Virus record (IMG/VR): IMGVR_UViG_3300048597_000032
Location: 1 to 40,827 of that record
Reading direction: 5' to 3' (one strand)
From: a virus
Length of the DNA stretch: 40,827 nucleotides
Below the pieces are notes generated by a model. That model was given only the letters and a program-made list of their open reading frames with translations, was not told where the DNA came from and made no database searches. Both the position numbers and the translations under genes were made by a program. Below are positions 1-40,827 of this stretch, piece by piece; position 1 is the first letter of the stretch, and each line of letters begins with the position of its first letter.

Positions 1-181
1 GACCTGAATCCATTGGGCAAACTTGATAAGCCCAGCCCCAGCCACACCAGCGGCCCCGCCAACGGCGACAAGCGTTTTCCATCCCCCCCTAGCTTCTGAA
101 AGCGTTTTGTCGATACTTAGAAGGACTCGGCGCATTTCTTTGATTTCTGATTTCAATTCAGAAACGTCGTCCTCTAATTTT
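1..181. repeat. Terminal direct repeat, left copy (circular assembly overlap)
   Basis: Bases 1-181 match 40647-40827 at a constant offset of 40646, with a single mismatch (C128 against T40774). Both copies lie inside the same small minus-strand reading frame, so the contig was cut within a gene. This is the signature of a circular or circularly permuted genome that an assembler opened, and the unique length is then 40646 bp. A true direct terminal repeat is possible but less likely inside a coding frame. Confidence 0.95.
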
Positions 182-228
182 TTCACGGTAGCCTCTAAAG
201 CGCCAAACTCTCGGGGGGGAATGTTCAT
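1..228 (-). CDS. XhlA-like holin accessory protein, N-terminal part (gene crosses the contig ends)
   Basis: Joined across the circle (start at 228, stop at 40635-40637) this frame gives a 79-aa protein beginning MNIPPREFGALEATVKKLED. Residues 10-46 form a charged heptad-like coiled coil. Residues 51-75 are a glycine/alanine-rich membrane segment (LVAVGGAAGVAGAGLIKFA). A short coiled coil followed by one membrane segment is the layout of XhlA-type hemolysin/holin-accessory proteins. The ATG follows the tailspike stop by 9 nt, and the next gene (holin) overlaps its end. The two terminal copies differ at residue 34 (Arg in the left copy, Gln in the right). The lysis role is inferred from layout and position. 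Confidence 0.75.
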   Translation of the reverse strand, partial: MNIPPREFGALEATVKKLEDDVSELKSEIKEMRRVLLSIDKTLSEARGGWKTLVAVGGAAGVAGAGLIKFAQWIQV

Positions 229-237
229 GGCGTAGCG

Positions 238-1836
238 CTATGCGACGTAAGCGGCGCCAGTAATGTTGCCGGTCGTTATTGTGTTGACAGAAGGCGCGGC
301 AATCGAAAGAGGCCGATTACTGATGTTGCCGGTAATAATGCAATCCGTTGTTGCGGTGGCGGTTGAAACAGAGTTCAGCGTGACCGTATTCATGTTAATA
401 ACGTTATCTTGTATTGAACAATTGGTTGGGCTTTCCAAGACAATCCCGCCGACAGTCGGCGCCACACTGTTTAGGTTGTTGCCGTTAAAAACGGATTGAT
501 AGATGTCCGTTTGGCTGTAAATGCCCAGGGCTGTAAATCGAATTTCGCAGCCTGCGACAGTGATCCTCTTGGCATCTTGCGTGGTGCCGTCAATATTGAT
601 GCCAGTGGCGCCAGTCATTTTGACGCCATTAACAACGATGCCGTCTAAGACGGCAGAGACAGTCAAGAGAACGCAAGAACCATCGGCGCTAATTGACCCA
701 CCAGAAATAACAGCGTTTTTGCGCGCAATCTGAATCCCCACCAAAACTTCATCAATCGCATTATCAGCAAAGACGTGGGGCAAACTGCCGCCTGTCAACG
801 CGTCTCTAATGCCGGTGGCGTTCGTTGATCCTGGCGCAGCACTAAGGACGTTTCCGACGATAGAAACTGACCCGTTATGCGTCACCCCCGAAACTTGGTC
901 GAGATCAATGCCCCGAGAAGAAAATCCGACAATTGAATTTCCTGCAATTGTGATGTGATCCGCAGCCGAGTTAACAAAGATTCCGGTTAGGTCAACATTG
1001 ATTGCTGTATTCCCAATAATCACGACTTCGTGAGATGCCCATTGCGCTGGATTGACGGCGCTTGGATCGGAAGACTCGACCTTGCAGAAGTAGTCGCATG
1101 TATCTGCCGTGTTGAACGAAATTACGACGTTACGGCTTCCCTGCGAAGCGTCAATGCAATAGCCGCCATTGACATTGTTAAATGAGTTGCCAACCGCATG
1201 AGCGTTGTAACAGTTGGTAAACAAAACGGAGTGAACCGACGGGCCGGACGTTTTGCACCCACGGACAAAAATGTTTTTTGCATACTTTGAGGTTGAATCA
1301 ATAGCAAGCTGGTTGCCGCCCAAAACATCAATTAGAAGATTGTCGAAGTAGCACCTTTCAATTGTTACCCCATTTACTGAGCCGTCAGCATTCGGGTCAA
1401 TGATGATTGAACTATAACCACCATCAAAACAAAGATTAAACAGGCCAACATTGCTGCAATCTGCGGCCTTAAAAAAGCATTGACGCGTCGCGGGAGTCCC
1501 CCAAACAAGTTTAGATGCCGGTCCATCTCCAAACATTACTTGGCCGTCTGCCAGCGTCCATAGAGAAGTTCGATTAGGCTCGCTATGAGGTTCCCCCGCT
1601 GTAATTGGAGAAACCTTGTAAATCCCTTCCGGCCAGTAAACACTTTTGCCCGTTGCCAAGGCGGCTGTTCCTGCCGCCGTGTCGTCGGCTATACCGTCAC
1701 CAGCCGCACCAAAATCCTTGACCGAAACGACGCCCCCTGCATTGCTATCCCAGGCGTAGCCGTTCCACTGCCAAGCCTTTCCGTTTGCGGAATAGACTTG
1801 ATTCAGTGTTGGGGAGTCGGGGAAGTCAAGCGGCAT
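238..1836 (-). CDS. Tailspike / right-handed beta-helix receptor-binding protein
   Basis: This 532-aa protein is probably the host-recognition spike. Residues 1-35 (PDSPTLNQVYSANGKAWQW) form a short virion-attachment head. The motif VKDFGAAGDGIADDTAA near residue 40 is the classic start of pectate-lyase-like beta-helix phage spikes. The rest is repetitive short beta-strands rich in Asn, Gly, Ile and Val, with many IxGN turns. No catalytic site can be assigned from the sequence. It is the last tail gene, directly before the lysis genes, and its start overlaps a 25-aa frame that follows the upstream fibre gene. Spikes of this type often bind or cleave surface polysaccharide, but that activity is inference. 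Confidence 0.85.
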   Translation of the reverse strand: MPLDFPDSPTLNQVYSANGKAWQWNGYAWDSNAGGVVSVKDFGAAGDGIADDTAAGTAALATGKSVYWPEGIYKVSPITAGEPHSEPNRTSLWTLADGQVMFGDGPASKLVWGTPATRQCFFKAADCSNVGLFNLCFDGGYSSIIIDPNADGSVNGVTIERCYFDNLLIDVLGGNQLAIDSTSKYAKNIFVRGCKTSGPSVHSVLFTNCYNAHAVGNSFNNVNGGYCIDASQGSRNVVISFNTADTCDYFCKVESSDPSAVNPAQWASHEVVIIGNTAINVDLTGIFVNSAADHITIAGNSIVGFSSRGIDLDQVSGVTHNGSVSIVGNVLSAAPGSTNATGIRDALTGGSLPHVFADNAIDEVLVGIQIARKNAVISGGSISADGSCVLLTVSAVLDGIVVNGVKMTGATGINIDGTTQDAKRITVAGCEIRFTALGIYSQTDIYQSVFNGNNLNSVAPTVGGIVLESPTNCSIQDNVINMNTVTLNSVSTATATTDCIITGNISNRPLSIAAPSVNTITTGNITGAAYVA

Positions 1837-1903
1837 GTTTATCTACCGGACTGGCGAACATGGCGAGGATGTCCTCGTAGTATTTCTGGAGTTCGGGGGT
1901 CAT
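1826..1903 (-). CDS. 25-aa ORF between tail fibre and tailspike, possible truncated tail gene
   Basis: A 25-codon frame starts with an ATG that overlaps the tail-fibre stop (TGATG at 1901-1905, minus strand) and runs 11 nt into the tailspike gene. The peptide begins MTPELQKYYEDILAMFASPV. From memory, this resembles the amino end of a small protein found beside tail genes in several podoviruses, where the text continues through a GW-containing segment. Here it stops just after the Ser-Pro. It could be a remnant left by tail-gene exchange, or a coupling peptide carrying ribosomes from fibre to spike. Translation is suggested only by the stop-start overlap. Confidence 0.4.
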   Translation of the reverse strand: MTPELQKYYEDILAMFASPVDKHAA

Positions 1904-3129
1904 CAGATACGCACCCAGCCGTGAAGACCGATTAGTTCGATGGCATCCCCGGTGTTGCCGGTGCCTCCGTACGTCGCGTTAGCCCCGCCGTTGAACGCAG
2001 GCAAGGTGCCGATGGCGCGCGTTGTGCTCCACGCGGTTGACCATGTGCAATCGCTGTTCAAAGACTGAATCTCGAACGTGACGGTGCCGCTAGCGCAGGA
2101 AATGACAAACGCTTGCGCGCCGTCCGCGCCAAACTGCGCGATCCCCGTGTCCGTAAGCGTGGTGACTCCAGCATCGCGCACCGACAGGCGCCAGTTCCCC
2201 CCGGTGGACGGGCGCAACAGCGCAATGTGATTGGTGCCGTAGTTTTGAACCGGAGCAGAGCTTGGCGGCCCCGACGTGTCCACAAGCATTAGTGCGACGA
2301 CGTTTATCCCGCTCGCCATCGCCGCGCCGCGAAACATGGCGCGCAAGTACCAGTCGCCCGTGTTGTTTGCTTGCGCGTACCTAAACGGACGATACGCAGA
2401 CGGACCAAAACTCCATCCCCAAGTAGTTGTCGCGGTGTGCTGCGTTCTAGGAAATCTTTGTGATGGCGAACCAGAATTGACAGTTGCGGAAATCTGACCA
2501 GCGACACTACTGAAGTTCGGAGTTGGAAAGGCCGTACCAAAACCGGATAAGTTGGCGCCGTTGCCGCCAAAAATGGCAAACGGAATAACAAGGTCGCTAC
2601 TCTGGAAAAATGTTGCCGACGCGCCCGCAGCATTTAGCGTCGTGCCCGCCATGCTGAGGTTCGTACCTAGCGTGATCTCTTGCGGATCGCCAGCGCCCGA
2701 GCTGCCGCGGCCGATTAGCCGCGACGCCGCGCTTACGTCCTGCATCTTGGCGTAGGTCACGGCGTTGTTCGCAATCGTCGCCGTGACAGAGCCAGCCCCC
2801 GAGGCTGTAACGTCACCAGTCAATGCCGTGATGCCACTGCCACCGCCCCCGCCGCTGCCACCACCGCCCCCGCCATCGCAGCACAACTCAACCCATTGGG
2901 ATGAAGTTCCGTCGTCAACCCATGTGTATTCCTTGTTCGTGCTTGTATTCAGCCACCGAGCACCATTAACAAGAATCGCGCTCGTGTCTTGCGGGTCGGT
3001 ATCCTGAACGTAGAGTTTCCCCTGCCTTAGCAAATCCTCCACAATGTTCCGCGCCATGTCTGAAAGGGCGCGAGACAGTTCCGGGGGCGTATCAGCGGGG
3101 AGTCTTCCGACGTACTTGCCGTAGCTCAT
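1903..3129 (-). CDS. Tail fibre protein
   Basis: A 408-aa structural protein. The first 80 residues form a conserved-looking virion-binding region (RWLNTSTNKEYTWVDDG). A polyglycine/serine hinge of about 20 residues follows (residues 90-105). Residues 105-170 carry the fibre module TGDVTASGAGSVTATIANNA and YAKMQDVSAASRLIGRG, which recurs in many phage fibres. The C-terminal half (about 175-408) looks like a globular beta-rich receptor-binding head. Its ATG overlaps the stop of the upstream gene (ATGA). The hinge between a shaft and a variable head suggests domain exchange. The receptor cannot be told from sequence. Confidence 0.8.
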   Translation of the reverse strand: MSYGKYVGRLPADTPPELSRALSDMARNIVEDLLRQGKLYVQDTDPQDTSAILVNGARWLNTSTNKEYTWVDDGTSSQWVELCCDGGGGGGSGGGGGSGITALTGDVTASGAGSVTATIANNAVTYAKMQDVSAASRLIGRGSSGAGDPQEITLGTNLSMAGTTLNAAGASATFFQSSDLVIPFAIFGGNGANLSGFGTAFPTPNFSSVAGQISATVNSGSPSQRFPRTQHTATTTWGWSFGPSAYRPFRYAQANNTGDWYLRAMFRGAAMASGINVVALMLVDTSGPPSSAPVQNYGTNHIALLRPSTGGNWRLSVRDAGVTTLTDTGIAQFGADGAQAFVISCASGTVTFEIQSLNSDCTWSTAWSTTRAIGTLPAFNGGANATYGGTGNTGDAIELIGLHGWVRI

Positions 3130-3491
3130 TTAAGACGGTAGCGGTACTGAAGACCAAGAGCACCTTTGGTCGGCCCCATAGGAGGTTGGAGCATCAGCGC
3201 CATTTCATGCTGACCGAGCTTCCCGATGAGGCTCGGCAGAACCATCGGCAGAACATCCTTGGCCGGATAGCCAGTGACAGCGCCAAGGGTCAGGGCAGCA
3301 TCTAGAAGCCCATTGACCGGATAGCGCATTTCCTTCCCGGCGTAGAAAGAGGGTCGGTTATAAGAGTTCTTGTAAACCCCTCCGCCCCATCCGTCCTTGG
3401 TCATGTAGCCAATGCCGGGATTGATCTCGTTGAAGTCTTTGGAGCGGTCGAAGTGATAGGAGGCCATTGGCCCCAACAGAAGGCCGTCCAT
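3126..3491 (-). CDS. Conserved tail-region protein of unknown function
   Basis: A 121-aa protein with aromatic- and glycine-rich alternating segments (MASYHFDRSKDFNEINPGIG, then GWGGGVYKNSYNRPSFYAG). The pattern HFDR..NE.NPG.G followed by YxNSxxRxSxYxG resembles short beta-barrel-like proteins that sit beside fibre genes in related phages. I cannot name a family with confidence. There is no signal peptide, so an outer-membrane location would need another route. It is coupled by TAATG to the preceding fibre-like gene and by ATGA to the following tail fibre, so it is probably a virion or tail-assembly component. Confidence 0.6.
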   Translation of the reverse strand: MDGLLLGPMASYHFDRSKDFNEINPGIGYMTKDGWGGGVYKNSYNRPSFYAGKEMRYPVNGLLDAALTLGAVTGYPAKDVLPMVLPSLIGKLGQHEMALMLQPPMGPTKGALGLQYRYRLK

Positions 3492-4294
3492 TAGTTCATC
3501 AGCCTTCCGCTAAAGGTCGTCCCGTAGGTCACGGGGTCAACTGAGTTAATAGAGAACCCGACGTTTAAATCAATCGTGTCTCCAGCAGACAGGTTGATGA
3601 TGCGAGAGATTGCGGCCGTGGCAGGCTGCCCAGAAGTCGCGCCCTCGCCCCCGGCATAAGCAACCCTGCTTCCGTTCCTGCGCAGATCAAGGCCGAAACG
3701 GGTGTTCGCAATACCTAGCGTCGTGACGTTGGCAGTAAAGAGATAAACACCCGGAGCCGGAGCGGTAAAAACCCCCGTCGAGGCATTGAAGTTGCTGCCG
3801 TAGTCGTGTTCTTCCGTGTACGACCCGATAACGCCGGTCCCCAAACCTCCGGGCGTGGTTTTGAACGCCGAAAAACTCGGAGGCGTGACCCGCAGGTAAG
3901 CCACACAGTCCCAGGTGCCTGAAGTCCTTTGGCGGAACTTGGCAATGTCCCCCGAGGCAGTAACGATGTTCAACGCATACGGGAGAACCAGAGTCGAGGA
4001 ATGCGTGAGCGTCAGAGCCCCCGTAAACCGCAGCGTGATCTCCCGCCCATCCCAAGAATTAGTGGAACCAATCGCCGTGATGGTCGTGGTCCCCGTGACG
4101 TTGAAGCTGGAGGCCGTAGAGGCAGGGGTAATGGTCGAAGCTGAGGCAATGTCACTCCCCGCCGTCACCGTCTGACGGGTGAATGCAAGACAAGTCCGGA
4201 TGGCCTCGTCAAGGGTGTTTGCCTGATCAGTCCCCGCAAATGAGTTACTAGCCGGGGTTACATCAAGGGCTTCGATGGAAGCAGGGACGGGCAT
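3491..4294 (-). CDS. Fibre-like protein with C-terminal C1q/TNF-like domain
   Basis: A 267-aa protein. Residues 1-40 (ALDVTPASNSFAGTDQANTL) form a structural amino end. Residues 40-135 are Thr/Ser-rich beta repeats. The last 125 residues look like a C1q-type jelly roll: a start around FSAFKTTPGG, the NFNASTGVFTAPAPGVYLFT core, a central LDLRRNGSRVAYAG strand, and closing strands ending in GRLMN. In bacterial and phage proteins such domains trimerise and bind ligands. The gene is the first after a minus-strand terminator and has its own ribosome site (GGAG, 7 nt before the ATG), so it may open a separate fibre transcription unit. Confidence 0.7.
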   Translation of the reverse strand: MPVPASIEALDVTPASNSFAGTDQANTLDEAIRTCLAFTRQTVTAGSDIASASTITPASTASSFNVTGTTTITAIGSTNSWDGREITLRFTGALTLTHSSTLVLPYALNIVTASGDIAKFRQRTSGTWDCVAYLRVTPPSFSAFKTTPGGLGTGVIGSYTEEHDYGSNFNASTGVFTAPAPGVYLFTANVTTLGIANTRFGLDLRRNGSRVAYAGGEGATSGQPATAAISRIINLSAGDTIDLNVGFSINSVDPVTYGTTFSGRLMN

Positions 4295-4312
4295 GTATAA
4301 ACTCCAGACAAC

Positions 4313-4335
4313 AAAAAACCGGCTCGGGGCCGGTT
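4313..4335 (-). terminator. Rho-independent terminator after the internal-virion genes
   Basis: AACCGGC (4317-4323) pairs perfectly with GCCGGTT (4329-4335) across a 5-nt loop. In the minus direction the stem is followed by a run of six T (4318-4313). It lies between the 515-aa virion gene and the fibre genes. It would end or attenuate the head/ejection transcript before the fibre block. Confidence 0.8.
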
Positions 4336-4344
4336 GGGGGTCTT

Positions 4345-4584
4345 ATGGAAGACGCGAGCTTTTGGCGGGCGATGCTGCCGCCGATCTTCTGGCTTGTCGT
4401 GATGGGCGGTGGACTTTGGATCGTCCGCCGCTTCTTTCCTAAAGCAGAGTTCTGGCTGTTCGCTCCGCTTGGTTCGGTTATCGGGCGCCTAAGAACTCAG
4501 CGGTTCCTAGCAAGCCGACAGGGCGCGAAGCGGCCAACAGCAGAGCCTCAATCTCTGGCGTCACGTTCAGAAGGCCGCCGCTAA
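4345..4584 (+). CDS. Possible plus-strand small membrane protein
   Basis: A 79-aa plus-strand frame starts in the 183-bp gap between two minus-strand genes and runs 107 nt antisense into the 3' end of the 515-aa virion gene. Residues 7-30 contain a membrane segment (LPPIFWLVVMGGGLWIVRRF) with a positive flank (RRFFPKAEF). A G-rich stretch lies 5-10 nt before the ATG. It resembles small phage membrane proteins, but its opposite orientation inside a late operon and the antisense overlap make it doubtful. Confidence 0.3.
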   Translation: MEDASFWRAMLPPIFWLVVMGGGLWIVRRFFPKAEFWLFAPLGSVIGRLRTQRFLASRQGAKRPTAEPQSLASRSEGRR

Positions 4585-6025
4585 GGTATTTCTGCCCAGC
4601 GCCCGACGTGTAAGCGCGAGCCAGTCCCGCATTCATCGCGGCCATTGGAATCCCGGTAAACGGGTTGCCAAAAAGCATCTGCTGTGCGAGCTGCCCGCTA
4701 TTCGGGTTTTGCACGCTTTTGAATGCCTCTCCGACGCGAGCAACATCCGCCAAATCTCCCGACATCTGCCCTGTGCGCAGTTGCGGCCCCATCTGACGAA
4801 CCGCAGCGGCGGCACGCGGGGCGCTGATATTTCCGCCCTCTGCAACATTCGACTTCGACAAGGCTTTGAACGCCGTCCACTGCTTGCGAACCGTATCCCA
4901 CGCCTCTTGATCGGCCTTTGACAGACTAGCCTTGGCGGCATCGTCCAGCGATTCGCGCACCGTTTTCAGGGCCTGACCGAGGGTCGCATCGCCTGCTCTA
5001 AACGCTGTGCGCGAGGCGTTTGCGAGTTCCGTGTGAATCTCTTTGTAGGCTTGCCCGGACAGTTTCCCCTGCGCTGCCAGATCAAGCCCTTTATCCACGA
5101 GCTGCGAGACTTGCTTATTCGCAAACGGGCCACGGGCGACGTTAGCGCTGTCAATCTTGACCAGTGACGACATGAAGTCCTGACCAAGCTGCGGCGCGGT
5201 GACGTTTTGGAGCCTTTGGAACTCTGAACCGATCCGGTCCCGCGCAGCGGCAAAGACTGTTTCGCCCGCCGTATCCGCGTTTTCACCCATCGCACGAGCG
5301 CCAGCCCGGTTGATGGCCGTTTGATTCGCGTCTTGGATTGCCTGCATCCGCCCCGACCCGCCAGGCGAGCGAAGCAAGTAGTTTTCAAAGTTCGCAAGGG
5401 CTGGATTCTGAGTCGCCTGCGCAGCGGTCGGCTTGAACCCGATGCGCTCGGCAGCGGCCAGTGCTTCAGGAGAAGCACCGGCAACGCCCCTCACAGGCTG
5501 TAGAAGCCGCGATACGCCAAGACCAAGCCCAGCCCCCGCCGCGCCACCGGCAGCGGCCACAGCGCCCCGTTTAGCCCGTTCCTCGGCACTCCCGTAGCGG
5601 AGGGCTTCCGGCAGGGCAGCGGCCAGAACAGACCGGCCAACCACACCGGCAGCGTTTGCCGCGCCAGCAACAGGGATAGCAAGTGACGGCAAGGCTTCCC
5701 CGATGCCAGTTGCCAAGGGACGGCGCTCGGCAAGCGGCCGGTAAATCGCTTCTTCATCAGCGACGCGCTGCCGCAGCTCTTCCGATGCTTTTTCGTTGCC
5801 AGTTGCCCCGTAGTAAAGTTGTTGGATGCCCTGACCGATGCGGGTTGCCATCCGGCCCCCGCCGATCATCGCCGCTTGAACCGGCCCAACTTCTTCCGCA
5901 ACCGCTGCCGGACCTTGGGGCTTTTGTGCCTGCCGCATGGCATTCACGCGCGCCATTAGATCGGCCTGCGTTGTCCCCTCGGGGACATTGCGAATAATGG
6001 TGCCGTCAGGCAAGCGAACGTCCAT
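4478..6025 (-). CDS. Internal virion / DNA-ejection protein
   Basis: A 515-aa Ala/Gly/Arg-rich protein. It opens with MDVRLPDGTIIRNVPEGTTQ, a motif (LPDGT.I.NVPEGTTQADLMARV) that recurs at the amino end of large internal or ejected phage proteins. Residues 120-185 are long Ala/Gly helices (GAVAAAGGAAGAGLGLGVSR) suited to membrane insertion during DNA entry. The remainder is predicted helical with many Gln and Ala. It is the last of three ejection-type genes after the tail hub and ends just before a terminator. No lytic transglycosylase motif is visible. Confidence 0.65.
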   Translation of the reverse strand: MDVRLPDGTIIRNVPEGTTQADLMARVNAMRQAQKPQGPAAVAEEVGPVQAAMIGGGRMATRIGQGIQQLYYGATGNEKASEELRQRVADEEAIYRPLAERRPLATGIGEALPSLAIPVAGAANAAGVVGRSVLAAALPEALRYGSAEERAKRGAVAAAGGAAGAGLGLGVSRLLQPVRGVAGASPEALAAAERIGFKPTAAQATQNPALANFENYLLRSPGGSGRMQAIQDANQTAINRAGARAMGENADTAGETVFAAARDRIGSEFQRLQNVTAPQLGQDFMSSLVKIDSANVARGPFANKQVSQLVDKGLDLAAQGKLSGQAYKEIHTELANASRTAFRAGDATLGQALKTVRESLDDAAKASLSKADQEAWDTVRKQWTAFKALSKSNVAEGGNISAPRAAAAVRQMGPQLRTGQMSGDLADVARVGEAFKSVQNPNSGQLAQQMLFGNPFTGIPMAAMNAGLARAYTSGAGQKYLSGGLLNVTPEIEALLLAASRPVGLLGTAEFLGAR

Positions 6026-7215
6026 TAGCGCCCCGGAGGAAGTTGGCTGAAATCAATCACGTTGTTTTGACGCGGCGGGCTGTAAGCGGGCGGCATCTCC
6101 ACATTCATGAACGGTAACAAGGCTTCCGCCCCCGGCATCTGGCGCAACGCGTTGACGTTCGATTGATGCGAGGCAATGCGGGACCGCGCCACCTTGTCAA
6201 CCGTCGTGGCAAGCAGGCGCAGTTCGGGGCCGGTGAAGGTGTCAATGTTTCCAGCCGCCGCCCTGCGGATGATGTCCCGCTCGGCTTCGGTGATTTGACC
6301 TTGCCCCTTCATCTGTTGGGCCGCGTCAAGTTCCAACTGCGCCATCGCCTGAATTGCTTGGCGCGTGTTGGTCAGTTGCTCCGCAGCGTTTTTCCCACTC
6401 ACGCCGAACATCTGCCCAAGTTGAGAGCCGAAGATGCGGAACGTCGCGCCAGGGCCAGCGATCACGCCTTGCGGAGAATCAAGTGCCTCTAGCAGTCGGC
6501 TAGATGTGGTGATGGAGTTCGCAGCTGCGCGGGCATTGGCGGCGGCAGATTCGATCTGCTTGCCCAACCCCCCGGCCAGTTCGTTCATGAACGGTTTGGC
6601 AGTGTTGACGTTGTTCACTACTTGGGGGCCGGAACCAACCGCGCGCAGTTCACCGCTGCGGCTGTTCCTTTGGAGGATTTGACCCGCAGGCGTTGACCCG
6701 ACCGTTTCCCAGCCATCGGCAACGGGGCCAAGAAGCTCGCGCATTCCACCGCGCCCGTCATCAACCACAACACGGTCGTCCTTGCCAACTTTCATTGGCT
6801 CAGGGCGGCGCGGCTGAAGTGCCGCCATCGTCATGGCCCCTTGCGGGCTCCCGCCTTCTGCGACGAACTGACGCGGATCGAACGGCTTGGGTCCCTGCGC
6901 CATCGTCTCGGGGCGCATGACGGTCGAACCGACAGGGAATTGCGGCAGAGCGAATTGCGACATCAACTGCTGATCGCGCTGCGCCTGTTCTTGTGCCCGC
7001 TTGATCTGGTCGAGTTGCGCTTGCGTCAACTGACGATTGACGGCCTCTCGCTCCCGCCCCGTTTGTAGGACGGACGCCCGATTGAAGCCCTCAAGACCAC
7101 CGAGAAGCCCTTGACTCAGAGCCCCGGCGAAGTTGCGGCCACGGTTATCCAATAGCCCAGCGGCAAGGGCAAGGATGCCCTGCGTCCTCGGATCGTCTAG
7201 AGAGGTTCCGAACAT
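6025..7215 (-). CDS. Internal virion protein, helical
   Basis: A 396-aa protein. Residues 10-60 contain a small Ala/Gly/Leu helix pair (ILALAAGLLDNRGRNFAGAL). Residues 52-90 form a Gln/Arg coiled coil (QLTQAQLDQIKRAQEQAQRD). A proline-rich linker follows, and residues 215-350 look helical (EQLTNTRQAIQAMAQLELDA). It lies between the Gly/Met/Pro-rich protein and the 515-aa ejection protein, sharing boundary codons with both. Composition and position match the internal proteins that podoviruses eject ahead of DNA. The exact family is not recognised. Confidence 0.6.
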   Translation of the reverse strand: MFGTSLDDPRTQGILALAAGLLDNRGRNFAGALSQGLLGGLEGFNRASVLQTGREREAVNRQLTQAQLDQIKRAQEQAQRDQQLMSQFALPQFPVGSTVMRPETMAQGPKPFDPRQFVAEGGSPQGAMTMAALQPRRPEPMKVGKDDRVVVDDGRGGMRELLGPVADGWETVGSTPAGQILQRNSRSGELRAVGSGPQVVNNVNTAKPFMNELAGGLGKQIESAAANARAAANSITTSSRLLEALDSPQGVIAGPGATFRIFGSQLGQMFGVSGKNAAEQLTNTRQAIQAMAQLELDAAQQMKGQGQITEAERDIIRRAAAGNIDTFTGPELRLLATTVDKVARSRIASHQSNVNALRQMPGAEALLPFMNVEMPPAYSPPRQNNVIDFSQLPPGR

Positions 7216-7766
7216 CAGTTGTTCCCAAACATGCTATGAACGTCCATCGGAGGCTGGCCGATATTCGGCTGCGGCATCTGCGGCTGTTGGGGCTGTTGCG
7301 GCTGGCCCATTTGCGGAGGTTGGAAGCCGAAACTAAACGGCTGCATGAGTGAGTTCATGTAGTTGTTCATGCTCATTGCAGACGGGGACAAGCCCCCGCC
7401 AAAGCCGCCCATCATCGGGGGGGCGCCAAGCGAGGGGAACAAGGGACGCGAGAAACCACCGCCCCAGTTGCCAAAGCCGCCGAAGGGTGAACGGAACATG
7501 CCGCCACCAAAGCCACCGCCCATAAACCCGCCGCCCATCGGGGGAGTACGCATCCCACCGCCGCGCATGGGGGAGGGCATGAAGCCGTTTGTTTGCTCCG
7601 GAGGCATCCCTTGCTTGGGGTCAGCAGTACCGGGGAACGTCGCCATCGGCGGCTCTTGACCGCCCATCGCGTCAGCAACGGGGCCAGTGCGCATCCCGCC
7701 ACCAATCATCCCGCCGCCGTTCACAAAGCCACCGGGGCGCATCATGCCGAGCCAGTTACCAAACAT
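7215..7766 (-). CDS. Gly/Met/Pro-rich low-complexity virion protein
   Basis: A 183-aa protein made almost wholly of Gly, Met, Pro, Phe and Gln, with repeated GGGM, MGGGF and GGFGG runs and a C-terminal PQQPQQPQMPQP tract. It has almost no charge and no predicted fold. It sits between two ejection-type genes, ends at the start of the 396-aa gene, and begins MFGNWLGMM. A disordered protein in this place may fill the capsid core or act as a flexible ejected component. That is inference. The low complexity itself is directly visible. Confidence 0.6.
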   Translation of the reverse strand: MFGNWLGMMRPGGFVNGGGMIGGGMRTGPVADAMGGQEPPMATFPGTADPKQGMPPEQTNGFMPSPMRGGGMRTPPMGGGFMGGGFGGGMFRSPFGGFGNWGGGFSRPLFPSLGAPPMMGGFGGGLSPSAMSMNNYMNSLMQPFSFGFQPPQMGQPQQPQQPQMPQPNIGQPPMDVHSMFGNN

Positions 7767-7778
7767 TCATGTCTCCAA

Positions 7779-8729
7779 TCAACGCATGGGGGCGAAGCCG
7801 CCCCAATCGTCATAAGCGCCACCAGTGCGCGGCCCGCCACCAAAGTTGAACCCGCCAAAGAGATTGCCGAGTTGACCACCGGCTAGAGCACCACCGAGGA
7901 ATCCGGCAGCTTGATTGCCTCTAGGTTGTTGTTGGGTCGTACTTCCGCCCATGTTGTTGCCAAACGCCCCTAGAGCCGCTTGCCACTGCCTAAACGGGTG
8001 ATCTTGAGCGCGCATGAATTCGTTTTGAGCCGCGTTCAGGAAGTTCTGACCCTGCTGCTGTTGGAGTCCGCCGATATTCAGCATTTGCTGACCCGGCATG
8101 AATCCGGCCTGGAACATATTCGGGGCCATGCCGAGGGCTTGCATGTATTGGCTGGCGTTAAACTGCCCTGTCTGCTGATCCCGGTTCGCCTGGTTCTCCA
8201 TCAAGTTCTGACGGTTGGTGAAGTCTTGGAACCGGATTTGGTTGGCAGCGTTTGCCATGCCTTCAGAGGCTTGACGAGCAACATTCGCATTGCCGAAGGA
8301 ACCCGAGTTAAAAGCTCCCGTGCCCATCCGGCCCTGCACATCATCTAGGGTCCGATTGACGATGGAATCAACGTACTGGTTCGATTGAGCTAGAGGGTTA
8401 AAGCCGGAACTCACCCGGTTGCCACCACCGAGAACGCCACCCAAACCACCTTGGGCTTGATCGATAAGCCAAGGGTTCTGAGCCCGGCCCATGATCGAGT
8501 CCATGCCCTGAAACTGCGCGTCAGTGAACCCGGCAACAGGGTTGAACGGGAGACCCTGAAACGGCAGGTTCAGCATGTCCATGCCGCGATTTCCAACCGC
8601 TCCGAGAAGCGGCTGAAGCTCCGGGGGGACTTGTTGGGTCGTGGTTTGAGACCCGCCACCCTTGGACCCTCGGGAGCCAAAGAGGCCCCCGAGAAGCGAC
8701 ACGCCTGCCGGAATCAATGCACCTAGCAT
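7779..8729 (-). CDS. Internal virion / ejection protein, Gly/Gln-rich
   Basis: This frame gives 316 aa if it starts at the ATG overlapping the upstream stop (TAATG at 8727-8731). A longer in-frame start at 8822 would overlap the tail hub by 94 nt and is unlikely. Residues 1-25 (MLGALIPAGVSLLGGLFGSR) form a glycine-zipper-like hydrophobic segment. The middle is Asn/Gln-rich with repeated RQNLMENQANRDQQTGQ-type helices, and the end is Gly-rich. This matches small phage ejection proteins with an amino-terminal membrane-seeking segment. The specific homologue is not identified. Confidence 0.6.
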   Translation of the reverse strand: MLGALIPAGVSLLGGLFGSRGSKGGGSQTTTQQVPPELQPLLGAVGNRGMDMLNLPFQGLPFNPVAGFTDAQFQGMDSIMGRAQNPWLIDQAQGGLGGVLGGGNRVSSGFNPLAQSNQYVDSIVNRTLDDVQGRMGTGAFNSGSFGNANVARQASEGMANAANQIRFQDFTNRQNLMENQANRDQQTGQFNASQYMQALGMAPNMFQAGFMPGQQMLNIGGLQQQQGQNFLNAAQNEFMRAQDHPFRQWQAALGAFGNNMGGSTTQQQPRGNQAAGFLGGALAGGQLGNLFGGFNFGGGPRTGGAYDDWGGFAPMR

Positions 8730-10183
8730 TACCTGCTCCCTGCCTGAATAAGGGTCTGGTCTTTTGCGTTGACCCGAACTTGACCCGTGAAGTCGTATTT
8801 GATGCGGTGGAATTTCCCGCACTGCCGAAGATCGAATTTGTTCCTTGCGTTGGTCGGGGTATCCGAACTCGCAATCGTTCCAGAGGCGTCTAAAGAATCG
8901 CCCGCCTCGTCCAAGGTGTAGCCCGTAGCTGTCGCAGTCGTTGGGATCGTCTGGTAACGAAGACGGGTCTCTGTCAGGTGAGACTCTGCGTCTTCAATGC
9001 CCACGTCTTCAGATGTAAACGAAGTCGCCCCCGGGACACCAGAGAGCGTCTGTAGGGTGTTCGACCCGTTGAAGACGGCAACGAATCGGGCTTGAGCGGC
9101 CACCTGCGAGTCAATCGCCCCCACAAGCGCGTCAATTTGACCCGAACCCAAACCGTCAACCGTGAGACCCGGCGAGATGTAGACAAACGCCGTTTGGATC
9201 GTCCCGTAGCTGACTCGACCCCATTGCTTCGTGGTCAGGTGCCAGCAAAGACCGGCATCAAGAGACCCGGAAGACGACACGCTTGGGTAGAAGATGAAGA
9301 CGCGATTCTTTTCCCTGTTGTAAAGGGCACGCGTGTTTTGGATAAAGGCTAGATTGACGTTGTTATAAAACCACTGTCTTACTTGCCCATCCGCAACCGG
9401 AATCGGTCGAGCCCCATCGAACAGCCAGAAGTTGTCCGGACCAACGAAGAACACCCCTTGATCTACGGGGCAGGCAGCGTCTTTGCCCACACACCCGGCT
9501 TTCACCGGAACCTCTTGGAAGCGCCATACCTCCGGGACTCCCACATATTCCCCGAGGAACATCGCATCGCGCTTGAAGATCAACGCGCGGTCTCCAAACT
9601 CAAGCCCTGCGGTAATCGCCCCGTTGTCGTTTCCGAGAAGACGACCCGCGTTCGCCTGAGTGGCAACAGAGGGCGTCCAGGTCGTGTGATCGTTTAATCC
9701 CGAACAAGCCCACTGATCGACAAACGAGTTCGTATTGCAAGCGAAGACGAAGCCACCGCCACCGGCTTGAACGACGAACAAGACCCGCGCTTGTGGGGCT
9801 CCTGAGACCGCAGCGAAAGCACCGGAGGTCGCGGCTTGTAAGGTGTTATTCGGAGATGCCGCTAGGTGTACGTCACCAAATTGAGCGAAGGCCCAAGATG
9901 TGGTGCTTGTGTACGAACCGCCCCCAGCACTCCGGTCGGTCCAACTGGTTCCAGAAAGTTCGTAAATCTTGGTCGCGGACGCGGCAAAGGTCTTGGCCGT
10001 CCCCGCTAGATTCGTCAGCGTCGCCGCTTGAACCGCTGAAGCAGCAAGGTTATTCGCCCCGATAGATACGGCAGTCGGCGCACCTTCCATCCCCGCTTCG
10101 TAAGGGATGAAGTTTGAGCAGTCCGTGATGACGCCGGGGGTTGTGGTCGGTGCGTCGGGAGTAAACCCAAGCAGAGGCGTCAT
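8729..10183 (-). CDS. Tail hub / P22 gp10-like phage stabilisation protein
   Basis: A 484-aa beta-rich protein. It begins with the pattern of P22 gp10-type tail proteins: a D.SNFIPYEAGMEGAPTAV region near residues 20-40 describing nodes of a propeller, then SWAFAQFGDVHLAA (90-105), DHTTWTPS (167-175), and FFVGPDNFWLFDGARPIPVA (about 250-270). It is coupled by ATGA to the upstream adaptor gene. In P22 this protein extends the head-tail channel and holds DNA in. Assignment rests on motif style and gene order. Confidence 0.7.
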   Translation of the reverse strand: MTPLLGFTPDAPTTTPGVITDCSNFIPYEAGMEGAPTAVSIGANNLAASAVQAATLTNLAGTAKTFAASATKIYELSGTSWTDRSAGGGSYTSTTSWAFAQFGDVHLAASPNNTLQAATSGAFAAVSGAPQARVLFVVQAGGGGFVFACNTNSFVDQWACSGLNDHTTWTPSVATQANAGRLLGNDNGAITAGLEFGDRALIFKRDAMFLGEYVGVPEVWRFQEVPVKAGCVGKDAACPVDQGVFFVGPDNFWLFDGARPIPVADGQVRQWFYNNVNLAFIQNTRALYNREKNRVFIFYPSVSSSGSLDAGLCWHLTTKQWGRVSYGTIQTAFVYISPGLTVDGLGSGQIDALVGAIDSQVAAQARFVAVFNGSNTLQTLSGVPGATSFTSEDVGIEDAESHLTETRLRYQTIPTTATATGYTLDEAGDSLDASGTIASSDTPTNARNKFDLRQCGKFHRIKYDFTGQVRVNAKDQTLIQAGSR

Positions 10184-10752
10184 GCCGCCCGCATCCGTAC
10201 CGATCCGGCCCGGTTGCCGTCGTCAATCGCCAGCTTGGCGAACTCGGATTCACTCTGCGCTTGATACTGAGAAGCAGCTGCCGAATCCTTTAGCCAGATC
10301 GCCCCGTAATACAGCGTCAGAAAGAGGTACAGGTTCGGATGCCGAGTCAGCAGCCAATTGGTTGTATTCGTCGCAAGCGGCGGGATCGTCGTGTAGTAAT
10401 CCAGCGTCAAAGGGCCGTATTGCGTTGACGTTCTGATCTGGTCATTGACGATGGTGTAGACCCGTCGTTGTTGGGTCGTGTCCTCAAACGTCCGATACCT
10501 CGGGGGCGCCATGTATTCGACTTCCCCCTGTGTATCCGATAGAGCACGCACCTCGGCAAAGTCAGCCGGGAGGGTTGCGACACCCGAGGTAATTGACAGG
10601 GCCGTGCTGTCCTCGTTCTGAGCGACACGGATGCGACGATTGAACTCGGCTTCTGCCAATGACACGAAGTTCGGAATGACGGCAGTCGCATTGCTCTTAT
10701 TGAGCCAGGATGCGACAGACGTTTGGAGTTCGCTGTAATTGGTCAGGGGCAT
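10180..10752 (-). CDS. Head-to-tail adaptor protein
   Basis: A 190-aa protein beginning MPLTNYSELQTSVASWLNKS, a typical opening of SU10/P22 gp4-class adaptors (SY.EL...V..WLNR). The helix LAEAEFNRRIRV follows near residue 32. A beta region (LTLDYYTTIPPL) and a C-terminal helix (LFLTLYYGAIWLKDSAAASQ) follow in the order expected for a connector ring subunit. It lies directly upstream of the gp10-like hub and after the glycosyl cassette, which interrupts the usual capsid-adaptor neighbourhood. It would bind the portal and start the tail. Confidence 0.75.
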   Translation of the reverse strand: MPLTNYSELQTSVASWLNKSNATAVIPNFVSLAEAEFNRRIRVAQNEDSTALSITSGVATLPADFAEVRALSDTQGEVEYMAPPRYRTFEDTTQQRRVYTIVNDQIRTSTQYGPLTLDYYTTIPPLATNTTNWLLTRHPNLYLFLTLYYGAIWLKDSAAASQYQAQSESEFAKLAIDDGNRAGSVRMRAA

Positions 10753-11412
10753 TTACGGTCCTAGAGGGGAGATTGCGGCGCGATAGTGCTGCCACCACTC
10801 CGGGTCAGTGTCTTTGTATTCAGGAAAGCAAGGCGTGCCAATCGTGTAGTGGCGCAGCTTGTCGCCTTCGCTCAATTCTTCTTCCAGTGCCAGCCGGTTC
10901 CACTCGGGGGGAAGGGTGGCAATGTGCGTGTCATCAAGCCATTGGAACCGATGCAGGAACTCCCCCGAGGCTTTCGCCACGAACTCGGGCGTCAAGACCC
11001 GATGGGGATAAAACCCGCAGTTCCAGACAACGACAGACGACCAATTCTTGCGGGGGTAATCCGCGTTTTTGTTCCCGAGGTACTTAACTGGGTGTTTGGT
11101 CTTGTAATCGTGCTTTACGACTGCGACCCCTTTGTCCCACGGGCACAGGTCAACAAGGTCTTCAATCGGGGCACGAACGATCATGTCCCCGTCCAGAAAG
11201 ACGGCCTTGCCTTTGTATCCAGTTAGATACGGGACAAGAAACCGGGCATAGATGAAGTCGTTCGACCCGTCTCTACGCTCCCCACGGATGGGCGTGAAAC
11301 TCAATCGGTTCGGGTCTTTGCTGCCCGTGATGATGGATTGAACACACGTGTGATAGGCAATCGCTTCTCTCGGGTCAAACCCGATGAAAACTCTTACTTC
11401 TTCACGAACCAC
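10753..11412 (-). CDS. GT8-like glycosyltransferase
   Basis: A 219-aa single-domain enzyme. It begins with VFIGFDPREAIAYHTCVQSI, the nucleotide-sugar-binding start of GT-A/GT8-like enzymes. Residues 74-76 are DGD in AVFLDGDMIV, the metal-binding DxD motif. Residues 95-115 (KHDYKTKHPVKYLG) and NCGF fit the sugar-binding region. The start codon is GTG, overlapping the methyltransferase gene by 19 nt. It is the last of four genes for sugar modification. The donor and acceptor are unknown. Possible targets are a virion protein or host surface sugars. Confidence 0.75.
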   Translation of the reverse strand: MVREEVRVFIGFDPREAIAYHTCVQSIITGSKDPNRLSFTPIRGERRDGSNDFIYARFLVPYLTGYKGKAVFLDGDMIVRAPIEDLVDLCPWDKGVAVVKHDYKTKHPVKYLGNKNADYPRKNWSSVVVWNCGFYPHRVLTPEFVAKASGEFLHRFQWLDDTHIATLPPEWNRLALEEELSEGDKLRHYTIGTPCFPEYKDTDPEWWQHYRAAISPLGP

Positions 11413-11984
11413 GTGTAGTTTTCTCCAAGCTCAACCGCATGGCCGTTCTTCTCGGCCCACTCATCAACTGCTTGTTTAACCCCGAATGGGAACTTCGGGT
11501 GATCGTAGTCATGGCCTGACAACCAACCACCTTTTTTCACCAGCGGCCACCAGGCTTCAATGTCTTCCTTGCACCCTTTGTAAGAGTGGTCCCCGTCGAT
11601 GAACACGAGGTCGAATTGTTCGTCCTCAAACTCCGAGGCACAGTCAACCGAGTGCTTGACTTCGATCTGACGACGGTGGCGGGCAAATTCCGTCTTCAGC
11701 TTGGAAATCTGCCGGTACATCGATTGTTGTTCGACGGTCAGGTTCGTATGAAAGTCTTGCGAGGCTTTGTAGTCCTCCGAGACCTTCAATGTTTCCCACG
11801 GATCAACCATCAACAGCGTCAAATCCGGCCTTGCGGCGAGCAGGATCAACGACAGATCGGCAGCGAATACCCCGATCTCCGCACAACAAGGGTGAGGCGC
11901 GTCGTTCAGTCTTGCAAGGATTTCTCGGGCTCTTTGCCCCGCCGCTGTTTGAGGGACAGGGTAGACGTACTGGATAGCATCCAT
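11394..11984 (-). CDS. SAM-dependent methyltransferase (Methyltransf_24-like)
   Basis: A 196-aa class I methyltransferase. Motif I is CCAEIGVFAADLSL (residues 33-46), with an acidic residue at MVDPWE after strand 2. The motif FDLVFIDGDHSYKGC (124-138) is characteristic of the family that includes sugar and macrocin O-methyltransferases. C-terminal GGWLSGHDYDHP is the usual substrate loop. It overlaps the upstream glycosyltransferase by 79 nt, a very long overlap implying linked translation. Given its neighbours it probably methylates a sugar, but the substrate is inferred. Confidence 0.75.
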   Translation of the reverse strand: MDAIQYVYPVPQTAAGQRAREILARLNDAPHPCCAEIGVFAADLSLILLAARPDLTLLMVDPWETLKVSEDYKASQDFHTNLTVEQQSMYRQISKLKTEFARHRRQIEVKHSVDCASEFEDEQFDLVFIDGDHSYKGCKEDIEAWWPLVKKGGWLSGHDYDHPKFPFGVKQAVDEWAEKNGHAVELGENYTWFVKK

Positions 11985-12571
11985 GCCTTACGTTCGCCTT
12001 TGTAGTGGAGGATGCGGGCGGTTGCCGGCTTGTCCTCGGGTGCTTTGGGTGAGTAGTTCCATTCCTCGCAAGGAAGCTCCAGCACCTTGAACTTCTTTGC
12101 GACATCCCTTACGGAGACCTGATCCCCGTACCAGTCTTGAAGACCGGGGGTCAGTCGCTTGCAATACTTGTAAGCCTCAACCCAAAACTCAGGGTTCTTG
12201 CAGAACATGACGCCGGTGTTGTACGGCATCATCGCTGCAAGGTCTTCGCCCCTCGGACCCCTGACAGACCCCGGAGGGCGCCAGGTCAGGGCCACATCAA
12301 AGTCCTTGGCCCAAATCTCGGAAACATCCTTTTGAAACAGGACGTCCGTATCGACGACGAGAGTCGGCTGCTTCAGCTCCGCAAGGTGCCTCATTCGGTA
12401 GGTCATGAGGCGCTTTTTATCCCAAGGGATACGCCTCACAGCACAGCCGTCAATGACCGGGGATTCATCGTCGGTCATCTGAAGGAACTGATAGCCGAAC
12501 TTCTTTCCTGACTCGACCATTAGGCGAGCCAAAGAAGCGTCGGGGCCTACGTGGAGAAATGCGACAAGCAA
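11906..12571 (-). CDS. GT-A type glycosyltransferase
   Basis: A 221-aa protein starting MLVAFLHVGPDASLARLMVE, with a DTD motif at 74-76 (LVVDTDVLFQ) preceded by KRLMTYRMRHLAEL, as in nucleotide-diphospho-sugar transferases that open host-like oligosaccharides. MMPYNTGVMFCKNPEFW (about 113-130) is the acceptor-side motif, and ARILHYKGERKAW closes the catalytic domain. The last 25 residues overlap the methyltransferase frame and are Ser/Lys-rich, so they may be dispensable. It is coupled to the TPR-transferase gene upstream by a 25-nt overlap. Confidence 0.7.
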   Translation of the reverse strand: MLVAFLHVGPDASLARLMVESGKKFGYQFLQMTDDESPVIDGCAVRRIPWDKKRLMTYRMRHLAELKQPTLVVDTDVLFQKDVSEIWAKDFDVALTWRPPGSVRGPRGEDLAAMMPYNTGVMFCKNPEFWVEAYKYCKRLTPGLQDWYGDQVSVRDVAKKFKVLELPCEEWNYSPKAPEDKPATARILHYKGERKAWMLSSTSTLSLKQRRGKEPEKSLQD

Positions 12572-13884
12572 GGGACGGCCCTTCTAATCGTTTCGATCCA
12601 GGGTTCGTTTTGTCTCTGCCGGAACAAGCGGAGGTCGTACCAAGGGAAAGTCTCTTGGCCGTACAACCAAATATGCCGGTGAGGAACGAACGTCAAAGTT
12701 GGTTTCCCAAGAGCACCCGCAAGGTGATGGGCGGAACCGTGTATGCCGATGACCATATCCAACTCAGCAACCAAAGCCGCCGCGTCGTCATAGTCTTGAT
12801 TCTTCTCAATCCACTTATTCGACCGAACGGGCGTGCCGCTCAGGTCTTCGGGCTTATGGGCAAGCGAAATCCAGTCCGCGTCTATCGCGTCAAACATCGG
12901 CCAGAAGGCTTGAACACCCACCTTGCGAGGGGATGCGAGGTAATGCTTACCCCCTCCCGTCCACGTAATGCCAATCTTCGGGCGCTTGCCCATTGCGTCC
13001 AACCAGCCCCGGAACATGGCGCGCCTATCAGGGTCAGCCACGAGATAGGGCTTACGGGGGAACGCTTCTTTACTGTTCCGGTAGAACTTGGGAAGGTGCG
13101 CAATCCCACAAGACGCGTCAATCTTGTACTTGTTCGGCCATTCGACCGGCTCAATCCTTCGCGTCCCGTACACGTCGGCATACGGGAACGAGCGCCGAAA
13201 GAGTCCTTCTAGACGGGGATCGCATTCAACGATCAACCGCGCGTCTTTGGATGCATCTTCAAGGCATGAGGCATACATGATCTCGTCTCCGAGACCCTGC
13301 TCTCCATAGACGACGACCGTCTTGCCTTTCTCCCCCTGCCAACGGGGCTCGCCTTGGTACTGGATCGCCTTTCTAAACTTGCGGCCGATCTGGTATTCAA
13401 AGCCCTTCCAACCCGCTTCCCAATTGCCTAGAGCCAGGTTTGCTATGCCGTGGTTCGATTGGGCTGAAGCGTTCTCAGGGTCCAGAGCGACGGCTTTTGT
13501 CGTCCACTCCAGCCCTTCTTTCCACTTGCTTTCGTTCAGGAGGGTATTGGCAATATTTGCCATGTACCCGCCTTTCTCGGGGTGAATCTTGTGCGCCTTG
13601 AGATAGAACGTCCGGGCCTTCTCGTTCTGCCCCGTTCCCTCCCAGCACATCCCCAAGTTGTTCAGGATCGTTGCCGACTTCTGTAGGAGGCTGTCCGCCC
13701 GCTCATACAGAACCCGCGCAACCCCCCACTGTTCGGCCTTCAGGTGAAGTTCACCGAGAAGGCAGATCGCGTGGGCATTGTCTGGATAGTCGTTTGCAAG
13801 GGCCAAGGCAGCGTCATAGGCCCCATCATCCAACTGCGCGGCGAGGTCTCTCGCCTTGTCGTACCGCTTTTTAAATTCGTCCAC
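12547..13884 (-). CDS. TPR protein fused to a GT9/heptosyltransferase-like domain
   Basis: A 445-aa two-part protein. Residues 30-165 hold tetratricopeptide helices (AICLLGELHLKAEQWGVARV; ATILNNLGMCWEGTGQNEKA; ASAQSNHGIANLALGNWEAG). From about 185 a GT-B fold begins: VVVYGEQGLGDEIMYASCLE (190-209), KIGITWTGGGKH (303-314), and VIGIHGSAHHLAGALGKPTL (378-397), the nucleotide-binding end of heptosyltransferase/GT9-like enzymes. TPR-GT fusions can modify proteins or lipopolysaccharide. It lies straight after the capsid genes, overlapping the small head protein by 14 nt, so it is co-expressed with virion proteins. Confidence 0.75.
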   Translation of the reverse strand: MDEFKKRYDKARDLAAQLDDGAYDAALALANDYPDNAHAICLLGELHLKAEQWGVARVLYERADSLLQKSATILNNLGMCWEGTGQNEKARTFYLKAHKIHPEKGGYMANIANTLLNESKWKEGLEWTTKAVALDPENASAQSNHGIANLALGNWEAGWKGFEYQIGRKFRKAIQYQGEPRWQGEKGKTVVVYGEQGLGDEIMYASCLEDASKDARLIVECDPRLEGLFRRSFPYADVYGTRRIEPVEWPNKYKIDASCGIAHLPKFYRNSKEAFPRKPYLVADPDRRAMFRGWLDAMGKRPKIGITWTGGGKHYLASPRKVGVQAFWPMFDAIDADWISLAHKPEDLSGTPVRSNKWIEKNQDYDDAAALVAELDMVIGIHGSAHHLAGALGKPTLTFVPHRHIWLYGQETFPWYDLRLFRQRQNEPWIETIRRAVPCLSHFST

Positions 13885-14191
13885 TGCTAGTCCGCAGGTA
13901 ACGGTACTCCGGGTCGTTTAGTTTTCTTTCAATTGCCTTGGTGGCGTTCTTGTCAAAGATATTGACGCCCTCTTGCATCCATTTCAAAACAACAGCCTCG
14001 GGAATACGGGCTGCGTGATAGAAGCCGCTTTTAATGCCGCGCTTCTTGTAGCCCTCGTCGTTGAACAGTTCTTTGTTCTGCTCAAGGATCGGCGCAATGT
14101 TTTGTCGGGTCTGGTAAGTCGCTTTGCCGTCTGCGACTTCAAGCCAGGTTTCAACCCCGGTCAGTTCGTCGTAATTAACGAGGATGGGCAT
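13871..14191 (-). CDS. Small head-associated protein, unknown
   Basis: A 106-aa protein after the major capsid gene, beginning MPILVNYDELTGVETWLEVA. The amino half reads as short strands around YQTRQNIAPILEQNKELFND, and the rest is helical and basic (PEAVVLKWMQEGVNIFDKNA; KAIERKLNDPEYRYLRTSSG). It lies below the capsid terminator, so it is made only from read-through transcripts, which suits a low-copy head-completion or cement component. No family is recognised with certainty. Confidence 0.6.
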   Translation of the reverse strand: MPILVNYDELTGVETWLEVADGKATYQTRQNIAPILEQNKELFNDEGYKKRGIKSGFYHAARIPEAVVLKWMQEGVNIFDKNATKAIERKLNDPEYRYLRTSSGRI

Positions 14192-14192
14192 G

Positions 14193-14224
14193 AAAAAGGG
14201 GGCGAGGTTGTTAGCCCCGCCCCC
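14193..14224 (-). terminator. Rho-independent terminator after the major capsid gene
   Basis: GGGGGCG (14198-14204) pairs with CGCCCCC (14218-14224) across a 13-nt loop. In the minus direction the stem is followed by five T (14197-14193). It lies 7 nt after the capsid stop and would raise capsid mRNA over downstream genes while letting part of the transcription through. Confidence 0.8.
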
Positions 14225-14230
14225 AGTCAG

Positions 14231-15220
14231 TTACGCCGTGAAGCTTTGGAGCTTGGCGTGTGCGTTCGGGTTGTCCACCACCAGCGTGCATTCGGTGATG
14301 ATCTGGCCCTTCTCAGCGTCGCCGGTCTTCGCAAGCTTCTCGTACTTGATCGGGCGCAGGAACGCGACCGACACATAGTCCGGATCAACGCAGAAGATCG
14401 CCTGGTCACGCTGATAGCGGTTCAGAACCACCGAGTGCTCACCGAAGTCGGAGATGTAGACATCCACCGCACCGACCACAACACCTTGGTTCTTGCCCTT
14501 CTGGCTGTTGTACGTGCCAGCGTAGGACGAGGCGCCCGCAAAAGCGGCAAACTTCCGCTTCTGGATTGCCGAGGCCATGATGATGCGGGGATCGCCGCCG
14601 TCTTCCCACGCCAACTGAAGCGCGGTCAGAACGTCCGCTTCCGTCAGGGTCGAGGCCGTGCCGTCCACCGGGGCCACCCAGTCGCCCGAGCTGTAGCCCA
14701 GGGTCGTGGTCGTGGTGTTCGACAGCGCGCCTTTGACAGCGTTGCCACGGGCCGTCAAAGTGGCAATGGTCGACTCCAGGCCGCCCATCGTGCGGGGCAC
14801 GTTGTCCGAACCGGCCGACGACGACTGGTTGCGAACCAAAGCGAACTCGATGTCGCGCTTGATCTCTTTGCCGCGCTTGGCAATTTGATAAGCGAATTCC
14901 TCGTCACGCCCGTATTTACGCACAGCGTCAGCCGTGCCCGAAACCATCACGCGCTTCACGAAGATTTGCGTGCGGTTCGACAAGACCGTGGTCGGGGTCA
15001 CGGTGGCAAACGTGCCATCGTCGCCTTCAATCTGCGCGTTCTGCGCGGCAGCGTCCAGCGTGTCGGTCTGCCACTGATGGTTGGTGTTGCTGGCCTTCTT
15101 CCGCTTCGCCATCGTCAGAAGCGGCGTGTCGGTCGGGGTGATGTTGAAGATGATGTCTTCAACGTCCTCAGCGATACCGGCAATGTCGTAGGTCTGATTA
15201 GTACCAAAAAGTTGCGGCAT
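14231..15220 (-). CDS. Major capsid protein (DUF5309/SU10-like HK97 fold)
   Basis: A 329-aa protein starting MPQLFGTNQTYDIAGIAEDV, followed by DIIFNITPTDTPLLTMAKRK and the HQWQTDTLDAA motif (residues 25-60). This amino end is characteristic of the DUF5309 (SU10-type) major capsid family. The middle holds RTQIFVKRVMVSGTADAVRK and RDIEFALVRNQ. The C-terminal domain includes YISDFGEHSVVLNRYQRDQA and VDPDYVSVAFLRPIKYEKLA, matching family length and order. It lies 2 nt from the scaffold stop and is followed by a strong terminator, as expected for the most abundant virion protein. Confidence 0.9.
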   Translation of the reverse strand: MPQLFGTNQTYDIAGIAEDVEDIIFNITPTDTPLLTMAKRKKASNTNHQWQTDTLDAAAQNAQIEGDDGTFATVTPTTVLSNRTQIFVKRVMVSGTADAVRKYGRDEEFAYQIAKRGKEIKRDIEFALVRNQSSSAGSDNVPRTMGGLESTIATLTARGNAVKGALSNTTTTTLGYSSGDWVAPVDGTASTLTEADVLTALQLAWEDGGDPRIIMASAIQKRKFAAFAGASSYAGTYNSQKGKNQGVVVGAVDVYISDFGEHSVVLNRYQRDQAIFCVDPDYVSVAFLRPIKYEKLAKTGDAEKGQIITECTLVVDNPNAHAKLQSFTA

Positions 15221-15222
15221 TT

Positions 15223-16227
15223 CTACTTACCTCGTCTCATGCGCGCCAAGATCGCAGCGGATGCATCGCGGATGTGATGCGTTTTGGCCAACCGCTTGTC
15301 GGCCTCGTCAATCGCTACTTTCTTGGTGCTTGTTTGGGATGCCGATGAACCCGGTGCGAGGGTTTTCGGCGCTTGGGTCACCTTCTTGGTGACTGCGGGC
15401 TTCTTCGCCTGAAGGTCGTCAAACTGCTTTGCTTTCCAGAATGCGACCGCGAGCGATGGATGCTCAAGAATGGCGAGACTCAGCGTCTCAGTCGGGATGT
15501 CGTAAGCCCGTTCGGCGTATTTCGCCAATTCGACATCAACCGACGATCCAGGCGTATACCCTTGGATGCGCTCTGACAGGTACTTGGCGGCAGCTTCATG
15601 CTTTTGCGTCACGTACTGTTGTCGCTTCGATTGGTATTCCTGATTCAACTGTTGCAACTCGGCATAGACCGCTTGGCCCTTGCTTTGGAGTTCATACAGT
15701 GAGGCTTGATATTGAGCCGCCTGCCCAGGGTTCGTCCTCCACAGTTCGGGGAGGGCTTGCACGATTGCCCTAGCTTGGCTATCCAGATTGTGAAGCTCCG
15801 CTTGCTTGGCAAAACCCACCTGTTGCATCTGACGCTCGAATTGCACAGCTTGCCGTTCGGCTTCAATCGCCTTGCGGTGCTCTGCGACCTCTTGCGTCTT
15901 GCGGGTGTAGTCCGCTTGCCTAAGCAGTGCGTCTTTGATCTTGGCGGGAACTTTCAGTTTCTCGCCTTCGTACTCAACCTCTACGGAGTCGTCCACTTCC
16001 TCGGCTTGTCCCTCGTCGGGGGCTTCGGTCGCTTCTTCCTCGGTAGATGGCGATTCTTGGTCGTCCTCTGCCTGCGGCTCGGGCTGCTCAGGTTCTTCCT
16101 GAGACTTGCGAAGCCGACCAAGAATGCTTTCCGCTGCTTCTTCTTCCGTGATTCCCACGTTGCCCGCACCAAAGACGGCGGGGCCTTGCGTCGGGGCCGC
16201 TGGGGCTTGTCCGTTTTCCATAGTCAC
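15223..16227 (-). CDS. Capsid scaffolding protein
   Basis: A 334-aa, strongly charged protein. Residues 40-85 are almost entirely acidic (EEPEQPEPQAEDDQESPSTE). Residues 85-115 form a recognisable unit (VEYEGEKLKVPAKIKDALLR, then QADYTRKTQEVAEHRKAIEA). Long coiled-coil helices follow, and the end is short and basic (HHIRDASAAILARMRRGK), as in scaffolds that bind coat protein through a basic tail. It is immediately upstream of the capsid gene. Start choice is between GTG at 16227 and ATG at 16221, with AGGTG close by. Confidence 0.85.
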   Translation of the reverse strand: MTMENGQAPAAPTQGPAVFGAGNVGITEEEAAESILGRLRKSQEEPEQPEPQAEDDQESPSTEEEATEAPDEGQAEEVDDSVEVEYEGEKLKVPAKIKDALLRQADYTRKTQEVAEHRKAIEAERQAVQFERQMQQVGFAKQAELHNLDSQARAIVQALPELWRTNPGQAAQYQASLYELQSKGQAVYAELQQLNQEYQSKRQQYVTQKHEAAAKYLSERIQGYTPGSSVDVELAKYAERAYDIPTETLSLAILEHPSLAVAFWKAKQFDDLQAKKPAVTKKVTQAPKTLAPGSSASQTSTKKVAIDEADKRLAKTHHIRDASAAILARMRRGK

Positions 16228-16258
16228 CTAGAAGCCCTTGCGGGCAGGGTTGATGCGG

Positions 16259-16546
16259 CTACAGATAACCGCGAACAAAGCGGCGCACCTTCTCGGATGC
16301 GTTGCGCTTAATGATCTCTTCAGCGTGCTTGCCGTCTTGGATCACCCGGAGGATGTTTGCCTCCAGGTCATCCAACAGCTTGAGCATCAACCGAAGTTCG
16401 TGCTGCCCCTCTTTGTCCCCTACGGGAGAGGTAGCCCACTTGTCTACGATGGCATTTCGGACGCTTGTGCGCGCCTCTTTGAAGATGTCGTTGTCCCACA
16501 GGGCTTTCGCCCGTTCACCACGTTCGTATTCTTGGTCAGGGGTCAT
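16259..16546 (-). CDS. Small helical head-region protein, unknown
   Basis: 95 aa from the ATG that overlaps the upstream stop (ATGA at 16543-16546); a start 15 nt further out is less likely. The protein is all-helical and charged (TPDQEYERGERAKALWDNDI; LMLKLLDDLEANILRVIQDG) and ends in a basic KRNASEKVRRFVRGYL. Short helical proteins of this type upstream of the scaffold are common in podovirus head operons. The function is not known. Confidence 0.6.
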   Translation of the reverse strand: MTPDQEYERGERAKALWDNDIFKEARTSVRNAIVDKWATSPVGDKEGQHELRLMLKLLDDLEANILRVIQDGKHAEEIIKRNASEKVRRFVRGYL

Positions 16547-16815
16547 CGAAGGATTACGCAACGCACGCCGATTTGAGTGCCGGATGTGTCCGTGCGGCGG
16601 AACGAAACGGCAGAGGCGAGATTGCGACCGATGCCAGCACGCACGCGAACCGTGAAGCGATCATTTGCCGGGACGTTCTGCACCGTTACGCCGTTCACGC
16701 GGACTTCAATACCCGTCGACGGGGCTTGAATCTCCACGCCATTGGCAGGCACCGCATTAACGGTTGTGAAGTTCGTCCCGGTGGCTTGGGTGTTCAGAAC
16801 TAGGGCTTGGGGCAT
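16543..16815 (-). CDS. Small beta-rich virion protein, unknown
   Basis: A 90-aa protein of alternating short strands (MPQALVLNTQATGTNFTTVN; GIEVRVNGVTVQNVPANDRF), with few charges and no cysteine cluster except one near the end (GVRCVILR). Such single-domain beta proteins in head operons are often decoration or head-fibre subunits, but this one is not recognised. It is translationally coupled to the next gene by ATGA. Confidence 0.55.
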   Translation of the reverse strand: MPQALVLNTQATGTNFTTVNAVPANGVEIQAPSTGIEVRVNGVTVQNVPANDRFTVRVRAGIGRNLASAVSFRRTDTSGTQIGVRCVILR

Positions 16816-16823
16816 GTCGTCTC

Positions 16824-17264
16824 CTAATGCAGCAGAAGAACGGCGATCTCTTCGTCGTCTTCCTGTGCGCGTTGAACTGCCCGCGCAAACTCGCGGGCGT
16901 AGTAGTCAAGAATGCGTTTGTTCGCCTCGTCTGCCATCTTCTGAAGATCGGCAAACGGGTATTCAATCTGAATGACTGGCGGCACATAGGCCGCTTCGGT
17001 CTTCGGTAGCGTCTTGGCTTTTTGCTTCGCCTTGACGACTTCCCGTTCGATGATCTTCTCGGCTTCTTCTTCCGTCGAAACCTGAAAGACCTTGCCCCGA
17101 ACAACAATCTCAGCCCGCCGACGAAGGAACGACCCGGCTTCAGGACCGGGAGCGCCCTTGCGCTTAACAGGGGCAGTGACTTCGGGTTCTACAAACGCGC
17201 CGAAAGACCACGCGTTTTCATCAAACGCGGCCTTTGCAAACGAGGTATCCGAAAACGAGGCCAC
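16824..17264 (-). CDS. Small virion-region protein, unknown
   Basis: A 146-aa protein. It starts with a short Phe/Asp motif (FSDTSFAKAAFDENAWSFGA) typical of small structural proteins. A basic Pro/Gly linker follows, then a helical half (VSTEEEAEKIIEREVVKAKQ) and an acidic, hydrophobic end (AQEDDEEIAVLLLH). It lies one base from the upstream gene's stop. The amino-terminal D.SF....FD...W.F pattern recurs in phage head-operon proteins that I cannot name. Confidence 0.55.
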   Translation of the reverse strand: MASFSDTSFAKAAFDENAWSFGAFVEPEVTAPVKRKGAPGPEAGSFLRRRAEIVVRGKVFQVSTEEEAEKIIEREVVKAKQKAKTLPKTEAAYVPPVIQIEYPFADLQKMADEANKRILDYYAREFARAVQRAQEDDEEIAVLLLH

Positions 17265-17789
17265 TTAGACCCCGCGCCAGAGATTCCCGGCCGTTCCGTT
17301 ACCCTGAACCACCGCGCCATTCATGCGGTAGACGTTCACGTCCACCAACCCGGCAACCGTGAAGGTCAGGGCAGAAGACGCAAGACGACTCGAAACCGTC
17401 GCGTCCAGGTTGTCTAGGTTAGGCGCCACCGTCGCGTTAATCGCACCAGCAGCAAAGCTGGCCGTGGTGATCGCGCCCGCAGCAAACCCGGCAACCGTGA
17501 CGTTTTCGCCCGGCAGCAACGCAAAGACTTCTTCCCGCAGATCGATACTGTCCGCGCCAGTCGCCGTGATCCTTAGAACAAAGTCGCCTAGCGTGTCCGT
17601 ATGGGCAGAAGTCAAGGCGAGGCTGTACCAGCCATTCCCCCGTTCCGTCACGGTCGGAGAAATTGAGGCAAACGCGCCCCCGGCCTTGCTCAGGGCAATG
17701 GTCAGCGTTGCGCCAGTAACGGGCGTTACATAGTCCGTCGCGCTGACTAGGTAGACCATCAAGTTACGCGCAGTGGATTGCTTGAGCAT
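17265..17789 (-). CDS. Virion decoration-like protein with beta-sandwich domain
   Basis: A 174-aa protein. Residues 1-90 read as an immunoglobulin-like sandwich (MVYLVSATDYVTPVTGATLT; NGWYSLALTSAHTDTLGDFV; LREEVFALLPGENVTVAGFA). Residues 95-130 contain alanine-rich AGAITTASFAAGAINATVAP repeats. The C-terminus (TVAGLVDVNVYRMNGAVVQG) recurs in phage structural proteins. It belongs to the block of small head accessory genes between portal and scaffold. A surface-display or decoration role is inferred. Confidence 0.6.
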   Translation of the reverse strand: MLKQSTARNLMVYLVSATDYVTPVTGATLTIALSKAGGAFASISPTVTERGNGWYSLALTSAHTDTLGDFVLRITATGADSIDLREEVFALLPGENVTVAGFAAGAITTASFAAGAINATVAPNLDNLDATVSSRLASSALTFTVAGLVDVNVYRMNGAVVQGNGTAGNLWRGV

Positions 17790-17791
17790 CG

Positions 17792-19147
17792 TTACCCCTT
17801 ATTCACCACGCGCGACTTGCTATACGTGTTGCCTCCACCGCCCCCGGCGTAAGTGCCGGTGAACTCCGTCCCTCCTGCGCCATAACTGACACCGGACCGC
17901 ACGTCACTAATTGCAGGCTGTTGCAGCGTGCCGGTGAAATCCGCCCCGGTCGGGCCATAGGTCACGCCAGAATCAACGTCCCCAACAGCGGGGTACGTCC
18001 CGCCAGCCCCAACGTCTTCCACTTCAAACAACAGTTGCACTTCGTGCGAGCACCGGGCGGACGGGTTGATTTTCCTTATCCCGATCCCCTGGCCCTCGCT
18101 CAACACAATGGCCGATTCCGTACCAAACTGCATGTCCGGCACGTACTTTCCGCGCCGCGTCAGTCCGCCCAATCCGGTCGAGCCGGCAAACCACGGGGAT
18201 TCGGTCAGCTGAATGCGGCGCATCGCGGGGATAGAGATCAGCCCGCCAAACTTTGCGCCGGCCCTCACGGCGTTTGCATTGGTCCGAACAATGATTCCGC
18301 TTGCCAAAGGGTCGGCAGAGTCCATCGGGCTCATGTCCGGCATGGCCGCGCCTTCGTCCAGGTATTCAATCGCTTCGTAACTAACTTGGGGTTCTTCGTC
18401 CGTCCCCACTTCGCGGATCTGAATCCGCTTGATGTGCAGGACCACGCCAGAGCCCGCGCCATTCATCAGCGAAAGAACAGCGCCGCTATCGGCAATCCTC
18501 GGCTCAATCACCCGGCTAAAGCGATACGTTTCATTTGTTGCCGGGTTGCGCACAACCATCGTGATGCTGTAGGCATGAATTGCCATCGCATTGGAGCCGA
18601 CGTAATCGAATGCAATGCCTTCACCGGCATTCAGCACGATCATCTGCGTATCGGCATCACGATCTGCGTAGAACTCGCCAGAATCGTTGCCCGACCGGGC
18701 ATCCCCTTGCCCCTGCGCGATCAAGTAGCCAAGAACCCGAGCGAAGTTCAACTGCGGCTGAACCATCACCCGCCGATATTGGCTGTTTGCAACCACCGTC
18801 ACGCTACGCGGCGCGTACAAGCATTGAACCTGACTAGGCAGATCAGCGTTCGCGCTGTCCAACTTGAACGGAGTTACCGTCCCGACATCAGGCCCGAACG
18901 ACGGATCGCTTGCCGCCGTGATCCTTTGCACGTTCAGCACGGCCACCAACGACTGGGCCGTTGTCATGGCGCGCGTATTGAACAGCTTGACCTTGACCTT
19001 CTTCCCCGAGCCCTTGCGGTTGAACACCCCGAGAGCCACCGGGAGTTCAAAGTACGGATGCCCAGTAATCGCAGTGGGCGGCTGCTCTATAGCGAACGTG
19101 TCATCGCCCGAGAGCAAAACCCGCGCGTAATAGCTCGGGTTGCTCAC
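17792..19147 (-). CDS. Virion structural protein with C-terminal repeat
   Basis: A 451-aa beta-rich protein. Residues 1-380 have the look of a large head or head-fibre protein (YARVLLSGDDTFAIEQPPTA; GIIVRTNANAVRAGAKFGGL). Near the end two copies of a short module occur: VGDVDSGVTYGPTGADFTGT and ISDVRSGVSYGAGGTEFTGT, followed by a Gly-rich tail. That module is a common terminal repeat in phage structural proteins, where it may mediate trimer contacts. It lies between the 174-aa genes in the head operon. Confidence 0.6.
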   Translation of the reverse strand: MSNPSYYARVLLSGDDTFAIEQPPTAITGHPYFELPVALGVFNRKGSGKKVKVKLFNTRAMTTAQSLVAVLNVQRITAASDPSFGPDVGTVTPFKLDSANADLPSQVQCLYAPRSVTVVANSQYRRVMVQPQLNFARVLGYLIAQGQGDARSGNDSGEFYADRDADTQMIVLNAGEGIAFDYVGSNAMAIHAYSITMVVRNPATNETYRFSRVIEPRIADSGAVLSLMNGAGSGVVLHIKRIQIREVGTDEEPQVSYEAIEYLDEGAAMPDMSPMDSADPLASGIIVRTNANAVRAGAKFGGLISIPAMRRIQLTESPWFAGSTGLGGLTRRGKYVPDMQFGTESAIVLSEGQGIGIRKINPSARCSHEVQLLFEVEDVGAGGTYPAVGDVDSGVTYGPTGADFTGTLQQPAISDVRSGVSYGAGGTEFTGTYAGGGGGNTYSKSRVVNKG

Positions 19148-19149
19148 GA

Positions 19150-19674
19150 TTAGGTCGCGTCGTCAGTAAATTCTGTCCAGATGTCCGCCGCGCCGGCCGC
19201 GCCAGTTGTGTTGAACAACTGCAAGCCTTCGTTCTGGCGAACAGCCACTTTCTGAACGTCAGTGTCACCGTAGCCGGCATCCCAAATCACGTTCAGCGGC
19301 ACGAAGCATTCCAACTCGTCAGACGTTGCGGTCGATGCGCTCGGCTCGTCCGATGACCACAGGATGCGGCGCATCACAGCCGGCGATGACCCCCCCAGCG
19401 TGCCCGAGTTGCCATGCGTGACCGAGGACAGCGCGGAATTCGCGGAGTCGTGCGCAACAGGACTCACCGACGTAGGCGTTGTCCACGTCATCGTCGCCGG
19501 GTACTTGCGCAACTCCATGAAGCAGATCACGCCAGTAACCGCGCCAGTCTGGTTGTTCAGCATCCCCATCCGGGCCACGCGAATGACGCGCGAACCACCG
19601 TTCAGGATGCCCGCCATGACCTTGCTAACCGCAAAGGTGACGCCCTGGTTGTATCCCGTCCACGTATTAGCCAA
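19150..19674 (-). CDS. Virion structural protein, unknown
   Basis: A 174-aa protein starting MANTWTGYNQGVTFAVSKVM, of mixed strand character (VIRVARMGMLNNQTGAVTGV; ICFMELRKYPATMTWTTPTS) with a beta C-terminal half. It resembles the amino region of the 451-aa neighbour in content (ELRKYP, trivalent strands), so the two may be parts of one surface assembly. It overlaps the small gene after the portal by 8 nt. No known family was recognised. Confidence 0.5.
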   Translation of the reverse strand: MANTWTGYNQGVTFAVSKVMAGILNGGSRVIRVARMGMLNNQTGAVTGVICFMELRKYPATMTWTTPTSVSPVAHDSANSALSSVTHGNSGTLGGSSPAVMRRILWSSDEPSASTATSDELECFVPLNVIWDAGYGDTDVQKVAVRQNEGLQLFNTTGAAGAADIWTEFTDDAT

Positions 19675-19915
19675 TTTGAACCTCTTTTTCGCTGTCCGCG
19701 ACCGTCACGGGTCGCTCTACAAAGTTGTCCGACTGAAGGGCCTTTAGAACCTTTGCCACGCCGTCCCGGCGATCACCATTCGGCAGGTTTTGATACCGCT
19801 GCCCATACACACCGAGCGCAAACGCTTTTGCCCTGTGCCGTTGTTGTGGCGTCAATGGAACCGGCGTTTCACAGATCAGCCCGTGAGCCGACCAGACGAA
19901 GCGAAGCGGCCTCAC
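19667..19915 (-). CDS. Small basic protein after the portal, unknown
   Basis: An 82-aa protein coupled by ATGA to the portal stop. It contains MRPLRFVWSAHGLICETPVP and helical KAFALGVYGQRYQNLPNGDR, and ends acidic. Similar small genes follow the portal in other podoviruses, but no function is established from what can be seen here. Confidence 0.5.
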   Translation of the reverse strand: MRPLRFVWSAHGLICETPVPLTPQQRHRAKAFALGVYGQRYQNLPNGDRRDGVAKVLKALQSDNFVERPVTVADSEKEVQIG

Positions 19916-22119
19916 TGCACCCCAACCACACGACCAGACTGGTCACGCAGGACAGTCTTCGGCCGATTCAGGGACTCTTGCAGGGCTGCGACCGCTTGGG
20001 CCAGTTGAGACAGCCCTTCGGACATGACCATCGCGGTTTCCTGGTTCGCCTGCTTTACCCCCTCGGCAGAGGCTTTCAGTTCGTCACCGTTGACGTTGAT
20101 CGTCGGCTCTTTCTGGCCCTGCATCTTGTCGAGCATGTCGAGTTGCAGCTTTACCCGGTCAATCTCTGCCCGCGTTTCATTGGCTTGGGCGTTGACCATC
20201 TGGCTTTGTTCGTCAATCACCGCTTTCATTTGGGCGATGACCTCCTGCGTCTGACTTTGCAGTTGTGCGATGTAGAGTTTTAGTTGCCTCTCGGCTTCGG
20301 CGTTCTGCGCGTCAAGTTGCATTTGCGCCTGCTTGATCTGGCCGTCTTGTTGGAGTTTCTGCATTTCAAGCATCAACTCGGGCGGCGGGCCTTGAGGCTG
20401 CGGCGGCGGCTCCATGCTTGGGTCTTTGGCGAACTCGGTCGGGTTCTTGTACCCAATGGCCGTCACGATCTTGGCAACCGTGTTGTAAATGTGCCGAGGT
20501 TCCACAATGCCCATCTGGCCTAACTGCATCTGAAGACCGATGAACTGCATGAGGAACTGCATTTGGGTCTCACGGGAGCCCGTCCCGAGACCCACAGAGA
20601 TACGAAGGTTCTCCCGCTTGGCCCATTCCCTCGGATTGACCGTCACCCACTTGTTCCGAAGCCGAATCGTCTCGGCTTTGCGGTTATGAGTGAGGGCTAA
20701 GTGATGAACGATCTTGAACAGGTCTTTCCAGCCTGTTTCCGCCCATGTACGGGCCATCAGTTCAACGCGCGCCATGTTGGCGGACTGCTGAACACTGAGA
20801 CCGAACGCAGTCTTGTTCAGGGCGTTAGCGTCCCCAGGAGACTGCGGCATGACCTTCTGAATGCCCGTCCGACCTTGTGCCACCCGGTCGAAGTATTCGG
20901 ACATCTCTAGACCCAAGCCCGCTTGGGCAGGGGTCACGAGCGGCATGATCGCTTCGGCAGGAGAACCCTTGACCCGGACGACGCCACCAGGCTTAACCGT
21001 CAACAGGTCGTCTAGATTGACCCGCGAGGCATCAACCGCATTCCGGCCATTGATCGCCAAATAGCGGTTATCCAGTTCACCACGGATCAGCATGGACTTG
21101 ATGAACTGAACGTCCATCAGGTCGTCCGCCATCGACTCCCCGTAGTGCTGATGGGGGAGAGGATTCGGGGACCAAGCCGCTACAGGGATGACTTCGGCCG
21201 TCTCGTTCAAGAGAACGGTCGTGCCAACGAGGATCAGATGGCGAAGCTCTGCAATCCCGTCCTCGTCGTGGTCAATGCGCGCCCAAATCTCGCGGCACTT
21301 GACTCGACGTAGGGACGGATCGCCATACTCGCCCTCTTTGTCCCTGAACGGTTGGAACTCGTCCCGCTCGTCACTTTCCCATTCGCCTTCGTTGGCTTGG
21401 GATGCGGCGTCAGAAATGTCGTCGGGAACATCAAACCCTTCGGCCCTGAGTTCCGAAATGGTCTTGTATTCCCAATGTTCAAAGAAGTTCGACTTGCAGG
21501 GGCGAACAGAGGTCGAGTTGTGGTCGATTAGGACTTGCTCAGGGGGAATGTTGCACAGATCAATGCAACCTTCCTCCTTCACCCGCTTGAGCGTCACGTT
21601 GTAACAGACGCCCATCAGGGGATCGGGGTATTCCTCTTGTTCGACAACCTCAATGTCCGGGTCTTGGGCAATCATCGCCAGTTCTTCCTGGCTCAGACCC
21701 TTGTACTTTTCTTCCTCAACCGTCTTGGCGTCGTTCCAATAGGCTTTGACGTAGCCGGTCTTTTGCAGAAGACCATCCGTCAGCCAGTTGTATGCGATCT
21801 CGTACCCGTTGGCACGCTCAATCTGGAGATTGACGTAATCCGTCTCCTGTTGGGCCTGCTCTTCGTCTTCCGGCCCCCGAGGGTCGAACTTCACGACCTC
21901 ATCACCGGAAACAAAGATTTTCAGCAGCGGGGCTTTAACCGCTTCAATGTGATCGTGAACGTCACGAGAAACGACCTGCGAGCGGTCGTCCTGCTCGTTC
22001 CCAAAGGGCTCGCCCTTGTAATAGTCGAGCGCCTTCGTCCGCTCGTCCGACAAATCCCCATACTTCTCCGCTTGGCGCTCTAGGCGCTCAATAGCGGAAA
22101 TCAGGTCTTTGTCGTTCAT
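19912..22119 (-). CDS. Portal protein (P22/BPP-1 type)
   Basis: A 735-aa portal, in the size range of P22-like portals, forming the dodecameric DNA channel at one capsid vertex. The amino region is helical with KDLISAIERLERQAEKYGDL and ALDYYKGEPFGNEQDDRSQV (residues 1-50), then VSRDVHDHIEAVKAPLLKIF, the typical family opening. The wing region contains WSPNPLPHQHYGESMADDLM and RTGIQKVMPQSPGDANALNK. From about 560 to 700 a long Gln-rich coiled coil (QKLQQDGQIKQAQMQLDAQN) forms the P22-like barrel. It overlaps the large terminase stop by 4 nt, as expected for docking partners. Confidence 0.92.
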   Translation of the reverse strand: MNDKDLISAIERLERQAEKYGDLSDERTKALDYYKGEPFGNEQDDRSQVVSRDVHDHIEAVKAPLLKIFVSGDEVVKFDPRGPEDEEQAQQETDYVNLQIERANGYEIAYNWLTDGLLQKTGYVKAYWNDAKTVEEEKYKGLSQEELAMIAQDPDIEVVEQEEYPDPLMGVCYNVTLKRVKEEGCIDLCNIPPEQVLIDHNSTSVRPCKSNFFEHWEYKTISELRAEGFDVPDDISDAASQANEGEWESDERDEFQPFRDKEGEYGDPSLRRVKCREIWARIDHDEDGIAELRHLILVGTTVLLNETAEVIPVAAWSPNPLPHQHYGESMADDLMDVQFIKSMLIRGELDNRYLAINGRNAVDASRVNLDDLLTVKPGGVVRVKGSPAEAIMPLVTPAQAGLGLEMSEYFDRVAQGRTGIQKVMPQSPGDANALNKTAFGLSVQQSANMARVELMARTWAETGWKDLFKIVHHLALTHNRKAETIRLRNKWVTVNPREWAKRENLRISVGLGTGSRETQMQFLMQFIGLQMQLGQMGIVEPRHIYNTVAKIVTAIGYKNPTEFAKDPSMEPPPQPQGPPPELMLEMQKLQQDGQIKQAQMQLDAQNAEAERQLKLYIAQLQSQTQEVIAQMKAVIDEQSQMVNAQANETRAEIDRVKLQLDMLDKMQGQKEPTINVNGDELKASAEGVKQANQETAMVMSEGLSQLAQAVAALQESLNRPKTVLRDQSGRVVGVQ

Positions 22120-23372
22120 GCGATGTTCGGAACCTTGTAGTTGAGGGGCTTGCCCCAGTCGTCATTCGTCATCTGCTCAACAACGTGCGCGGCATAGCGG
22201 AACATATCCGCACCGTGGCTGTATTCGTCGTGAACAGGCTTGGCAGGCTCCCCCGTCGTGGTGGGAATCGCCCGCTTGTATCGCTTCAGGCACTCAACCA
22301 GGCGCGGCGTGCCGTCCCTGTCGAAATAGGTCTGCCTCAAAACAGACCGCGCCAACTTGATGCCGTGTTCAACCGGGGCCTGCGGGATGACGGTTACATC
22401 CCATCCGAGATTTCTGAGAATCTGCGCGGCAGATAGCCCGGTCTTGAAGTCGCCGTGATCCCCGTCATGGGGAAGGAACAGCGTCCCCCAGTTCATCTTT
22501 AGGTCTTTCAACTCGGCAGACCAGTCATCGAGGGTCTTGTGCGACCCCTCCAGATACTTGATACACCGCAGTTGACTCAGGTGCCTCTGAAACAAGCCAA
22601 TGGACATGGCGTCGTTCCAGCCCAAGTCCCAAACCGGGAAGACTTTTAGTTTCGGGTCGTACGGAACAGGACAAATCCGGCCCTGCTCTTGTATGGCGAT
22701 GATCTCGTCGGCGTAAATCGCCCCGGCTACCGCTGCCCGAGGCTTCCCTTCCCAGATGTTCTGGTATTCCTTTGGGTCAGTCGCTTGAGAGTGGAGACGT
22801 TCTTGCTCCAGAACGCCACCAAACCACGGGTTGTCCGTGTAATTGACCTGCGCGACAAACGCACCAGGCGGCGGGCTGACAACAAAACGCTTCCAAGTCT
22901 CATCGGTGTCTAGCTCCGGGTTGAAACTGACCCAAATTTCCGACCCATCTTTGCGGATCGTCGGGATCAGAATGTCCCAAGATCGTTTGGATACGGCCTG
23001 GCCTTCTTCGACCCAGCACCGATCAACGCCCTCATACGACTTGATGGATTCGGCCGTCTGGTCGCTCAAACCGGCGAAGATGAACTCAGTCCCGTTCGCG
23101 CCCCTAATCTCGGTCTGTAGGACCGTATAGAAGCCCCCAAGGCCAAGATTCTGGATTTGGTCGGACAGGAGCTTGTGTACCGAGTCCTTGATGGACTTCT
23201 GAACCTCTCGGGTACACAAGATGCGCAGCTTTGTTTGCGCGCCTTGGATCAGCAACGCCCTGGCAAAGCCCCATGACTTGCCCGAACCCCGGCCACCGTG
23301 GGCAACCTTGTATCGGTGGGACTGAAAGAGAAATTCAAGCTTCGGCGGGAACCGAACCTCAATCTCTGCCAA
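22116..23372 (-). CDS. terL: Terminase large subunit
   Basis: A 418-aa packaging motor. Walker A is HGGRGSGKS with K32, and Walker B is RCWVEEG (residues 118-124). The coupling motif VSFNPE follows at 148-153. The nuclease domain begins after about 240 with FPVWDLGWNDAMSIGLFQ, whose Asp is a metal ligand, and a second acidic cluster is at LPHDGDHGDFK. The order and length match the PBSX/P22-like Terminase_3/6 group. It overlaps the small subunit gene by 14 nt. The related packaging type is usually headful, which would fit a circularly permuted assembly. Confidence 0.95.
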   Translation of the reverse strand: MAEIEVRFPPKLEFLFQSHRYKVAHGGRGSGKSWGFARALLIQGAQTKLRILCTREVQKSIKDSVHKLLSDQIQNLGLGGFYTVLQTEIRGANGTEFIFAGLSDQTAESIKSYEGVDRCWVEEGQAVSKRSWDILIPTIRKDGSEIWVSFNPELDTDETWKRFVVSPPPGAFVAQVNYTDNPWFGGVLEQERLHSQATDPKEYQNIWEGKPRAAVAGAIYADEIIAIQEQGRICPVPYDPKLKVFPVWDLGWNDAMSIGLFQRHLSQLRCIKYLEGSHKTLDDWSAELKDLKMNWGTLFLPHDGDHGDFKTGLSAAQILRNLGWDVTVIPQAPVEHGIKLARSVLRQTYFDRDGTPRLVECLKRYKRAIPTTTGEPAKPVHDEYSHGADMFRYAAHVVEQMTNDDWGKPLNYKVPNIA

Positions 23373-23622
23373 ACAGAACCCTCATCGTCGTTTGGACAGG
23401 GTTCTCAGCATCCCCGGCCACAGTCACAGACTGCGCGGGCTTCCCGTCTAACGTGTCCCTTAGTTCTTTAACCGCCCATCCCTCGCCCTCAGCGGCAAGG
23501 TCTAGCAGTTTCTCGGCAGCAGCCCTGAGCCGCTTGCCGTCATCCTGAGCAATCGCACGCGACAGAGCGCCATAAAAGGCTTTGCTCTTTGCCGCGTTGT
23601 TGTTTCCTATTGGAGCGCCCAT
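23359..23622 (-). CDS. terS: Terminase small subunit (probable)
   Basis: An 87-aa helical protein directly upstream of and overlapping the large terminase gene. The amino end MGAPIGNNNAAKSKAFYGAL resembles DNA-binding small terminase-type proteins (GN.NA.K...), and the middle is charged and helical (GKRLRAAAEKLLDLAAEGEG). Its role would be to recognise the packaging start site. Identity is based mainly on position, size and the opening motif. Confidence 0.65.
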   Translation of the reverse strand: MGAPIGNNNAAKSKAFYGALSRAIAQDDGKRLRAAAEKLLDLAAEGEGWAVKELRDTLDGKPAQSVTVAGDAENPVQTTMRVLFGRD

Positions 23623-23646
23623 TGATTCAATCGGTAACGTTGCGAT

Positions 23647-23697
23647 TTAGCAACGCTTTCCGCCTTTTGCTTTCTTGGGCTTCTTGTGCTTTTTCAT
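23647..23697 (-). CDS. 16-aa Lys-rich peptide ORF with strong ribosome site
   Basis: A short frame reads MKKHKKPKKAKGGKRC and stops. It is preceded by AGGAG 5 nt before the ATG, one of the best ribosome sites in the window. It is the first possible translated unit after the strong minus-strand terminator at 23742-23767 and lies 24 nt before the terminase small subunit. The peptide is about 60 percent Lys/Arg and ends in Cys. Three readings are possible: a leader controlling terminase translation, a nucleic-acid-binding micropeptide, or a chance frame. Confidence 0.4.
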   Translation of the reverse strand: MKKHKKPKKAKGGKRC

Positions 23698-23714
23698 ATG
23701 GCTCCTAGTGTTTC

Positions 23715-23767
23715 CTGCCTTTTGGCAGACACAAAGAAAAACGGCCCGCCAAGTTACAAGCGGGCCG
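23715..23767 (-). terminator. Strong rho-independent terminator plus second hairpin, tR'-like
   Basis: CGGCCCGC (23742-23749) pairs perfectly with GCGGGCCG (23760-23767) across a 10-nt loop. In the minus direction a run of five T follows (23741-23737), and the next bases are also T-rich. Just beyond lies a second hairpin, CTGCC/GGCAG (23715-23728). It sits between the Q-like regulator genes and the terminase, where lambda has tR'. Late genes would then require antitermination. Confidence 0.85.
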
Positions 23768-23885
23768 AAGGCTGCGAATAGGTGCGGCGGCAGGGCAGCT
23801 AGGGGATTAGCTCAGGAGAGAGGTTCTGCCCGCCGACCGCATTAGGTACGGAGGCAATTAACCCACCTCCGGGCAGTGCAGAGTG
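23768..23885 (-). promoter_or_regulatory. Structured leader upstream of late genes (candidate late antitermination site)
   Basis: This 118-bp stretch has no gene. GGGCAG occurs at 23793-23798 and 23871-23876, and its partner CTGCCC at 23826-23831 can pair with either, so two exclusive folds are possible. A second helix, GGAGG/CCTCC (23850-23854 with 23866-23870), stacks on one of them. A perfect TTGACA (minus strand, 23889-23884) overlaps the upstream stop codon, but no good -10 follows at normal spacing. Position between a Q-like gene and a strong terminator suggests a role like lambda pR'/qut. The promoter is not proven. Confidence 0.45.
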
Positions 23886-24110
23886 TCAAGTAACTTCCGC
23901 TCTTTGTGGACTAGAAAACGCTTTGACTTTGCGCGGCCCCCACTTCTGGCGCTTAGGAACTAGCGTTGAACTGATCTGCCCGGAATCCTCCAGCCATTGC
24001 AGCGTCCCGGCTAGGGCAGGGGAGTCCACCTTTAGCGCCTCCCTGATCTCGGATTGGGTCAGGTCGGGCTGTTCGTCCAGTAGTTTCATGACGCGGCGCG
24101 CAAGGCTCAT
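23886..24110 (-). CDS. Small winged-helix DNA-binding protein
   Basis: A 74-aa protein that is almost wholly a winged helix: LARRVMKLLDEQPDLTQSEI (helix 1-2), EALKVDSPALAGTLQWLEDS (recognition helix), then the wing GQISSTLVPKRQKWGPRKVK. Repressor-type wHTH proteins with this plan are common in phages. It follows the Q-like gene (ATGA overlap) and ends right at the late leader, so it may regulate late transcription. The target is unknown. Confidence 0.6.
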   Translation of the reverse strand: MSLARRVMKLLDEQPDLTQSEIREALKVDSPALAGTLQWLEDSGQISSTLVPKRQKWGPRKVKAFSSPQRAEVT

Positions 24111-24475
24111 ACAAGGAATCCACGGTCTTCAAGCCTGGGCACAAGCTCCAGCACTGCCATATCGAACACGAGTTGCAACTCCATCTCCCTGAGCCTTGGT
24201 TGTCCTAACGTCCCGATCCCCATGCTTTGATGGATGGCGCTCTGTAGCCTCCGGGGCAGGTCTTCGATTGCCGCTTGGACTGCCATCATCCTTTGGCTGT
24301 GCCTAGCGTCCCACAGGTCGGCAGAGTCGGTCTCTGCGGTCATGTAGTTGGACTTCGCCCCTTCTGCCCAACTGACCTGTTGGGGATACCAGAGGGCAAG
24401 TCTTTCAGCGGCAGAGGCCCGCTGCCATCTAGCCCAACAGGACAACAGGTCTTCGATGGCATCGAACTCGGTCAC
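24107..24475 (-). CDS. Possible Q-like late-gene regulator
   Basis: A 122-aa helical protein beginning MTEFDAIEDLLSCWARWQRA. The WARWQ helix, mid-protein MMAVQAAIEDLPRRLQSAIH, and its location at the 3' end of the leftward early operon directly before the late leader and terminator resemble small Q-type antiterminators of betaproteobacterial phages. No zinc motif is visible. I would call it a regulator by position and style only. It overlaps the upstream gene by 4 nt. Confidence 0.45.
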   Translation of the reverse strand: MTEFDAIEDLLSCWARWQRASAAERLALWYPQQVSWAEGAKSNYMTAETDSADLWDARHSQRMMAVQAAIEDLPRRLQSAIHQSMGIGTLGQPRLREMELQLVFDMAVLELVPRLEDRGFLV

Positions 24476-24717
24476 TCAACCTCCACCGGCATCAGGTTGG
24501 CAATCTCTGCCTTCCTCTTTGCCATGAATACGTCCAATTCCCTGATCCTGTAGCGTTCTTCCTCGTTGGCAGAGGCGGCACCGTAGATCAGCGAGGCAAG
24601 CTCAACCAGTTCCTTGGCGTACCGCGCTTCCATGTGGTGATCTTGTCTTGCGCTTGCGCCGTCTAGATGGGGAATGATGTTCTTTAGACGAACAATCCAA
24701 AGGCTTGTTTCAATCAT
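24472..24717 (-). CDS. Small helical protein, unknown
   Basis: 81 aa from the ATG at 24717 that overlaps the upstream stop (ATGA). A longer upstream extension in this frame is an out-of-frame copy of the neighbouring gene and was not used. The protein opens MIETSLWIVRLKNIIPHLDG and continues as a charged helix (ELDVFMAKRKAEIANLMPVE). There is no recognised domain. It belongs to the nin-like block of small genes between replication and late control. Confidence 0.5.
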   Translation of the reverse strand: MIETSLWIVRLKNIIPHLDGASARQDHHMEARYAKELVELASLIYGAASANEEERYRIRELDVFMAKRKAEIANLMPVEVE

Positions 24718-25034
24718 TGCTCTTGGCCTTTCGGAAGATTGCGCAGCATGTGCTCCCATACGGCGCCGATTGCGTGAGCGTCTAGCGTCACCATCTGGCC
24801 GCGCCAAATGCCGTCTGAGTCGTTGACCCGCACGCAGACCGGCGCCAGCATTTGCGGCCAAGGATCACGCGGCACCATCAACCACTCGTCAAGGGTGGCG
24901 GGTTGTGCAGATGCCTGCCCGCCGCAGGCTGCTGACTTGTCATCGATCAAGCCAGATGCAACTCCTCCGTCTGCACGCGGCCACGGCAACGCACGAAAAA
25001 CCTTAACCACTCCCAACAAAGCGCGCCGCATCAC
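24714..25034 (-). CDS. Small protein of unknown function
   Basis: A 106-aa protein. The last half is the more protein-like part: LDEWLMVPRDPWPQMLAPVC and a helix near the end, AHAIGAVWEHMLRNLPKGQE. The first 40 residues are Ala/Arg/Gly-rich and may include upstream non-native sequence if a later start is used. It is coupled by 4-nt overlaps on both sides within the leftward early operon. Confidence 0.45.
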   Translation of the reverse strand: MMRRALLGVVKVFRALPWPRADGGVASGLIDDKSAACGGQASAQPATLDEWLMVPRDPWPQMLAPVCVRVNDSDGIWRGQMVTLDAHAIGAVWEHMLRNLPKGQEQ

Positions 25035-25456
25035 TCACCCCATCCCAAAAAGTCCAACAGTCCCATGTGCCCTTCGGCACGCTTTGTCTGCATTGCCTTC
25101 AACTGCTCCCGGTAATGACGGGCTATGTCCGGCACTTGCTTTTTGATCTTCAACGCCGGCCGGTTCTTGTCATACGCCAGCCGGTCTAGTTCGATCTCTC
25201 CGTAGTGCTGCACCATCAACTTTCTGTGCTCGTCGCGTTCCCTGCCGGTGAAAACGTGGCATCCGTAACAAAGGGCCAAGAGGTTGTTCTTGTCGAACCT
25301 GACGGACCAATTGCCCCGGCTGTGCCAATGGGCGGCATGGAGTCCTGCGCTGTTCGTTTCATGCTGGGCTCCGCATCGTTGGCACTTCCAGGCGGCACGT
25401 TCGCGGACACACTTGCTAAGTGCCGCGTCCGCTGGCGTTATCTTGATTAGCCCCAC
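25031..25456 (-). CDS. NinG/HNH-like zinc protein
   Basis: A 141-aa protein with a CQRCG pair (RAAWKCQRCGAQ, about residues 20-31), then HAAHWHSRGNWSVRFDKNNL and CYGCHVFTGRERDEHRKLMV. Two Cys pairs around an H-x-x-H-x-H segment and an N-N pair form the betabeta-alpha-metal core of HNH-type nucleases, in the arrangement seen in phage NinG-like recombination proteins. It may cut branched recombination intermediates. The operon position (with the other nin-type genes) agrees. Confidence 0.65.
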   Translation of the reverse strand: MGLIKITPADAALSKCVRERAAWKCQRCGAQHETNSAGLHAAHWHSRGNWSVRFDKNNLLALCYGCHVFTGRERDEHRKLMVQHYGEIELDRLAYDKNRPALKIKKQVPDIARHYREQLKAMQTKRAEGHMGLLDFLGWGE

Positions 25457-25610
25457 GCCACGCCTCTCTCACGGTCTGCAACCATTCCTCGCCCCCGTGC
25501 CTTCTGATGACCTCGGCAGCTACCTTCGGGTCTTTCATCGTGCGGACCAAACGAAGGCAGCAGTTCATGCAGGACAGGACGTAGAGGCCGGGCTTGTGTT
25601 CGCATGTCAC
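25416..25610 (-). CDS. Small Cys-rich protein, unknown
   Basis: 64 aa if the GTG at 25610 is used, which overlaps the upstream stop by GTGA. The protein begins VTCEHKPGLYVLSCMNCCLR, a probable zinc site from C, H and a CxxCC cluster, followed by a helix (KDPKVAAEVIRRHGGEEWLQ). Small zinc proteins like this are common in lambdoid nin regions. It overlaps the NinG-like gene by 41 nt, so one of the two amino ends may be chosen wrongly. Confidence 0.5.
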   Translation of the reverse strand: MTCEHKPGLYVLSCMNCCLRLVRTMKDPKVAAEVIRRHGGEEWLQTVREAWRGANQDNASGRGT

Positions 25611-25756
25611 ACCGGCACAAGTTCTTGCCCCGGACACCAATCGCACTCACCCGGCTCGAAATACTGCGTTCCACACTTGGGGCATTCATGCGTGGCTAGA
25701 GCCGCTGCCGGCGCATCGCCTGCTTTCCAATCTCCTAGAGCTTCAAAGCCGTTCAT
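25607..25756 (-). CDS. Zinc-ribbon mini protein
   Basis: 49 aa from the ATG at 25756, coupled to the preceding gene by ATGA. The core is HECPKCGTQYFEPGECDWCP: two CxxC pairs spaced as in rubredoxin-like zinc ribbons. It probably binds one zinc and acts through protein or nucleic-acid contacts. Function unknown. Confidence 0.55.
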   Translation of the reverse strand: MNGFEALGDWKAGDAPAAALATHECPKCGTQYFEPGECDWCPGQELVPV

Positions 25757-25944
25757 TGCGTCTCCGATTTCCACACGGGCCAAGCCACCGTGCAAATAGT
25801 TGCGGTTACGTTGCCGACAAGCAGGCCAATCAGAAACGCGGCCGTCCCATCAACGCCAGTGGTTTTAACGACCAACACAACAATTACCGTCGCTAAAGCC
25901 CACAGCGCGACGCATTTGCTGATGTTTCGCCAGTCAGGCTTCAT
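25753..25944 (-). CDS. Small two-helix membrane protein
   Basis: 63 aa from the ATG at 25944, overlapping the upstream stop by ATGA. Two hydrophobic segments are visible: CVALWALATVIVVLVV (about 11-26) and AAFLIGLLVGNVTATICTVA (about 35-54), with a basic amino end (MKPDWRNISK). It has no known domain. Host-interaction or exclusion roles are possible for small early membrane proteins but are not shown here. Confidence 0.5.
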   Translation of the reverse strand: MKPDWRNISKCVALWALATVIVVLVVKTTGVDGTAAFLIGLLVGNVTATICTVAWPVWKSETQ

Positions 25945-26225
25945 TGCGTCTCCAGTTCGTACATGCGCAGGGTTTCGTCTGTGCCGTCGTTGTCGCGCAA
26001 CGGATAAAGCTGTACGTCCAACATCGGCGCGGTTACGTGTCGGCCTCCCCATGTATCAACCAACGGGCTGCCAAGACTCCGGCACCACCAACGAAAACCC
26101 TTCGTTGCACACATAGCAACAAGCGGCTCGCTTTCGTTGGCGGCTCGCTCCACAACAACCAACTTGCCGGCGTTGATTGATTCGCTGCGCGCCACAATCG
26201 CCAAATCACCCGGCTTGCAGTTCAT
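25941..26225 (-). CDS. Conserved small phage protein
   Basis: A 94-aa protein opening MNCKPGDLAIVARSESINAG, followed by KLVVVERAANESEPL and WWCRSLGSPL. The KPGDLA.IV start with a short beta barrel-like pattern recurs in small proteins of betaproteobacterial phages, where the function is unknown. It is coupled to both neighbours by ATGA overlaps. Confidence 0.6.
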   Translation of the reverse strand: MNCKPGDLAIVARSESINAGKLVVVERAANESEPLVAMCATKGFRWWCRSLGSPLVDTWGGRHVTAPMLDVQLYPLRDNDGTDETLRMYELETQ

Positions 26226-26551
26226 GCCGCCTCCGACCCATCTAGGCAGACGTGCGTTACGCAGCTAGGGTGCTTTTCGTTGATCTTGGCTAAAGCGTCA
26301 CTCGTCATCGCGCCACCAGACGCCAGCAAGAACCACTTTGCCCACGGGCCGTTCGCCAGCTTCGTTGCTTCCCGGCGCTTGTCGGCGTACAACTTGTTCC
26401 TTGCCAAAATCAGTTCCCTCATCTGCGCGTACATCTGCCGGCGACGAAGCCGGTCCCGCTCCCTGATTTGCTCCAGGTGCTTCTGGCGGTAGCGCGAGTA
26501 CTTGTCTTGCGGCTTGTTGGGCGTAGTGCCCTGCTCTTGGTCGTTGTCCAT
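26222..26551 (-). CDS. Basic coiled-coil protein, unknown
   Basis: A 109-aa, strongly charged helical protein: KYSRYRQKHLEQIRERDRLR and RRRQMYAQMRELILARNKLY. Third codon positions are GC-rich, which supports this frame as coding. The C-terminus contains a short Cys pair (SCVTHVCLDG). Its amino half overlaps another frame starting at 26639. It might bind nucleic acid, given charge and place next to a methyltransferase. Confidence 0.55.
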   Translation of the reverse strand: MDNDQEQGTTPNKPQDKYSRYRQKHLEQIRERDRLRRRQMYAQMRELILARNKLYADKRREATKLANGPWAKWFLLASGGAMTSDALAKINEKHPSCVTHVCLDGSEAA

Positions 26552-26639
26552 CGATGATCTGCTGTGCCCAGGCTTTAGGGTTCTTGGCTACGTCTTCACT
26601 CAGGCAGCGGAAGGTGCCTACGGTGGCGTCTGCTTTCAT
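26298..26639 (-). CDS. Possible small gene overlapping the basic coiled-coil gene
   Basis: A frame starts at an ATG overlapping the methyltransferase stop (ATGA) and reads MKADATVGTFRCLSEDVAKN, followed by PKAWAQQIIDGQRPR. From about residue 30 it runs out of frame through the 26222-26551 gene, where that other frame has the better codon pattern. The first 30 residues look genuine. The rest may be read-through in a compressed overlap, or the original gene may have ended early and lost its stop. Confidence 0.35.
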   Translation of the reverse strand: MKADATVGTFRCLSEDVAKNPKAWAQQIIDGQRPRAGHYAQQAARQVLALPPEAPGANQGAGPASSPADVRADEGTDFGKEQVVRRQAPGSNEAGERPVGKVVLAGVWWRDDE

Positions 26640-27319
26640 GCGGCGCCGAACATGGGTTGCTGCTCTGCTTTCGGGGCGGGCTCTTGAAACAACTTTCCTT
26701 GCGCGTAGGCTTGTTCTATGCGGCGGCAGGCAATGTCGAAATACTTGGGCTCGATCTCGATGCCGATGAACTTGCGGCCTAACTGGGCGCAGGCGACGCC
26801 AGTGGTTCCGCTGCCCATGAAGGGGTCAAGCACCAGGCCAATAGTCCAACGCACAACCTGCGCCATCAACTCCACCGGCTTTTCAGTTGGGTGCCAATCG
26901 TTGCCCGTGCGAGCGGCGTGCACCACGTCAGCCGGGCGCTGCAGCGGGAAGCGATGCGCCGGCCCTGGGTAGAACAATGCAACCTCGGTTTGCCGCGCGT
27001 GCTCGTGCTCCAGGTCGCCCATTGACCAGTTGTTCTTAACCCACGTCACGCACGACTTTGGCCGCGCCACGTGCTGCAGGTTGTCCCAACGGCAAAAAAT
27101 GTATTTGCTGTGCGCGGCCTCTAGCTCAACCGCCCACTGCAAGCACTCGACGCTGCCGTCATTCGCTATTGCCTCGTGCTTGATCGCCCGATGATTCGAG
27201 CGGAATGCCATGCCATAAGGCGGATCAGTAATCACCGCGTCCACCTTCGGCAGCGTCGGCAGAATCTCCAGACAATCGCCTAGGTACAGGGTGGCGTCGC
27301 CAATCTGCTCGACTCTCAC
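26636..27319 (-). CDS. DNA adenine/cytosine-N4 methyltransferase
   Basis: A 227-aa solitary DNA methyltransferase. The catalytic motif DPPY is at residues 32-35 (VITDPPYGMAFR), and the SAM-binding motif DPFMGSGTTG is at 165-174. This order (catalytic first) defines the beta-type N6-adenine/N4-cytosine class. HPTEKPVELM (143-152) is the usual target-region end motif. No restriction partner is nearby, so it probably protects phage DNA or alters regulation. It overlaps the replication gene upstream by 4 nt. The recognition site cannot be read from sequence. Confidence 0.85.
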   Translation of the reverse strand: MRVEQIGDATLYLGDCLEILPTLPKVDAVITDPPYGMAFRSNHRAIKHEAIANDGSVECLQWAVELEAAHSKYIFCRWDNLQHVARPKSCVTWVKNNWSMGDLEHEHARQTEVALFYPGPAHRFPLQRPADVVHAARTGNDWHPTEKPVELMAQVVRWTIGLVLDPFMGSGTTGVACAQLGRKFIGIEIEPKYFDIACRRIEQAYAQGKLFQEPAPKAEQQPMFGAA

Positions 27320-27699
27320 GCCGCACCCCTCACCAGCGCCAACGCCCTACGGCTGGCCTCAATCGCTTCCGGGGTAGGCGCCTTAACCTCTTGCTGGGGC
27401 TTAAACTCGGGCAACTTGCTTTGCTGGCTCGGCAGGGACACCTTTAGTTCATCCAGAAAACTGCCCCGATTCAGATAGGTGGACGGCATCGGAATAAACC
27501 CCTCGTGCCACTTCTCCGACCGCTTGTGTTGCTCCAGAACGGCAAGCATTTCCTCTAGGGATGGATGAAGAGGCTCCGTCTTCACCCAAGCCCGCATGGC
27601 GTCTAGCTTGGCCTGCTTCAATGGGTAGGCGGCGTACCAAACATCAAACTTGGCCTTCTGCTCTGCCGTGAGCATGGGGAGCATTGCCGTCTGTTTCAC
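27316..27699 (-). CDS. Replication protein, O-like C-terminal type
   Basis: A 127-aa protein carrying the pattern F..WY.AYP.K.AK.DA..AW (FDVWYAAYPLKQAKLDAMRA) followed by LEQHKRSEKWHEGFIPMPST and YLNRGSF. That unit is typical of the C-terminal part of lambda O-like or helicase-loader proteins (W......P.P.TYLN). The family usually has an amino-terminal origin-binding wHTH, and here the next gene upstream encodes a separate winged helix, so the two may jointly do the job. It would recruit host helicase. No phage helicase is present. Confidence 0.65.
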   Translation of the reverse strand: MKQTAMLPMLTAEQKAKFDVWYAAYPLKQAKLDAMRAWVKTEPLHPSLEEMLAVLEQHKRSEKWHEGFIPMPSTYLNRGSFLDELKVSLPSQQSKLPEFKPQQEVKAPTPEAIEASRRALALVRGAA

Positions 27700-27902
27700 T
27701 TGGCCCCCAATCGCGGATGAATCACGAACCGCTGTCCACGGTCGGTCTTTTCAGCGCCGGCTATCAATTTCTTGTCAAGCAGCTTGGTGACTGCCGAGTT
27801 GATCGCGTTCGGCCAAACGCCAATCTCCGCGCCAAGTTCGCCTCTTGTCATTCCGGTTTTCTCTTCTGCTAGGAGTTCAAGAATCCGAAGGGTCGTGGTC
27901 AT
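27696..27902 (-). CDS. Small winged-helix protein, possible origin-binding partner
   Basis: 68 aa if it starts at MTTTLRILELLAEEKTGMTR; an extension to 27953 is possible but has a poorer start. The order is helix, TRGELGAEIGVWPNAINSAV, VTKLLDKKLIAGAEK and a wing, GQRFVIHP. It resembles MarR-type winged helices. It lies between the Cro-like and O-like genes. Split DNA-binding and loader subunits for replication are one reading, and a regulator of the leftward operon is the other. Confidence 0.55.
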   Translation of the reverse strand: MTTTLRILELLAEEKTGMTRGELGAEIGVWPNAINSAVTKLLDKKLIAGAEKTDRGQRFVIHPRLGAK

Positions 27903-27959
27903 GTGAAAAACGTCAGTGCTGGTTCCCCTGCGTAGTTCCCAAACGCAGGACAAAAAAAA

Positions 27960-28172
27960 TCACCCGAAGAGGTCCGGGCGAAGGTCTTTGGCCTTCACCT
28001 TCCCTTGGGTGACTTCCTCAATCTTCTTGGCAGTCTCGCCAGAAACGCCGGTCTGCCCCGCCTGCCATAAACGCACCGCTTCGGTCGAGACGCCTAGAGC
28101 CTCTGCGATCTGCGTACGTGTACGACCCACGTGTTTGAGTGCTGCATCAATTGCGGTAGGCATATGGAACAT
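27960..28172 (-). CDS. Cro-like / YdaS-like transcriptional regulator
   Basis: A 70-aa single HTH protein: HMPTAIDAALKHVGRTRTQI, then AEALGVSTEAVRLWQAG as the HTH core, and ETAKKIEEVTQGKVKAKDLR. The pattern with TGVSGETAKKIEEVTQG matches Cro/YdaS-like regulators of lambdoid phages. Starts at 28172 and 28163 are both possible. It is divergent from the CI-like gene across a 64-bp operator region and begins the leftward early operon. It would favour lytic development. Confidence 0.8.
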   Translation of the reverse strand: MFHMPTAIDAALKHVGRTRTQIAEALGVSTEAVRLWQAGQTGVSGETAKKIEEVTQGKVKAKDLRPDLFG

Positions 28173-28236
28173 TCACTTGTCAAGGCAAGTTGGATTGTGC
28201 CAAGTTCCGTTTGGAAACGCAAGAGGGGATTGCTGT
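28173..28236. promoter_or_regulatory. Divergent operator/promoter region of the CI-Cro switch
   Basis: The spacer between the divergent repressor genes carries two inverted repeats: ACTTG/CAAGT at 28175-28190 and CCAA/TTGG at 28200-28214. On the minus strand AACTTGGCA provides a TTGGCA-like -35 for the Cro-side promoter, with a weak ACAAGT 17 nt later. The octamer GCCAAGTT (28199-28206) occurs twice more, at 29271-29278 and 29325-29332. A plus-strand promoter for cI is not obvious. Repressor binding to these sites is inferred. Confidence 0.55.
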
Positions 28237-28647
28237 ATGGGCTGGGAATTGGTCGCCAAGATGGGCTTTATGAGCATGGGGACGCGCATAAAGGCCCGCA
28301 GGGAAGAACTAGGGGTAACCCAAGAGGCACTGGCAGAAGTGCTCGGGGTTTCCCGCGAATCTGTTCGCCTATGGGAAAACGATGAGGCCGCCCCTCGTCG
28401 GGATCGGTTGGCAGACATTGCCAATGCGCTGAAAACGTCGCCCCGTTTTCTCTTGATCGAAGAAGAGCCCGAGCGCCAGCCGGCCAGGCCGGTTTCACCC
28501 AAAGCACTGCATGTCGGGTCGCTTTGGGAGCGAATCCCCGATGAGGCCAAACGCCGAGAATTGTTTCTGGAGATCGTCCGCTATACGGCAGCTGCCGAAG
28601 ACGAATACGTTGGGCTGTTCCTCCCTGCTGCTCAGAAACAGGAATAG
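28237..28647 (+). CDS. CI-like lysogeny repressor without peptidase domain
   Basis: 136 aa from the ATG at 28237, which has AGAGGGG 8 nt upstream; the open frame reaches back to 27916 but through cro. Residues 15-70 form an XRE helix-turn-helix (MGTRIKARREELGVTQEALA; EVLGVSRESVRLWENDEAAP; LADIANALKTSPRFLLI). The C-terminal part (WERIPDEAKRRELFLEIVRY) is a short helical oligomerisation segment. There is no S24/LexA-like peptidase Ser-Lys region, so RecA-driven self-cleavage is unlikely and induction must use another route, for example the Cro-like protein or the nearby minus-strand RNA. Confidence 0.8.
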   Translation: MGWELVAKMGFMSMGTRIKARREELGVTQEALAEVLGVSRESVRLWENDEAAPRRDRLADIANALKTSPRFLLIEEEPERQPARPVSPKALHVGSLWERIPDEAKRRELFLEIVRYTAAAEDEYVGLFLPAAQKQE

Positions 28648-28943
28648 GCAAGCCAAGGGGTGATGGGGACCCCTTTGGCTCCGGGTTGATCCCCTCGGCC
28701 CTCGCTCTTCGCGGCAGATTCTTCTTCCAGCGGCCCCGTCAACTCCGGTGGGGTACTCCGGTTATCACCTTTCTCCGCTGTTCCTGGTGGTCCCTCTGCA
28801 AGGCCACCTGCGCCGGCTTGCCAGTTAGCGCGCCCCCTGTCCTGAGTGCCCCCGAGGGTTCGGGCATTAGCTAACGCGCTCTGACGACCGTCAGTTGTTT
28901 TGCTGGCGAGGCCGCGCGCTACTGCGGCTCCCAATCCACGCAT
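28632..28943 (-). CDS. Possible 103-aa ORF at the 3' side of the structured RNA
   Basis: If the minus-strand RNA extends past 28880 it could carry this frame. It starts MRGLGAAVARGLASKTTDGR, is rich in Gly, Ala, Arg and Glu (LEEESAAKSEGRGDQPGAKG), has an AAGGGG about 11 nt before the ATG, and runs into the end of cI in antisense. Codon third positions are only mildly GC-rich, and its first 20 codons include an arm of helix B. The structure could be a long leader controlling it, or the frame may be accidental. Confidence 0.25.
   Translation of the reverse strand: MRGLGAAVARGLASKTTDGRQSALANARTLGGTQDRGRANWQAGAGGLAEGPPGTAEKGDNRSTPPELTGPLEEESAAKSEGRGDQPGAKGVPITPWLAYSCF
28650..28681. terminator. 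Hairpin at the 3' end of cI
   Basis: AGCCAAGGGGT (28651-28661) pairs with ACCCCTTTGGCT (28669-28680), with one bulged T. The T-tract is poor in both directions. It may end cI transcription on the plus strand, the minus-strand RNA described below, or both. Confidence 0.5.
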
Positions 28944-29240
28944 TGCTGCGTCCCCTTGCGGAGCTAACCGGCACGCCGCCCGAAGCGCCGTTCTTAGCGG
29001 TCGCAGCTGCGGATTTCTAATCCGCGCGGCGTATGGGCCTAGCCGTTAGGCGTGTCTGCTTTCCACGCCGCTCGCCAGCAAAACAACCGACCCCGCCAAT
29101 GCAAAAGCCCACAAGGCCTGAGACGGGGTGGAATCGGTACAGACGCGCGATGGTGTCCGCACGGGGATAACTCCCCGTCCCGTCCCAGAGCTTGTGGGCT
29201 CTAGTGGTTCATCGCACGCATATACCGATTCCACTCGGTA
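28880..29240 (-). ncRNA. Candidate structured noncoding RNA (possibly new), minus strand
   Basis: A minus-strand promoter (29247-29275) feeds directly into strong structure. Helix A: 29211-29234 with 29128-29151, 20 of 24 Watson-Crick pairs; three of the four mismatches become G-U only in a minus-strand RNA. Inside it lie hairpins 29187-29202 and 29161-29178. The loop of the first is complementary to 29107-29115 (GCCCACAAG with CTTGTGGGC), giving a possible pseudoknot. Helix B: 29071-29091 with 28890-28910, 21 nt, whose single mismatch is also G-U on the minus strand. Further hairpins (29037-29051, 29049-29069, 29009-29025) lie within B, and the first two are mutually exclusive. The RNA may continue to about 28650. 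It matches no family I recognise. Confidence 0.55.
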
Positions 29241-29246
29241 GCGCGG

Positions 29247-29275
29247 ATTAGACACTGTAAGAAACCCCATGCCAA
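29247..29275 (-). promoter_or_regulatory. Promoter for the minus-strand structured RNA
   Basis: On the minus strand TTGGCA (29275-29270) is followed after exactly 17 bp by TCTAAT (29252-29247). Each hexamer matches the sigma-70 consensus at five of six bases. The predicted start, near 29240, falls just before the first arm of helix A. The -35 overlaps a GCCAAGTT octamer that also occurs at the cro promoter, suggesting shared control. Confidence 0.65.
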
Positions 29276-29313
29276 GTTTGCCTACGGCCTAAAACCTACC
29301 GTTCGTCGGAAAG

Positions 29314-29365
29314 TTGGCATATTCGCCAAGTTGCGCTTGCTTGTTCCAAACGTTGCTTGTAAAGT
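29314..29365 (+). promoter_or_regulatory. Operator palindrome and promoter of the rightward early operon
   Basis: A perfect inverted repeat TTGGC/GCCAA with a 6-bp centre lies at 29314-29329. Just downstream a plus-strand promoter can be drawn: TTGCTT (29337-29342), 17 bp, TAAAGT (29360-29365). Start would be near 29372, upstream of AGGAG and the ATG at 29414. Bases 29276-29313 contain nothing I can name. Confidence 0.5.
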
Positions 29366-29413
29366 CTCTCCATCGACACGGCGCACACACAAAGCGCCAC
29401 AGGAGAGCAGCAA

Positions 29414-29764
29414 ATGAACGCCCCCAGCCTCATCCGCCAGCGTGCGGCAGAACTCCTGGCAGAGCTTGCCTACAACCGCGACGTTGAATGCGACTACGAC
29501 GGCAAGCGGCAGAAGTTTGGCCCTCTGCTGACCCGCTTTGTCCTTGAAGCGATTACCGACCGGGACATGCAGGCAGTCGTGGAATGCGCCGTCAAGGATG
29601 ATGCCCATGAGACCCACGACAAGCTCATGCGGGAGATCAAGATTCAAGCCGAAGTGATTGCTGAGGGTGAACTACCGGACCCGTACCAACGGGAAGTCGA
29701 ACGGCGCCAGGCCGCAGCGGTGGACGCTGAGATTGAGGCGCGGAAGTATCAGGAGGTTATGTGA
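29414..29764 (+). CDS. First rightward early protein, unknown
   Basis: A 116-aa charged helical protein: MNAPSLIRQRAAELLAELAY, then DYDGKRQKFGPLLTRFVLEA and AVDAEIEARKYQEVM at the end. A clear AGGAG is 9 nt before the ATG. No domain is recognised. As the first gene of the early operon it is likely made soon after infection. GTGA couples it to the next gene. Confidence 0.65.
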   Translation: MNAPSLIRQRAAELLAELAYNRDVECDYDGKRQKFGPLLTRFVLEAITDRDMQAVVECAVKDDAHETHDKLMREIKIQAEVIAEGELPDPYQREVERRQAAAVDAEIEARKYQEVM

Positions 29765-30063
29765 GCAAGCCCGACACCATCAAGATTGACGAAGTGACCT
29801 ACGTTCGCGCCGATGCGAAACCGACCGGCAATCGCGCCGTGGTTGTGGTTGACCGTGGCTGGATTTTCGCTGGCGACGTGACACGCAAGGATGGCCGCAT
29901 CTATCTGACGAATGCCGTGTGGGTGTTCCGCTGGTCTTCGATTGGCTTTGATGGGGTTATCAAGAACCCGGAGAAAGCCGAAATTCGCAAGATTGACGAC
30001 GTGGACATCCCTGCGCAGTCGGAAGTGTTCTGCGTGCCGGTGAAAGACGGCTGGGGCCTGTGA
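29761..30063 (+). CDS. Conserved small phage protein, unknown
   Basis: A 100-aa protein with a GTG start overlapping the upstream stop. Strands: TIKIDEVTYVRADAK, RAVVVVDRGWIFAGDVTRKD, then WVFRWSSIGFDGVIKNPEKA and EIRKIDDVDIPAQSEVF. The RAVVVVDRGWIFAGDV and NAVWVFRWSSIGF pattern is a recurrent phage family often followed by a Gly-Tyr/Asp repeat protein, as here. Function is unknown. Confidence 0.7.
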   Translation: MSKPDTIKIDEVTYVRADAKPTGNRAVVVVDRGWIFAGDVTRKDGRIYLTNAVWVFRWSSIGFDGVIKNPEKAEIRKIDDVDIPAQSEVFCVPVKDGWGL

Positions 30064-30332
30064 TGTTCCGCCCAATCGGCAACGGCAACGGCAACGGCTA
30101 CGGCGACGGCTACGGCAACGGCAACGGCAACGGCTACGGCTACGGCTACGGCTACGGCTACGGCTACGGCAACGGCAACGGCTACGGCGACGGCTACGGC
30201 GACGGCTACGGCTACGGCGACGGCAACGGCTACGGCAACGGCTACGGCTACGGCAACGGCTACGGCTACGGCGACGGCTACGGCTACGGCGACGGCAACG
30301 GCGACGGCACTGCTGGAAAGGTTGGCAAATGA
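30063..30332 (+). CDS. Gly-X repeat protein (X = Tyr, Asn or Asp)
   Basis: 89 aa from the ATG at 30063. After MFRPIG the protein is a run of nearly 40 GX dipeptides in which X is only Y, N or D, ending TAGKVGK. At DNA level this is a 6-nt array GGC-NAC in which the only variable base is the first of the NAC codon (T, A or G; no C). The low-complexity array is directly visible. Slippage between repeats could change its length between isolates. Stacking, phase-separation or adhesion roles are speculation. Confidence 0.65.
   Translation: MFRPIGNGNGNGYGDGYGNGNGNGYGYGYGYGYGYGNGNGYGDGYGDGYGYGDGNGYGNGYGYGNGYGYGDGYGYGDGNGDGTAGKVGK
30081..30307 (+). repeat. Hexanucleotide microsatellite GGCNAC
   Basis: About 38 tandem 6-nt units differ only at one base (T, A or G) per unit. 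All units are in frame with the Gly-X protein, and insertions or deletions of whole units keep the frame. Confidence 0.9.
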
Positions 30333-30520
30333 AATATCACACCGAAACCCATAGGCCCATCCCTGCCGAACCCTGTACCGACTTTGGCATGGAAGACCGC
30401 CATTCCTGGCTGCGTGAGTTCAACCGGCCTGTTGATTGGTTTGATGTTTGTTTGGCAGTCATTGCCGTTGTGGCTTGGGCAATGCTGTTCTTCATGGTTG
30501 TTAACGAGGTGGCGCGATGA
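30329..30520 (+). CDS. Small single-pass membrane protein
   Basis: A 63-aa protein. The amino half is polar (MKYHTETHRPIPAEPCTDFG), and residues 39-58 form one membrane helix (DVCLAVIAVVAWAMLFFMVV). The short end NEVAR would be on the other side. ATGA couples it to the repeat protein. No function is known. Confidence 0.55.
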   Translation: MKYHTETHRPIPAEPCTDFGMEDRHSWLREFNRPVDWFDVCLAVIAVVAWAMLFFMVVNEVAR

Positions 30521-30792
30521 GCAAGTACACACCAGGGCCGTGGGCCGTGGGCGACATTGAAGATACGGCCATAACAATGCGCTCGCCAGTAGGTCATGTG
30601 CTTTATCGAGGCAACCCGCGATTCACGCGCGCAGACGCCCGCCTGATTGCCGCCGCACCGGAACTTCTCGCAGAGTTGGCGCACCTTGTTCGCTTGTTGG
30701 AGCCGCTAGAGCAAAGCGGCGCGCTAGACGTACCGGGCCTTGCAACGCTTAACGGAGCCCGCGCCGCCATTGCCAAAGCGGAGGGCAAATGA
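30517..30792 (+). CDS. Conserved phage protein with LIAAAPELL motif
   Basis: A 91-aa protein of a widespread phage family: MSKYTPGPWAVGDIEDTAIT at the start and ADARLIAAAPELLAELAHLV near residues 40-60. The TPGPW opening and the AR.IAAAPELL motif occur together in early regions of many phages. Function is unknown. Coupled by ATGA on both sides. Confidence 0.75.
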   Translation: MSKYTPGPWAVGDIEDTAITMRSPVGHVLYRGNPRFTRADARLIAAAPELLAELAHLVRLLEPLEQSGALDVPGLATLNGARAAIAKAEGK

Positions 30793-30965
30793 AGATCAAA
30801 CCGATTCACCCCTACGGTCCCCCGGTCGGGCAGTTCAAGGCATACGAGACCAACGTCGCGGAGACGATCAAACGAGCGCAGCAGAAATTAAAGCTGCGGG
30901 ACTTCAACCCGTTCGACGTTCCGACGACGAACATCCTTCCTTACAGGACTGGCAATGACCGCTGA
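30789..30965 (+). CDS. 58-aa protein, unknown
   Basis: The ATG overlaps the upstream stop (ATGA). The protein reads MKIKPIHPYGPPVGQFKAYE at the start, has a basic helix (TIKRAQQKLKLRDFNPFD), and ends ILPYRTGNDR. It overlaps the following HNH gene by 11 nt. Not recognised. The tight spacing supports translation. Confidence 0.55.
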   Translation: MKIKPIHPYGPPVGQFKAYETNVAETIKRAQQKLKLRDFNPFDVPTTNILPYRTGNDR

Positions 30966-31512
30966 ACTGGTTGCGGCCCAGGCGATGAACTGCCGCCACG
31001 CAGAACACGCGGCAATTCGCGCACTGATGCAGCGGCGCTTTCGCTCCAATCAACGCAAGGCAGGCGCGCCAGTAGACCGGCTGTTAGAAAAGGTTGCGTT
31101 CGGCGCAACCGATTGCTGGCATTGGATTGGTCATTGTGACGACGCCGGCTATGGGCGCATCAACTTGGCCGGGCAAAACTTCGCGCACCGCGCCTCCTAT
31201 GCGGTGTTTGTGGGGCCGATTCCAGAAGGGCTGCGCGTGCTGCATAAGTGCGATGTGCGCGGCTGCATCAACCCTGAACACTTGTTTCTCGGGACGCAAG
31301 CAGACAACGTGCAAGACATGTGCTCGAAAGGGCGCAACCGGACGCAGCCTCTTTACGGCAGCGCCAATCCAATGAGCAAGTTAGATCGGGCAGCGGTCGA
31401 TTTGATCCGCCAGCAAGCCGCAATCGGGATCAAGCAGATTGACTTGGCGAACCAATACAAAGTCTCGCCAATGACCATTTCGCGCATCGTGCGCAGGGAG
31501 TTGTGGAAGTGA
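30955..31512 (+). CDS. HNH endonuclease (homing type)
   Basis: A 185-aa protein. The central HNH_3 core is DCWHWIGHCDDAGYGRINLA, then HRASYAVFVGPIPEGLRVLH, KCDVRGCINPEHLFLGTQAD and NVQDMCSKGRN, with metal and catalytic His and Cys residues in the expected order. The C-terminal 60 residues form a DNA-binding HTH (LIRQQAAIGIKQIDLANQYK; VSPMTISRIVRREL). Such free-standing nucleases move between phage genomes. Its presence just before the ERF gene may mark a recent insertion, although overlaps on both sides show it is well integrated in the operon. Confidence 0.85.
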   Translation: MTAELVAAQAMNCRHAEHAAIRALMQRRFRSNQRKAGAPVDRLLEKVAFGATDCWHWIGHCDDAGYGRINLAGQNFAHRASYAVFVGPIPEGLRVLHKCDVRGCINPEHLFLGTQADNVQDMCSKGRNRTQPLYGSANPMSKLDRAAVDLIRQQAAIGIKQIDLANQYKVSPMTISRIVRRELWK

Positions 31513-32093
31513 ACAAGAGCGAATCCATTGCGAAACTCGCAGAAGCCTGCGCCAAGGCACAGGCCAAGATGGTCAACCCAAAGCTTGACCGGGTGAATCC
31601 GCACTTCAAGAGCAAGTTCGCAAGCCTTGCCGCCGTGCGCGATGTGGTTGTGCCCGCCTATGCCTCTTGCGGGGTGTCCGTGTCGCAAGACGTGACGGTT
31701 GAGGGCGGGGCAGTTCACTGCCGCACGATCCTCGTTCATGGGGAGTCGGGCGAATGGATGGAGTACGGCCCGCTGGTAATCGCCACCCAGGCGACGGCCC
31801 ATGCCATCGGCTCTGCGATTTCCTACGCAAAGCGTTATCAGTTGATGGCGGTGGCGTGCGTGGTCGGGGATGAGGACGACGACGGCAACGCCGCGTCTGC
31901 CAAGCCGGAAGCTGCCCAGCCCGACCCGTTTACCCATGACCCGGCGCTAGTCGGTGGACTGAAGTCCGCCAAGACCCTGCCGGAACTGAGCAAGGCATGG
32001 AATGCCATCCCGACGAATGTCCGGGCAAGGTATGCCGACCTGAAGGACGCAGAAAAACAGCGCATTACCGAAAGCGAGGTCGCCCATGCCTAA
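31509..32093 (+). CDS. erf: ERF-family single-strand annealing recombinase
   Basis: 194 aa from the GTG at 31509 (GTGA overlap with the HNH gene); a GTG at 31503 is an alternative. The ERF core is visible: LDRVNPHFKSKFASLAAVRD (26-45), VVVPAYASCGVSVSQDVTVE, CRTILVHGESGEWMEYGPLV and QATAHAIGSAISYAKRYQLM, with the Y-A-K-R-Y motif. It would anneal single strands during phage recombination, working with the exonuclease and SSB-like genes that follow. An acidic linker separates a C-terminal helical domain. Confidence 0.88.
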   Translation: MNKSESIAKLAEACAKAQAKMVNPKLDRVNPHFKSKFASLAAVRDVVVPAYASCGVSVSQDVTVEGGAVHCRTILVHGESGEWMEYGPLVIATQATAHAIGSAISYAKRYQLMAVACVVGDEDDDGNAASAKPEAAQPDPFTHDPALVGGLKSAKTLPELSKAWNAIPTNVRARYADLKDAEKQRITESEVAHA

Positions 32094-32718
32094 CGACGCC
32101 CCCCAGCAATCCGGCGCCTGGCTCCGTCAGCGTCTCGGCTGGTGTACTGCCTCACGGATGAAGGACGTTCTGGCCGTCCTGAAAAACGGCAAGCCTTCGG
32201 AGGCGCGGAACAAATACATGATGGAACTGGTGGCGGAGCGCATGACGGATAACGTCATGGAACGCTTCGTAACCGATGCCATGCAACACGGCATCGACCA
32301 AGAGCCCCACGCTGTTGCCGCCTATGAGGCTCTGTCCGGCGAACTGACGGAGACCTGCGGGTTCTTCCCTCACCCTCGGATTGAGTTCTTCGGGGCAACG
32401 CCTGACCGGCTGTTGGGCGAGGATGGTCTAGTGGAGTGCAAGTGCCCGTCAACCATCAAGTTCATTGAATGGCGGCGGGAAGGCGTTGTGCCTGACGAGC
32501 ACAAGCCGCAGATGCTGGCCCAGCTGGCCTGTACCGGCAGGAAGTACGTGGACTTTGTGGCGTTCGATCCCCGCGTGTTGAACCCTGATGCGCGGTTGTT
32601 CGTTCGCCGGTTTGAGCCCTCGCAAGAGGAAATCGCAGCGGTCGAGAAAGCGGCAGAGCAGTTCCTTGCCGAAGTGGATGCGCTGTTTGAGTTGGTCAAC
32701 TATGGGAAGGCAGCGTAA
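32086..32718 (+). CDS. YqaJ/lambda-type recombination exonuclease
   Basis: A 210-aa nuclease. It opens AWLRQRLGWCTASRMKDVLA, the W...R.G..TAS motif of YqaJ-like enzymes. GIDQEPHAVAAYE (69-81) supplies the first acidic ligand. GATPDRLLGEDGLVECKCPS (103-122) contains the D..ExK site (D107, E117, K119), and HKPQMLAQLACTGRKYVDFV supplies the QxxxxM/Y helix. It should degrade the 5' strand of duplex ends and feed the ERF protein, whose gene overlaps its start by 8 nt. Confidence 0.9.
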   Translation: MPNDAPQQSGAWLRQRLGWCTASRMKDVLAVLKNGKPSEARNKYMMELVAERMTDNVMERFVTDAMQHGIDQEPHAVAAYEALSGELTETCGFFPHPRIEFFGATPDRLLGEDGLVECKCPSTIKFIEWRREGVVPDEHKPQMLAQLACTGRKYVDFVAFDPRVLNPDARLFVRRFEPSQEEIAAVEKAAEQFLAEVDALFELVNYGKAA

Positions 32719-32979
32719 ATGGGTATCAAGTACGAAATCACTGCGGTAACTGGCGAATACAAGAACCGCGACGGCGAGACCAAGAAGCGTTACAGCAAGC
32801 TTGGCGTTGTGATGGAGACCAAGAACGGGCTAATGGTCAAAGTCGAGTCGATCCCTATTGGCTGGGACGGTTGGGCCTACCTGAACGAGCCCCGCGAACG
32901 CGAGGAAGGCGCCACGAAGTCTAGGGGTGCGCCAGCTACAGGCGGAATGGCCGACATGGATTCGGACGTGCCGTTCTAA
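32719..32979 (+). CDS. SSB-like protein with acidic C-terminal tip
   Basis: An 86-aa protein that starts directly after the exonuclease stop. Strands KYEITAVTGEYKNRDGETKK and RYSKLGVVMETKNGLMVKVE, then SIPIGWDGWAYLNEP, could form a small OB-like barrel. The tail is disordered and ends DMDSDVPF, very like the acidic D..D(I/V)PF tip of bacterial SSB, which recruits partner proteins. Position after ERF and exonuclease supports a single-strand-binding role. The fold is inferred. Confidence 0.65.
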   Translation: MGIKYEITAVTGEYKNRDGETKKRYSKLGVVMETKNGLMVKVESIPIGWDGWAYLNEPREREEGATKSRGAPATGGMADMDSDVPF

Positions 32980-32986
32980 CGATCAC

Positions 32987-33085
32987 GAGCGGATGGCGTA
33001 GTGGGAGCGCAGCAAGTCCGAGACACCTAAACGGTGGAGTAGGCACCCCAAATGGCAGGCGTCGGTTCGATTCCGGCTCCGCTCA
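32987..33085 (+). tRNA. tRNA-like element with oversized anticodon/variable domain
   Basis: Acceptor GAGCGGA (32987-32993) pairs perfectly with TCCGCTC (33078-33084). The D-arm is canonical (T8, G9, GCGT, loop AGTGGGA, GCGC), and the T-arm is canonical (GTCGG, TTCGATT, CCGGC). Between D and T arms lie 50 nt instead of about 23 (or up to about 38 in class II), with no stem able to hold a seven-base anticodon loop with U33. Local hairpins CACC/GGTG and GGTG/CACC are possible instead. It may be a decayed tRNA, a tRNA mimic or a tRNA with an insertion. The CCA end is not encoded. Confidence 0.6.
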
Positions 33086-33101
33086 CCCAACAGGACAAAC
33101 A

Positions 33102-33458
33102 ATGAAAAAGACCATCGCGGCACTAGCTCTATACGCTTTTAGCGTAGCCCATGCCAATGTCCCTAACCAGGGCGGCAACTTCTACGACGGGAACCGCCTG
33201 TTTCAACTCTGCACAAGTTCCGTTGCCAGCGAACAGGCTGTCTGCCTTGGCTACGTCATTGCCGTGGCTGACACCAGTCGCACGCGGAACTGTTCGCCGT
33301 CCACGATCAAGTCCGGGCAACTTCGGGATGTTGTGATTCAGTTTCTCTCAAGCAACCCCGCCCATCGGCATGAGGACGCGGACACTTTGGTAGAACTGGC
33401 AATCCATAACGCATGGCCTTGCCAGAGGCAACAGAACCCCGCGAGGAATTCGCTGTGA
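33102..33458 (+). CDS. Secreted Rap1a/Tai-like protein
   Basis: A 118-aa protein with a signal peptide (MKKTIAALALYAFSVAHA) and four Cys suited to periplasmic disulfides. The pattern NRLFQLCTSS, then CLGYVIAVADT, a Pro-x-T-I-K segment, LRDVVIQFLSSNPAHRHEDA and LVELAIHNAWPC, matches the Rap1a/Tai immunity family. AGGA precedes the ATG. In prophages such proteins could alter the cell envelope or protect lysogens, but no target is visible. Confidence 0.75.
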   Translation: MKKTIAALALYAFSVAHANVPNQGGNFYDGNRLFQLCTSSVASEQAVCLGYVIAVADTSRTRNCSPSTIKSGQLRDVVIQFLSSNPAHRHEDADTLVELAIHNAWPCQRQQNPARNSL

Positions 33459-33916
33459 CTGACGATCTGATTGCCCGGCTGCGCGGCGTTGCTCGCCGGA
33501 TGCGTGAGCGCGCGTCTTTGTATGGCGACGATGAAATAGTGGACAAAGCAGCCGCGCGCATCGCGCAACTGGAGGATGCGTTGCGTGAGGCGTTGCAGTG
33601 GGTTGAGGAGGCTGAGTTGACTCATGGGCGCACGTACAGCGCGGGGAACGCCGCCCGCGCCGCCCTCGCCCAAGCACCGCAGGCCGAGCGGCCCGGCGAA
33701 ACCTCAGACCATTGGGAAGAGCCGGCGCACATCAAGCCCGCGTACTACGTCCAGCGCCCTGACGGGTCGTTCTCGGAGGCTAAGCCTTCCGCAGTATCCA
33801 CCGACATTCTTTTGCAGTTTGCGGGCTACCTGACGACTGCCATTCCAGAACTGCGTCACTACGACACTGCTTCAATGATCGACTGCGTAAACGACTTTCT
33901 TGATGGGAGTGAGTGA
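33455..33916 (+). CDS. Accessory early protein, unknown
   Basis: 153 aa from the GTG at 33455, whose GTGA overlaps the upstream stop. Residues 1-50 are helical and basic (DDLIARLRGVARRMRERASL), and AARIAQLEDALREALQWVEE is a coiled coil. The C-terminal part contains PAYYVQRPDGSFSEA and a helix. Modular small early genes of this type share helical pieces with other phages. Function is unknown. Confidence 0.55.
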   Translation: MTDDLIARLRGVARRMRERASLYGDDEIVDKAAARIAQLEDALREALQWVEEAELTHGRTYSAGNAARAALAQAPQAERPGETSDHWEEPAHIKPAYYVQRPDGSFSEAKPSAVSTDILLQFAGYLTTAIPELRHYDTASMIDCVNDFLDGSE

Positions 33917-34350
33917 TGAGCAACTGCGGCGTTGAGCACAACTGTTTGCCCTGCGAGGGCCAACAGCCGACAAGCCATCGGCCAGACCCGCGCGACGCTG
34001 TAATCGCAGAGCAGCGCGAGGCGCTCAAGTTCCTGCTTGAGATGACCGAGTCCGACCCGCGCGACTTTGGCGACAAGCCTCCCGGCGCATATGCAGCCTG
34101 CATGGAAGACGCGCAGGAGCAGGCGCGTCGCGTTCTTGCCAAGGTAACGCCGCTGTCAGTGCTGGCCGAGCAGCCCGCAGACATGGTACTCAAGTGGGAA
34201 CCGGCGCCAACGTCAACGAAATGGGGTGCGGGCATGGTCGAGGCTCTTTTGCCTATTGGTAAAGATCACACGCTGCGGTTGTACGCCGAGGAAGAGGTCG
34301 CACACCTTGTGCCGTGCGTTCTGATCGCCGCCGCAGGGGGTCAGCCGTGA
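33916..34350 (+). CDS. Accessory early protein, unknown
   Basis: 144 aa from the ATG at 33916 overlapping the upstream stop. A short Cys pair (NCGVEHNCLPCEG) lies at the amino end, a helix DAVIAEQREALKFLLEMTES follows, and the C-terminus is LVPCVLIAAAGGQP. The terminal IAAAGG resembles the next gene's end and common phage AAAP motifs. No function can be assigned. Confidence 0.5.
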   Translation: MSNCGVEHNCLPCEGQQPTSHRPDPRDAVIAEQREALKFLLEMTESDPRDFGDKPPGAYAACMEDAQEQARRVLAKVTPLSVLAEQPADMVLKWEPAPTSTKWGAGMVEALLPIGKDHTLRLYAEEEVAHLVPCVLIAAAGGQP

Positions 34351-34682
34351 GCGACCTTGACGCATTCCACAAGCACGAGGCCCTCCATACGGCCAGCCTA
34401 TGCGCCAATCTGATCGAGGAAGAACTGTGCTCACACCCTTACATCAAGGAGCATCGTGACTTGCTCAGTCTTGCAGAAGACGCCTGCAACAACTTGGCAA
34501 AGCTGTATCAGCAGATAGGCGCCGAGAAGAAAGCCGACATGGTGCTGGTGCCGAGGGAGCCGACTGAGGCGCAATACTTCGCCGCATATCGAGTCAAGCT
34601 GTCAAGCGGAGACATCTTGCAAGCGGTTGACGTGCTTTCTCTCTACCGCGCCATGATCGCCGCCGCAGGGGGAACGCGATGA
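34347..34682 (+). CDS. Accessory early protein, unknown
   Basis: 111 aa from the GTG at 34347 (GTGA overlap). Helical: HEALHTASLCANLIEEELCS and LLSLAEDACNNLAKLYQQIG. The end region VLVPREPTEAQYFAAYRVKL and LYRAMIAAAGGTR is a recurring phage C-terminal unit (VPREPTEA... YRAMIAAA). The function of that unit is unknown. Confidence 0.55.
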   Translation: MSDLDAFHKHEALHTASLCANLIEEELCSHPYIKEHRDLLSLAEDACNNLAKLYQQIGAEKKADMVLVPREPTEAQYFAAYRVKLSSGDILQAVDVLSLYRAMIAAAGGTR

Positions 34683-34921
34683 AGCCAGTAGCCTGGGCGT
34701 ACTACGAGGATGAGCAGATAGTTGGCCTGTACGACTTGCCTTGTGTTGATGCTGACCCTCTAGTGAAGCAGTCCGACGCCCAAGCCGAGATCGAGCGCGC
34801 CGTGCGGGTGGCGCTGGTCTACATCGTTTGCCCTGATGACCTTTCTCCGCAGAACCTTTACCACCCAGAACTAGCGCCACTCGTTGCCGACGTACTGGCG
34901 CGGCTGAAGGAGCGGACATGA
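34679..34921 (+). CDS. Accessory early protein, unknown
   Basis: An 80-aa protein coupled by ATGA on both sides. It begins MKPVAWAYYEDEQIVGLYDL, an opening seen in small phage proteins of mosaic early regions, and ends with a helix (LAPLVADVLARLKERT). No domain is recognised. Confidence 0.5.
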   Translation: MKPVAWAYYEDEQIVGLYDLPCVDADPLVKQSDAQAEIERAVRVALVYIVCPDDLSPQNLYHPELAPLVADVLARLKERT

Positions 34922-35280
34922 GCGAAGCAGTGCAAGTACCGCTGGTCGAACTGTTGCAGAGTGTTCCGGCAAACGCGCGCCTAGTGATTGAAGAAAGCCC
35001 ACTTTGCACTCGCTTTGTCCCTGTTGGCCGATACATGCACGAAGCAGCCGACGCCATCAAGGCGCTGGAGGCCGAGCGGGATGCGTGGCAAGCCACCGCC
35101 GATCATCACTACCAAGAGGCGTTTGCGCTCAAGGCCGAGCGGGATGCCGCCTACCAAGCCGGCATGGAGCGCGCGGCGGTGATTTGCGAGCAGGAATCCT
35201 TGTGGTGCGAGGACAAAACGCATGTGCCGATGGGGCGCCTGTGCGCCGCCGCCATCAGGAAGGAGATTGCAGATGAGTGA
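34918..35280 (+). CDS. Accessory early protein with coiled coil
   Basis: A 120-aa protein: MSEAVQVPLVELLQSVPANA, then YMHEAADAIKALEAERDAWQ and ALKAERDAAYQAGMERAAVI as a coiled coil, and a Cys-containing end (CEQESLWCEDKTHVPMGRLC). The last unit, AAVICE.....C........AA.IR, is a recurrent phage C-terminal piece. Function is unknown. Confidence 0.55.
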   Translation: MSEAVQVPLVELLQSVPANARLVIEESPLCTRFVPVGRYMHEAADAIKALEAERDAWQATADHHYQEAFALKAERDAAYQAGMERAAVICEQESLWCEDKTHVPMGRLCAAAIRKEIADE

Positions 35281-35593
35281 TTTGCCGCCGTTGCCCGCCG
35301 ACTGGATGTGGGAAGAAAGCTATATCTATGACGCCGCAGGCGATGCAATTCCCGCTGCCGACTACGTGCACGCCTACGGCCGACAGTGCGCCGAAGCCGA
35401 GCGAAAGAAGGCAGAGGAACTGCTGCGGGAGGCGCGCGCGGCAACCGTGGCCGCAATGGAACTTGCTACCGAGGCAGCTAGGCACCTTCCAGCAACGGCG
35501 CCCGTAGACATGGCGCAAGCAAAGCGGCAGTGCGAGATGGTGACGCAAGCGGTCGCCCGCATCGACGCCTACCTGGAGCGCGGCAATGGATGA
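35273..35593 (+). CDS. Accessory early protein, unknown
   Basis: 106 aa from the ATG at 35273, overlapping the preceding gene by 8 nt. The ADYVHAYGRQCAEAERKKAE segment resembles common mosaic phage proteins (V..YGR.CAEAER). A helical Ala/Glu/Arg region follows. A start at 35222 is open but would overlap 59 nt. Function is unknown. Confidence 0.5.
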   Translation: MSDLPPLPADWMWEESYIYDAAGDAIPAADYVHAYGRQCAEAERKKAEELLREARAATVAAMELATEAARHLPATAPVDMAQAKRQCEMVTQAVARIDAYLERGNG

Positions 35594-35906
35594 CCGGACG
35601 TTGTTGGAACTAGCAGCACGGGCGGCGGGGATTGACTCGCTGCGCTATGACGAGGCAACACAGTCATGGCGCAGGGATCGCTTCACGGTATGGAACCCGC
35701 TTGAATCGGACGGTGACGCATTCCGGCTTGCGGTGAAGTTGCAGCTTTACATCGGCAACGATGGCGGGGAAGCGTTTGCCATCATCACGCCGACCAGTGC
35801 TTGCCACGAGGAACACAACGGCGACCCCTACGCCGCCACCCGCCGTGCAATCGTTAGGGCAGCGGCAGAGATCGGGAAGGGCTTAGATGCTGCTGAAGCT
35901 TCCTGA
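35586..35906 (+). CDS. Conserved phage protein of unknown function
   Basis: A 106-aa protein: LLELAARAAGIDSLRYDEAT, then FTVWNPLESDGDAFRLAVKL and a C-terminal RRAIVRAAAEIGKGLDAAE. The WNPL.SDGDA.RLAVKL motif is a recurring phage family with no assigned biochemical role. It overlaps its neighbours by 8 and 20 nt. Confidence 0.65.
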   Translation: MDDRTLLELAARAAGIDSLRYDEATQSWRRDRFTVWNPLESDGDAFRLAVKLQLYIGNDGGEAFAIITPTSACHEEHNGDPYAATRRAIVRAAAEIGKGLDAAEAS

Positions 35907-36219
35907 GGCCGCACAACTGGTTAGGCTGTCCGTCAAGACCCTGAGACGGGAGATCGCAGACGGCAACCTGAAGGCAGGAAAGTTCCGGGGCGTGTATCGT
36001 GTCCGACCCGAGGATTTGGACGCCTACATATGTCGGTGCGTCGAGTCGGCAACCGTTGGCAAGTCAGACTCCGCGTCGGAGGCGGCAAGCGCATTGAGCG
36101 CACTCTTCCCCCAGGCGCGTCCAGAAACGACGCCCTCGCGGTCGAAAATACGATCCGCCGCGCGCAAATCGACATCCTTGCGGGTCGTAAGCCCGATTAC
36201 CCAATCGACGCAGCCCTAG
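35887..36219 (+). CDS. Excisionase-like HTH protein
   Basis: A 110-aa frame whose first 50 residues are a MerR/excisionase-type helix-turn-helix (LPEAAQLVRLSVKTLRREIA; DGNLKAGKFRGVYRVRPEDL; DAYI). The remainder (residues 48-110) overlaps the integrase gene in another frame by 190 nt and is Ser/Ala/Arg-rich. The DNA-binding part is convincing, and the tail may be a by-product of overlap. Its place directly before int supports an excision or directionality role. Confidence 0.65.
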   Translation: MLLKLPEAAQLVRLSVKTLRREIADGNLKAGKFRGVYRVRPEDLDAYICRCVESATVGKSDSASEAASALSALFPQARPETTPSRSKIRSAARKSTSLRVVSPITQSTQP

Positions 36220-37013
36220 ACCGCTGGCTGTCGGAAGAGGTCAGGCATCAGAAATCCGCCCAACGAACTAGACAGAGGGTCAACGTCCTTCGGGAGTTCA
36301 CCAAAGGGAAGAGCCTGAAAGACCTTCAGGCAGTCGCGTCTCAGTTGAAAACGGCAGACGCCAAGCCCGCCACCATCAACCGCTATCTGTCTGTCCTCAG
36401 AAGGATCGGCAACCTTGCCGAAGAGTGGGGGCTGGTGGACAGGGCGCCCAAGATCACACTCTTGGAAGAACGCAACGAGCGGCACGTGTACCTGACGGCC
36501 GAAGAGGTTGAATCCCTTGCGAGAGCCTGCCGCGATCCCGAGGTTGGAGACTTCATCCGCCTTGCCGCGTTGACCGGGCTCAGACGCTCTGAACTGCTGG
36601 GGCTCAAGAAGATTGACGGGGCATTCATCCGGCTAGACGCCCGAACCAAGACCGGCAGACCGCGAGCCATTCCCCTGACCAGAGAAGCCCTCAGGATCGC
36701 GCAGGATCGCATCCCATGGACGATTGATGCCGGCACCCTTCGGCGGGAATTTGAACGCGCCAGGAAGGCTCTAGGGCGCCCGGACTGGCACCTACACGAC
36801 CTTCGGCATTCGTTCGCCTCGTTTATCGTCCAAGGGACCGGGAACATGAAGCTGGCAAAGGAACTGCTGGGCCATACGACCATGGCGATGACGGACAGAT
36901 ATGCTCACCTGTCCGGGGATCACCGGGAGACGCTTGCGGCACTGGAGAAGTTTTCAGTACGGAAAGTGGGGAAAACGAAGTCGCCAAAATCGGGCAGAAT
37001 GGCGAAACGCTAG
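36030..37013 (+). CDS. int: Tyrosine site-specific integrase
   Basis: A 327-aa tyrosine recombinase. Residues 1-60 form an arm-type DNA-binding region, and 60-145 the core-binding SAM-like helices (LDRWLSEEVRHQKSAQRTRQ). The catalytic domain shows R185 (TGLRRSEL), the Lys of TKTGRPR near 207, HDLRH at 256-260 with H256, R259 and H260, H282 (LGHTT) and the nucleophile Y291 (RYAHL). All catalytic residues are present. It would integrate the phage at the tRNA-Leu-like core found 7 nt after its stop. Confidence 0.93.
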   Translation: MSVRRVGNRWQVRLRVGGGKRIERTLPPGASRNDALAVENTIRRAQIDILAGRKPDYPIDAALDRWLSEEVRHQKSAQRTRQRVNVLREFTKGKSLKDLQAVASQLKTADAKPATINRYLSVLRRIGNLAEEWGLVDRAPKITLLEERNERHVYLTAEEVESLARACRDPEVGDFIRLAALTGLRRSELLGLKKIDGAFIRLDARTKTGRPRAIPLTREALRIAQDRIPWTIDAGTLRREFERARKALGRPDWHLHDLRHSFASFIVQGTGNMKLAKELLGHTTMAMTDRYAHLSGDHRETLAALEKFSVRKVGKTKSPKSGRMAKR

Positions 37014-37020
37014 AGGGAAA

Positions 37021-37061
37021 GCCGGGATGGCGGAACTGGTAGACGCACGGGACTCAAAATC
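37021..37061 (+). other. attP: Probable attP core: 5' half of a tRNA-Leu(CAA)
   Basis: The sequence starts GCCGGGATGGCGGAACTGGT and continues AGACGCACGGGACTCAAAAT, reproducing the acceptor 5' strand, the complete D-arm and the anticodon loop CTCAAAA of a bacterial tRNA-Leu(CAA). Similarity stops at the 3' side of the anticodon stem, and no matching T-arm or acceptor 3' strand follows. Its place directly after int and the partial tRNA identity mark it as the attachment core, with crossover likely at the anticodon loop. Bases 37062-37173 hold no gene. One weak hairpin, CGCCC/GGGCG, is near 37130. Confidence 0.75.
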
Positions 37062-37173
37062 TTCCGTCCTACGGGGACCAGAAGAACCCTCAGAGGCAGG
37101 CGTGCCCACAATTGCCCCTAAAACGCCCGAGGGTGGGCGGGAAATGGGGAAAATTGCCAAGAGGTTATAGGCC

Positions 37174-37791
37174 GTGACCATGCGATACCGCGCACCGCGA
37201 CGCGATCTGACCGGCGAGCGATTCGGGCAGTTGCTTGTGCTTGGCTGGAAGGGCAATTCCCGTTGGCTTTGTCAATGCGAGTGCGGCAAGACGGCTGCGG
37301 TCATTACTGCCAATCTCAACCGAGGAAACACCACAAGCTGCGGATGTGTCCGCAACATCGCGTCATCAAAGCGCGCGACGAAGCACGGCCTGTATTGGAC
37401 CCCCGCTTATCGCACGTACCTCAGCGTCTACGCGCGCTGTTGCCGTCCCAACAAAAGCGCCGCCTATGCGCAATACGGAGCCAAGGGCGTGACGATGTGG
37501 GAGGGATGGAAAGGCAATCCGGCGCAGTTCATCAAGGACGTAGGCCAACCACCGACGTCAGAACATACGCTAGACCGGATTGACAATAGCAAGGGCTATG
37601 AGCCCGGCAACGTGCGATGGGCGACCTCGATTGAGCAGGCGCGGAACAAGAGCAATAACGTGCGCGTTGAGTTTCAGGGGCAATCGTTCCCTTCGCTCTC
37701 GGCTTTTGTGGAGTGGCTGTTGCCGCAAACGAACCTGACAAAACCGCAGGTGCAAGCCGCTATAGAAAACGGGCTGCGCGTCAAACCTTAA
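37174..37791 (+). CDS. HNH endonuclease-like protein
   Basis: A 205-aa protein (GTG at 37174, or ATG at 37180). Residues 8-30 (DLTGERFGQLLVLGWKGNSR) and the zinc pairs WLCQCECGK and TTSCGCV give the typical amino domain of phage HNH proteins. The HNH signature is EHTLDRIDNSKGYEPGNVRW, with AT next. A C-terminal helix, FPSLSAFVEWLLPQTNLTKP, may bind DNA. It lies just beyond attP, a usual place for cargo genes, and its 3' end overlaps the oppositely directed metallophosphoesterase by 11 nt. Confidence 0.8.
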   Translation: MTMRYRAPRRDLTGERFGQLLVLGWKGNSRWLCQCECGKTAAVITANLNRGNTTSCGCVRNIASSKRATKHGLYWTPAYRTYLSVYARCCRPNKSAAYAQYGAKGVTMWEGWKGNPAQFIKDVGQPPTSEHTLDRIDNSKGYEPGNVRWATSIEQARNKSNNVRVEFQGQSFPSLSAFVEWLLPQTNLTKPQVQAAIENGLRVKP

Positions 37792-38713
37792 AGGTCTCAA
37801 CACCCCATTCAACCTCGCCCGCGTCTTCATCCACGACGCGCACTAGGGTGGGCGTTAAAAGCCTGCGGTCTTTGTATCGGACGACGCAGAAGCCGCTGCG
37901 CCACGGAACCACGTTGTCTTCGGTGTATGCGAACTGCGGACCATACGGCTGCGCCAGCGTCCCGCAATCCACGCCCCAGCGCGTCCCGCCGTAGTCCGTC
38001 ACGGGGTACACCTTCAGCGAATGCATGTGGCCCGTCACGATAGAGCGACCAGCCATCAGCGCATTGTTGTAAGGAGCATGGATGCCCGACTTGTTCCGGT
38101 GCTTAATCACTAAATCATCGTTCACGAACAACGACATTGCCGGTTTCCACATCGGGAAGTGATCGCGGAGGGAAACCCCTTTAACGCCATCGTACTGCGG
38201 CGCCTGGTTGGCTAGGAACGCCTCAAACCGTGCATCGTGGTTCCCTAGCGTCCAATACAGATTCTTCCCCGCAACCGCCTCAATCTCGTCTAGCCGCTCC
38301 TTACAAGCCTGTAGCTCTTGGGCTACAGACGGCCTGCCGGACTCGAAACGCATCAGAGGGTGACGCGAGATACAGGCCCCGTCGAACACGTCCCCGTTAA
38401 GGACCGTTAGAGAGGGCTTGAGTTCTCGCAGGATTTCGAGGAAGGCCCTGTACGCCGTCGTTCTAATCCCCGGCCAGAAGTGGCAATCGGAAGCGATGAC
38501 GATGTAGCCCGTATCAATGTCAAAGTGTTCCCTACCGTGAACCTCCAGAGGAAATTCCGGGCTCAGGCCCATTCTCTTTCCCTCGTTCAGCCTGTGCTGA
38601 AAGGTCGCTCTGTTGATGCCTAGCGCATCTGCCGCCTTGTTCTGGCTTCCGTACTTGGCATAAGCGTCAACGGCTTGCTTTGCGATCTGAGGGCTTAGGG
38701 GAGGTGTCGGCAT
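37781..38713 (-). CDS. Calcineurin-like metallophosphoesterase with amino-terminal HTH
   Basis: 310 aa from the ATG that overlaps the upstream stop (TGATG). Residues 8-45 form a helix-turn-helix (AKQAVDAYAKYGSQNKAADA; LGINRATFQHRLNEGKRMGL). The phosphoesterase metal motifs follow in order: DCH (76-78), GDVFD (107-111), GNHD (157-160) and GHMH (228-231). The combination is known in phages and may cleave nucleic acid or cyclic nucleotides. The substrate is not evident. It is the last gene of the late operon and meets the rightward operon tail to tail. Confidence 0.88.
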   Translation of the reverse strand: MPTPPLSPQIAKQAVDAYAKYGSQNKAADALGINRATFQHRLNEGKRMGLSPEFPLEVHGREHFDIDTGYIVIASDCHFWPGIRTTAYRAFLEILRELKPSLTVLNGDVFDGACISRHPLMRFESGRPSVAQELQACKERLDEIEAVAGKNLYWTLGNHDARFEAFLANQAPQYDGVKGVSLRDHFPMWKPAMSLFVNDDLVIKHRNKSGIHAPYNNALMAGRSIVTGHMHSLKVYPVTDYGGTRWGVDCGTLAQPYGPQFAYTEDNVVPWRSGFCVVRYKDRRLLTPTLVRVVDEDAGEVEWGVETFKV

Positions 38714-39066
38714 CAAAAAAACTCGTCAGGCGGAATCATTAACTTGCGGCAGACCGTTTGGCCCATGCGGTTAAATGCTTTGTTGTGCTGATCGTCTTTC
38801 GTGCCTGGGCGCTTGCCCGTCAACTCTTGCCGCATGTGGGTCATCTCGTGAGCAACCGTGTAGATAAGCCCACGGAGCGTCAGCACCTTGTCTGCGTTGA
38901 TGCCGATTGCATGGCGCCCTTCGTGATCGTTGTAATGGCCGAAGTCCTCGCCCTCGATCACCTCGAAATGCACTTCGGTTGCGGGCGGCAAGCGCCAGCC
39001 GCGAAACGGCGGAAACTCGCGCAGCATCGTGTACGCAGCAGCGATGTGGTGCGCGGTGACAATCAT
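38713..39066 (-). CDS. SprT-like zinc metalloprotease
   Basis: 117 aa from the ATG overlapping the previous stop (ATGA); a GTG 9 nt upstream is an alternative. The zinc-binding helix is VAHEMTHMRQ with HEMTH at 73-77, and a following Asn/His segment (HNKAFNRMGQTVCRKL) supplies later ligand candidates, as in SprT-like domains. Before it are strands WRLPPATEVHFEVIEGEDFG. SprT-like proteases act on proteins at DNA in cells. The role in the phage late operon is unknown. Confidence 0.75.
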   Translation of the reverse strand: MIVTAHHIAAAYTMLREFPPFRGWRLPPATEVHFEVIEGEDFGHYNDHEGRHAIGINADKVLTLRGLIYTVAHEMTHMRQELTGKRPGTKDDQHNKAFNRMGQTVCRKLMIPPDEFF

Positions 39067-39233
39067 CGTTTCCACATGGCAATGAGAAACCCGATATTCG
39101 CCAGCGAGTACCCAGCGAAGATGATCCCTTGTGTCATCGGGCCTTTAACAAGGGACTCCACCGCAATCCATGCGTATGCGAACGTCACGCATAGCAAAAG
39201 CCAGAAACTCATACACGTCCGCAAAACATGCAT
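39063..39233 (-). CDS. Small two-helix membrane protein
   Basis: A 56-aa frame between Rz and the SprT-like gene. Hydrophobic segments are MSFWLLLCVTFAYAWIAVES (about 8-27) and GIIFAGYSLANIGFLIAMW (about 36-54), with basic ends (HVLRT, KR). A start at the internal Met8 is also possible. Its stop overlaps the SprT-like start (ATGA), which supports translation. It may be a second holin-like or exclusion protein. Confidence 0.55.
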   Translation of the reverse strand: MHVLRTCMSFWLLLCVTFAYAWIAVESLVKGPMTQGIIFAGYSLANIGFLIAMWKR

Positions 39234-39252
39234 AGGAAAAGCCGCTTTGTGA

Positions 39253-39765
39253 TCATTGCGGCCACTCCGCTAGGAGCCTTCGCACGTCTGCGGCGTGTTC
39301 CTCAGCAGCTTCTGCAACCTGCAATCCAGCCGCTCGAAAATCTGCAAGTAGTGCCCCGAGGGCGGCGGCATACTCACGACAGGCGGCGATGGGATCACCG
39401 GAGGCGGCACCACATTCGGCGGCGGCCTGTCTGAGGTCGTTGCGCAGCCCGTCGCCAGCAGCAGCAAGAGAAGCAATGCGGGCCTGTAGTGCTTTGCGTT
39501 CGGCATGTCGTTCTGCCTCCATCCGGGCTCGTGTCGCTGCCCATTCCTGTTCCTTGGCGCGATATGTATTGAATGCGTATATCGCTGCGTCGGCCTGTGC
39601 TTCGCGTTCTTTGCTATGCCTTAACTCGGCTTGCGTGTACTTTGCTTCCCATCGGTTCCCGTTGACCCACCAGCCGGAACCGAAGGCTGTAGCAAGGCTG
39701 AGAACAAATGCAGCCAAGATGAGAACAGCGCGGCCAGGCATCAGACCGACAAGAAATGGGATCAC
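39253..39765 (-). CDS. Rz: Inner-membrane spanin Rz
   Basis: A 170-aa protein with a GTG start overlapping the endolysin stop (GTGA). One amino-terminal membrane helix (VLILAAFVLSLATAFGSGWW) precedes a long periplasmic coiled coil (LRHSKEREAQADAAIYAFNT; ERKALQARIASLAAAGDGLR). The late Cys at AAECGA and AACREY could bond partners. Layout and position after the endolysin are those of Rz. The Rz1 gene is entirely nested in it in another frame. Confidence 0.85.
   Translation of the reverse strand: MIPFLVGLMPGRAVLILAAFVLSLATAFGSGWWVNGNRWEAKYTQAELRHSKEREAQADAAIYAFNTYRAKEQEWAATRARMEAERHAERKALQARIASLAAAGDGLRNDLRQAAAECGAASGDPIAACREYAAALGALLADFRAAGLQVAEAAEEHAADVRRLLAEWPQ
39270..39506 (-). CDS. Rz1: Outer-membrane spanin Rz1 lipoprotein (nested in Rz)
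   Basis: A 78-aa frame wholly inside Rz. A lipoprotein signal peptide (ALLLLLLLATGC) gives lipidated Cys21 as the mature first residue. The mature chain is Pro-rich (DRPPPNVVPPPVIPSPPVVS), the hallmark of Rz1, and ends with a short Cys pair. Rz and Rz1 form the complex that fuses inner and outer membranes at the last step of lysis, and nested Rz1 genes are well known. Confidence 0.88.
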   Translation of the reverse strand: MPNAKHYRPALLLLLLLATGCATTSDRPPPNVVPPPVIPSPPVVSMPPPSGHYLQIFERLDCRLQKLLRNTPQTCEGS

Positions 39766-40352
39766 GCGAGCACCTGACGGGCGATGTTCGTCAGCGCAAT
39801 GCGCTCGGTCAGGCCGTTAAGCCCGCCGTTGACCCTCCGGGTTGTTTCTTGAACGTCGTCCGCTACACCATCAAGTCCATTGACAGACCAGAACCAGGCG
39901 GCAGAGTCGGATGCGAACACGGGGTCTAGGAGTTTGTCGGGCTCAACCAAGACCATCACATCCGAGGCTAGTTGGTAAGCCTGATAGTTGTTCCGCCCCG
40001 TAAGCTGCTTTAAGCCTCTCCCACGAAACTTCCATCCGTCACCGGGCTGGACATTGCCCATCCGGCCCTGGTAGACGAAGTTGGCAAGGGCTTCGGGTTG
40101 ACGGACGAAAGGCAGGGCAGACTCCCTTGTGGGGAATCTCCGAGGCCAAACGACCATCAGTCTTTCGGGAGTTGTGTAGTTCAGATTCTCGGTAAGTCTT
40201 GAGAGCCTTGCGGACTCAACCGCGATCTGCCCGATGAACTCGGGAACCCTCTTTACATTCCACCGCCGAATGGCAACGGTCAGCGGAGAGGCAAAGGCGA
40301 TAGAAGCCTCTCGGGTGCATCCTGTCGCTTGCCTGAGTTGTTCTGGTGTCAC
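39762..40352 (-). CDS. Endolysin, GH19 chitinase-like
   Basis: 196 aa from the GTG at 40352. That start overlaps the stop of the 25-aa membrane frame (GTGA), and the next residues TPEQLRQATG are the usual GH19 endolysin opening; an ATG at 40403 would overlap more. FIGQIAVESARLSRLTENLN supplies the two catalytic Glu candidates (E46, E55). FRGRGLKQLTGRNNYQAY and NGLDGVADDVQETTRRVNGG are conserved motifs of the family. It cleaves cell-wall glycan. No signal sequence is present, so holin is needed for release. Confidence 0.9.
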   Translation of the reverse strand: MTPEQLRQATGCTREASIAFASPLTVAIRRWNVKRVPEFIGQIAVESARLSRLTENLNYTTPERLMVVWPRRFPTRESALPFVRQPEALANFVYQGRMGNVQPGDGWKFRGRGLKQLTGRNNYQAYQLASDVMVLVEPDKLLDPVFASDSAAWFWSVNGLDGVADDVQETTRRVNGGLNGLTERIALTNIARQVLA

Positions 40353-40426
40353 GACAGCACCATCAGGAAATAGACGAGCAGAATCCAGATGGCCCACAGC
40401 CACCCGATGTCTTCATCGTCGTTCAT
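40349..40426 (-). CDS. 25-aa single-helix membrane peptide between holin and endolysin
   Basis: This frame starts within the holin stop (ATGA at 40423-40426) and stops within the endolysin start (GTGA at 40349-40352). The peptide has an acidic amino end (MNDDEDIGW) and one membrane helix (LWAIWILLVYFLMVLS). Overlaps on both sides, with the endolysin start fixed by it, support real translation. It may be a holin modulator or simply carry ribosomes to the endolysin start. Confidence 0.6.
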   Translation of the reverse strand: MNDDEDIGWLWAIWILLVYFLMVLS

Positions 40427-40659
40427 TTACGGGAGAGAAGTTCGTTCTTCTCCGCAGACCCGGAAGAAGAACCAAAGAAGTAGGAGACGACAGAACCGAA
40501 CGCAGCCGCGAGAGCGCCAACTAGGATCAGCAATGGCTCTCTAGCTCCGGAAGGAGGCTCGACGTAAAAAAGGGCGACTACTGCCGCCCCGAACATGATG
40601 CAAATAACAACCGCTAGAAATAAATGCGACCGCTTCACTTTGGAATGACCTGAATCCAT
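40423..40659 (-). CDS. Holin
   Basis: 78 aa from the ATG at 40659, in another frame from the 25-nt overlapping end of the XhlA-like gene; the open frame upstream of this is discarded. Two membrane helices are clear: LFLAVVICIMFGAAVVALFY (13-32) and LLILVGALAAAFGSVVSYFF (43-62). The following YFFGSSSGSAEKNELLSRK end is a well-known tail of phage holins (F/WFGSSxGSxxK). It would form the membrane pore that sets lysis time. Confidence 0.85.
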   Translation of the reverse strand: MDSGHSKVKRSHLFLAVVICIMFGAAVVALFYVEPPSGAREPLLILVGALAAAFGSVVSYFFGSSSGSAEKNELLSRK

Positions 40660-40827
40660 TGGGCAAACTTGATAAGCCCAGCCCCAGCCACACCAGCGGC
40701 CCCGCCAACGGCGACAAGCGTTTTCCATCCCCCCCTAGCTTCTGAAAGCGTTTTGTCGATACTTAGAAGGACTTGGCGCATTTCTTTGATTTCTGATTTC
40801 AATTCAGAAACGTCGTCCTCTAATTTT
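40635..40827 (-). CDS. XhlA-like holin accessory protein, C-terminal part (gene crosses the contig ends)
   Basis: This is the right-hand copy of the gene that begins at 228: residues 17 to 79 and the stop at 40635-40637. The membrane segment is the same as in the left entry, and residue 34 is Gln here. The last 25 nt overlap the holin start in another frame, so the two are made together. Confidence 0.75.
   Translation of the reverse strand, partial: KLEDDVSELKSEIKEMRQVLLSIDKTLSEARGGWKTLVAVGGAAGVAGAGLIKFAQWIQVIPK
40647..40827. repeat. Terminal direct repeat, right copy
   Basis: The sequence is the same as 1-181 except for T40774 where the left copy has C128. Joining the copies restores one intact small gene across the circle. 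Confidence 0.95.

Follow-up and report, generated by a model that had tools for sequence, protein, structure and literature searches.

Two long interleaved helices in a predicted phage leader RNA and at seven other phage loci

Introduction

Phage control-region leaders with alternative pairings and premature termination include the immunity leader and CI RNA of P4 and the c4 RNA of P1. The put RNAs of HK022, which act on polymerase in cis, are structured elements at the very start of the early transcript; they are about 70 nt long and consist of two simple hairpins, with no terminator of their own. GOLLD and ROOL are phage RNAs that often lie near tRNA islands and contain pseudoknots (PMC12286853). 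IsrK of prophage Gifsy-1 is reported to exist in a short and a long form, because some transcripts pass its terminator and continue into the mRNA downstream (PMC4825925). The Betaproteobacteria-1 RNA (RF02932) is represented in Rfam by a model of 120 positions with a cut-off of 49.4 bits.

Here we describe a structured region of a viral sequence, IMG/VR record IMGVR_UViG_3300048597_000032 (positions 1 to 40,827; all 40,827 nt were analysed and are called the window below). The window encodes a podovirus-like portal protein with closest relatives about 34% identical, and the closest chromosomal relatives of its terminase lie mostly within Burkholderiales prophages. Its minus strand carries two long helices whose arms interleave and whose 3' arms abut, behind a promoter-like site and ahead of a U-run, and the same layout is present at seven other phage loci, among which compensatory changes are found. 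The predicted RNA matched no Rfam family, and the initial annotation named no precedent with this layout; the architecture was in no Rfam family searched and was not named in the full-text literature searched (open papers only). We consider the architecture novel, and it extends a known Rfam RNA, RF02932.

Results

The control region of the window

The structured region sits between a repressor gene and a plus-strand early operon that begins at 29414 and contains HNH, Erf and exonuclease genes. The landmarks of this region are as follows.

28237-28647, plus strand: HTH repressor (Pfam HTH_3, E 2.6e-15; PHROG transcriptional regulator), convergent with the minus-strand RNA
27960-28172, minus strand: Cro-like HTH protein of the Pfam YdaS_toxin/P22_Cro type, divergent from the repressor
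27960-27981, minus strand: intrinsic terminator with a 9-bp stem and U8, at the end of the cro-like gene
29327-29339 and 29347-29359, plus strand: two operator-like sites, CAAGN5CTTG, upstream of the plus-strand early operon

Similar operator-like sites are present at 28201-28213 and 28220-28232. The pattern occurs 23 times across the window against 19.9 expected, and in view of this lack of enrichment the sites are treated as a lead only.

Several other features of the early region and its surroundings were recorded. An early ORF at 30060-30332 is built of Gly-Tyr/Asn/Asp repeats, and a long Ala-Thr repeat ORF lies in the early region of a related phage (L114, 1020-2486). The early operon also encodes a Rap1a-like immunity protein (33102-33458, Pfam PF18602) with a relative in L132 (4980-5300), and a tRNA match of 42 bits at 32987-33085 is unusually long at 99 bases. 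The ribosome-binding leader ACAGGAGAGCAGCAAATG is identical before different early genes in the window (29393-29416), L114 (692-715), L116 (2473-2491) and L117 (4222-4240), contigs that are unrelated. After the integrase gene, at 37020-37150, an ORF translation, GMAELVDARDSKSSVLR, is typical of tRNA genes; the stretch probably represents the attP core, with its counterpart in a tRNA of the host.

Long helices and strand-specific folding

The initial annotation had proposed a large structured minus-strand RNA that starts near 29240 behind a promoter (TTGGCA/TCTAAT, 17-bp spacing) and contains two long helices, A and B. Both helices are in the sequence as described, the promoter-like site is present, and together with the fold they support such an RNA with its predicted start. 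A search for inverted repeats added a third pair, 29106-29127 with 29179-29200, which can be extended to 24 pairs and is called helix C (22-24 bp). The elements, in the order of the minus-strand RNA, are listed below.

29247-29275, minus strand: promoter-like site TTGGCA-17-TCTAAT, 10/12 consensus matches, with the -10 element ending 12 nt before helix A
29210-29234, minus strand: 5' arm of helix A (A5'), pairing with 29128-29152
29179-29202, minus strand: 5' arm of helix C (C5'), containing the hairpin loop CCCACAAG of the initial annotation
29161-29178, minus strand: small hairpin ACGGGGAGUUAUCCCCGU between C5' and A3', seen in folds
29128-29152, minus strand: 3' arm of helix A (A3'), with 24/25 positions paired in the RNA
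29103-29127, minus strand: 3' arm of helix C (C3'), directly abutting A3' (0 nt) and ending in UUUU (29106-29103), terminator-like
29071-29091, minus strand: 5' arm of helix B, pairing with 28890-28910
28911-29070, minus strand: inner part of the helix-B domain, which folds into several hairpins and is specific to this phage
28890-28910, minus strand: 3' arm of helix B, with 21/21 positions paired in the RNA

The best promoter score anywhere in a shuffled 70-mer was as high as that of the site at 29247-29275 in 0.6% of cases. A strict promoter scan reports no site in the region because it requires A at position 2 of the -10 element.

Among all minus-strand helices of the window, helix A had the highest score (24.1), followed by helix C (23.1) and helix B (22.6), so that the top three helices in 40.8 kb all fall inside 350 bases; in 15 whole-window shuffles the best helix scored 22.8 and the next 21.9. 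The comparison with dinucleotide-shuffled sequence that the initial annotation proposed for 28640-29260 gave a folding energy on the minus strand of -300.8 kcal/mol against -258.0 +/- 5.7 kcal/mol (z -7.6), and none of the 20 shuffles folded as well. Most of this excess is located in domain 1 (29240-29095), for which z is -5.7 when the minus strand is folded and -4.3 for the plus strand. At all five loci tested, the RNA strand of domain 1 gave z values between -5.7 and -9.7, and the opposite strand folded less well. For the helix-B domain alone, comparison with shuffles does not favour the minus strand (z -3.6, against -5.1 for the plus strand); it is domain 1 that supports the strand call. 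It was also correctly noted that the C-A and A-C mismatches of helices A and B become G-U in a minus-strand RNA; all of these transitions agree, and helix C adds two that are G-U solely on the minus strand, for a total of six out of six over the three helices.

The minus-strand ORFs at 28632-28943 and 29046-29270 were rejected as protein-coding on codon usage, and every frame in the region had a codon score below that of every real phage gene tested, supporting the prediction that the region is non-coding.

Helix C interleaves with helix A

On the minus-strand RNA the arms follow in the order A5', C5', A3', C3', so that helix C interleaves with helix A, and C3' starts at the base following A3', with no spacer in the window. 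The first 130 bases of the RNA would thus consist of two long interleaved helices up to a terminator-like U-run, which in the window is short (UUUU, then GC). An earlier proposal of a pseudoknot between a hairpin loop and 29107-29115 was right about the pairing and too narrow about its extent, as the 9 bp are the outer end of helix C.

In a nested model of 29240-29095, a conformer with helix A (-74.1 kcal/mol) and one with helix C (-71.1 kcal/mol) are nearly equal, 3 kcal/mol apart. The two helices have no base in common and so are not mutually exclusive by sequence, and a side-by-side pseudoknot holding both is geometrically conceivable. Two pairing partners exist for A5' at two of the loci described below, L117 and L146.

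Relatives identified by gene order and architecture

Searches based on sequence similarity returned the window itself or nothing. BLAST of the region gave no match in phages or plasmids and none at E<=1e-4 in 399 Burkholderiales genomes, and a single-sequence covariance model of domain 1 (R1) matched only the window, showing that sequence-bound models fail here. Neither the first protein ORF nor the repressor was a useful bait. Queries built from relatives behaved similarly: a model of the module shared by L117, L132 and L133 (R2) had no match in 379 Burkholderiales genomes, the L133 RNA as a DNA query had none in 399 genomes, and the L031 RNA had none in 379.

A number of candidates were examined and rejected. 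Weak DNA matches occurred in 30 genomes or records, of which the best two were an early-gene ribosome-binding site (L114) and an unrelated chromosomal stretch (G013). Patterns built on the exact helix-B arms (four contigs) and on the helix-C ends (12 contigs) matched only unrelated contigs. Four phages that share the exonuclease (L155-L158: MW202713, Piluca, Tr60_Ab31 and Pam1) had no convincing instance of the architecture, and loose-scan matches in L016, L030, L103/L090 and L040 were not accepted because the U-run was absent or the geometry wrong. Separately, L090 (9064-9282) and L103 (9080-9250), two betaproteobacterial prophages, contain very long inverted repeats, with arms of 46-70 nt and a loop of about 80 nt, roughly 0.9 kb upstream of the terminase gene.

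With the early exonuclease (32086-32718) as bait, two contigs were found whose early genes are arranged as in the window, L132 and L133. Each has, at the corresponding position, a -10 element, A5', C5', A3' and C3', followed by UUUUU or UUUUUU, in sequence unrelated to that of the window. Their downstream non-coding block is also found in L117, which has a near-consensus promoter (TTGACA-18-TAGAAT) and a domain with zero spacer. A match to L117 was then found in GenBank MW202545 (L146); there, six tRNA genes precede the domain. A scan for the architecture itself, interleaved helices plus U-run, over all fetched sequence (3.1 Mb, both strands) identified L031 and L048, each with a promoter, zero spacer and UUUUUU. 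An eighth instance was found after the primase gene of MW202426 (L159).

The layout of promoter, A5', C5', A3', C3' and U-run is therefore present in the window and in at least seven other phage loci from six lineages (L133, L132, L117, L146, L031, L048 and L159; L031 and L048 are close kin), with A5' near the promoter and the U-run after C3' in all eight. The distance from the -10 element to A5' is 11-14 nt in L117, L031, L048 and L159, about 14-16 nt in L146, 19 nt in L133 and 36 nt in L132. The spacer between A3' and C3' is 0 nt in the window, L117, L031, L048 and L159, 1 nt in L146, 5 nt in L133 and 32 nt in L132. The U-run is UUUU in the window and 5-7 U in the relatives, and the promoter-like site upstream of A5' is significant in the window, L117, L146, L031 and L048. 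Homology of the window's domain 1 to the others, with which it has no alignable sequence, is suggested by architecture, promoter spacing, position and a downstream hairpin described below. In three or four relatives the RNA would be an early-operon leader outside the immunity region; in L132 and L133 the domain lies in the early region with no adjoining repressor gene.

Compensatory changes and a 5'-end helix

The compensating changes that the initial annotation had suggested seeking were found in the two alignable pairs of relatives, six in all. Between L117 and L146 there are five double changes, four in helix C and one in helix A, along with one broken pair and one one-sided change; between L031 and L048 there is one A-U to G-C double change in helix A. 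Among the other members the arms are wholly different in sequence and the pairing is kept.

A further helix joins the 5' end to bases directly beyond the U-run in L133, L132, L117 and L146 (p 0.002, 0.017, 0.0075 and 0.001, respectively), which implies that at these four loci the functional RNA extends beyond the U-run; this helix is absent from the window (p 0.74). A scan of these four relatives from the U-run to the next gene detected no simple hairpin terminator. A minus-strand transcript of the window would meet its first such terminator after 29103 at 27981-27960.

Downstream modules and the link to RF02932

Three further elements were recognized on the minus strand of the window downstream of helix B.

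28786-28808, minus strand: hairpin X, GGUGG-CCU-UGCA-GAGGGA-CCACC, defined as a stem of 4+ bp closing CCU-N4-8-GAGGGA
28728-28780, minus strand: candidate hairpin Y, CAGCGG...CCGCUG with loop AGAAAGGUGAUAA, alike by eye in order and loop to what follows X in L117, L132 and L133
28650-28676, minus strand: 3' region with AUCACCCCUUGG, resembling by eye, in sequence, the tail element of L117, L132 and L133

In 2.9 Mb of strand sequence the hairpin X pattern occurs only in the window, L117, L132 and L133, a post hoc count in that the likeness was spotted by eye beforehand, and in all four loci the interleaved domain precedes it. This suggests homology down to at least 28808-28786. The element had been given the span 28880-29275; the structure there is confirmed, and hairpin X suggests that the element is longer. 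Its 3' end, placed at about 28645, is uncertain. Helix B and its domain interior have no homologue among the relatives, and this phage alone would carry the helix-B domain (29095-28880), as an insertion. Folded separately, the downstream modules show little excess over shuffled sequence (relatives, z -1.1 to +1.2; 28879-28650 of the window, z -0.5).

The block shared by L132, L133 and L117 directly follows the U-run (minus strand, 6241-6145 in L132 and 2282-2184 in L133; e.g. GGCCTGAATCGGCTGCGCGGAAGGAAAGACAC). No Rfam family matches this block, which may represent a separate new RNA module.

At three other loci the downstream module is RF02932, which lies about 12-80 nt beyond the interleaved domain in L146 (100 bits), L031 (88) and L048 (87); in L146 it begins just after the U-run. 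L031 and L048 had been picked by architecture alone, and cmscan afterwards placed RF02932 directly downstream, so that the architecture had predictive value in an independent test. The window, its downstream part included, has no RF02932 match by covariance model. Copies of RF02932 in Burkholderiales chromosomes (L147-L150, L153 and L154) and an RF02932-like stretch in Acidovorax phage AP1 (L160) occur without the interleaved domain, indicating that domain 1 and RF02932 are separable modules. One Burkholderiales genome (G286) carries three RF02932-like copies on different contigs (L147, L153 and L154), two of them above the cut-off. In MW202545.1, the annotated hypothetical proteins UOF78434.1 and UOF78433.1 (2947-3174 and 3168-3404) overlap the structured RNA and RF02932 and are probably spurious gene calls.

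Discussion

A possible attenuator-like leader

All eight loci have a hairpin and U-run in a constant position after the promoter, the signature of an intrinsic terminator and a feature of intrinsic attenuators. Conserved modules after the U-run, with no simple hairpin terminator before the next gene in the four relatives scanned, point to regulated read-through, as in an attenuator. We give roughly even odds to the reading that the region encodes a phage leader RNA of modular build, with two interleaved helices acting as an attenuator-like switch in its 5' domain (29240-29103); its transcription, termination, switching and regulatory purpose are what we infer from the sequence. The minus strand from 29240 to about 28645 would encode a non-coding leader in which helix A forms first, out of the earliest transcribed bases, which makes it the obvious candidate for the controlling element, and helix C with the U-run acts as a terminator-like hairpin, its C3' arm abutting A3'. 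How helices A and C share the nascent RNA would set whether polymerase stops at 29103, yielding a short RNA of about 135 nt, or reads through, and a protein, another RNA or a state of the polymerase might also contribute. Read-through would add the second structured domain and reach downstream DNA. In L117, L132, L133 and L031 it would enter the next early operon; in the window it would cross the repressor gene in antisense orientation and then cro, stopping at the terminator at 27981-27960. Against this reading, the RNA of the window has no co-directional gene directly behind it, its U-run is short, and it lacks the helix between the 5' end and the bases after the U-run.

More tentatively, the loci may together represent an undescribed phage RNA architecture, with helices of up to 22-25 bp and zero spacer, that is either a giant pseudoknot or a co-transcriptional switch, forms the 5' end of modular RNAs with 3' modules (RF02932 and others) that phages exchange, and here would gate antisense transcription through the repressor into cro. 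If domain 1 is a switch, it would offer a testable new way for phages to set the reach of early transcription; if helices A and C coexist, the pseudoknot would be of unusual size and a structural target. In either case, architecture can track such RNAs once sequence similarity is gone.

Alternative explanations

The promoter near helix A and the hairpin plus U-run in all loci would also suit a stand-alone small RNA that ends at the helix-C U-run and acts in trans as a compact pseudoknot of about 135 nt, the downstream part being a separate element, and the concentration of folding excess in domain 1 fits this as well. We regard it as unlikely, however, because in four relatives the 5' end pairs past the U-run, the gap of about 12-80 nt before the next structured module in L146, L031 and L048 leaves little room for a separate promoter, and no target complementarity was found in mRNAs of the phage itself.

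Pairing of the 5' end past the U-run would suit a large ornate RNA acting in trans in the manner of GOLLD or ROOL, with one stable, perhaps multimeric, fold in which the U-run is a linker. Multi-domain folding, a phage origin, the position of L146 beside a six-tRNA cluster and the conserved modules after the U-run are all in keeping with it. A terminator-like hairpin and U-run at a fixed place in eight of eight loci would nevertheless be surprising if the U-run were just a linker, the downstream modules taken alone show little folding excess, and GOLLD and ROOL gave no gathering-score match in the window or the relatives scanned, nor any match up to E 5 in the window, making this explanation improbable too.

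The initial annotation had cited phage immunity RNAs (c4, P4 CI and sar) as precedents, and the location beside the repressor and cro, with read-through antisense to the entire repressor gene, would be apt for an RNA that controls lysogeny by pairing with phage mRNA. This precedent is not supported: the longest complements to the phage's own transcripts (9-12 nt) do not exceed those of shuffled controls (means 8.9-11.8), the Rfam searches gave no c4, CI or sar match, and the L132 and L133 domains have no repressor gene beside them. We therefore think an immunity RNA very improbable. The c4 search does detect a C4 antisense RNA (RF01695, 53.7 bits) at 229-313 of L021, a phage related by its terminase. 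Least credible is a DNA-level element with no functional RNA (a replication origin, recombination site or regulator-binding inverted repeats), to which the long inverted repeats and a 12-bp repeat of the -10 region, inverted at 29016-29027, might be ascribed, as all six transitions in helices A, B and C give G-U on one strand only, the U-run, promoter-like site and fold strength indicate that same strand in relatives, and a simple inverted repeat has no need of the interleaved order.

Comparison with known RNAs

Compared with P4 CI and P1 c4, which are processed small RNAs with targets, the RNA predicted here has long interleaved helices and no antisense target was found for it. It resembles the HK022 put RNAs as a structured RNA at the predicted start of an early transcript and differs from them in having a terminator-like hairpin of its own. 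Like IsrK it would be a phage RNA with a terminator and short and long forms, here predicted from sequence; interleaved helices are not reported in the IsrK account, in which IsrK acts on its own read-through mRNA (PMC4825925). It shares with GOLLD and ROOL a large, phage-borne structure with pseudoknots, sometimes near tRNA clusters (PMC12286853), and with GOLLD a variable 5' part and a more conserved 3' part; unlike them, it is shorter, lacks an Rfam match, has a terminator-like U-run in mid-RNA and occupies an early-operon leader position. The closest tie is to RF02932, which in L146, L031 and L048 is the 3' module of a longer RNA whose 5' domain the Rfam model omits, so that this family gains a previously missed 5' domain and a placement in phage early leaders.
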